DNA from: Candidatus Rokuibacteriota bacterium
GTDB lineage: Bacteria > Methylomirabilota > Methylomirabilia > Rokubacteriales > CSP1-6
Length of the DNA stretch: 32,225 nt
Assembly (NCBI GenBank): GCA_003220495.1
Contig: QHSP01000109.1
Coordinates: 1-32,225, forward strand
Direction: 5' to 3'
In this document: positions 1-32,225 of the stretch, piece after piece
Numbering within the stretch: the first letter of the stretch is position 1
How the letters are laid out: every line of letters begins with the position of its first letter
Notes under the pieces: generated by a model
Told to the model about the DNA's origin: nothing
Database searches by the model: none
Seen by the model: the letters and a program-made list of their open reading frames with translations, nothing else
Program-made: the position numbers and the translations under genes

Positions 1-1665
1 ATCCTCGTCCTGTCCTCGCGTCTCACCGAGAATCGTCGTGCCGCGCTCCGGGCTCTGACCCGGGAGCTCGGCGAGCCGCGATTCGTGGCGTCCGGCGGGC
101 CGCCGCCGGACGTCTCCGAGTGCGACGCGATCGTCGTGGACGGGCCGCAGCCCGCCCAGCCCCTGCAGTTCCTGGGAGCGCTCCGGGCGGCCGTCGAGCG
201 TGGCGCCGCGCTGGTCGCGATCGGCGGCGCGCCGGTCGAGCGCGACGGCTTCTGGGCTGATCTGCTGGGGGCCGTCGCCGGCCCCGAGCCGCCGCGCGGC
301 GAGTACTACGCTCGAGTCACCGAGGCGCACTCGCACATCTCGGCCCGCGTCACGCGCGAGTTCGCGGTGGTCGACGGGTTCGTGCCGCTCATCCCGATCT
401 CGGACGGCCAGGTCATCGTCGACGTGAGCGTCGCGCTCCGCGACCTTGCCGCGGTCGTTGAGACGGCCCGCGGGGCGGGCCGCGTCGTCGCGTGCGGCCT
501 CGGTAACACGGACGCGGCGCTCCGCAACCCCGAGCTCGCCCAGCTGCTCGCGCGGGCGCTGCGTCCGGACCTGCACTGCTGCGGTCGCAACATCGGCGTG
601 GGCATCGTCGGCTACGGGCCGCTCGGCGGGATGGGCTACCACCACGGGCTCGGCGTGACCGCGACCGACGGGCTCGAGCTGGTCGCCGTGGTCGATCCCA
701 ACGTCGAGCGTCGGAAGGCCGCGGAGACGGATTTCCCGGGCGTACGGACGTACGCGGCGGTGAGCGAGCTCGTCAGCGACGAGGACGTCGAGGTGGCGCT
801 GGTCGCGACACCGCCGGCCCACCACGTGGCGCTGACGCTGACGCTCCTGCGCGGGGGGAAGCACGTGGCCTGCGAGAAGCCGCTCTGCCTGACCGTCGCG
901 GAGGCCGACCAGATCATCGCGACGGCGGCGGCGAGCCGGCGAATGCTGACCGTCCACCAGAACCGAAGGTGGGATCCGGACTTCGTGGCGCTCCGGCGCA
1001 CCGTCGGCGCCGGACTCCTCGGGGAGATCTTCAACGTCGAGACCTTCGTGGGCGGTTACGCGCACCCCTGCCGCACCTGGCACTCGGATACCGCGGTCTC
1101 GGGCGGCGCCGGTTACGACTGGGGCTCGCACCACGTCGACTGGGTGCTCCAGCTTCTCTCCGGGACGCCGCGCGTGGTGCAGGCGAACGGGCACAAGCGC
1201 GTCTGGCACGACGTGACGAACCTCGATCAGATCCGGGTACGCATGACGTGGGCCGACGGCCGCGAGGCCGAGTTTCTCCAGAGCGACATCGCCGCGGTCC
1301 GCCGCCCCAAGTTCTACGTGCAGGGCACGGCCGGCACGCTCGTCGGCTCGTACCGCACGATCACCCTCGAGGCGATCGAGCCGGGCCGCGGTTACGTGGC
1401 CACCCAGCCGCATCACGCCGAAGCGCCGGCCGAGCTCGTGCTGGCGCGCTACGAGAGCGGGTACGGGATCAGCGAGACCCGCCTGCCGCCGGCCGTCGAG
1501 CAGCCCTTCGCGTTTCACCGCAACCTCGCCGATCACCTGCATCTCGGCGAGCCGCTCGCGATCACCCCGGCGTCGGTCCGGCGTGTCATCGGCGTGCTCG
1601 AAGCCGCGCAGCGGTCGAGCACCCGCGGGGGCGCGCCCATCGTGCTCGAGGACGACGGGAGCTGA
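1..1665 (+). CDS. ThuA-like / Gfo-Idh-MocA oxidoreductase fusion (5' partial)
   Basis: The frame is open from base 1, so the gene starts upstream; the GTG at 85 is internal. 554 residues are visible. The first ~190 residues resemble the C-terminal part of a ThuA (trehalose-utilisation, glutamine-amidotransferase-like) domain, ending in GRVVACGLGNTDAALRNPEL. A complete Gfo/Idh/MocA oxidoreductase follows: Rossmann motif GVGIVGYGPLGGMG, then the family hallmark GGKHVACEKPL with its Lys, then the C-terminal substrate-binding domain. Such enzymes oxidise or reduce sugars and inositols with NAD(P). The next gene is another Gfo/Idh protein starting 1 nt after this stop, followed by a glycosyltransferase, which suggests cytoplasmic modification of a sugar or glycoside. 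The Gfo/Idh call is firm; the ThuA call is moderate because the N-terminus is missing. Substrate unknown. Confidence 0.85.
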   Translation: MLVLSSRLTENRRAALRALTRELGEPRFVASGGPPPDVSECDAIVVDGPQPAQPLQFLGALRAAVERGAALVAIGGAPVERDGFWADLLGAVAGPEPPRGEYYARVTEAHSHISARVTREFAVVDGFVPLIPISDGQVIVDVSVALRDLAAVVETARGAGRVVACGLGNTDAALRNPELAQLLARALRPDLHCCGRNIGVGIVGYGPLGGMGYHHGLGVTATDGLELVAVVDPNVERRKAAETDFPGVRTYAAVSELVSDEDVEVALVATPPAHHVALTLTLLRGGKHVACEKPLCLTVAEADQIIATAAASRRMLTVHQNRRWDPDFVALRRTVGAGLLGEIFNVETFVGGYAHPCRTWHSDTAVSGGAGYDWGSHHVDWVLQLLSGTPRVVQANGHKRVWHDVTNLDQIRVRMTWADGREAEFLQSDIAAVRRPKFYVQGTAGTLVGSYRTITLEAIEPGRGYVATQPHHAEAPAELVLARYESGYGISETRLPPAVEQPFAFHRNLADHLHLGEPLAITPASVRRVIGVLEAAQRSSTRGGAPIVLEDDGS

Positions 1666-1666
1666 C

Positions 1667-2650
1667 GTGCCTCTCCCCGCGTTGCCGGTCGGCTGGGGCG
1701 TGATCGGCGCCACGTCGCAGGTCGCCCAGAAGGCGGTGCTGCCCGCGATCGTCGCCAGCCCCGGCGCGCGCCTCGTCGCGGTCGCAAGCGAGAGCGCGGA
1801 CGACGGCGGCGCCGGCTGTTTCGAGCCGCTGCGGGTCCATCGCGCCTACGACGCCGTGCTCGACGATCCCGAGGTCGAGGCGGTCTACGTGCCGCTGCCC
1901 AACAGCCTGCACCGCGAGTGGGTCGTGCGCGCCGCCGCGGCCGGCAAGCACGTGCTCTGCGAGAAGCCGCTCGCCCCCACGGTGGCCGACGCGGAGGTGA
2001 TGACGGCCGCGTGCGAGATCGCGGCGGTCGCGCTGTGCGAGGCCTACATGACGCCGTTCCATCCGCGCGCGGCGGCGCTCGACACGCTCGTCGCGTCCGG
2101 CCGGCTCGGCGCGCTGCGCTTCGCTCGCGCGGCGTTCACGGGCGTGCTCGACCGCCGCGACGACCATCGCTGGCGTCCCGAGATGGGCGGCGGCGCGCTG
2201 CTCGACGTCGGTATCTACTGCGTCGCGCCGCTCCTGGCGGCTGCGGGCCGAACGCCCGCGCGAGTGGAGGCCTCGGCGACGCTGGCGAAGTCCGGTGTGG
2301 ACGTGTCGTTCTCGGGTTGGCTCGATTTCGGCGACGGGTTCACCGCGACGATCGAGTGCTCGTTCGACGCCCCGGAGCGGCAATTTCTCGAGATCGTCGG
2401 GACCGAGGCGTCGCTCGTCGTCGATCGCGCGTACACGCCCGGACCCGCGGACACGACGCTCACGCTCCGCGGCCGTGATGGTCGGGTGGAGGAGATCGTC
2501 ACGGGCGGCGCCGACCCGTATCGGGAGATGCTCGAGCATTTCCAGACGGTCGTGCGGACCGACGCCGCGCCGCGCCGGTCGTGCGCCGCCTCGATCACCT
2601 TGCTCGGCGTCCTCGAGCGCCTTCGCGCGGCGGCCGGGCTGGCGGCATGA
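1667..2650 (+). CDS. Gfo/Idh/MocA family oxidoreductase
   Basis: A 327-residue NAD(P)-dependent oxidoreductase. I take the GTG at 1667, 1 nt after the previous stop, because the Rossmann segment GWGVIGATSQVAQKAVLPAI then begins within the first ~15 residues, as is usual; a longer frame upstream only overlaps the previous gene. The nucleotide loop is GVIGAT rather than the commoner GxGxxG. The EKP hallmark is AGKHVLCEKPLAPT, and GGGALLDVGIYC is typical of the C-terminal domain (dihydrodiol dehydrogenase/xylose dehydrogenase-like group). It overlaps the downstream glycosyltransferase by ATGA, so the two are probably translationally coupled. Substrate not determinable; the two adjacent oxidoreductases may do successive steps on one sugar. 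Confidence 0.88.
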   Translation: MPLPALPVGWGVIGATSQVAQKAVLPAIVASPGARLVAVASESADDGGAGCFEPLRVHRAYDAVLDDPEVEAVYVPLPNSLHREWVVRAAAAGKHVLCEKPLAPTVADAEVMTAACEIAAVALCEAYMTPFHPRAAALDTLVASGRLGALRFARAAFTGVLDRRDDHRWRPEMGGGALLDVGIYCVAPLLAAAGRTPARVEASATLAKSGVDVSFSGWLDFGDGFTATIECSFDAPERQFLEIVGTEASLVVDRAYTPGPADTTLTLRGRDGRVEEIVTGGADPYREMLEHFQTVVRTDAAPRRSCAASITLLGVLERLRAAAGLAA

Positions 2651-3927
2651 AGCGAATCGGCGTCATCTCCGTTCACACCTGCCCCCTGGCCGCGCTCGGC
2701 GGCAAGGAGACCGGCGGGATGAACGTCTACGTCCGCGAGGTCGCGCGCCACCTCGGCCGGCTGGGGCTCGAGGTCGACGTCTTCACGCGCAAGCAGACGC
2801 CGGGTGTCCCGACCGTCGTCCCGCTCGGCTGGGGCGCGCGGGTGGTGCATATCGACGCGGGCCCGCAGCGGCCGGTGCCGCCGCCCGAGATCGTGCCCGA
2901 CCTCGACGAGTTCACCGACGGCGTGATGGCCTTCCAGCGCCGATCCGGCGCCGAGTACGCGCTGTTTCACGGTCACTACTGGCTGTCCGGCCTGGTGGCC
3001 GTCGAGCTCTCCCGACGTTTTCGCGGCGTTCCGGTGGTCCAGATGTTCCACACGCTGGGCGTCGTCAAGAACGCGCTGGCCGATCAGCCGGGGGACCAGG
3101 TCCCGCAAGCGCGGGTCGACGCCGAGGCGAGAGTGGCCGCGCGGGCGGACCGCATCGTGGCCGCGACGCCGCTGGAGAGCGCCGAGCTCGCGTGGTACTG
3201 CGGCGCCGACGTCGAGCGCGTGCGGACCATTCCCTGTGGAGTCGACGTCGAGCTCTTCAGCCCGGGCAGCACCGTCGCGGCGCGCGCGCGGCTGGGCCTG
3301 CATGCCGAGTGGGTCCTTCTCTTCGTGGGCCGGCCGGCTCCGGTCAAGGGTCTCGAGGTCCTCTTGCAGGCGCTCGCGCGCCTGAAGGCCGACGGGCTCG
3401 GCCGGGCGGACGTGCGCCTGGTGATCGTCGGCGGCGAGCTCAGCGACGAGGGCCACGAGGATCGCGCGCGGCTGCGGGCGCTGGCCGACTCGCTCGGCGT
3501 CGGCGCGTGGGTCGATTTCAAGGGACCCGAGCCGCAGTCGGCGCTCCCCGAGTACTACCGCGCCGCCGATCTCTGCCTGGTGCCGTCGCACCACGAGTCC
3601 TTCGGGATGGCGGCGCTCGAGGCGATGGCGTGCGGCGCCACGGTCGTCGCCTCGCGAGTCGGCGGCCTCGCCACGACGATCCAGGACGGCGTCACCGGCG
3701 TCCTCGTTCCGCCGCGCGACGAAGTCGCGCTCGCCTCGGCCATCGGATCGCTGCTCGCCGACGGACCGCGGCGGCGCACGCTCGGCCGGCACGCCGCCCG
3801 CTGGGCGCAGAGCTTCGCCTGGCCGACCGTGGCGCGAGCGCTCGTCGATCTCTACGAGGAGCTGGTGCCCGATCTGCGTCGGCCGGCGCCGGCTCCGGCC
3901 AGCGTGAACTGCGCGCTGGCGCTGTAG
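2647..3927 (+). CDS. Glycosyltransferase family 4 (GT4, GT-B fold)
   Basis: 426 residues. The ATG lies in an ATGA overlap with the preceding stop and opens directly on the N-terminal Rossmann strand MKRIGVISVHTCPLAALGG; GGMNVYVRE is typical of sucrose-phosphate-synthase/MshA-like GT4 enzymes. Other motifs are HGHYWLSGL, the linker IPCGVDVELFSPG, the donor-binding segment LLFVGRPAPVKG, and the C-terminal E-x7-E region HESFGMAALEAMACGATVVA with GGLATTIQDGVTG. It should transfer a sugar from a nucleotide sugar with retention of configuration in the cytoplasm. With the two oxidoreductases upstream it probably builds or modifies a glycoside. Sucrose-phosphate synthase is possible, but no phosphatase partner is visible. 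Confidence 0.88.
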   Translation: MKRIGVISVHTCPLAALGGKETGGMNVYVREVARHLGRLGLEVDVFTRKQTPGVPTVVPLGWGARVVHIDAGPQRPVPPPEIVPDLDEFTDGVMAFQRRSGAEYALFHGHYWLSGLVAVELSRRFRGVPVVQMFHTLGVVKNALADQPGDQVPQARVDAEARVAARADRIVAATPLESAELAWYCGADVERVRTIPCGVDVELFSPGSTVAARARLGLHAEWVLLFVGRPAPVKGLEVLLQALARLKADGLGRADVRLVIVGGELSDEGHEDRARLRALADSLGVGAWVDFKGPEPQSALPEYYRAADLCLVPSHHESFGMAALEAMACGATVVASRVGGLATTIQDGVTGVLVPPRDEVALASAIGSLLADGPRRRTLGRHAARWAQSFAWPTVARALVDLYEELVPDLRRPAPAPASVNCALAL

Positions 3928-3930
3928 CCC

Positions 3931-3972
3931 GCGGGCCTCCGGGCGGGGCCCGCGCCGAGCACTTCGCTCGGC
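3931..3972 (+). terminator. Tandem GC-rich hairpins after the glycosyltransferase
   Basis: Two consecutive stem-loops begin 3 nt after the stop at 3927. The first pairs GCGGGCC (3931-3937) with GGCCCGC (3947-3953) around a 9-nt loop. The second pairs GCCGAGC (3954-3960) with GCTCGGC (3966-3972) around ACTTC. There is no T-tract, so this is not a textbook intrinsic terminator. Position between genes of different function suggests a transcript 3' end or processing signal. Confidence 0.5.
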
Positions 3973-3992
3973 CAATCGCGATGGAAGCGGGC

Positions 3993-4493
3993 ATGATTGC
4001 ACGCATGGCGCGCTTCGTGATTTTTGTCGTCGCCTCGGCCGCGCTCGCCGGGTGCTCGACCGTCTCGCCGCCGACTCCCATCGGGGACCGCGCGGCCGAA
4101 TCCGCGCGGGGCCAGACCGTCGTCGCCCTCGCGAAGCAACACGTCGGCGCACCGTACCGCTGGGGCGGCTCGAGTCCGTCGGGCTTCGACTGCTCGGGTC
4201 TGGTTCGCTACGTGTACGCTCGGGTCGGGGTCGCACTGCCACACAACGCCGCCCAGCAGTACCGGCTCGGAACGCCCGTCGCGCGCGAGGACCTCGAGCC
4301 GGGTGACCTGGTCTTCTTCGATCGCCTGCGCCACAACGGGATCTACGTCGGCGACGGCCGCTTCATCCATGCCAGACAGACGGGGAGACGTGTCGCCATC
4401 GCCAGCCTCGACGACGAGTGGTACGCCGCGCACTTCGTCGGGGCGCGGCGACTCGATCCGCCGGCGCAGGCGGATGACGCGGAGGACCGCTAG
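3993..4493 (+). CDS. NlpC/P60 family lipoprotein (cell-wall endopeptidase)
   Basis: 166 residues. The N-terminus is a lipoprotein signal: a hydrophobic stretch ending in the lipobox LAG|C (Cys21), so the mature protein is lipid-anchored. An NlpC/P60 cysteine-peptidase domain follows: AKQHVGAPYRWGG, the nucleophile in GFDCSGLVRYVYA (Cys67), and candidate catalytic histidines in RHNGIYVG (His114) and RFIHARQTG (His126). Such proteins cleave peptide cross-links of peptidoglycan, usually at D-Glu-gamma-diaminopimelate. In-frame ATGs exist at 3981, 3993 and 4005; 3993 is preferred because GGAAG precedes it by 5 nt and the signal peptide keeps normal length. It converges on the VOC gene with a 9-nt gap. 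Confidence 0.88.
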   Translation: MIARMARFVIFVVASAALAGCSTVSPPTPIGDRAAESARGQTVVALAKQHVGAPYRWGGSSPSGFDCSGLVRYVYARVGVALPHNAAQQYRLGTPVAREDLEPGDLVFFDRLRHNGIYVGDGRFIHARQTGRRVAIASLDDEWYAAHFVGARRLDPPAQADDAEDR

Positions 4494-4502
4494 CCCTTCG
4501 CG

Positions 4503-4880
4503 TCAGGTCGGAAGCTGCATGAGCTGCAGGATGTTGCCATCGGGATCGGCGAAGGTCGCGACCCACCCGCCCCAATCCTCGCGCGCGGGCTCGCGGCTGA
4601 ACGCGACGCCGGCGCGAGCCAGACGCTCGTGGACGGCTCGGATGTCGGCGACCGTCAGGTTGAGCATGATCCGGAGCGACTCACGGCTGGCGCCGCGGAC
4701 CCGATCGTGCACCCCTACGCTCAGGCGTACGCCGCTCCAGTCGAAGTTGATGAAGTCCTCTTTCGCGGAGCGCGGCGTGAGCCCGAGCGTGTCACGGTAG
4801 AAGCGCGCCATCGCCGGGAATCGATCGGCCTCCGTCCAGATCAGCACCCCCGCGAGTCCCGCGATCGATCCCGCCGCCAT
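4503..4880 (-). CDS. VOC (glyoxalase/bleomycin-resistance) family protein
   Basis: A 125-residue single-domain vicinal-oxygen-chelate protein. FYRDTLGLTPR near the N-terminus and the C-terminal FADPDGNILQLMQL are the standard landmarks of the two beta-alpha-beta-beta-beta modules; the Glu normally ending the last strand as a metal ligand is replaced here by Gln (ILQLMQL). A Shine-Dalgarno GGGAGG (plus-strand 4886-4891) sits 5 nt upstream of the ATG. VOC members include glyoxalase I, dioxygenases, epimerases and antibiotic-binding proteins, and nothing here decides among them. It is divergent from the alpha/beta-hydrolase at 4994 and convergent with the NlpC/P60 gene. Confidence 0.85.
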   Translation of the reverse strand: MAAGSIAGLAGVLIWTEADRFPAMARFYRDTLGLTPRSAKEDFINFDWSGVRLSVGVHDRVRGASRESLRIMLNLTVADIRAVHERLARAGVAFSREPAREDWGGWVATFADPDGNILQLMQLPT

Positions 4881-4980
4881 CCGCGCCTCCCCGTGGATCG
4901 ACTTCGCCCGGGGAGATTCTATCGGAGGCGGGCGAGCCCGTCGCGGCCCGCGTCGAACGCCGGCTTCTCGCCAGCGATGC

Positions 4981-4986
4981 TAGGAT
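4981..4986 (+). promoter_or_regulatory. Candidate -10 box of a leaderless transcript
   Basis: TAGGAT lies exactly 7 nt before the ATG at 4994, the spacing at which transcription would begin at the start codon. The AGGA inside it could instead be a weak Shine-Dalgarno with 8-nt spacing. No convincing -35 element is visible. Confidence 0.35.
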
Positions 4987-4993
4987 TGGCGCC

Positions 4994-5878
4994 ATGACGA
5001 AGCCAGCGGGGTCTTCGGCGGCGGTGGTCGAGCGTCGCATCGTGGTCGCCCCCGGTGTCGAGCTGCACGTCGAGGTGCGAGCGGGGAATCGGGCGGCGGC
5101 TCCCTTCGTGCTCGTCCACGGCCTCGCGTCCAACGCGCGGCTCTGGGACGGCGTGGCCGAGCATCTTCACGCGGCGGGCCACACCGTGGTCGTGATCGAT
5201 CAGCGCGGGCACGGTCGCTCCGACGCTCCAGACTTCGGTTACGATCTGGACACCGCAGTCGCTGACCTTCTCACCGTGATCAACACGCTCGAGCTCGATC
5301 GTCCCGTTCTCGCCGGCCAGTCCTGGGGCGGCAACGTGGTGCTCGAGCTCGGCTGGCGGCGGCCGGAGGCCGTGCGCGGCATCGCCTGCGTCGACGGCGG
5401 CGTCATCGAGCTGTCCCAGGCGTTTCCCTCCTGGGAGGACTGCCTCGCGGCGCTGACGCCGCCGGCGCTCGACCACCTGACACTCGCCGAGCTCGAGACG
5501 CGCATTCGCAAGAGCGTGCCGCACTTCACCGATCGCGCCGTCGCGGCGTACCTGCATTGCTTCCGTGCGCGCCCCGACGGGACCATCGAGGCGCGGCTTT
5601 CCCTCCGCCGTCACCTCTCGATCCTGCGCTCGCTCTGGGAGCATCGTCCCTCGACCCGCTGGGCGACCCTGAAGACGCCTACGATGCTGCTGCTGGCGGA
5701 CAGCGGCGACGGCACCAGGACGTCTCGCAAGCGGAGCGCCGAGGCGGTGGCGCTCGCGGCCGGGGGCGCGATCCGCTCGGTCTGGTTCTCGCCCGGCCAC
5801 CACGACCTGCATCTCGAGTCTCCCGAGCGGGTGGCCGAGCTGTTCTTGCAGGCGCTCCGCGAGGGGTTCTTCGCGTGA
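4994..5878 (+). CDS. Alpha/beta-fold hydrolase
   Basis: 294 residues. The oxyanion-hole motif VHGLASNARLWDG lies near residue 41, followed by VVVIDQRGHGRSD, typical of epoxide-hydrolase/haloperoxidase-like members. The nucleophile elbow is GQSWGG (Ser110). The C-terminal catalytic His is in GHHDLHLESPERV. Likely reactions are hydrolysis of an ester, lactone or related bond; substrate unknown. There is no signal peptide, so it is cytoplasmic. It overlaps the next gene by GTGA (5875-5878), so it is probably co-translated with the S51-like/CysS_C fusion. Confidence 0.88.
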   Translation: MTKPAGSSAAVVERRIVVAPGVELHVEVRAGNRAAAPFVLVHGLASNARLWDGVAEHLHAAGHTVVVIDQRGHGRSDAPDFGYDLDTAVADLLTVINTLELDRPVLAGQSWGGNVVLELGWRRPEAVRGIACVDGGVIELSQAFPSWEDCLAALTPPALDHLTLAELETRIRKSVPHFTDRAVAAYLHCFRARPDGTIEARLSLRRHLSILRSLWEHRPSTRWATLKTPTMLLLADSGDGTRTSRKRSAEAVALAAGGAIRSVWFSPGHHDLHLESPERVAELFLQALREGFFA

Positions 5879-7185
5879 GCGCACGGACGCCGCGGATCCT
5901 CGCGATCATGGGCTCGGGCGAAACCGCGCCTACGATGGTCACGCCGCACCGCGAGATCGTTGCGCGGCTGGGCGAGCCGACCCCGCGCGCGGTCCTCCTC
6001 GACACGCCCTACGGGTTCCAGGAGAACGCGTCCGAGATCACGGAGCGCGCCGTCGAGTACTTCGCCCATCGCGTGCAGCTGACGATCGAGGCCGCCGGGT
6101 TTCTCGGGCCGCTCGCGGTCGACCAGAGCCATCGCTCGCCGCTGGCGGAAGCCGCCGCGCTGTCGCGGCTGCGCACGGCCGGGTTCGTCTTCGCCGGGCC
6201 GGGGAGTCCCTCGTACGCGCTGTCGGTCTGGCGAAGCTCGCCGGTGCCCGAGGCGCTCACCACCAAGCTCGCCGAGGGCGGCGCCGTCGTCTTCTCCAGC
6301 GCGGCGGCGCTGACACTCGGCCGCTTCAGCGTGCCGGTGTACGAGATCTACAAGGTCGGTCTGCCCGTGCACTGGCTCGACGGGCTCGATCTCATGCGGG
6401 CCGCCGGCTTCGACGGATCCTGCGTGGTGATCCCGCACTACGACAACGCCGAGGGCGGCACGCACGACACGCACTACTGCTATCTCGGCGAGCGGCGGCT
6501 CGCGGTGATGGAGGGGATGCTGCCCGACGACGCGTGGGTGCTCGGCATCGACGAGCACACCGTGCTGCTGGCCGATCTCGATGCGAAGACCGTCTCCGTG
6601 TCCGGGCGCGGCGGCCTCACCGTGCGCCGCCGCGGCAAGTCGCGCGTGTTCCCCTCGGGAACGCGGCTCACGGTGGACGAGCTGTGCTCGGCCGCCCGCG
6701 GCGAAGCTGAAACGGGCCGCCGCGCGGCGGAGCGCCCGGCCGCCGCTGCCGACGCCGAGGCCCCGACGCCGGGCAGCGGGCCGGCGCCGAAGCGATCGCC
6801 CCTCCTGACCGAGGTGACGCGGCTCGAGCAAGTGTTCGAGACGGCGATCGCCGGGCGCCGAGCTTCCGAGGCGGCCGAGGCGATTTTGAATCTCGACCGG
6901 ACCATCGCCGAGTGGGCGGCCGATACGCTGCAGACCGACGATCCAGACCGCGCGCGCGCCGTTCTCCACTCGCTGGTTCAGCGACTCGGCGAGGCGGCGG
7001 CGGGCGGGCTGCGCGATCCTCGAGAGCTCCTGGCTCCCCTGGTGGAGAGCCTGATCACGCTCCGGGGAGAGCTGCGCGCCGCGAAAGCATGGGAGCTGGC
7101 CGATCGCGTCCGCGACCGGTTGATCGCGGCCCGCATCGAGCTCCGGGATACGCCCGGCGGGACCGTCTGGGAGCTGCGCGAGTAG
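5875..7185 (+). CDS. Cyanophycinase/S51-like domain fused to CysRS C-terminal-like domain
   Basis: 436 residues, GTG start in a GTGA overlap. Residues ~7-270 look like a class I glutamine-amidotransferase-like/peptidase S51 (cyanophycinase-type) domain: ILAIMGSGETAPTM, FVFAGPGSPSYAL, the presumed nucleophile region VVFSSAAAL (Ser142), and GIDEHTVLL, close to the GIDE signature of cyanophycinases. A low-complexity Ala/Pro-rich linker (~275-305) follows. Residues ~310-436 are helical and end in AWELADRVRDRL and RDTPGGTVWE, the pattern of the C-terminal tail of cysteinyl-tRNA synthetases (CysS_C). No synthetase catalytic motifs (HIGH, KMSKS) are present. Possible role: peptidase or amidase acting on a tRNA-linked or cysteine-related substrate, which is speculative. 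Confidence 0.78.
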   Translation: MSARTPRILAIMGSGETAPTMVTPHREIVARLGEPTPRAVLLDTPYGFQENASEITERAVEYFAHRVQLTIEAAGFLGPLAVDQSHRSPLAEAAALSRLRTAGFVFAGPGSPSYALSVWRSSPVPEALTTKLAEGGAVVFSSAAALTLGRFSVPVYEIYKVGLPVHWLDGLDLMRAAGFDGSCVVIPHYDNAEGGTHDTHYCYLGERRLAVMEGMLPDDAWVLGIDEHTVLLADLDAKTVSVSGRGGLTVRRRGKSRVFPSGTRLTVDELCSAARGEAETGRRAAERPAAAADAEAPTPGSGPAPKRSPLLTEVTRLEQVFETAIAGRRASEAAEAILNLDRTIAEWAADTLQTDDPDRARAVLHSLVQRLGEAAAGGLRDPRELLAPLVESLITLRGELRAAKAWELADRVRDRLIAARIELRDTPGGTVWELRE

Positions 7186-7229
7186 CCGCGCTCGCTAACC
7201 GCCGCGTCGTTACCCCGCGCGAACGTGCC

Positions 7230-7253
7230 GAGGGGCGGCCCGAGCCGCCCCTC
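7230..7253. terminator. Bidirectional terminator-like hairpin
   Basis: A perfect 9-bp stem, GAGGGGCGG (7230-7238) with CCGCCCCTC (7245-7253) around a 6-nt loop, lies between the convergent genes ending at 7185 and 7296. No T-tract follows on either strand, so the call rests on stem strength and position. Confidence 0.55.
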
Positions 7254-7295
7254 GCGTTGAATCAGAAGACCTGAGCGACCGGTTCCGGACGGCGG

Positions 7296-8993
7296 CTATG
7301 CCCCCGCCGTCTGATAGCGCGCGTTGCGGATCACTTTGCCGGGATAGCTTCCGGTGTGCTGCCCCTTCTCGAGCAGCACCTCGCCGTTGACCACGGTGTA
7401 GTAGATTCCCTCGGCCAGCTCGCGCATCCGCCAGCCGTTGGCCGGGAAGTCGTGCACGACGTCTTCCTTGACCGGCGCGACGGTGTCCGGGTCGAAGACG
7501 ACGAGGTCCGCCGCCATCCCGGGCTGCACGAGCCCGCGGTCGTAGATGCCGAAGGCCGAAGCCGAGTCGTACGTGAGCCGCCGCACGGCGTGCTCGAGGG
7601 ACATGATCTGCTTCTCCCGCACCCAGTAGCCGAGCAGCCGGGTCGGGTTGCTGACATTCGAGTGAAACTGCACGTGGGCGCCGCCGTCGGTGAGCCCGAC
7701 GACCGCATACGGGCTCCCGAGGATCTGCGCGACCGCCTCGGTGTCCATGTTGATTTCGCCCAGGGTGAACACGGTTTCCAGGTTTTCCTCGACGGCCAGA
7801 TCCAGGAACGCGTCGAGCGGATGCTGGCCCTTGGCCTTCGCGATCTCGGCGATGTGCCTGCCCGCGAGGCCGCGGTTCTTCGCGAGCTTGGGCTCTTCGA
7901 CGAGCATGAGGTCCCATCGCTTGGAGAAGGTGGAGTCGGGGCCGAGCGGCGCGTCGACTTCCTCGCGCAGCTTCGCGCGGATCGCCGGATTGGCGTACGC
8001 GGTGAGCTTGTCGGCGTCGGCGCCCTGGAGGATCGGCAGCCAGGTCGGCATGCTGCGGAACACCTGGCAGTTCTTCATCGTGAACCGGTTGACGATGCTG
8101 CCCGGGTTGCAGAGCGGGATTGCGCGGATGCCCTGCTTCACGGTCTCCTCGACGTGCGCAAGATGCTCCTTCCACCGCCCTGGCTGCCGGGCCTGCTCGA
8201 GCAAGGTGTTGTACATGATCGGCCGGCCGCTCGCTTCCGAGATCCGGGAGAGGAGCTTGTCCTTCAGCTCGGGGTTGGTCCCGCCGCCGCACTGCATGAT
8301 GCCGGTGCCGGCCTCGCGCAGGACGTCGGCCAGCGCGAACAGCTCCGATTCCGGGGCGCAGGCCGCGGGGATGCGCTTGCCCGCGATGTCGAAGTGGTTC
8401 ATGTTCCGCGTGATCGAGAGCCCGAGCGCGCCGGCCTCGAGCGACTCGCGCACCAGGCGGCGCATCACCTCGAGCTCGGCCGCCGTGGCGTCACGCTCTG
8501 AGCACTCCTCGCCCATCGCGTAGAGCCGCACGGCCGAGTGGCCGACGAGCGTGCCGACGTTGACACCGAGCCGCTGGCCGATCGCGTTCATGTACTGGGG
8601 GAACGTCTCCCAGTTCCAGGGCACGCCGGCCTGCAGCACGTCCATCGGGATGGCCTCGACGTACGAGAGCATGCCGGCCAGCTTCTCGCGCGCCTCGGCC
8701 TTGACCGGCGCCAGCGCGAGCGAGCAGTTGCCGATGATCACCGTGGTGGAGCCGTGGTGGCAGGAGTAGGTGCAGAGCGGATCCCACACGACCTGCGCGT
8801 CGTAGTGGCAGTGGTTGTCGATGAAGCCCGGCGCGACGACCCGCCCGTCGGCCTCGATCGTCTGACGCGCGGACCCGCCGAGGCGTCCGAGCTCGACGAT
8901 CTTTCCCTTTGCGACACCGACGTCGCCGTGAAACGCGGGACGCCCGGATCCGTCGATGACGCGTCCATTCTTGATGAGCAGGTCGTAGGTCAT
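7296..8993 (-). CDS. N-acyl-D-amino-acid deacylase / D-aminoacylase-type amidohydrolase
   Basis: 565 residues, amidohydrolase superfamily. The start at 8993 is set by a strong AAAGGAG (plus-strand 9001-9007) 7 nt upstream and by MTYDLLIKNGRVIDGSG, the normal beginning of this family; a longer frame to 9068 lacks such support. The metal motif is GFIDNHCHYD (His61, His63); GNCSLALAPV, TDGGAHVQFH and the closing PGMAADLVVFDPDTV are typical of D-aminoacylase/amidohydrolase 3 proteins. It likely hydrolyses an N-acyl amino acid or related amide in the cytoplasm using bound zinc. It is transcribed alone, convergent with the S51-like gene. Exact substrate uncertain (N-acyl-D-amino acid, hydantoin-like or other amide). 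Confidence 0.85.
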   Translation of the reverse strand: MTYDLLIKNGRVIDGSGRPAFHGDVGVAKGKIVELGRLGGSARQTIEADGRVVAPGFIDNHCHYDAQVVWDPLCTYSCHHGSTTVIIGNCSLALAPVKAEAREKLAGMLSYVEAIPMDVLQAGVPWNWETFPQYMNAIGQRLGVNVGTLVGHSAVRLYAMGEECSERDATAAELEVMRRLVRESLEAGALGLSITRNMNHFDIAGKRIPAACAPESELFALADVLREAGTGIMQCGGGTNPELKDKLLSRISEASGRPIMYNTLLEQARQPGRWKEHLAHVEETVKQGIRAIPLCNPGSIVNRFTMKNCQVFRSMPTWLPILQGADADKLTAYANPAIRAKLREEVDAPLGPDSTFSKRWDLMLVEEPKLAKNRGLAGRHIAEIAKAKGQHPLDAFLDLAVEENLETVFTLGEINMDTEAVAQILGSPYAVVGLTDGGAHVQFHSNVSNPTRLLGYWVREKQIMSLEHAVRRLTYDSASAFGIYDRGLVQPGMAADLVVFDPDTVAPVKEDVVHDFPANGWRMRELAEGIYYTVVNGEVLLEKGQHTGSYPGKVIRNARYQTAGA

Positions 8994-9245
8994 CTCGTCG
9001 CTCCTTTCTGAGACACAACCGTCGCGGGCACTTCTCTCGAGGACACTTCGGAAGGCGCCGTAATCCACCCCCGGGGTTCAAGCCAGGCCGTCAGCCTGGC
9101 CACGGCGGGATGGTAGCTCAGAAGCGAGCGGTCCGATAGCGATAGCGGGGGAGGGCAGGACGGCCGGCATTACCGAGGAGCGCCACGGCTGTGCCGGGCT
9201 GCTTCCGAGCGTTGGGGGCTTGGGGGCCATTCGGGGCCCCCATGT
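8994..9245. other. Intergenic region with hairpins, no gene seen
   Basis: This stretch carries the ribosome-binding site of the amidohydrolase at its left end, a 7-bp hairpin GCCAGGC/GCCTGGC (9082-9088, 9094-9100), and the G-run repeat and hairpin at 9205-9244. I found no credible coding frame and no clear -35/-10 pair. Confidence 0.6.
9205..9244 (+). repeat. G-run intergenic repeat (copy A) with terminator-like hairpin
   Basis: The segment contains GGGGGCTTGGGGG followed by a hairpin TGGGGGCC (9221-9228)/GGCCCCCA (9235-9242). Both halves recur in inverse orientation between livK and livH (28583-28606 and 28653-28674) but in a different arrangement. It lies 1 nt beyond the stop of the minus-strand gene at 9246, so it may also end that transcript. 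Confidence 0.55.
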
Positions 9246-9725
9246 CTATCGAGCGCTGCGGTGCTGCAGGCCCGGGGTCCGGAACACGTCGAGGCGGACC
9301 ACCGCCCAGCCGAGGGCCCGGAGGTGGTTGTCGAGCTCGTTCATGAGCCGGCGATCGCCCCGGCGACGATCGGGGGAGCTCGTCCGGTCGCCAGTGCGGC
9401 GCTCGGACCGGCGGCGGTCGAGAACGACCTCAACCGAGGAATTGCCTGAAAACGCGCGCTTGGCATACTCGAAGAGCTTCTGCCGGTCGCTAGCGACGAC
9501 CACGATCTGCTTCGCGGCCTGGCCGGAGGCCTCATCGCGGCCCTTCGACTCGGCCGTCCAGCTCTTGGGGAACGGATGGAACTGGGGCAGGGCCTTCAGC
9601 GGGCCCTGGTCGAGGAACTTGGCCAGGAGCACCCAGGTATCTCCGCCACACGCGGGGCATGACGAGGTTCCGATTTCAAAGCATGCCTCGCAATCGAGGC
9701 ACAACGCCAGGCGGCGAAGCGGCAT
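9246..9725 (-). CDS. Small zinc-ribbon, Arg-rich hypothetical protein
   Basis: 159 residues from the ATG at 9725 (MPLRRLALCLDCEACFE); an in-frame ATG at 9788 would add 21 residues. Neither has a good Shine-Dalgarno; 9725 is preferred because it starts at the recognisable domain. Two Cys pairs (CLDCEAC and CPACGG) suggest a zinc ribbon near the N-terminus. A mid segment, QIVVVASDRQKLFEYAKRAF, reads like the first strand and helix of a receiver-like fold, followed by the charged stretch VVLDRRRSERR and RRRGDRR. I recognise the pattern from proteins of uncharacterised GC-rich bacteria but cannot assign a function. Regulatory or nucleic-acid binding is a guess. It is isolated, and its codon use appears less extreme in GC than its neighbours. 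Confidence 0.6.
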   Translation of the reverse strand: MPLRRLALCLDCEACFEIGTSSCPACGGDTWVLLAKFLDQGPLKALPQFHPFPKSWTAESKGRDEASGQAAKQIVVVASDRQKLFEYAKRAFSGNSSVEVVLDRRRSERRTGDRTSSPDRRRGDRRLMNELDNHLRALGWAVVRLDVFRTPGLQHRSAR

Positions 9726-10073
9726 ATGCAGCGGTAGCGCAGTATCTCGTGTGTGGCGGGAGTGGACCCGGGCGCTTTCCGATCTCATTGAAACGTCTGG
9801 GAGAGGGGCAATTCGGATGCCATGCTAGAGCGTTTGCGGAAACGTCGACGCGTCAATATCTTAGGCGCAAACGCGGGTCAGCAGAACCTCCGGATTGACC
9901 GTATTGACTGGACAGTCCGGCATCACCCTGGTCAGGGTTGTACCGGGAGCGTCTGGATCGACTCACGCCAAGTGAGGTCGCGTGGCGACGGCCCACGACT
10001 CTGCTAGGCGCAAAAACGCGAGCCCCGCTAAAATGAACGAGCCCTGTCGCCGGGAGCCTTCGCGGAGGTCGTC
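9726..10073. other. Regulatory-looking intergenic region upstream of ugd
   Basis: About 350 bp separate the minus-strand gene start from ugd. It holds a 9-bp inverted repeat GCGTTTGCG (9830-9838)/CGCAAACGC (9866-9874), two related sites TAGGCGCAAACGCG (9862-9875) and TAGGCGCAAAAACGCG (10005-10020), tandem TTGACC/TTGACT (9895-9900, 9904-9909), and a TAAAAT -10 candidate. No convincing gene is seen apart from the possible N-terminal extension of the minus gene to 9788. Confidence 0.5.
10029..10034 (+). promoter_or_regulatory. Candidate -10 box of the ugd promoter
   Basis: TAAAAT matches TATAAT at five of six bases and would start transcription near 10041, leaving a ~33-nt leader that contains the GGAGG at 10064-10068. 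The -35 position is occupied by the repeated site TAGGCGCAAAAACGCG rather than a TTGACA, suggesting an activator-dependent promoter. Confidence 0.4.
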
Positions 10074-11444
10074 ATGATCAACCGGATTCTTTGCATCGGA
10101 GCGGGCTATGTCGGCGGTCCCACGATGGCCGTGATCGCCAAGCACTGTCCCAACGTGCAGGTGGTGGTCGCCGACATCAACCCCGATCGGGTGGCCGCCT
10201 GGCAGTCGGGCCAACCGCCCATTTTCGAGCCGGGTCTGCAGGAGATTGTGAAAATCTCCCTCGGTCGGAACCTTCGATTCACCGGAGACGTCGATCACGA
10301 GATCGGCGAAGCGGAAATGATCTTCGTCAGCGTGAACACGCCCACCAAGACGTTCGGCCAGGGCGCTGGGCGAGCGGCCGATCTGCAGTACTGGGAGAAG
10401 ACGGCCCGAAGCATCCTCCGCCATGCGAGACGACCGGTCATCGTCGTCGAAAAAAGCACTCTGCCCGTCCGGACCGCCGAGGCCATGGAGCGAATCTTCA
10501 AGAATCGTCGGCAGGGCCAGCGCTTCGAGGTCCTGTCGAATCCAGAATTTCTCGCCGAGGGCACGGCGATCACGGATCTCGAGAGTCCGGACCGGGTATT
10601 GATCGGCGGAGCCGAGACACCGGCCGGACAGGCGGCGATCGGCGAGCTGGTCGACATCTACGCGCGCTGGGTTCCACGCGAGCGCATCCTTACTGCGAAT
10701 GTCTGGTCGGCGGAGCTGTCCAAGCTCGCGGCCAATGCGTTTCTGGCGCAGCGGGTCAGCTCGATCAACGCCATCTCGGCGATCTGCGAACAGACGGGCG
10801 CTGACATTCTCTCGGTCGCCAGAGCGATCGGTACCGATCGGCGCATCGGCGCGCAATTTCTGCGCGCCGGGGTCGGGTTCGGCGGCTCCTGCTTCCAGAA
10901 GGACATCCTGAACCTCGTGTATCTGTGCGAACACAACGGCCTGCCGGAAGTCGCCCGGTACTGGGAAGCGGTCGTGACGTTGAATCAGCACCAGAAGGAG
11001 CGATTCGTCCGTCGAATGATCCGGGTCATGTTCAACACGCTCGCCGGCAAGCGCATCGCGTTGTTCGGGTTCGCCTTCAAGGCGAATACCGGCGACACAC
11101 GCGAATCGCCCGCCATCCAGATCTGCCAGGAGTTGCTCGCGGAGCAGGCGCACGTATGCATCACGGATCCCCAGGCACTCGAGGGGGCGCGGCAGATCTT
11201 CGGCGCCTCGTCGGACCGAGTCATGTTCGAGCCGGATCCTTACAAGGCCGCTGAGGGCGCGCACGCGGTGGCCCTGCTGACGGACTGGGCGGAGTATCGG
11301 ACGCTCGACTACCGGCGCATCTACGCCGCGATGGAGCAGCCCGCGTTTCTCTTCGACGGTCGAAACCTTCTGGACCCTGAGGAGCTGCACAGGATCGGGT
11401 TCAACGTCTACACGATCGGCCGTCCAGATCGGACGAGCCTCTAG
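10074..11444 (+). CDS. ugd: UDP-glucose 6-dehydrogenase, eukaryotic-type
   Basis: 456 residues. It oxidises UDP-glucose to UDP-glucuronate with two NAD+, supplying glucuronate for polysaccharides. The N-terminal Rossmann motif is ILCIGAGYVGGPTMAV; NTPTKTFGQGAGRAADL, SNPEFLAEGTAI and the active-site GFGGSCFQKDILNLVYLCE (catalytic Cys273) follow, with the C-terminal UDP-binding domain containing GFAFKANTGDTRES. Several of these, notably NTPTKT, SCFQKDILNLVYLCE and LPEVARYW, match the animal/plant-type enzyme rather than the usual short bacterial Ugd. GGAGG at 10064-10068 is 5 nt from the ATG. No polysaccharide genes are adjacent; it stands alone. Its stop overlaps that of the convergent TPR gene. 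Confidence 0.93.
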   Translation: MINRILCIGAGYVGGPTMAVIAKHCPNVQVVVADINPDRVAAWQSGQPPIFEPGLQEIVKISLGRNLRFTGDVDHEIGEAEMIFVSVNTPTKTFGQGAGRAADLQYWEKTARSILRHARRPVIVVEKSTLPVRTAEAMERIFKNRRQGQRFEVLSNPEFLAEGTAITDLESPDRVLIGGAETPAGQAAIGELVDIYARWVPRERILTANVWSAELSKLAANAFLAQRVSSINAISAICEQTGADILSVARAIGTDRRIGAQFLRAGVGFGGSCFQKDILNLVYLCEHNGLPEVARYWEAVVTLNQHQKERFVRRMIRVMFNTLAGKRIALFGFAFKANTGDTRESPAIQICQELLAEQAHVCITDPQALEGARQIFGASSDRVMFEPDPYKAAEGAHAVALLTDWAEYRTLDYRRIYAAMEQPAFLFDGRNLLDPEELHRIGFNVYTIGRPDRTSL

Positions 11445-12772
11445 CCTCTTCTCTCTGTCGGAGTGTCCGAGCCGCCTCGCGCGATCTTCGCTCGGCTGAG
11501 CCACGCGACATCCTGAGGAGTCGCGCGACAGGCCAGGCGCCGGCTGAGCAGGCGGATGGCCTCGTCGAGGCGACCGAGCCGTAGCTGGCACACCACCATC
11601 GTCTCCTCGAACAGCTCCCACTGGGCATGGCTGCCGCCCACCCGGTGGATCTCACCGCCGACCGACTCCATGAGGGCGAGGGCTCCGGCGAAGTCTCCGG
11701 CCGCGTAGGCCGCGACGCCCCGCACGAGCGGCAAGGCCACCGTGCCGGCGATCGGGTGCCCCTTGGCGTGGAGGGCTTCCAGCCCGGTGAGCAGAGTCGC
11801 CAGCGCTGCGTCGTCGCCGGCCGACGCGTACGCGAGAGCGGCGTGGACGTCGCCGAAGATGAAGCCCGGCCGCGTGACGCGAGTCGCGAGGTCGGCCAGC
11901 CGCTGCCAGGGCAGCGGCCCCTTCTGGTAGGCGTAAAGGCCGAAGCGCCACAGCAGTGCCGAGCCGTCGATCATGGCCAGCCGCGGATTCGAGGACGGCG
12001 CGATGTCGCGCTCGTAGATCGCGAGCGCGCGATCCGGTCGCCCGCACTGGAGCTCGAACAGCGCGAGGTGCCAGGCGAGGTGACAGTGGAACGGCGCGCG
12101 CCGATCGTAACCGCCGAGCCAGTCCGAGAGCAGCGCGATGCCACCTTCGTTGTCGACGGTCTCGTAGCAGACGTGGGCGATGTTGTGGCTCGCGTTCGCG
12201 TTGCCCTTGTACTGGGCGAGCGAGCGCTCGGACAGGCGTCGGGATTCCTCGTAGCGGCCGACCTCGTGATAGGTGAACCCGAGCGCCGACTGATACCACC
12301 AATCGTCGCCGTAGGCGAGGGCCAGGCCCTCCACGAAGCCGACGCGAAGCGCCTCGCGATCGGCGCGGCCACCGAGGCCGATGGTGCTGCCGGCCTGGTT
12401 CACGAGCAGCGCGTCGCGTGGGAACTCCTTCACGTGCTCCTCGATCAGACCCAGACCGCGCGCCGATTCGCCGCCGGCGATCGCGGCGAGCGCGGCGACG
12501 TGTTGCTGCTCGCGCCGCGTCGCCCCGGCCACCAGACCGCGGGCCCGGTCGATCGACGCCTTGGCGGCCGCGCCGTCGCCCTGGAAGAGGGCGAAGAGCG
12601 CCCCGCCCGCGTGGGCGAGGGCGAATCCCTCGTCGGCCGCGACCGCCGCCGCGAACGCCTGGTCGGCCCCGAAGCCATACGAGAGCAGACGGTCCATGCC
12701 GTCCTGGTAGTGCCGGGCGGCCCCGGCCGACCCGGTCGAGAGCGTCAGTCCGTAGCGGTCGGTGAGGCTCAT
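11441..12772 (-). CDS. Tetratricopeptide-repeat protein, TTC38-like
   Basis: 443 residues. The sequence is helical with TPR-like pairs throughout: HYQDGMDRLLSYGFGADQAF, AFAAAVAADEGFALAHAGGA, WWYQSALGFTYHEVGRYEES, ASHNIAHVCYETVDNEGGI, HCHLAWHLALFELQCGRPDR. The combination of a 'GFG..A'-type opening and the central H-x-x-WH-x-AL segment resembles the TTC38 family, found in bacteria and animals and without a defined biochemical role. There is no signal peptide. The ATG overlaps the SMP-30 stop by ATGA, so it is the last gene of a three-gene minus operon. It probably acts as a scaffold; this is inference from the repeats only. Confidence 0.82.
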   Translation of the reverse strand: MSLTDRYGLTLSTGSAGAARHYQDGMDRLLSYGFGADQAFAAAVAADEGFALAHAGGALFALFQGDGAAAKASIDRARGLVAGATRREQQHVAALAAIAGGESARGLGLIEEHVKEFPRDALLVNQAGSTIGLGGRADREALRVGFVEGLALAYGDDWWYQSALGFTYHEVGRYEESRRLSERSLAQYKGNANASHNIAHVCYETVDNEGGIALLSDWLGGYDRRAPFHCHLAWHLALFELQCGRPDRALAIYERDIAPSSNPRLAMIDGSALLWRFGLYAYQKGPLPWQRLADLATRVTRPGFIFGDVHAALAYASAGDDAALATLLTGLEALHAKGHPIAGTVALPLVRGVAAYAAGDFAGALALMESVGGEIHRVGGSHAQWELFEETMVVCQLRLGRLDEAIRLLSRRLACRATPQDVAWLSRAKIARGGSDTPTERRG

Positions 12773-13710
12773 GGCTTGTTCAGGTACTTGAGCGCGAGCC
12801 CGGGCCGCGGCCACTCGAACGACACGAGCGTGCCGCCCATCGAGAGGGTGGCGACCGCGGTTCTGAGGTCGCGGCCGCCGAAGCAGACGTTCGTGACCAT
12901 CATGTCCGGCAGCTTGTATTGATCGACGCGGCTCCCGTCCGGCCAGATGTCGCTGACCGCGCCCGTGATCAGGGTCGCCACGCAGACGTGGCCCTCGGCG
13001 TCGACGGCGAGCGAATCGAACATCTGATAGCCGCCGAGCCCGGCGACCACCGTGCCCTTCTCGCCGCGATACGGGCCATTCGCCGACTCGATCTGGCCGG
13101 GCGCCGAGAGCTTGAACGACCAGCAGCGCGCGGTCGGCGTCTCGACGACGTAGAGCGTCCGCTCGTCGGGCGAGAGCCCGATCCCGTTGGGCCGCTCGAG
13201 CGGGAAGATCGCCTCCTTGATCATCGAGCCGTCGGCCTTCGCGTAGTAGACGGCGCCGCGATCCATGTCGCGGTCGCGCGTCTTGCCGAGGTCCGTGAAC
13301 CAGAAGCCGCCGGCGTTGTCGAACACGAGATCGTTGGGCCCGCGCAGCGTCATCCCGTCGCACGAGTCGTACAGCGTCTCGAATTTTCCGGTGTCGGGAT
13401 CGACCCTCTGGATGAGCCCGCCCTTGTAGTCGTCGCCCTGGGCGATTGGAAACAACTTGCCCGGCCGATCCATGAACTTCAGCCCGCCGTTGTTGGTCAC
13501 GTAGATCTTGCCGGAGGGACCCATCGCGGCGCCGTTCGGCCCGCCGCCGAGTGTGGCGATCACGTGGATCTTGCCGTCGGGCGTGACGCGCGAGAGCGTG
13601 CGCCGCTCGATCTCGACCAGCACCACCGAACCGTCGCTCATCGCCACCGGGCCCTCGGGGAATCGCAGGCCCGATGCGATCTGCTTGATCGCCGGGGTGA
13701 CTGTCTTCAA
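12769..13710 (-). CDS. SMP-30/gluconolactonase family protein
   Basis: 313 residues, six-bladed beta-propeller lactonase family. The start is a TTG at 13710: AGGAGG (plus-strand 13717-13722) lies 6 nt upstream and no in-frame ATG or GTG is near. Motifs: LRFPEGPVAMSDGSVVLVE with the metal-binding Glu, LRGPNDLVFDNAGGFWFTD with Asn, ERPNGIGLSPDERTLYVVE with Asn, and DSLAVDAEGHVCVATL with Asp, the usual divalent-metal ligands. Members hydrolyse sugar lactones or related esters. There is no signal peptide. It lies 23 nt downstream of the phosphorylase-like gene and is coupled to the TPR gene. Lactonase activity is likely; the substrate is unknown. Confidence 0.88.
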   Translation of the reverse strand: MKTVTPAIKQIASGLRFPEGPVAMSDGSVVLVEIERRTLSRVTPDGKIHVIATLGGGPNGAAMGPSGKIYVTNNGGLKFMDRPGKLFPIAQGDDYKGGLIQRVDPDTGKFETLYDSCDGMTLRGPNDLVFDNAGGFWFTDLGKTRDRDMDRGAVYYAKADGSMIKEAIFPLERPNGIGLSPDERTLYVVETPTARCWSFKLSAPGQIESANGPYRGEKGTVVAGLGGYQMFDSLAVDAEGHVCVATLITGAVSDIWPDGSRVDQYKLPDMMVTNVCFGGRDLRTAVATLSMGGTLVSFEWPRPGLALKYLNKP

Positions 13711-13716
13711 GACTCT

Positions 13717-13722
13717 CCTCCT
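13717..13722 (-). promoter_or_regulatory. Shine-Dalgarno fixing a TTG start
   Basis: AGGAGG on the minus strand is 6 nt before TTG at 13710. It is the main reason for choosing the rare TTG codon for the SMP-30 gene. Confidence 0.7.
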
Positions 13723-13733
13723 GGACGTCGAGT

Positions 13734-14687
13734 TTACTTCGTGACGGGCGGGCTGAGCGCCCGCGCGTACTCCGGGGGTCGCGCGCGCAGGAGCTCGCGA
13801 CACCGGCACGTGGTCGGCTCGCTCGCCTCGTCGAGGAACGCGAGCTCGAAGGTCGCGGCCACGGCAGGGAGCGTCTCCATGTAGAGGCGATTCAGGGTGA
13901 TCGTGGGGTCGTCGGGCTCGAGGCCCGTGCCCCAGTTGGCGACGACGTGGTAGTAGGCGAGGTGCATCCCGCACACGCGGGCCAGCACGGGGCTGACGCA
14001 GTCGCCGGTGATGACCGGCATCCCGATCTGACGGCCGGAGGCTTCGAGCATCCGGCACGTCGCGAGCGACTCGAAGCCGTTCCCGGCGAGCCAGCGGTTC
14101 AGCACCACGCCCGATTCCGGACCGTGGATCCGCCGGAATCTGAAATCGGGCAACCGCCCGGCGCGCGCCCGCAGCGCCTCGGCGAGTGGCGGGCAGAAGG
14201 GATCGTCCATGATCGCGACCTGGCGCGGCAGGCAGAACTCGAGCTCCGTGCCGGGGAGCCCGGTCGGCATCGTGTCGCGCGTCAGGTAGCTCTTCGGCAG
14301 CACGAGATCGCCGGGACGCACGGCGTCCTCGTCAGCGGCGGTCCGGCGCCAGTCGCAGCTCCCGCTGGTTCCGCCGACGAGCAGCACGCGCACGCCCGCC
14401 TTCCACAGGATCCAGAACGTCTTCCATTCGCTGGCGTGGAGCTGGGGATCCTCGTCGACCACCTGACCGTAGGTCGGGATGCGCAGGAACTCGCGCCCGC
14501 CCGGCCCTCGGTAGTGCTCCACCTGGGGCCCCAGGCCGTACGGCGTGCGCGGGCGGTGCAGGCCGAGCCTCGTGTGACCGCGCGTCGCCGCGAGCTCGTG
14601 GAAACGATCGCCGAGGCCCCAGGTCGGGCTTCCGCCGAGCGTCGCGAAGGCGGCTCGCGGCCCGGCGTATTCGACGCTCGAATTCAC
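13734..14687 (-). CDS. Purine-nucleoside / methylthioadenosine phosphorylase-like protein
   Basis: 317 residues from GTG 14687. The fold pattern is that of the PNP/MTAP family: an early Gly-rich segment (FATLGGSPTWGLGDRF), RIPTYGQVVDEDPQ, VRVLLVGGTSGSCDW, then GDLVLPKSYLTRDT, NGFESLATCRMLEASG in place of the usual EGPxFET..E, and MPVITGDCVSPVLARVCGMH near the end. The family cleaves nucleosides with phosphate. Key motifs are altered (NGFES for EGPxFET), so specificity, or even activity, may differ from MTAP. It heads a minus operon with an SMP-30 lactonase and a TPR protein and is divergent from the ABC transporter operon. The start lacks a Shine-Dalgarno; TACGCT lies 6 nt upstream, so it could be leaderless. 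Confidence 0.65.
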   Translation of the reverse strand: MNSSVEYAGPRAAFATLGGSPTWGLGDRFHELAATRGHTRLGLHRPRTPYGLGPQVEHYRGPGGREFLRIPTYGQVVDEDPQLHASEWKTFWILWKAGVRVLLVGGTSGSCDWRRTAADEDAVRPGDLVLPKSYLTRDTMPTGLPGTELEFCLPRQVAIMDDPFCPPLAEALRARAGRLPDFRFRRIHGPESGVVLNRWLAGNGFESLATCRMLEASGRQIGMPVITGDCVSPVLARVCGMHLAYYHVVANWGTGLEPDDPTITLNRLYMETLPAVAATFELAFLDEASEPTTCRCRELLRARPPEYARALSPPVTK

Positions 14688-14693
14688 CGTGGC

Positions 14694-14699
14694 AGCGTA
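14694..14699 (-). promoter_or_regulatory. Candidate -10 box of a leaderless transcript
   Basis: On the minus strand TACGCT (pattern TAnnnT) lies 6 nt before the GTG at 14687, and no Shine-Dalgarno is present. No -35 was recognised. Weak evidence taken alone. Confidence 0.25.
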
Positions 14700-14710
14700 A
14701 CCTCGCGCGC

Positions 14711-14739
14711 TTGGATTCTCCAGGGAAACCGGCTAAGGT
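14711..14739 (+). promoter_or_regulatory. Candidate promoter of the NMT1 transporter operon
   Basis: TTGGAT (14711-14716) and TAAGGT (14734-14739) are separated by exactly 17 bp. Each matches only three positions of the sigma-70 consensus, so this is a weak promoter at best. Transcription would begin near 14746, placing the two 18-bp repeats in the leader. Confidence 0.35.
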
Positions 14740-14747
14740 TGCGGAGC

Positions 14748-14791
14748 GGTCGAGCCGAGCCTCGACCGGCGCGGGTCGAGCCGAGCCTCGA
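14748..14791 (+). repeat. 18-bp direct repeats in the operon leader
   Basis: GGTCGAGCCGAGCCTCGA occurs at 14748-14765 and again at 14774-14791, 26 bp apart start to start. Each copy can form a 5-bp hairpin TCGAG/CTCGA. The second copy directly abuts the Shine-Dalgarno AGGAGG (14791-14796) of the binding-protein gene, so it may act as an operator or an RNA element controlling translation. Confidence 0.6.
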
Positions 14792-14800
14792 GGAGGACAT

Positions 14801-15853
14801 ATGAGCGGGATACCCACCAGCCACGATCTGACCCGCCGCCACGTGCTCGGCCGCTCGGCGGCGCTGCTCGCGGCCATGGCGGCCGGCGGCGGAGTCGTGG
14901 CGGTCGCCCGAACGGCACGAGCCGCCACGAGCGACGTCACGTTCCAGCTCGGCTGGATCATCAGCAACGGTCAGATCGGCGAGATCGTGGCGCGAAGCCT
15001 CGGGTACTTCGAAGCCGAAGGGATCAACCTGAAGGTCGCGCCGGGTGGTCCCAACGTCGATGGTGTCGCCGTCGTGGCCGCCGGATCGGCGCAAGCGGGC
15101 AATCTGTCGTCGAGCCCGTCCCTGATGCTGGCGCGTGCCGGCGGGCTTCCGGTCAAGTGCTTCGCGGTCGGCTATCAGGAGCATCCGTTCACGTATTTCT
15201 CGCTGGCGAAGAAGCCGATCCGCACGCCACAAGACATGGTCGGCAAGCGGATCGGCACACAGGGGACCGCGCGGATCCTCCTGCGCGCGCTCCTCGCGAA
15301 GAACAAGATCAAAGAGTCCGACGTGCAGGTCGTGGTGATGGGCAGCGACATGCTGCCGCTCGTGACCGGCCAGGTCGACGCGGTCACTGGCTGGCTCACG
15401 AACGTGAGCGCGCTGCGAGTGCTCGGCCCCGACCGGATCGACATGCGGCTCTGGGACGCGGGGATCCAGCTCTACGCGAATCTCTACTATGCGACCGACG
15501 AGACCGTGCAGAAGCACGCCGAGGTGCTCGCCGGGTTCACGCGGGCGGCCGCCAAGGGGTGGGCCTACACGCATCAGAATCCGGAGAAGGCCGTCGACCT
15601 CCTGGTGAAGGCGTACCCGAACCTCGATCGCGACGCCGAGATGGACGCGATCAAGCCGGTGCTCGGCTTCAGCTTCACCAAGACCACGGCCGCCAAGGGC
15701 TGGGGCACGATGGAGCCCAGCGTGTGGGAGCAGCAGATCCACGTCTACGACGAGCTCCAGCAGTTCAAGGGTGGAGCCCCGAAGGTCACCGACGTGATGA
15801 CCGATGCGATCTTGAGGGCGACGGCGGCCGCGCGACCCAAGATCGGCGCATAG
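14801..15853 (+). CDS. ABC transporter substrate-binding protein, NMT1/THI5-like
   Basis: 350 residues. AGGAGG (14791-14796) stands 4 nt before the ATG. The N-terminus is a Tat-type signal: LTRRHVLGRSAALLAAMAAG with twin Arg, and probable cleavage after ARTARA. The mature protein begins with VTFQLGWIISNGQIGE and ARSLGYFEAEGINLKVAPGG, the hallmark of NMT1/SsuA-type periplasmic binding proteins for thiamine-precursor pyrimidines, sulfonates, riboflavin or aromatic compounds. GKRIGTQG and DAVTGWLTN fit the same fold. The ATPase and permease follow in the same operon, so it delivers substrate to them. Ligand unknown; nucleoside phosphorylase and deaminase genes downstream hint at a heterocycle. 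Confidence 0.9.
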   Translation: MSGIPTSHDLTRRHVLGRSAALLAAMAAGGGVVAVARTARAATSDVTFQLGWIISNGQIGEIVARSLGYFEAEGINLKVAPGGPNVDGVAVVAAGSAQAGNLSSSPSLMLARAGGLPVKCFAVGYQEHPFTYFSLAKKPIRTPQDMVGKRIGTQGTARILLRALLAKNKIKESDVQVVVMGSDMLPLVTGQVDAVTGWLTNVSALRVLGPDRIDMRLWDAGIQLYANLYYATDETVQKHAEVLAGFTRAAAKGWAYTHQNPEKAVDLLVKAYPNLDRDAEMDAIKPVLGFSFTKTTAAKGWGTMEPSVWEQQIHVYDELQQFKGGAPKVTDVMTDAILRATAAARPKIGA

Positions 15854-15874
15854 GCTGCTCGAGCCGGCCGAGCC

Positions 15875-16657
15875 ATGACCAGTCTCGATGCGCCGCTCGC
15901 CGTCGAGCTCGAAGGCGCCACCGTGCGGTTCTCGAGCGAGCGCGGCTCCGTCACCGCGCTCGACAACGTCGCCCTTCGGGTGCCGCCGGGCGGCTTCATC
16001 AGTCTTCTCGGCCCCTCCGGGTGCGGCAAGTCGACCTTGCTCCGGCTCGTCGCCGACCTCGTCCCGGCCACCCACGGCAGCGTCTCGGTGCTGGGTGGAC
16101 CTCCCGAGCGGGCGCGGCTCAACCGCGAGCTCGGCTTCGTGTTCCAGGACGCGACCTTGCTGCCGTGGCGCTCGGCGCTCGAGAACGTGCGGCTGCCGCT
16201 CGAGGTGGGGCCGAAGAAGCGGGCGCGGCCCGGGCTGCGAACGCCGGAAGAGCTCCTGCGGCTCGTCGGTCTCGCCGGCCGCGAGGACGCGCTGCCGCAC
16301 GAGCTGTCGGGCGGCATGCGGCAGCGCGTGGCGATCGCCCGCGCGCTGGTCTCGGAGCCGCGGATTCTCCTGATGGACGAGCCGTTCGGCGCCCTCGACG
16401 AGATCACCCGCGACACCTTGAACGAGGAATTGCTGAGAATCTGGCGGGAGACCGGCACGACCATCCTCTTCGTGACGCACAGCATCCCCGAGGCCGTCTT
16501 TCTCTCCGAGCGCGTGCTGGTCCTGGCGACCAATCCAGGGCGCGTCCGCGAGCTGGTCGCGTGCGAATTGCCCTATCCACGGCCGCTCAGCGTCCGCGAG
16601 ACGCCGGAGTTCATCCGGATCGCCTCGCACCTGCGCGCGCTCTTGCAGACGTGTTGA
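15875..16657 (+). CDS. ABC transporter ATP-binding protein (NitT/TauT family)
   Basis: 260 residues. Walker A is GPSGCGKST (residues 46-54), the Q-loop is [11 protein letters not shown], the signature is [16 protein letters not shown], Walker B is [13 protein letters not shown], and the H-loop is [16 protein letters not shown]. The PFGALDE and SIPEAVFL forms are characteristic of SsuB/TauB/NrtD-type ATPases paired with NMT1-like binding proteins. It couples ATP hydrolysis to import by the permease encoded next; the two genes overlap by one base (TGATG). It follows the binding-protein gene by 21 nt. Confidence 0.93.
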
Positions 16658-17493
16658 TGGACGACAGGCCGACGGCCGTGATCGCCGAGCCCGCCGTCGG
16701 GCGCCGCGCGCCCGCGCCGCTCGCGTCGGGAGCGCGCCGAAGCCGATCGCAGGCGCTCCTGCCCTTCGTCGCGGCGGCCGTGCTCCTGGCCGCGTGGCAG
16801 ATCCTGGCGCAGGTGTTCTCGCTGCCGATCTACATCGCGCCCACGCCCATCCAGGTGGCGCGCACCTTGATCACCGAGCTGCCGATGCTCCTGCGCAACT
16901 TCGTGCCGACCGCGGTCGAGAGCTTCGTCGGATTCGTCATCGGCAACGCGATCGCGATCGCCGTCGCCGTCCTGTTCGTGCACTCCCGGCGGTTGGAGGC
17001 GGCGCTCTATCCGATCGCGGTGTTCGTCAACACGATCCCGATCCTGGCCAAGGCGCCGATCCTGGTCCTGATCTTCGGGCTCGGGCTGACCTCGAAGGTC
17101 GTGATCGCCGCGTTCATCTGCTTCTTCCCGACGCTCGCCAACATGGTCCGCGGGCTCACGTCGGTGAATCCGCAATCGCTCGAGCTGATGCGCGTCCTGT
17201 CGGCGAGCAAGTCGGAGATCTTCTGGAAGCTGCGGGTGCCGAGCTCGCTGCCGTTCCTCTTCTCGGCTCTGAAGATCGCCTCGACCACCTCCGTGCTCGG
17301 CGCGATCGTCGGGGAGTGGATCGGCGCCGACCTCGGGCTCGGGGCCCTGATCATCGAGGCGACCCACAACTTCAGGTCCCCGCTCCTCTACGCGACCGTG
17401 TTCGTTTCCTCGGCCTGGGCGGTGGTCTTCTTCGCGGTGGTCAGCTTCGCCGAGCGGCGCATCGTCACGTGGAAGCAGGGCGAGGTGTCCTGA
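16657..17493 (+). CDS. ABC transporter permease (NitT/TauT family)
   Basis: 278 residues, start ATG in a TGATG overlap. After a ~32-residue cytoplasmic N-terminus there are about six hydrophobic segments: LLPFVAAAVLLAAWQILAQV, SFVGFVIGNAIAIAVAVLFV, IAVFVNTIPILAKAPILVLI, VVIAAFICFFPTLANMVRGL, LIIEATHNF to FVSSAWAVVFFAVVSF among them. The ATPase-docking EAA-type loop is around SLELMRVLSASKSEIFWKLR. This is the usual SsuC/TauC-like inner-membrane permease. It overlaps the following FAD oxidoreductase by one base (TGATG), tying import to metabolism of the substrate. Confidence 0.92.
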   Translation: MDDRPTAVIAEPAVGRRAPAPLASGARRSRSQALLPFVAAAVLLAAWQILAQVFSLPIYIAPTPIQVARTLITELPMLLRNFVPTAVESFVGFVIGNAIAIAVAVLFVHSRRLEAALYPIAVFVNTIPILAKAPILVLIFGLGLTSKVVIAAFICFFPTLANMVRGLTSVNPQSLELMRVLSASKSEIFWKLRVPSSLPFLFSALKIASTTSVLGAIVGEWIGADLGLGALIIEATHNFRSPLLYATVFVSSAWAVVFFAVVSFAERRIVTWKQGEVS

Positions 17494-18839
17494 TGGCCAC
17501 GCCGCCGACGGTCGCCGACGCGACGCGCTCGACGCCGGTCGTGGACCGGAGCGACGTGCTCGTGGTGGGCGGCGGACCCGCCGGCGTGAGCGCCGCCGTC
17601 GCCGCGGCGCGGAGCGGCGCCCGGGTGACGCTGGTCGAGCGCTATCCGTACCTCGGCGGCCTTGCGTCGGGCGGCATGGTCCTCGTCCTCGACGACATGG
17701 TGAACGGCGCCGAGATCACCACGACGGGCCTCGTCGGCGAGGCGATCGAACGGCTCGAGAAGCTCGGTCTCGCCGTGTCGCCGCCGCACGAGGACCGCCG
17801 CGTGGGCTGGGACGTGTGGCGCAAGTGGGCGCGCTGGGGGTGCAACGATTTCCGGGCGCGCGGCAAGCCCCAGCCGATCGTCTACGCGGTCGCGTTCGAT
17901 CCCGACGGCTGGAAGCGCGTCTCCGACGATCTCGTCGTCGAGAGCGGCGTCACCGTGAGGTTGCACAGCTGGTTCTCCGAGCCGATCGTCGAGGACGGGC
18001 GCCTCCGCGGCGTCGTCGTCGAGAGCAAGTCCGGCCGCCAGGCGCTCCTGACCGAGATCGTCGTCGACGCGACCGGCGACCTCGACGTCGCCGCGCGAGC
18101 CGGCGCGCCGCACGTCGTCGGCGCCTACATGGTCACGACCGTGTTTCGCCTGGGCAACGTTGACACCGAGGCGGCGCTGCGCTTCGAGTACGACCACCCG
18201 GCGGAGTTCGGCGTGCTGGACCGGCAGGCCAAGCGGCTGCTCGGCGGCGCCTGGGACTCATGGTGGCTCAAGACGCCGCTGCCCGGCATCGTCTGGTGCA
18301 ACTGCCCGCACATGACGGGATACGACGCGCTCAGAGTCGAAGACATGACGGCGGCCGAGCTCGAGGGCCGCCGGCGCATCGCGTCCGTGATCGCCTTCGC
18401 GCGCGCCGAGCTTCCCGGCTTCGCTCACTGCTACCTGGTCGACGTGGCGCCGCAGCTCGGGGTGCGGCAGACCCGGCTGCTCGCCGGCGAATACGTCGTC
18501 ACCAAGGAGGACGTTCTCGAGCGGCGCCACTTCCGTGACACGGTGTGCCGCGGGCGCGACTACTACACGCCGTACCGGGCGCTGCTTCCCAGGAACGTCG
18601 ATCAGCTCATCGTGGCCGGGCGGCACTACTCGGCCGACCCGCAGGCGCAGAAGATCTCGCGCGAGATCCCGCCGTGCATGGTGCAGGGACAAGCGGCAGG
18701 GATTGCGGCAGCGCTGGCGCTGCGCAGCGGCGCTCGCGTGCGCGACGTCGACCCGGCTGCGATCCAGCGGGCGATGCGCGCGCAGGGCGCCGATCCCGGC
18801 GACATTCCCTCGGCGAACGCCGCGCCGGCTCGCCCCTAA
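17493..18839 (+). CDS. FAD-dependent oxidoreductase (FAD_oxidored type)
   Basis: 448 residues. The dinucleotide-binding motif is VLVVGGGPAGVSAAVAAARS (GGGPAG at 26-31), followed by ERYPYLGGLASGGMVLVL, a signature of the large FAD_oxidored group. VVDATGDLDVAARAG is the second FAD-contact motif, and the C-terminal DQLIVAGRHYSADPQAQKI and CMVQGQAAGIAAALAL are also standard. There is no signal peptide, so it is cytoplasmic. It is translationally coupled to the permease upstream and 9 nt from the comB-like gene downstream, so it most likely oxidises or reduces the imported compound. Substrate unknown. Confidence 0.88.
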   Translation: MATPPTVADATRSTPVVDRSDVLVVGGGPAGVSAAVAAARSGARVTLVERYPYLGGLASGGMVLVLDDMVNGAEITTTGLVGEAIERLEKLGLAVSPPHEDRRVGWDVWRKWARWGCNDFRARGKPQPIVYAVAFDPDGWKRVSDDLVVESGVTVRLHSWFSEPIVEDGRLRGVVVESKSGRQALLTEIVVDATGDLDVAARAGAPHVVGAYMVTTVFRLGNVDTEAALRFEYDHPAEFGVLDRQAKRLLGGAWDSWWLKTPLPGIVWCNCPHMTGYDALRVEDMTAAELEGRRRIASVIAFARAELPGFAHCYLVDVAPQLGVRQTRLLAGEYVVTKEDVLERRHFRDTVCRGRDYYTPYRALLPRNVDQLIVAGRHYSADPQAQKISREIPPCMVQGQAAGIAAALALRSGARVRDVDPAAIQRAMRAQGADPGDIPSANAAPARP

Positions 18840-18848
18840 GCGCGCTCG

Positions 18849-19622
18849 GTGGACTTCGAAGTCTGCTTCCTGCCCCGCGAGGCGACGCGGCAGCCGTCGC
18901 CGGTCGCGGTGCTGATCGACGTCATCCGCGCGAGCACGACGATCGTGACATTGCTCGACCGTGGCTCTCCCGAGGTCGTGCTGGTCGGTCAGCGCGATCG
19001 CCCGCGGCTCGGCGAGCTGCGCGCGCGCCTCGGCGCCCTGGTGTGCGCCGAGGACGCCTCGGGGCTCAAGGCCGCCGACGCGGATCTGTCACCGTCGCCA
19101 TCGGTGCTTCACGATCTCGACTTGAAGGGACGACGCGTGATCCTCGCCACGACGAACGGCACGCTCGCCGCCGAGCTCGTGCGCGAGTGCGGCGTCGAGC
19201 ACGTGCTGATCGGCTGCATGCGCAACGGCGCCGCCGTCATGCGCTCGGCGGTGGCCCTGGCATCGCGTCTCGATCGCAGTATCAGCCTGGTGTGCGCCGG
19301 GCGCGAGCAGTGCCTGATCCCGGCGCTCGACGACGCCTCCTGTGCGGCGGCCCTCCTGCGCCACGGCGAGGAGGTCGTCCGGGCCGGCGGCGCGATCGCG
19401 ACGCTGCGCGAGTCGGCCAGGATCGCGCGGAACGCGGCGTCGGTCTTCGTCGGGACCCGCGAGGCGTTCGACCAGTCGATGTCGGCCGCGGTGATCCGCC
19501 GCATCGGCGCGCCCGAAGACGTCGGCTACTGCGCCGAGGAAGACGTGTCCGAGCTCGTGCCGGTCCTGAGCTTCAGGACCGGGATTCCCGCCATCGTCGT
19601 GAGGAAGGAGACCAAGGGATGA
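18849..19622 (+). CDS. 2-phosphosulfolactate phosphatase-like protein (ComB family)
   Basis: 257 residues, GTG start. VAVLIDVIRASTTIVTLLDRG and VILATTNGTLAA (TTNGT 101-105) are the two clearest motifs of ComB, a magnesium-dependent acid phosphatase that hydrolyses 2-phosphosulfolactate in coenzyme M synthesis and occurs widely in bacteria without coenzyme M. The family's middle motif, normally GER-x-G...GFD-x-GNSP, is degenerate here (CAEDASGLKAADADLSPSPS). Specificity may therefore differ. It is coupled by ATGA to the nucleoside phosphorylase, suggesting removal of a phosphate produced or carried in the same pathway. No other sulfolactate or coenzyme M gene is in view. Confidence 0.8.
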   Translation: MDFEVCFLPREATRQPSPVAVLIDVIRASTTIVTLLDRGSPEVVLVGQRDRPRLGELRARLGALVCAEDASGLKAADADLSPSPSVLHDLDLKGRRVILATTNGTLAAELVRECGVEHVLIGCMRNGAAVMRSAVALASRLDRSISLVCAGREQCLIPALDDASCAAALLRHGEEVVRAGGAIATLRESARIARNAASVFVGTREAFDQSMSAAVIRRIGAPEDVGYCAEEDVSELVPVLSFRTGIPAIVVRKETKG

Positions 19623-20458
19623 CGCCACCAGACTGGACTTCGGCGGCGACTCGGCCCGAGATGGACGCGGGCCTGCAGTACCACATCCGGTGCAAGCGCG
19701 GCGATGTGGAGCGCTACGTGCTCCTGCCGGGCGATCCGGAGCGCGTCGACCTGATCGCCGCCGAGTGGGACGAATCGCGGCGCATCGCCAACTACCGCGA
19801 GCACCGGACGTTCTCCGGCAAGGTCGCCGGCGTCGCGCTCACGTGCTGCTCGACCGGGGCTGGCGGAGGCTCGACCTCGAGCGCGCTGGAGGAGCTGGCG
19901 GTCCTCGGCGGCGAGGCCTTCATCCGCGTGGGGACGACGGCGGCACTCCAGCCGGAGATCGAGTGCGGCGATATCGTGATCTCGTCGGGAGCGATGCGCC
20001 ACGACGGGACGAGCCAGTACTACGTCGATCCGGCCTATCCAGCGGTCGCGCATTACGCGGTGACCGCGGCGCTCGTCGAGGCGGCCGAGCGGCTGGGGCT
20101 TCGGTACCACGTCGGCGTCAGCTGCTCGACCGCGTCGTTCTATTGCGGTCAGGGACGCCCGGGATTCAACGGGTACGAGCAGGCGTTCTTCCGCGACAAG
20201 GTCGACGATCTGCGGCGCGCTGGCGTGCTCAACTTCGAGATGGAAGCCGCCACGATCTTCACGATGGCCGGCCTCTACCATCTCCGCGCGGGCGCGGTCT
20301 GCACCGTGATCGCCAACCGCATCACCGATCGCTTCGTCTACGGCGGCGTGGAGCACGCCGTGAGGACGGCGAACACGGCCGTGCGGATCCTCGCGGACTG
20401 GGACGCGCGGCTCACGCGCGCCGGCAAGCGCCACTGGTTTCCGTCGCTGACGGTGTGA
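19619..20458 (+). CDS. Nucleoside phosphorylase, uridine phosphorylase-like
   Basis: 279 residues, start ATG in an ATGA overlap. The sequence has the PNP/UDP family pattern: VLLPGDPERVDLIA with the phosphate-binding Arg, STGAGGGSTSSALEELAVLG, FIRVGTTAALQPEIECGDIV, and VLNFEMEAATIFTMAGL with the ribose-binding Glu-Met-Glu. AMRHDGTSQYYVDPAYPAVA is also typical. It cleaves a nucleoside to base and sugar-1-phosphate using phosphate, in the cytoplasm. Pyrimidine versus purine preference cannot be settled. It is coupled to the amidohydrolase downstream by GTGA, fitting successive deglycosylation and deamination. Confidence 0.88.
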   Translation: MTPPDWTSAATRPEMDAGLQYHIRCKRGDVERYVLLPGDPERVDLIAAEWDESRRIANYREHRTFSGKVAGVALTCCSTGAGGGSTSSALEELAVLGGEAFIRVGTTAALQPEIECGDIVISSGAMRHDGTSQYYVDPAYPAVAHYAVTAALVEAAERLGLRYHVGVSCSTASFYCGQGRPGFNGYEQAFFRDKVDDLRRAGVLNFEMEAATIFTMAGLYHLRAGAVCTVIANRITDRFVYGGVEHAVRTANTAVRILADWDARLTRAGKRHWFPSLTV

Positions 20459-21906
20459 GCGAAGTCGCCGCGAGCCGGTCGAGCGTCTACATCGCCAACG
20501 CGCGGCTGGTGCGCCTGGAAGCGGGCGACGCGCCCCGGCCGGGCGGCGTGCTCGTCGAGGGCGGCTCGATCGCCGCGGTCGCCCTGACGGACCGCGAGCA
20601 ACGGGATGCCCGGACGCGGGCGCGCGACGTGTTCGACGCGACCGGGATGATCCTGATGCCCGGTCTGGTGAACGCGCACTATCACTCCTACGGCACGCTC
20701 CTGAAGGGGACCGAGAACAGCCTGCCGCTCGAGCCGTGGGCGCTCTACACGGTGGCCTACGGCCGGGCGCTCGGCGCCGAGGCGATGCGCCTGGCCGTCT
20801 TGCTCGGCGCCGCCGAGATGATCCGCAACGGAGTCACCGCGTGCCTCGATCACTTCCCGCACACCCGGTGGGCCGACGTGGCGCTGAGCGCCCACGAGGC
20901 GAGCGGCATGCGGGTCGCGTTCGCGCCGTTCATGTACGACGTCTTCGACCACGAATTCCTGCAGATCGCGCTGCCGCCCGAGATCCGCGCCGCGCTCGAG
21001 ACTGCGCCGCGCTCTGACGGAGCGACCGCCGAGCGCATGTATCGCGATCTGGGGAGCCGGTGGCGCGACCATCGCCGCGTCACGATTGTGCTGGGCCCCA
21101 ACGCATTCCAGCGCTGCTCGCCGGCGCTGCTCGAGGTGTGGCGGCGCCTCGCCGCGGATCCCGGGTTTCACGCGCATACGCACCTCGTGGAGACGCGCGC
21201 CCAGGCGGTTCGGGGGCGCGCGGTCTGGCCCGATGGAACCGTGGCGGAGATGGCGCGCGCCGGCCTTCTCGGCGAGCGCCTCTCGGTGGCGCACGGCGTC
21301 TGGCTCACGCCGGAGGAGGGGGATCTCCTCGCCCGGCATGGAGTGACGGTGGTCCACAACCCGGCCAGCAATCTGATGCTCGGCAGTGGACGCCTTGCGC
21401 TTGCGACGATGCTGGAACGTGGCGTGCCGCTCGCGCTCGGCACCGACTCGTCGAACTCGGGCGGCCGCCACGACCTGTTCGAGATCATGCGTCTGGCCCT
21501 CATGCTTCCGCGGGCCGACACGCCGGAGCCGCGCGCCTGGCCCGCGCCGCGCCGGATCTTCGAGATGGCGACGACCGGAGGCGCTCGCGCGATCGGTCAG
21601 GCTGGTGTGGTCGGCCGTATCGAGACGGGACAGCGCGCCGACCTCGTGCTGCTCGATCCGCGTGGCGCCGAGCTGGCGGGCTCGCCGGTGACGGTGCCCC
21701 ATCTGGTCCAGCACGGCTCGGCCACCGCGGTGGCGGCGGTCATGATCGACGGGAGCTGGGTGCTGCGCGACGCCCGCATCCTGGCGTTCGACGAAGCAGC
21801 CGTGCTCGCCGAGAGCGCGGCGATCGCGACCGAGGTTCGCGCGGCGGCTGGCCCCGCGCTCGTGCTCGCCGAGACCGCGGCGCCCTTCTTCCAGGCGTGT
21901 CGCTAG
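20455..21906 (+). CDS. Amidohydrolase, deaminase/chlorohydrolase type
   Basis: 483 residues, GTG start in a GTGA overlap with the phosphorylase. Metal-ligand landmarks of the amidohydrolase superfamily in order: PGLVNAHYHSYGTLLKG (His75, His77), HAHTHLVETRAQ, LSVAHGVWLTPEE, and ALGTDSSNSGG with the catalytic Asp; the C-terminus closes with TGQRADLVLLDPRG. The pattern is that of the SAH/MTA deaminase, TrzN/AtzA and guanine-deaminase group. It likely removes an amino or similar group from a heterocycle with one bound metal. The phosphorylase next to it supports a nucleoside/nucleobase-like substrate. The exact substrate is not predictable. Confidence 0.87.
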   Translation: MSEVAASRSSVYIANARLVRLEAGDAPRPGGVLVEGGSIAAVALTDREQRDARTRARDVFDATGMILMPGLVNAHYHSYGTLLKGTENSLPLEPWALYTVAYGRALGAEAMRLAVLLGAAEMIRNGVTACLDHFPHTRWADVALSAHEASGMRVAFAPFMYDVFDHEFLQIALPPEIRAALETAPRSDGATAERMYRDLGSRWRDHRRVTIVLGPNAFQRCSPALLEVWRRLAADPGFHAHTHLVETRAQAVRGRAVWPDGTVAEMARAGLLGERLSVAHGVWLTPEEGDLLARHGVTVVHNPASNLMLGSGRLALATMLERGVPLALGTDSSNSGGRHDLFEIMRLALMLPRADTPEPRAWPAPRRIFEMATTGGARAIGQAGVVGRIETGQRADLVLLDPRGAELAGSPVTVPHLVQHGSATAVAAVMIDGSWVLRDARILAFDEAAVLAESAAIATEVRAAAGPALVLAETAAPFFQACR

Positions 21907-21929
21907 CGGTCGAGGGGCCGCGTCTAGGG

Positions 21930-21935
21930 TATGAT
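21930..21935 (+). promoter_or_regulatory. Candidate -10 box, leaderless start inside the operon
   Basis: TATGAT matches TATAAT at five of six bases and lies exactly 7 nt before the ATG at 21943. Transcription would begin at the start codon, giving the racemase, dadA-like and secreted-protein genes their own promoter. A -35 is not obvious. Confidence 0.45.
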
Positions 21936-21942
21936 CGCGGTC

Positions 21943-22950
21943 ATGCGGTCCGATCGCGTGATCTCGACCATCGACTTTCACACCGCCGGGATCGGGATGC
22001 GCTTGCTCACGAGCGGCCTCGGGAAGCTCCCCGGAGCGACGATCGGCGAGAAGCGGCGCTTCTTCCAGGAGCACCACGAGGACCTTCGGACGGGGCTCTG
22101 TCTCGAGCCGCGCGGCCACCGGAGTCTGCTGATCGCGGTGATGACGGAGCCGGTCACCCCCGGCGCGCACTTCGGGCTCTTCTTCATCTATCCGGGCGGC
22201 TACTACGTCTCGTGCGGCGAGGGCACGATCGGCGCGGCGACCGTGGCCATCGAGACCGGGATGGTTGCGCGGCTCGGCGCCGAGACCCCGGTGACCATCG
22301 ACACCGAGGCCGGTGTCGTCGAGACCATCGCGCGCTCGGACGGCGACCGGGTGCGTGAGGTCACGCTCCGCTGGACGCCGTCATTCGTCGTGCTCGCCGG
22401 GCAGAGCGTCGAGGTCGAGTCGGTGGGTGAGGTTCCGGTCGACGTGGCGCTCGGCGTCGGCAACGTCTTTGCCATCGTCGAGGCGCCGAAGGTGGGGCTC
22501 GCCGTGCGGCGCGAGCTCGCCAAGCGCATCGCGCAGCGAGGCATGGCGATCCGCGAAGCCATCAACGCCCAGCTCGAGGTGAACGTCCCGGGTCTCGGCA
22601 AGGCGAGCGTCGACAACGTCCTGGTCCACGAGCTGCCGGATGGCGCGGGCGTGTCGCCGAACGCGCTCGTGTGGGGCCCGGGCCAGGTCGACGCGGCGCC
22701 CTGCGGAAGCGGAACCTGCGCGCGCATGGCGCTCTTCTATCATCGCGGTCTCATGCAGGTGGGCTCCACGATCACGAGCCGGGGCCTCCTGGGTCTCGAT
22801 TTCACGGGCCGCGTCGCCGGCGAGACCGTGGTCGAGGGCCGCCGCGCGATCCTTCCAGAGATCACGGGCACCTCGTACCTCACCGGATTCAGTCAGTTCC
22901 TCTTCGACCCCAACGACCCGCTGCGGGCCGGATTCCTCCTCGAGTCGTGA
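21943..22950 (+). CDS. Proline racemase / hydroxyproline epimerase family protein
   Basis: 335 residues from ATG 21943; an ATG at 21931 adds four residues, but it sits inside the TATGAT box, and family members begin close to MRSDRVISTIDFHTAG. Both catalytic cysteines are present: Cys91 in YVSCGEGTIGAA and Cys254 in VDAAPCGSGTCARMA. Two Cys point to racemase/epimerase rather than the Thr-bearing trans-3-hydroxyproline dehydratases. Unusually, the His after the first Cys (CGH in most members) is Glu93, and the N-terminal HTxGEP is HTAGIG. The adjacent DadA-like gene starts 4 nt downstream, the pairing of hydroxyproline epimerase with D-hydroxyproline dehydrogenase. Substrate may be a proline analogue. 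Confidence 0.85.
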   Translation: MRSDRVISTIDFHTAGIGMRLLTSGLGKLPGATIGEKRRFFQEHHEDLRTGLCLEPRGHRSLLIAVMTEPVTPGAHFGLFFIYPGGYYVSCGEGTIGAATVAIETGMVARLGAETPVTIDTEAGVVETIARSDGDRVREVTLRWTPSFVVLAGQSVEVESVGEVPVDVALGVGNVFAIVEAPKVGLAVRRELAKRIAQRGMAIREAINAQLEVNVPGLGKASVDNVLVHELPDGAGVSPNALVWGPGQVDAAPCGSGTCARMALFYHRGLMQVGSTITSRGLLGLDFTGRVAGETVVEGRRAILPEITGTSYLTGFSQFLFDPNDPLRAGFLLES

Positions 22951-22954
22951 TCCG

Positions 22955-24205
22955 ATGAAGACCCTCGTGCTCGGCGGCGGCGTGGTGGGCGTGACGACGG
23001 CCTACTTCCTGGCCACGGCCGGACACGAGGTCACGATCGTCGAAGAGAAGGACGCGGTCGGCCTCGAGGCGAGCGCCGGCAACGCCGGGATCATCGCGCC
23101 AGGTCACTCGTTCGCGTGGGCCTCGCCGCGCGCGCCGCGCATGCTGTGGGAGTCGCTGCGCGGCAGCGAGACGGCGATCCGGCTGCGGCTGACCCCGGAC
23201 GTGCGCCTGTACACGTGGGGGCTGCGCTTCCTGCGCGAGTGCACGGCGGCCCGGGCGCGGCGGAACACGCTGATCAAGCTGCGGCTCTGCCAGTACAGTC
23301 AGTCGGTGATGAACGACCTGGTGCGGGCCGAGCAGATCGAGTACCACGCGATCGCGAAGGGCGCCCTCTACCTCTATCGGGACGGGGCCGAGCTCGAGGC
23401 CGGCGTGAAGAAGATGGCGCTCCTCGCGGAGCACGGGCAGAAGCAGGAGATCCTCGACGCCCGCGGCGTCGCCCAGCTCGATCCGGTCTTCGAGCCGGTC
23501 CAGGGAAAGATCGCCGGCGCGATCCGCGACGTCGGCGACTCGAGCGGCGACTCGCGCCTGTTCGTCGAGAACCTCGCGCGAGTGTGCCGCGAGAAGCTCG
23601 GCGTCGTGGTGAAGCTCGGCACGCGCGTGTCAGCACTCCGGGCCGACGCGGATCGGATCGACGCGGCCCTCACGAGCGCCGGCGAGCTGAAGGCGGACAC
23701 CTATGTCCTCGCGCTCGGGGTCGGCGCGCCGATCGTCGCGCGCACCGTCGGCGTCGGCCTGCCCGTCTATCCGGCGAAGGGCTACTCGTCGACGTTTCCG
23801 CTCAAGGCCGGCGGCCGGGCGCCGACGGTGCCCGGCGTCGACGAGAAGTGGCTGGTCGGCTGGTCGCGGCTCGGCGATCGGCTGCGCCTCACCTCGACGG
23901 CGGAGTTCGCCGGCTACGACTGGGGCTGGACGCCGCGCGATTTCAACAACATCCTCCGTCTCGCCCGCGATCTTTTCCCCGACGCCGCCGACTACGACCG
24001 TGGCGAGTACCGCGCGTGCCTGCGCCCGATGACGCCCGACGGGCCGCCGATCCTCGGGCTCGGTCGCCACCGGAACCTCTTCTTCAACAGCGGGCACGGC
24101 CACATGGGGTGGACGATGGCGTGCGGCACCGCGCGGATCGTCGCCGACCTGATGACTGGACGCATGCCGGCCCTCGATCTCGAGGGTCTGACGCCCCGAC
24201 GCTGA
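22955..24205 (+). CDS. D-amino-acid dehydrogenase-like FAD oxidoreductase (DadA family)
   Basis: 416 residues. The FAD-binding motif is at the very start, MKTLVLGGGVVGVTTAYFLA, then EASAGNAGIIAPGHSFAWAS, which is diagnostic of DadA/D-hydroxyproline dehydrogenase proteins. YPAKGYSSTFPL and CLRPMTPDGPPILG with HGHMGWTMACGTARIVADLM complete the family pattern. It oxidises a D-amino or imino acid, passing electrons to the respiratory chain, and is probably membrane-associated on the cytoplasmic side. It follows the racemase-like gene by 4 nt, so the pair likely epimerises an L-imino acid and oxidises the D-product. The later hydroxyproline-pathway enzymes (deaminase, semialdehyde dehydrogenase) are not in this window. 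Confidence 0.9.
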   Translation: MKTLVLGGGVVGVTTAYFLATAGHEVTIVEEKDAVGLEASAGNAGIIAPGHSFAWASPRAPRMLWESLRGSETAIRLRLTPDVRLYTWGLRFLRECTAARARRNTLIKLRLCQYSQSVMNDLVRAEQIEYHAIAKGALYLYRDGAELEAGVKKMALLAEHGQKQEILDARGVAQLDPVFEPVQGKIAGAIRDVGDSSGDSRLFVENLARVCREKLGVVVKLGTRVSALRADADRIDAALTSAGELKADTYVLALGVGAPIVARTVGVGLPVYPAKGYSSTFPLKAGGRAPTVPGVDEKWLVGWSRLGDRLRLTSTAEFAGYDWGWTPRDFNNILRLARDLFPDAADYDRGEYRACLRPMTPDGPPILGLGRHRNLFFNSGHGHMGWTMACGTARIVADLMTGRMPALDLEGLTPRR

Positions 24206-24216
24206 CGTCGTCCGCG

Positions 24217-24948
24217 ATGATTTTCCAAAGGGTTGGCCCGGCGCTGGCCATCCTTCTCGTCGCTTCGCCCGTCTTCGCCGGGCACGGAGCGACTGATCTC
24301 AACTCGCACCGAGCGACTCCGGGGATCAAGATCGAGCTGATCGAGCTGCCGCCAGGCCAGGGTGGAGGGACGGTCCAGTACCGGTTGCGCTCGACCGGAG
24401 TGCCGCGCGACGTCACGTTCGACGTCTGGGCCAAGGACTTCCGTCAACCGTTCCGCGAGATCGCGTCCGGATTTCGGATCGATGCGGCCGGCGCCCTGGT
24501 GTCGATCGATCTCAACGGCGGCCGACCGCAGCGGTTGGACGCAATGGCGCTCAGCCCCGGCCCGTATCCGCGCGGCGCGGCCTGGGAAGTGGCGCTCGTC
24601 TCGATCGACCGGGCCATCACCGCGTTCGCGAGGGTCATCCCCCATCCGATCGTTGCCCGCGATGGGCCGTGCACCGTCTACCTGGAGCTTGCCTCCGCGC
24701 GCGGCGAGCGATTCGTGGCCTCCGGGACCGGCTTCGTTCCCGGCGATGACGTCGTCGTCGAGTCGCAGTTCTCCGGTCAGGTGAATCGAAGACCGCTCCG
24801 AGTCACTGCAGAGGGAATGCTGCCGCCGGACGACATCTCACACGCGCCGATCGGCCCCGACCGCAGCGCTCGTTACGCGGTGAAAGGCCGGGCCTGCGAA
24901 GTGACGCTCGAGTACCGGTGGGGCGCCCCGGCGCTGCAACGGCGTTGA
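24217..24948 (+). CDS. Secreted protein of unknown function
   Basis: 243 residues. The first ~22 form a signal peptide (MIFQRVGPALAILLVASPVF, cleavage near VFA-GHG), so the protein is exported. The mature part is beta-rich by appearance (VQYRLRSTGVPRDVTFDVWA, AVKGRACEVTLEYRWG) and contains two well-separated Cys, one in DGPCTVYLELASARG and one in GRACEVTLEY, which could form a disulfide. I recognise no domain. It starts 11 nt after the DadA-like stop with no clear Shine-Dalgarno, so it may be expressed by read-through. It is convergent with livF, 30 bp between stops. Confidence 0.7.
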   Translation: MIFQRVGPALAILLVASPVFAGHGATDLNSHRATPGIKIELIELPPGQGGGTVQYRLRSTGVPRDVTFDVWAKDFRQPFREIASGFRIDAAGALVSIDLNGGRPQRLDAMALSPGPYPRGAAWEVALVSIDRAITAFARVIPHPIVARDGPCTVYLELASARGERFVASGTGFVPGDDVVVESQFSGQVNRRPLRVTAEGMLPPDDISHAPIGPDRSARYAVKGRACEVTLEYRWGAPALQRR

Positions 24949-24978
24949 GCGTCGTCGCCGAGACGAAAGACCGCCCGG

Positions 24979-25686
24979 CTACTTCTCGCCCAGATACGTC
25001 TTGCGCACCAGGTCCGACCGCAAGAGCTCCGCGGCCGCAGCCTGCAGCACGATGCGTCCGGTCTGCATGACGTAGCCCCGGTGCGCCACGCCGAGCGCCA
25101 TTCGCGCGTTCTGCTCGACCAATAAGATCGTCGTGCCCTGGCGGTTGATGTCCTGGATGATGCGGAAGATCGTCTCGACCAGGATCGGCGCGAGGCCCAT
25201 CGACGGCTCGTCGAGCAGGAGCAAGGTGGGCCGCGCCATGAGCGCGCGGCCGATCGCCAACATTTGCTGCTCGCCGCCCGAGAGCGTCCCACCCTGTTGC
25301 GTGGAGCGCTGGGCCAGGCGCGGGAAGAGCGCGAACACGCGCTCGAGATCGGACCCGATGGCCGCGCGGTCTTTGCGCGCGAAGGCCCCGAGCTCGAGAT
25401 TCTCCAGCACGGTCATCCGCGCGAAGATCCGGCGTCCCTCCGGCGACTGGGCGATGCCCAGACGCACGATGCGATCGGTGGCGAGCGTGTCCAGGCGCTG
25501 GCCGCTGAAGGTGACCGTGCCGCGGCGCGGCCGCGTCGTGCCGAGAATCGTCTTCAACGTGGTCGTCTTGCCGGCGCCGTTGCTCCCGATCAAGGTGACG
25601 ATCTCACCCTGCGCGACCGTCAGCGACACGCCGCGGAGCGCCCGGATGTTGCCGTAGTAGGTGTGGACGTCCGCCAGCTCAAGCAT
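24979..25686 (-). CDS. livF: Branched-chain amino-acid-type ABC transporter ATPase LivF
   Basis: 235 residues, standard LivF length. Walker A is GSNGAGKTTT, the signature is LSGGEQQMLAIGRALM, Walker B is LLLLDEPSMGLAP, and the H-loop region is ILLVEQNARMAL. The opening LELADVHTYYGNIRALRGVS is typical of LivF. It energises import through the LivH and LivM permease parts. The ATG overlaps the end of the livM-livG fusion by 8 nt, so it is last in the liv operon. The substrate is set by LivK and may be an amide or urea-like compound rather than leucine, given the DUF1989 genes next door. Confidence 0.93.
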   Translation of the reverse strand: MLELADVHTYYGNIRALRGVSLTVAQGEIVTLIGSNGAGKTTTLKTILGTTRPRRGTVTFSGQRLDTLATDRIVRLGIAQSPEGRRIFARMTVLENLELGAFARKDRAAIGSDLERVFALFPRLAQRSTQQGGTLSGGEQQMLAIGRALMARPTLLLLDEPSMGLAPILVETIFRIIQDINRQGTTILLVEQNARMALGVAHRGYVMQTGRIVLQAAAAELLRSDLVRKTYLGEK

Positions 25687-27628
25687 GCGGCTCGCGCTCG
25701 TAGCCGGTGCCGAGGTAGGCCTCGATCACCTTCGAATGGCGCTGGATCTCGGCCGGCGTCCCCTCCGCGATGCGCACGCCGTAGTCGAGCACAGTGATGC
25801 GGTCGGAGATGCCCATCACGACTTCCATGTCGTGCTCGATCAGGAGGATCGCCAGCTCGAGCTCCCGCCGCAGCGATCCGATCAAGGTGGTGAGGTTCTC
25901 GGTCTCGCGCGGGTTCATGCCCGCCGTCGGCTCGTCGAGCAGCAGGAGCCGCGGCTCGCTCGCGAGCGCCCTGGCGATCTCCAGACGGCGCTGGTCTCCG
26001 TACGGCAGATTGCGCGCCAGGTCCTGCGCCTTGCCGTCGAGGCCGATGAACGCGAGCAGCTCGCGCGCCCGCTCCCGAGCGCGGGCCTCCTCGGCCACGA
26101 CCGATGCCGGCCGCAGCACGGCCCCGGGGACGCTTGCGCGGAGGCGGCAGTGCTCGCCGACGAGCACGTTCTCGAGCACGGTCATCTGGGGGAACAGGCG
26201 GATCGACTGGAAGGTGCGCGCGATCCCGCGCGCGACGATCGCGTTCGGCCGGAGGCCGACGATGCTGGCGCCCGCGAACGCGATGCGGCCCTCGTCCGGG
26301 GGGATGAGACCGGTCACGACGTTGAAGAACGTGGTCTTGCCGGCGCCGTTCGGACCGATCAAGCCGATGACAGCGCCGCGCGGGACCACCAGGTCGACGT
26401 CGGCCAGCGCGACGACGCCACCGAAGCGCCTGGCCAGCCCGCGCACCTCGAGAATCGGATCGGGCGCGGCGCCGCGCCGGGCTTGGTCGAGGAGCCAGGC
26501 CGGGAGCGCCGCCGCCCGCCGCGGCGCCTCCTCGATGCGTGGGGAGTCGAGATCGTCGTCGGCCGGCGCGATCGGGCGGACCCGGCGGCCCGCCAGGCCC
26601 TCGGGCTTGAGCAGCATCACGAGGACGAGCCCGAGGCCGAAGAAGAACCAGCGCCACAAGGTGACGTCGGCAGCCGCGAGCGCCTGCACGCCGGTGGCGC
26701 GCCCCACCCAGCGCACGAAGAACGTCATCTGCGCGAGCGCGACGCGGTCGAAGATCGTGATGAGCATCCCGCCGAGGATGACGCCCTTGATGCTGCCGGC
26801 GCCGCCGAGCACGACCATGCACAGGAGCATGATCGACACCTGGAACTCGAACGCGCCCGGCGTGATGGCCTGGAGCTTCGCGGCGTACACGGAGCCCGCG
26901 AACCCGGAGAACGAGGCGCCGAGCGCGAACGCCAGGAGCTTCGTCGAGATCGGGTTCACCCCGGTGCAATCGGCGGCGGTCTCGTCCTCGCGGATCGCCA
27001 TCCACGCGCGGCCCAGGCGCGAGTCGTGGAGCCGGGTCATCGCCCAGATCGACAGGGCGCCGATGACGAGGATCAGGAAGTACCAGGGTACCGGATCGGT
27101 CTCGAATGGCACGCCGGGCAAGTGCGGGCGGCCGATCGGATTGACCCCGTTCTCGCCGCCGGTCAGGTTGAGCCGCTCGATCGGCCGCCAGCCACCGATG
27201 TCGAGCGTGATGTCGCCGAGATTGCGGATCGCGACCGGGATGATCTCGCCGAACCCCAGCGTGATGATCGCCAGATAGTCGCCCCGTACCCGCAACGTCG
27301 GCGCGCCGATCGCGGTGCCGAGGAGCGCTGACACCGCGGCCGCGATCCAGATGCAGACCCAGAAGCTCCAGGGGTAGCCATAGAGCGGCGAGCCGAGGAC
27401 CGGAGAGTTCAGGAGCCCCATCGCGTAGGCGCCGATCGCGAAGAACGCGGCGTAGCCGAGGTCGAGCAGGCCCGCGTAGCCGACCACGATGTTGAGCCCG
27501 AGGGCCAGGAGCACGTAGATCATCCCGTCGGAGACCGCGTGGACCGTCTGCAGGCCGAGCGCTCGGTCGACGAATGGGTAGGCGAGCAGCGCGGCGACCA
27601 GCGCCGCCCATCGGAGCGCTGGCGTCAT
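25679..27628 (-). CDS. LivM-LivG fusion: ABC permease plus ATPase in one chain
   Basis: 649 residues in one uninterrupted frame. Residues ~1-345 are the LivM permease with many hydrophobic segments (LALGLNIVVGYAGLLDLGYA, FWVCIWIAAAVSALLGTAIG, VSIMLLCMVVLGGAGSIKGV). A polar linker (~350-388) rich in Asp, Arg and Ala joins it to a complete LivG ATPase: Walker A GPNGAGKTT (425-433), signature LPYGDQRRLEIARAL (Tyr-Gly-Asp in place of the usual SYGQQ), Walker B LLLLDEPTAGMNP. The ATG overlaps the livH stop (ATGA) and the 3' end overlaps livF. Joint permease/ATPase chains of this kind are known in the Liv family, so this is probably genuine rather than an assembly error. Residues 1-27 form the first membrane anchor. 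Confidence 0.9.
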   Translation of the reverse strand: MTPALRWAALVAALLAYPFVDRALGLQTVHAVSDGMIYVLLALGLNIVVGYAGLLDLGYAAFFAIGAYAMGLLNSPVLGSPLYGYPWSFWVCIWIAAAVSALLGTAIGAPTLRVRGDYLAIITLGFGEIIPVAIRNLGDITLDIGGWRPIERLNLTGGENGVNPIGRPHLPGVPFETDPVPWYFLILVIGALSIWAMTRLHDSRLGRAWMAIREDETAADCTGVNPISTKLLAFALGASFSGFAGSVYAAKLQAITPGAFEFQVSIMLLCMVVLGGAGSIKGVILGGMLITIFDRVALAQMTFFVRWVGRATGVQALAAADVTLWRWFFFGLGLVLVMLLKPEGLAGRRVRPIAPADDDLDSPRIEEAPRRAAALPAWLLDQARRGAAPDPILEVRGLARRFGGVVALADVDLVVPRGAVIGLIGPNGAGKTTFFNVVTGLIPPDEGRIAFAGASIVGLRPNAIVARGIARTFQSIRLFPQMTVLENVLVGEHCRLRASVPGAVLRPASVVAEEARARERARELLAFIGLDGKAQDLARNLPYGDQRRLEIARALASEPRLLLLDEPTAGMNPRETENLTTLIGSLRRELELAILLIEHDMEVVMGISDRITVLDYGVRIAEGTPAEIQRHSKVIEAYLGTGYEREPHA

Positions 27629-28563
27629 ACCTTGTCGGCCGACCGCGCGCCCAGCAGGCCCTGGGGACGGAAGACAAGGACGAGAATGAGGATCGAGAAG
27701 ACGATCGCGTTGGTCCAGCGCGCGGAGATGTACTGGTCGCTCCACGCCGACAGGAATCCGATGAAGAGCCCGCCGAGCGCGGCGCCGGGCATGTTGCCGA
27801 TGCCGCCGAGCACGGCCGCGGTGAAGGCCCGCAGGCCCGCCTGGTAGCCCATCCACCACATGCCGATGTTGTAGTAGATGCCCTGGATCAGTCCGGCCGC
27901 GCCCGCGAGCGCCCCGCCCACGAAGAACGTCAGCAAGATCGTCCGCTCGACGTTGATCCCCATCGCCTGCGCCGTCTCGCGGTCCTGCGCCGTCGCCCGC
28001 ATCGCCTTGCCCCACCGGGTGCGGGTCACGAAGTAGTTGAGCGCGATCATCAGCGGGATCGTCGCGCCCACGACGAGCACGTCCTTCGTCGTGACGAAGA
28101 TCGCCGAATCGACCCCGAACCACTCGCGCAGGATGTCGACCGACGGGAACACGTCGGGATAGGCGATCGGCGCCGGGCCCTTCCAGAGCAGCGCCAGGTT
28201 CTCCAGCATGAACGACACGCCGATCGCGGTGATCAGCGGCGCCAGGCGCGTCGAGCGCCGGAGCGGCCGGTAGGCGACGCGGTCGATCGCGACGTTGAGC
28301 GCCGCGGTGGTGAGCATCGTCAGGATGAAGACGAGCGGCAGAATCGTCAGGAGCTGCCAGCCCGTCAGCGTCTTCGTCACGCCGAGGAGCGTGAACCACG
28401 AGAGCGAGATGAACAGGCCCAGCATGAAGACGTCGCCGTGCGCGAAGTTGATGAGCTCGATGATGCCGTAGACCATCGTGTAGCCGAGCGCGATCAGCGC
28501 GAAGACGGCCCCACGGGTGAGCCCGTTGATCGTTTGCTGGACGAGGACCTCCCATGCGTTCAT
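27625..28563 (-). CDS. livH: Branched-chain amino-acid-type ABC transporter permease LivH
   Basis: 312 residues with about eight hydrophobic segments. Family landmarks are the N-terminal QQTINGLTRGAVFALIALGY with YGIIELINFAHGD, AVLGGIGNMPGAALGG, and the C-terminal ILVLVFRPQGLLG. It forms the translocation pore with the LivM part encoded next. The start ATG at 28563 has only a GGAG 11 nt upstream, and that GGAG is the 3' arm of a 10-bp hairpin (28575-28608), so translation may be limited by RNA structure. It overlaps the next gene by ATGA. Confidence 0.93.
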   Translation of the reverse strand: MNAWEVLVQQTINGLTRGAVFALIALGYTMVYGIIELINFAHGDVFMLGLFISLSWFTLLGVTKTLTGWQLLTILPLVFILTMLTTAALNVAIDRVAYRPLRRSTRLAPLITAIGVSFMLENLALLWKGPAPIAYPDVFPSVDILREWFGVDSAIFVTTKDVLVVGATIPLMIALNYFVTRTRWGKAMRATAQDRETAQAMGINVERTILLTFFVGGALAGAAGLIQGIYYNIGMWWMGYQAGLRAFTAAVLGGIGNMPGAALGGLFIGFLSAWSDQYISARWTNAIVFSILILVLVFRPQGLLGARSADKV

Positions 28564-28582
28564 TTAGATGGCGGCTCCGAGC

Positions 28583-28674
28583 GCCCCCCAAGCCCCCCGC
28601 GCTCGGAGACGCCCCGGCGTAGCCGGGGCGCCCCTCGGGATCGCGAGGCGGTCATGGGGGGCCCCGAAATGGCC
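28583..28674 (-). repeat. G-run intergenic repeat (copy B, rearranged)
   Basis: Minus-strand CCGAGCG-n2-GGGGGCTTGGGGG (28583-28606) and GGCCATTTCGGGGCCCCCC (with ATG, 28653-28674) match the two halves of the plus-strand element at 9205-9244 with small differences. Here the halves are about 46 bp apart and in opposite order. Confidence 0.55.
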
Positions 28675-28700
28675 GCTGCCACTTCCTGGGGAGGTACGTC

Positions 28701-28723
28701 GCGCCCCGGCCGAGCCGGGGCGC
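28701..28723 (-). terminator. Terminator/attenuator-like hairpin after livK
   Basis: A perfect 9-bp stem GCGCCCCGG (28701-28709)/CCGGGGCGC (28715-28723) with a 5-nt loop lies 29 nt beyond the livK stop. It lacks a T-tract. A near copy at 28610-28630 follows in the direction of transcription. Confidence 0.5.
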
Positions 28724-28752
28724 TCTTCGGCGTTCTGCGGGCGCGGACGGGG

Positions 28753-30018
28753 CTACTCGAGGATGGTCTCGAACTGGAACTTGCAGCCGACCGGCCCGTC
28801 GGCCTTCACGATCTTGAAACCGGACATCGTGTCGTAATCGACGTCGCCGTTCTCGTCGAAGCTCCACTTGCCGTTGATGCCCTCGAAGTTCTTGGTGGAG
28901 GCGATCGCCTTGCGCACGGCCTCGCGCTTCTCGGTGACGTCCTTCGCCTTCTCGATCTGCGGCGCGGCCCGACGGATCGCGTCGACGATGACCCGACCGC
29001 CCTCGGCCGCGTAGAGCGCGTACGAGGTCGGCTCCTTGCCGTACTTCGTCTTGTAGGTCTCGTAGGTCTTGGCGCCGACGCCGCGCATCTTCTCGAAGGG
29101 TAGCCCGGCGAACGTGATCCGCATCTCGGTCCCGAGGGCCGCGTCGCACGTGGCGCCCTTGAGGAGCTCTTCCTCGAGGAGCCCGTCCGGCCCCATGAAG
29201 CGCGTCCGCGGCGCGACGAGCCCGACTTCTTTCATCTGCCGGATGATCACCTGCGCGCCGGTCTCGATGACGCCGCCCATGTAGACAAGGTCCGCGCCGG
29301 AGGCCCGGACCTTGGTCAGGACCGGCTTCTGGTCGGGCTGCTTCCAGTCGATGCCTTCGTTGGCGACGACGGGCAGCCCGATCTTCTTCGCGGTGGCCTC
29401 GAAGACGTCGGCGATGCCCTTGCCGTAGAGCTCCTGGTCGTTGAGGACGAAGACCTTCTTGACGCCGAGGTGCTTGGCCCACTTCGCGGCGACGGCGCCC
29501 TGGATGTCGTCGGCCGGGATCGGCCGGAAGTAGTTCACGAACCCGCCCGGCCGGTAGATCTCCGGCTCACCCGGCGCGGCGCCGCGCTTCTTCGTCAGCC
29601 CGGGATACGTGTTGGCCGGCGTGACCTGGGCCATGTGCGCGCGGTTGGTGATCGGGATCGACACCTTGGCGGCGCCGGAGTTGTAGGTCCCGATGTAGAC
29701 GATCGCGAGCGGATCGCCGACCGCCTTGTTCGCGTTCTCGGCCTCGACCGCGCCGTCCCACTTGCCGGTCTGGGGTGAGGCGTCGTCGAGGCTCACGATC
29801 TCGAGGCAGAAGCCCGCGACCACGCCGTTGACCTCTGACACCGCGAGGTCGACCCCGTTCTTCATGCCCGTGCCTTCCGGAAGCATCGCGCCCTGCATCG
29901 GCCACGACGTGTAGAGACGGAGCTTGCCCTTGGGGCACTGCTGGGCGTCGGCGACGGCGACGAGGCCGACGAGGCCGAGAAACAGTGCGACGGCCGTGGT
30001 CACGCGCAAGACTCTCAT
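28753..30018 (-). CDS. livK: Branched-chain amino-acid-type ABC transporter binding protein LivK
   Basis: 421 residues. The start at 30018 has GGGAGG (plus-strand 30026-30031) 7 nt upstream and opens directly on a signal peptide, RVLRVTTAVALFLGLVGLVA, cleaved near ADA-QQ. The mature protein is a type-I periplasmic binding protein (Peripla_BP_6): LRLYTSWPMQGAMLPEGTGM with GVDLAVSEVNG, AIVYIGTYNSGAAKVSIPIT, KKVFVLNDQELYGKGIADVF. Family members bind branched-chain amino acids, amides, urea or aromatic acids. It opens the minus-strand liv operon and faces the DUF1989 genes across a 193-bp shared promoter region, which suggests a nitrogenous ligand used by them. Confidence 0.92.
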   Translation of the reverse strand: MRVLRVTTAVALFLGLVGLVAVADAQQCPKGKLRLYTSWPMQGAMLPEGTGMKNGVDLAVSEVNGVVAGFCLEIVSLDDASPQTGKWDGAVEAENANKAVGDPLAIVYIGTYNSGAAKVSIPITNRAHMAQVTPANTYPGLTKKRGAAPGEPEIYRPGGFVNYFRPIPADDIQGAVAAKWAKHLGVKKVFVLNDQELYGKGIADVFEATAKKIGLPVVANEGIDWKQPDQKPVLTKVRASGADLVYMGGVIETGAQVIIRQMKEVGLVAPRTRFMGPDGLLEEELLKGATCDAALGTEMRITFAGLPFEKMRGVGAKTYETYKTKYGKEPTSYALYAAEGGRVIVDAIRRAAPQIEKAKDVTEKREAVRKAIASTKNFEGINGKWSFDENGDVDYDTMSGFKIVKADGPVGCKFQFETILE

Positions 30019-30029
30019 GGCTGGACCTC

Positions 30030-30038
30030 CCTGATCGG
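30030..30038 (-). promoter_or_regulatory. Possible accessory operator half-site
   Basis: CCTGATCGG here, touching the livK Shine-Dalgarno, is identical to the left half of the palindrome at 30085-30093, about 55 bp away. It could be a second binding site for the same regulator. Confidence 0.3.
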
Positions 30039-30054
30039 CGCTATCATGCGGCAT

Positions 30055-30097
30055 TCTGATCCGGCTGGCCGGTATCAGACTATGCCTGATCGGGCAT
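30055..30097. promoter_or_regulatory. Two adjacent inverted repeats in the livK/DUF1989 promoter region
   Basis: The first inverted repeat (30055-30079) has outer arms TCTGAT/ATCAGA and inner CCGGC/GCCGG, broken by one extra base. The second (30082-30097), ATGCCTGATCGGGCAT, matches its own complement at 14 of 16 positions. They cover the -10 box and the spacer of the livK promoter, the classical position for a repressor. Confidence 0.55.
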
Positions 30098-30103
30098 TGT
30101 CAA
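30074..30103 (-). promoter_or_regulatory. livK promoter (sigma-70 type)
   Basis: On the minus strand a perfect TTGACA -35 (plus 30098-30103) is separated by 18 bp from TCTGAT (plus 30074-30079), which matches TATAAT at four positions. Transcription would start near 30067, giving a ~50-nt leader before the livK ATG. Confidence 0.6.
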
Positions 30104-30211
30104 CGTTGGCGCGCGCCTGCTCACACGAAGTGCAACCGTGGACCGCGGCGCCGCGTTGGAACAGCGAACGGAACGCGGACCGTTTCGAGCCGGCGGAGGC
30201 TCTACCGACAC

Positions 30212-31039
30212 ATGCGGCCCCGAGTGATCTACGACGCAAAGCCCGGCTCGCCGCTCGAGGGCAACCGCGAGCTCTACGGACGCCTGGCGCGCGAGACCGG
30301 GCGCCGCACCCTGGTCGACCAGTTCGTCGTTCCCCGGCGAACCGGCCGGGCGTGGCCGGTGCGCGCGGGTCAGATCGTCCGCATCGTCGCCGTCGAGGGA
30401 CCGCAGGTGGCGGACCTCAACGTGTGGAATCTCGCGAATCCGCGCGAGCGCTTCTGGGCCTCGCGCACGCGGCAGCTCCATCAGGCGCACCTCACGACCT
30501 TCGACCGGCTCTGGTCGTGCCTGCCCTATCTCCGACCGATGCTGACGATGACCGGCGACAGCGTGAAGTACGGGCGGGACGAGGACGGCGGCGGCTGCCA
30601 CGACCTGCTGGGGACGCGGTGCGACCCGTACGTGCACAAGCTGCTCAACGGGGAGGAGTTCGACCTCTGCTGTCACAGCAATCTCGTGCGCGCGGTGGCG
30701 CCGTTCCACCTGACCGAGCTCGACGTGCACGACGTGCTCAATGTGTTCCAGGTCACCGGGCTCACCCCGGAGGGCCGCTACTTCGTCAAGCCGAGCCCGG
30801 CGCGCGCCGGAGACTTCGTCGAGTTCTTCGCCGAGATCGACGTGCTGTGCGCGATCTCCGTGTGTCCGCACGGGGATCTGTCGGTGGCGGTGTGGGGGCC
30901 GGGCGCCGGCGATGCGCTCGCCACCTGCCGCCCGCTCGGCGTCGAGATCTGGCAGCCGGCTGCCGAGCTGCTGGCGGGCTGGACCTCGCCGGCGGTATCG
31001 GACTACCGAGGAGGCCACGGTCTCGGGAGCGGGTCATGA
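30212..31039 (+). CDS. DUF1989 / urea-carboxylase-associated family protein (long paralogue)
   Basis: 275 residues. The core is the DUF1989 domain: a beta-rich N-terminal half (VRAGQIVRIVAVEGPQVADL, VWNLANPRERFWASRTRQLH) and the conserved block CHDLLGTRCDPY (Cys129, His130, Asp131, Cys137, Asp138) followed by FDLCCHSNL (Cys153/154), probably a metal or catalytic centre. C-terminal DFVEFFAEIDVLCAISVCPH is also typical. Paired DUF1989 proteins next to urea/guanidine carboxylase are reported to form a carboxyguanidine deiminase; no carboxylase is present here. The nearest GGAGG is about 13 nt upstream of the ATG, so the start is only fairly sure; GTG at 30224 is an alternative. It overlaps the DinB-like gene by ATGA. 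Confidence 0.82.
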   Translation: MRPRVIYDAKPGSPLEGNRELYGRLARETGRRTLVDQFVVPRRTGRAWPVRAGQIVRIVAVEGPQVADLNVWNLANPRERFWASRTRQLHQAHLTTFDRLWSCLPYLRPMLTMTGDSVKYGRDEDGGGCHDLLGTRCDPYVHKLLNGEEFDLCCHSNLVRAVAPFHLTELDVHDVLNVFQVTGLTPEGRYFVKPSPARAGDFVEFFAEIDVLCAISVCPHGDLSVAVWGPGAGDALATCRPLGVEIWQPAAELLAGWTSPAVSDYRGGHGLGSGS

Positions 31040-31566
31040 GCGTGGAGCTGATTCGCGAGTACTGGGCCTACCATCACTGGGCCAATCGCCGGCTCTTCGA
31101 CGTCGTCGCGGCGCTCGGCGAGGCCGCCGCCGGGCGCGAGATCGGCGCGCAGTTCAGCGAGTCCAGCCTGCGCGCGATGCTCGTGCACATGTACGGCGCC
31201 GACTGGTTCTGGCTCGAGACGTGGCGGGGGCGCCCGCCCGCGATCGTCCGCGGCGATCCGACCTATGGGCTGGTCATCCGGACACTCGCCGAGCTCCGCA
31301 AGCAATGGGACGACCTCGAGGGCGAGCAGCTGGGCTACCTCGCCGAGCTCGGCGAGGTCGATCTGTGGCGATCGCTCGACGGCCAGACGCCCGAGGGCCG
31401 GACGTTCAGTCGGCCGCTCGGCATGCTGCTGCTTCACGTTCCGACCCACGCGGCCCACCACCGGAGCGAGCTCGCCACGATGCTCACGATGACGAGCGGC
31501 TCGCCGCCGGACACCGGCATCAACTCGTACTACCGCGAGAAGTCCGCAAAGGGGGCGCCCAAGTGA
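31036..31566 (+). CDS. DinB-family protein
   Basis: 176 residues, a four-helix DinB/YfiT-like putative metalloenzyme. The helices contain REYWAYHHWANRRLFDVVAA, AMLVHMYGADWFWLETWRGR and LLLHVPTHAAHHRSELATML; His51 and the H-x3-H pair in the last helix are the usual metal-binding triad. The fold is used by thiol-dependent enzymes (mycothiol- or bacillithiol-dependent transferases and isomerases) and by many uncharacterised proteins. It lies between two DUF1989 genes, overlapped by ATGA upstream and GTGA downstream, so all three are probably made together and may act on one substrate. Confidence 0.85.
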   Translation: MSVELIREYWAYHHWANRRLFDVVAALGEAAAGREIGAQFSESSLRAMLVHMYGADWFWLETWRGRPPAIVRGDPTYGLVIRTLAELRKQWDDLEGEQLGYLAELGEVDLWRSLDGQTPEGRTFSRPLGMLLLHVPTHAAHHRSELATMLTMTSGSPPDTGINSYYREKSAKGAPK

Positions 31567-32162
31567 GCGGTGAGCTCGTCACGATTCCGGCCCGCGGGGG
31601 CAAGGCGGCGCAGGCGAGCGCCGGCCAGCACATCAAAGTCGTCAACACGCACGGCACGCAGGTCGTCGACGCCTGGGCGTTTAATGCACGTGATCTTACC
31701 GAGTGGATGTCGATGGAAGCGAGCCGAGCCTCGTTCATGAAGCTCGCCGCGGCGGTCGGCGACACGTTCGTCACGAACCAGCGAAAGCCGATCCTGACCC
31801 TGGTCGAAGACACCTCGCGTTGCGCTCACGACACCTTGATGGCCCCGTGCGACCGGTGGCGCTACGGCCTGCTCGGCGTCGAGGGCTATCACGACAACTG
31901 CCGGGACAATCTGCACTCGGCGCTCGCGAATCTCGGCGTCGTGATCCGCGCCACGCCGCCGTCGCTGAACCTCTTCATGAACATCCCGTGGACGCCGGAC
32001 GGGCAGCTCGCGTGGGGCGAGCCCGTATCACCGCCGGGCGGCTACGTGGTCTTCCGCGCCGAGATGGATCTGGTCGTCGCGCTCTCCGCCTGTCCTCAGG
32101 ACATCCTGCCGATCAACGGCCGCACCGGCCGGACGACCGAGGCGCACTTCGCGATCATCTAG
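31563..32162 (+). CDS. DUF1989 / urea-carboxylase-associated family protein (short paralogue)
   Basis: 199 residues, GTG start in a GTGA overlap. The N-terminus VTIPARGGKAAQASAGQHIK and VVNTHGTQVVDAWAFNARDL are typical of DUF1989. The conserved Cys block is CAHDTLMAPCDRWRYG (Cys87, His89, Asp90, Cys96, Asp97) then GYHDNCRDNLHSAL (His110, Cys113). The same spacing elements occur in the 275-residue paralogue, so both probably share the active-site architecture and may form a heteromer, as reported for carboxyguanidine deiminase subunits. The closing region GGYVVFRAEMDLVVALSACP and DILPINGR also fits the family. True substrate unknown. Confidence 0.85.
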   Translation: MSGELVTIPARGGKAAQASAGQHIKVVNTHGTQVVDAWAFNARDLTEWMSMEASRASFMKLAAAVGDTFVTNQRKPILTLVEDTSRCAHDTLMAPCDRWRYGLLGVEGYHDNCRDNLHSALANLGVVIRATPPSLNLFMNIPWTPDGQLAWGEPVSPPGGYVVFRAEMDLVVALSACPQDILPINGRTGRTTEAHFAII

Positions 32163-32174
32163 GCGCCGTGCGCG

Positions 32175-32225
32175 TCAGGCCCGGCCGAAATCGACCGCGG
32201 TCGAGTTGCCGCCGCTGACGACCAC
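32175..32225 (-). CDS. C-terminal fragment of a probable short-chain dehydrogenase (partial)
   Basis: The last 16 codons of a minus-strand gene run in from the right edge: VVVSGGNSTAVDFGRA then TGA. A 'G..V.V.GG' tail is common at the end of SDR-family oxidoreductases, but so short a piece cannot prove it. It converges on the DUF1989 gene with a 12-nt gap. Confidence 0.35.
   Translation of the reverse strand: MVVSGGNSTAVDFGRA

Follow-up and report, generated by a model that had tools for sequence, protein, structure and literature searches.

The window analysed here, a stretch of 32,225 nucleotides from Candidatus Rokuibacteriota bacterium, contains two genes on the same strand, the first for an alpha/beta-hydrolase and the second for a fusion of an S51-like hydrolase with the C-terminal domain of a cysteinyl-tRNA synthetase (CysRS) (Table 1). 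The fusion ORF begins with a GTG codon. Longer alternative starts lie upstream (TTG at 5557), and GTG was chosen because it fits both the conserved start of the protein and the overlap with the hydrolase gene. The translation contains all of the segments GSGETAPTM, SSAAAL, GIDEHTVLL and ADRVRDRL...RDTPGGTVW, on which an earlier sequence-only reading had based the proposal of a cyanophycinase-like domain joined to the end of a CysRS. HIGH and KMSKS were looked for in the translation and are absent, as that reading had said. A scan of the fusion region for promoters and terminators found none above shuffles.

Table 1. Features of the gene pair in the window
Feature	Position	Strand	Remarks or basis
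Alpha/beta-hydrolase gene, 294 aa, GQSWGG nucleophile motif	4994..5878	+	4-bp overlap with the fusion gene
Fusion gene, S51-like hydrolase and CysRS C-terminal domain	5875..7185	+	436 aa and stop
S51-like domain, residues ~7-273	5893..6693	+	Fold matches to 6nqc, PepE and cyanophycinase; residue conservation
Putative triad	Ser142 6298-6300; His188 6436-6438; Asp226 6550-6552	+	Triads of PepE, MccG and Orf2 as described in PMC9239234 and PMC11078827
Variable linker, predicted disordered, residues 274-305	6694..6789	+	pLDDT <50 at residues 280-303
CysRS C-terminal-like domain, helical bundle and tail, residues 306-436	6790..7182	+	hhalign, Foldseek, VIA
Anticodon-reading tail, residues 386-434	7030..7176	+	Ungapped alignment with 1li5; conservation in 124 tails

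Domains of the fusion protein

Searched on its own, the window protein has no match in Pfam at E ≤ 1. In NCBIfam, its tail is recognised by TIGR00435, the model for CysRS (E 9.7e-6), and its N-terminal part weakly by the cyanophycinase model (E 0.016); phmmer against the PDB returns CysRS chains, in the tail only (6ujd, 7.3e-5; 1li5, 4.4e-4). An AlphaFold2 model made with an alignment of 36 family members (A1) has a mean pLDDT of 84.4 and a disordered linker at residues 280-303.

The assignment of residues ~7-270 to the S51/cyanophycinase type is borne out by the profile of the 36 members, by its match to the PDB and by the predicted fold. Peptidase_S51 of Pfam matches 17 of the 36 members at E ≤ 0.1 (best 2.9e-4), though not the window protein at E ≤ 1, and the A1 profile finds the cyanophycinase-like exopeptidase 6nqc in the PDB at 7.1e-6. 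For the N-terminal domain, a Foldseek search with the A1 model returns 6nqc (2.0e-13), dipeptidase E (6.8e-11), PepE (5.1e-10) and cyanophycinase (5.6e-9), and VIA gives Z scores of 23.7 (6nqc), 21.9 (3en0) and 20.2 (1fy2) across 211-235 residues. The N-terminal domain is thus predicted to have the S51 fold, and in the model it is as near to peptidase E and to the acI peptidase 6nqc as to cyanophycinase. The term cyanophycinase-like stands for the relation by fold, but not for the enzyme class: TIGR02069 matches 33 of the 36 members at E ≤ 0.01 (best 1.8e-8), and the window protein scores 14.7-16.5 bits against a cut-off of 126.6 bits.

Catalytic triads have been described for PepE (Ser120-His157-Glu192) and MccG (Ser133-His168-Asp196) in PMC9239234, and for Orf2 (Ser134-His170-Asp198) in PMC11078827. 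By sequence position, Ser142, His188 and Asp226 of the window protein form a putative Ser-His-Asp triad. Each of the three is kept in 127 of 128 S51 rows (from 127 loci, one of which has a second, tailless S51 ORF), so that the nucleophile assumed in the sequence-only reading appears to occupy the conserved S51 position, accompanied by invariant His and Asp. The GxSAG nucleophile elbow, called highly conserved among S51 enzymes in PMC11078827, is mostly F[A/S]SAAA in the fusion family, with Ala at position 144 in 124/128 rows and Gly in 2/128. Because of this departure, we call the domain S51-like and regard it as a divergent branch, and activity is not assured. Position 200 of the window protein presumably corresponds to the Arg that possibly binds the Asp side chain in PepE; it is His in the window protein and Ser in 26/128 rows.

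For the C-terminal domain, the relation to CysRS was recovered in several ways. CysS_C (PF23493) matches 31 of the 36 members at E ≤ 0.1 (best 2.4e-8), and the A1 profile finds CysRS in the PDB at 3.1e-10. A single hhalign comparison of the 36 family C-termini with 22 CysRS C-termini aligned 135 columns with a probability of 99.4 (E 4.8e-22). In Foldseek, the full model matches the CysRS-tRNA-Cys complex 1u0b_B (1.1e-3, probability 1.00); the C-terminal domain modelled alone (pLDDT 91.4) has 1u0b_B as its sole PDB fold match at E ≤ 0.001 (6.2e-4). VIA places model residues 311-435 on residues 332-461 of CysRS in 1u0b with a Z score of 8.0 and an rmsd of 16.4, the high value being attributed to two sub-parts that are set differently. 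VIA with the C-terminal domain alone returned generic helical bundles and no CysRS among the 50 matches listed, and was set aside. The hhalign and fold matches indicate that the C-terminal 130 residues represent the whole C-terminal region of CysRS, beyond the last 50 residues. As judged by profiles and predicted structure, the domain is homologous to the CysRS C-terminus over its whole length, in agreement with the earlier assignment, and structure prediction gave no sign of a C-terminal half unrelated to CysRS. A chance similarity of the tail is ruled out by the CysS_C, PDB profile, 1u0b fold and hhalign matches. A comparison of A1 with alignment A4 shows that the DDDFNT signature has been lost from the helical part of the family.

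According to PMC12684709, G34 of tRNA-Cys is contacted by Arg427, Asp436, Trp432 and Arg423 of CysRS. In an ungapped alignment with 1li5, Arg423, Arg427, Trp432 and Asp436 of E. coli CysRS correspond to Arg397, Arg401, Trp406 and Asp410 of the window protein. Among 124 S51-linked tails, these positions hold Arg (124/124), Arg (123/124), an aromatic residue (124/124) and Asp (124/124). All four occur together in 123/124 tails if any aromatic residue is allowed for Trp, the exception being Lys for Arg401, and in 23/23 CysRS tails. The retention goes along with considerable divergence: the family tails share 37-62% identity (median 51%) with whichever of the 23 CysRS tails is closest, the commonest state of a tail column averages ~58%, and residues found only in CysRS (for example Glu 424) have mostly disappeared. 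The six most conserved of the 49 tail columns are 397, 401, 406, 410, 413 and 425; the chance that the four contacts fall within the top six is 7e-5 on the assumption of equal columns, with the reservation that the rows are related and that CysRS conserves these columns as well. Most of the helical part is gone in the short members of the family, and the contact tail is kept in nearly all of them. Since the helical part is degenerate or lost and the contact tail is kept, selection would act on the part that reads RNA. The retained contacts are the main evidence, at the level of sequence, for continuing selection on anticodon reading. No columns are more conserved than these in CysRS either, so that demands of the structure could play a part.

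The fusion is thus an S51-like hydrolase with a CysRS anticodon-binding domain, and neither a cyanophycinase nor a CysRS.

Distribution, gene neighbourhood and host genome

A scan of genome contigs identified 260 stretches that encode relatives, of which the best 80 were retained. All of these (80/80) encode full-length proteins that end in a CysRS-like tail. The architecture is found in Rokubacteria, in Acidimicrobiia and other Actinomycetota, in Chloroflexota and in one Acidobacteria bin; since it was retrieved full-length in several phyla, a two-domain protein is far beyond chance. The collected S51 loci (n=127) comprise the window, the 80 best relatives, 4 Streptomycetaceae/Nonomuraea records, which include Streptomyces plasmids, and 42 further loci. 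The fusion genes of the 4 records are annotated as 'hypothetical protein' in 2 and have no annotated feature in the other 2. A tail match is present in 124/127 loci; of the remaining three (L154, L168, L191), L168 and L191 come from genomes with an in-frame stop in the gene. At L169, a second, tailless S51-type ORF (2232-3026, minus strand) lies directly next to a short fusion gene that is encoded on the other strand.

Matches to the N-terminal domain were found in 13/95 genomes of the phylum of the window, in 54/148 genomes of the class around L079 (Acidimicrobiia; one match, in G151, is a confirmed fragment) and in 37/151 genomes of the phylum around L078 (Chloroflexi), where the remaining matching genomes have tail matches only, in ORFs of CysRS size. 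Outside the family, matches to PF23493 (60 genomes) lie in ORFs big enough for CysRS, and the four inspected were all of the CysRS type (4/4). Two ideas about origin were examined. A tree of the tail, built on few columns, does not reject a single origin (p-AU 0.133), and several independent captures of the tail were not retained as an explanation. A phage or mobile origin was discarded as well, with no relatives in viral contigs or phage records and no PHROGs or PADLOC matches.

The coupling to an alpha/beta-hydrolase, which the sequence-only reading had remarked upon, is conserved. In a profile search, the hydrolase gene was found directly upstream of the fusion gene and on the same strand in 69/81 loci. 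The overlap is usually 1-4 bp, with a gap of -1 or -4 bp in 36 listed loci; in other loci the neighbour was hidden because the greedy ORF caller had lengthened the fusion ORF upstream. Ser110 and His270 of the alpha/beta-hydrolase are conserved in 36/36 seed rows. The hydrolase is absent beside the fusion in 12/81 loci (L034, L044, L046, L047, L051, L070, L075, L076, L077, L080, L091 and L094). No other neighbour was found to be as widely shared among the loci.

Some other genes recur within particular lineages. DnaE-type genes occur near the fusion in two lineages. Genes of this kind were noted at L075:3583-5160, L094:2-2980 and L063:7390-11313: some loci without the alpha/beta-hydrolase lie near Y-family polymerase and DnaE-type genes, and in the Chloroflexi loci a DnaE gene follows the fusion gene. 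In many loci of the Acidimicrobiia type, a ZnuABC-type zinc uptake cluster (ABC-3 permease, ATPase, ZnuA) lies directly downstream in convergent orientation, and the zinc permease cluster is present in 46/81 loci (for example L037:7327-8963 and L084:3460-4497). We have treated the zinc-uptake genes as a lineage neighbour. CysRS is a zinc enzyme, so this neighbourhood may deserve a look. In the window, a gene for an Amidohydro_3 family enzyme of 590 aa (7296-9068, minus strand) is convergent with the fusion gene, and this neighbour cluster was found in 6/81 loci, all from Rokubacteria. There are no tRNA genes beside the fusion within the window, and no tRNA-Cys gene was found near it in the 60 loci scanned of 80.

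In the genome of the window, a single CysRS passes the cut-off, and there is a tRNA-Cys gene whose anticodon is GCA, the latter seen among 10 fetched stretches with 16 tRNA genes of 39 matches. As the host has an ordinary CysRS and tRNA-Cys(GCA), the fusion is an extra protein. MshC of mycothiol synthesis is a CysRS paralogue; a link to mycothiol was considered and dropped, with no match over the cut-off in the genome of the window. The CysRS of this genome (L100) has a variant tail, GWLVEDTPAGPRLTPKGR, that lacks the usual final Trp; tails of this type are also found on the short Chloroflexota S51 members L155-L159. Genome G107, of the class around L079, encodes two CysRS-type enzymes (L206 and L207), and L206 has KMAKS instead of KMSKS.

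Possible function and relation to known systems

The most economical explanation of the architecture is that the CysRS domain brings the S51-type hydrolase to tRNA-Cys. Our leading reading, which we hold tentatively, is that an S51-fold Ser-His-Asp hydrolase docks on tRNA-Cys by anticodon recognition and acts in trans. The captured C-terminal domain would dock on the GCA anticodon of tRNA-Cys, the flexible linker would bring the aminoacylated end of that tRNA, or a CysRS-tRNA complex, within range of the hydrolase, and the hydrolase would there remove a wrong or damaged aminoacyl group. The translationally coupled alpha/beta-hydrolase might handle the product or a related ester. RNA binding, catalysis and the joint action of the two proteins are what we infer. 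S51 enzymes prefer an acidic (Asp) residue, which makes oxidised cysteine on tRNA-Cys a natural candidate; it would be an attractive substrate, its sulfinic acid resembling aspartate. This substrate and the role of the alpha/beta-hydrolase are speculative. The idea of the sequence-only reading that the protein might act on aminoacyl-tRNA-derived molecules is unproved, and the kept anticodon-contact residues lend it support.

The anticodon domain of CysRS lies a long way from the acceptor end, so that a single fusion molecule would have to stretch far or the protein to oligomerise. To our knowledge, CysRS needs no editing for most near-cognates. We also count against the docking reading that the gene is patchy (13/95 phylum genomes) and that the hydrolase is missing in 12/81 loci. 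In its favour, S51 action on aminoacyl-nucleotides is documented for MccG, which cleaves an isoAsp-nucleotide that inhibits AspRS (PMC9239234), and editing domains that borrow the tRNA recognition of their parent synthetase are described in PMC3973320. The full version of this reading, tRNA-Cys-specific quality control in which an S51-fold reader of the GCA anticodon clears damaged cysteine together with the coupled alpha/beta-hydrolase, is one that we consider unlikely.

Alternatively, the fusion could be a sensor: uncharged tRNA-Cys, building up at cysteine shortage, would bind the tail and activate a peptidase, which would release cysteine or other amino acids from small peptides. Gcn2 works in a comparable way, with a HisRS-like domain that responds to uncharged tRNA. 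The sensor model would account for the retained anticodon contacts and for a peptidase fold that is that of dipeptidases. The problem of reach would vanish, since anticodon recognition alone suffices. In Streptomyces, a dipeptidase E mutant has altered transcripts of aminoacyl-tRNA biosynthesis (PMC11078827). However, no reader of the acceptor end that could tell charged from uncharged tRNA was seen in the fusion, and its active-site motifs are unlike the GxSAG of dipeptidase E. We consider the sensor improbable.

The fusion could also detoxify synthetase inhibitors of the aminoacyl-nucleotide type, with the CysRS tail positioning it at the target complex or serving as a decoy. The Asp as third member of the triad, as in MccG and Orf2, and the patchy distribution that includes Streptomyces plasmids would fit, and MccG, an S51 enzyme, cleaves processed microcin C and confers resistance (PMC9239234). 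Against this, the plasmid regions inspected have no annotated microcin genes, no microcin-type ORF was found among the Pfam-tested window ORFs near the fusion, and the occurrence in 54/148 genomes of the class around L079 points to a broader role. Moreover, we know of no MccG example that needs a tRNA-reading domain. There is only a small chance that detoxification is the function.

Finally, the tail could have ceased to bind RNA and merely help an ordinary S51 dipeptidase to fold or to oligomerise, as the degenerate helical bundle of generic fold, the 3/127 loci lacking a detectable tail and the poor retention of CysRS-only residues such as Glu 424 might suggest, but the near-invariant Arg, Arg, aromatic residue and Asp, against a column average of ~58%, would then go unexplained, and we regard this as quite unlikely.

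With respect to known enzymes, the fusion resembles peptidase E/dipeptidase E (6a4r, 7ffp, 1fy2) in fold (Foldseek 6.8e-11 to 2.6e-9; VIA Z 20-21), in the Ser and His positions and in the acidic third residue of the triad. It differs in the replaced GxSAG, in the extra CysRS-like domain and in the family-specific invariant motifs DTPYGFQEN, GPGSP, PVYExYK and PHxxN. The closest solved relative of the N-terminal domain, in sequence and fold, is the cyanophycinase-like exopeptidase 6nqc from an acI actinobacterium, a chain of 259 residues that lacks the CysRS tail. With CysRS (1u0b, 6ujd, 8qhp), the fusion shares the C-terminal helical bundle, the anticodon-reading tail and the four G34 contacts; unlike CysRS, it has no HIGH or KMSKS motif and no catalytic synthetase domain, and it has lost DDDFNT. 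The short forms have little more left than the tail. The catalytic domain of the ProRS proofreading domain INS is unrelated to the S51-like domain. INS serves tRNA-Pro, whereas the tail of the fusion is of the tRNA-Cys type; the likeness lies in a hydrolase whose specificity is set by a synthetase-type tRNA reader (PMC3973320). MccG (S51 clade V, microcin C resistance) is similar by its description in PMC9239234, with an S51 fold, a Ser-His-Asp triad and action on aminoacyl-nucleotides tied to the inhibition of a tRNA synthetase; no tRNA-binding domain of MccG was seen in that account.

A search of the open-licence PMC literature found no description of the fusion or of a tRNA-Cys trans-editing factor. 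The findings suggest that the gene family encodes a hitherto undescribed enzyme for which tRNA-Cys is either the target or the switch. Synthetase-derived RNA readers on other catalytic domains have earlier revealed proofreading and starvation sensing. A two-gene unit that is conserved in several phyla and pairs a CysRS anticodon reader with a peptidase-type hydrolase is a candidate, open to direct testing, for a role specific to tRNA-Cys in a cell whose CysRS is normal. With it, the reach of the S51 family, for which action on aminoacyl-nucleotides was recently demonstrated, would widen towards tRNA. If the quality control reading is true, the system would be widespread and undescribed, and with its hydrolase the S51 family would gain its first member that acts on tRNA.
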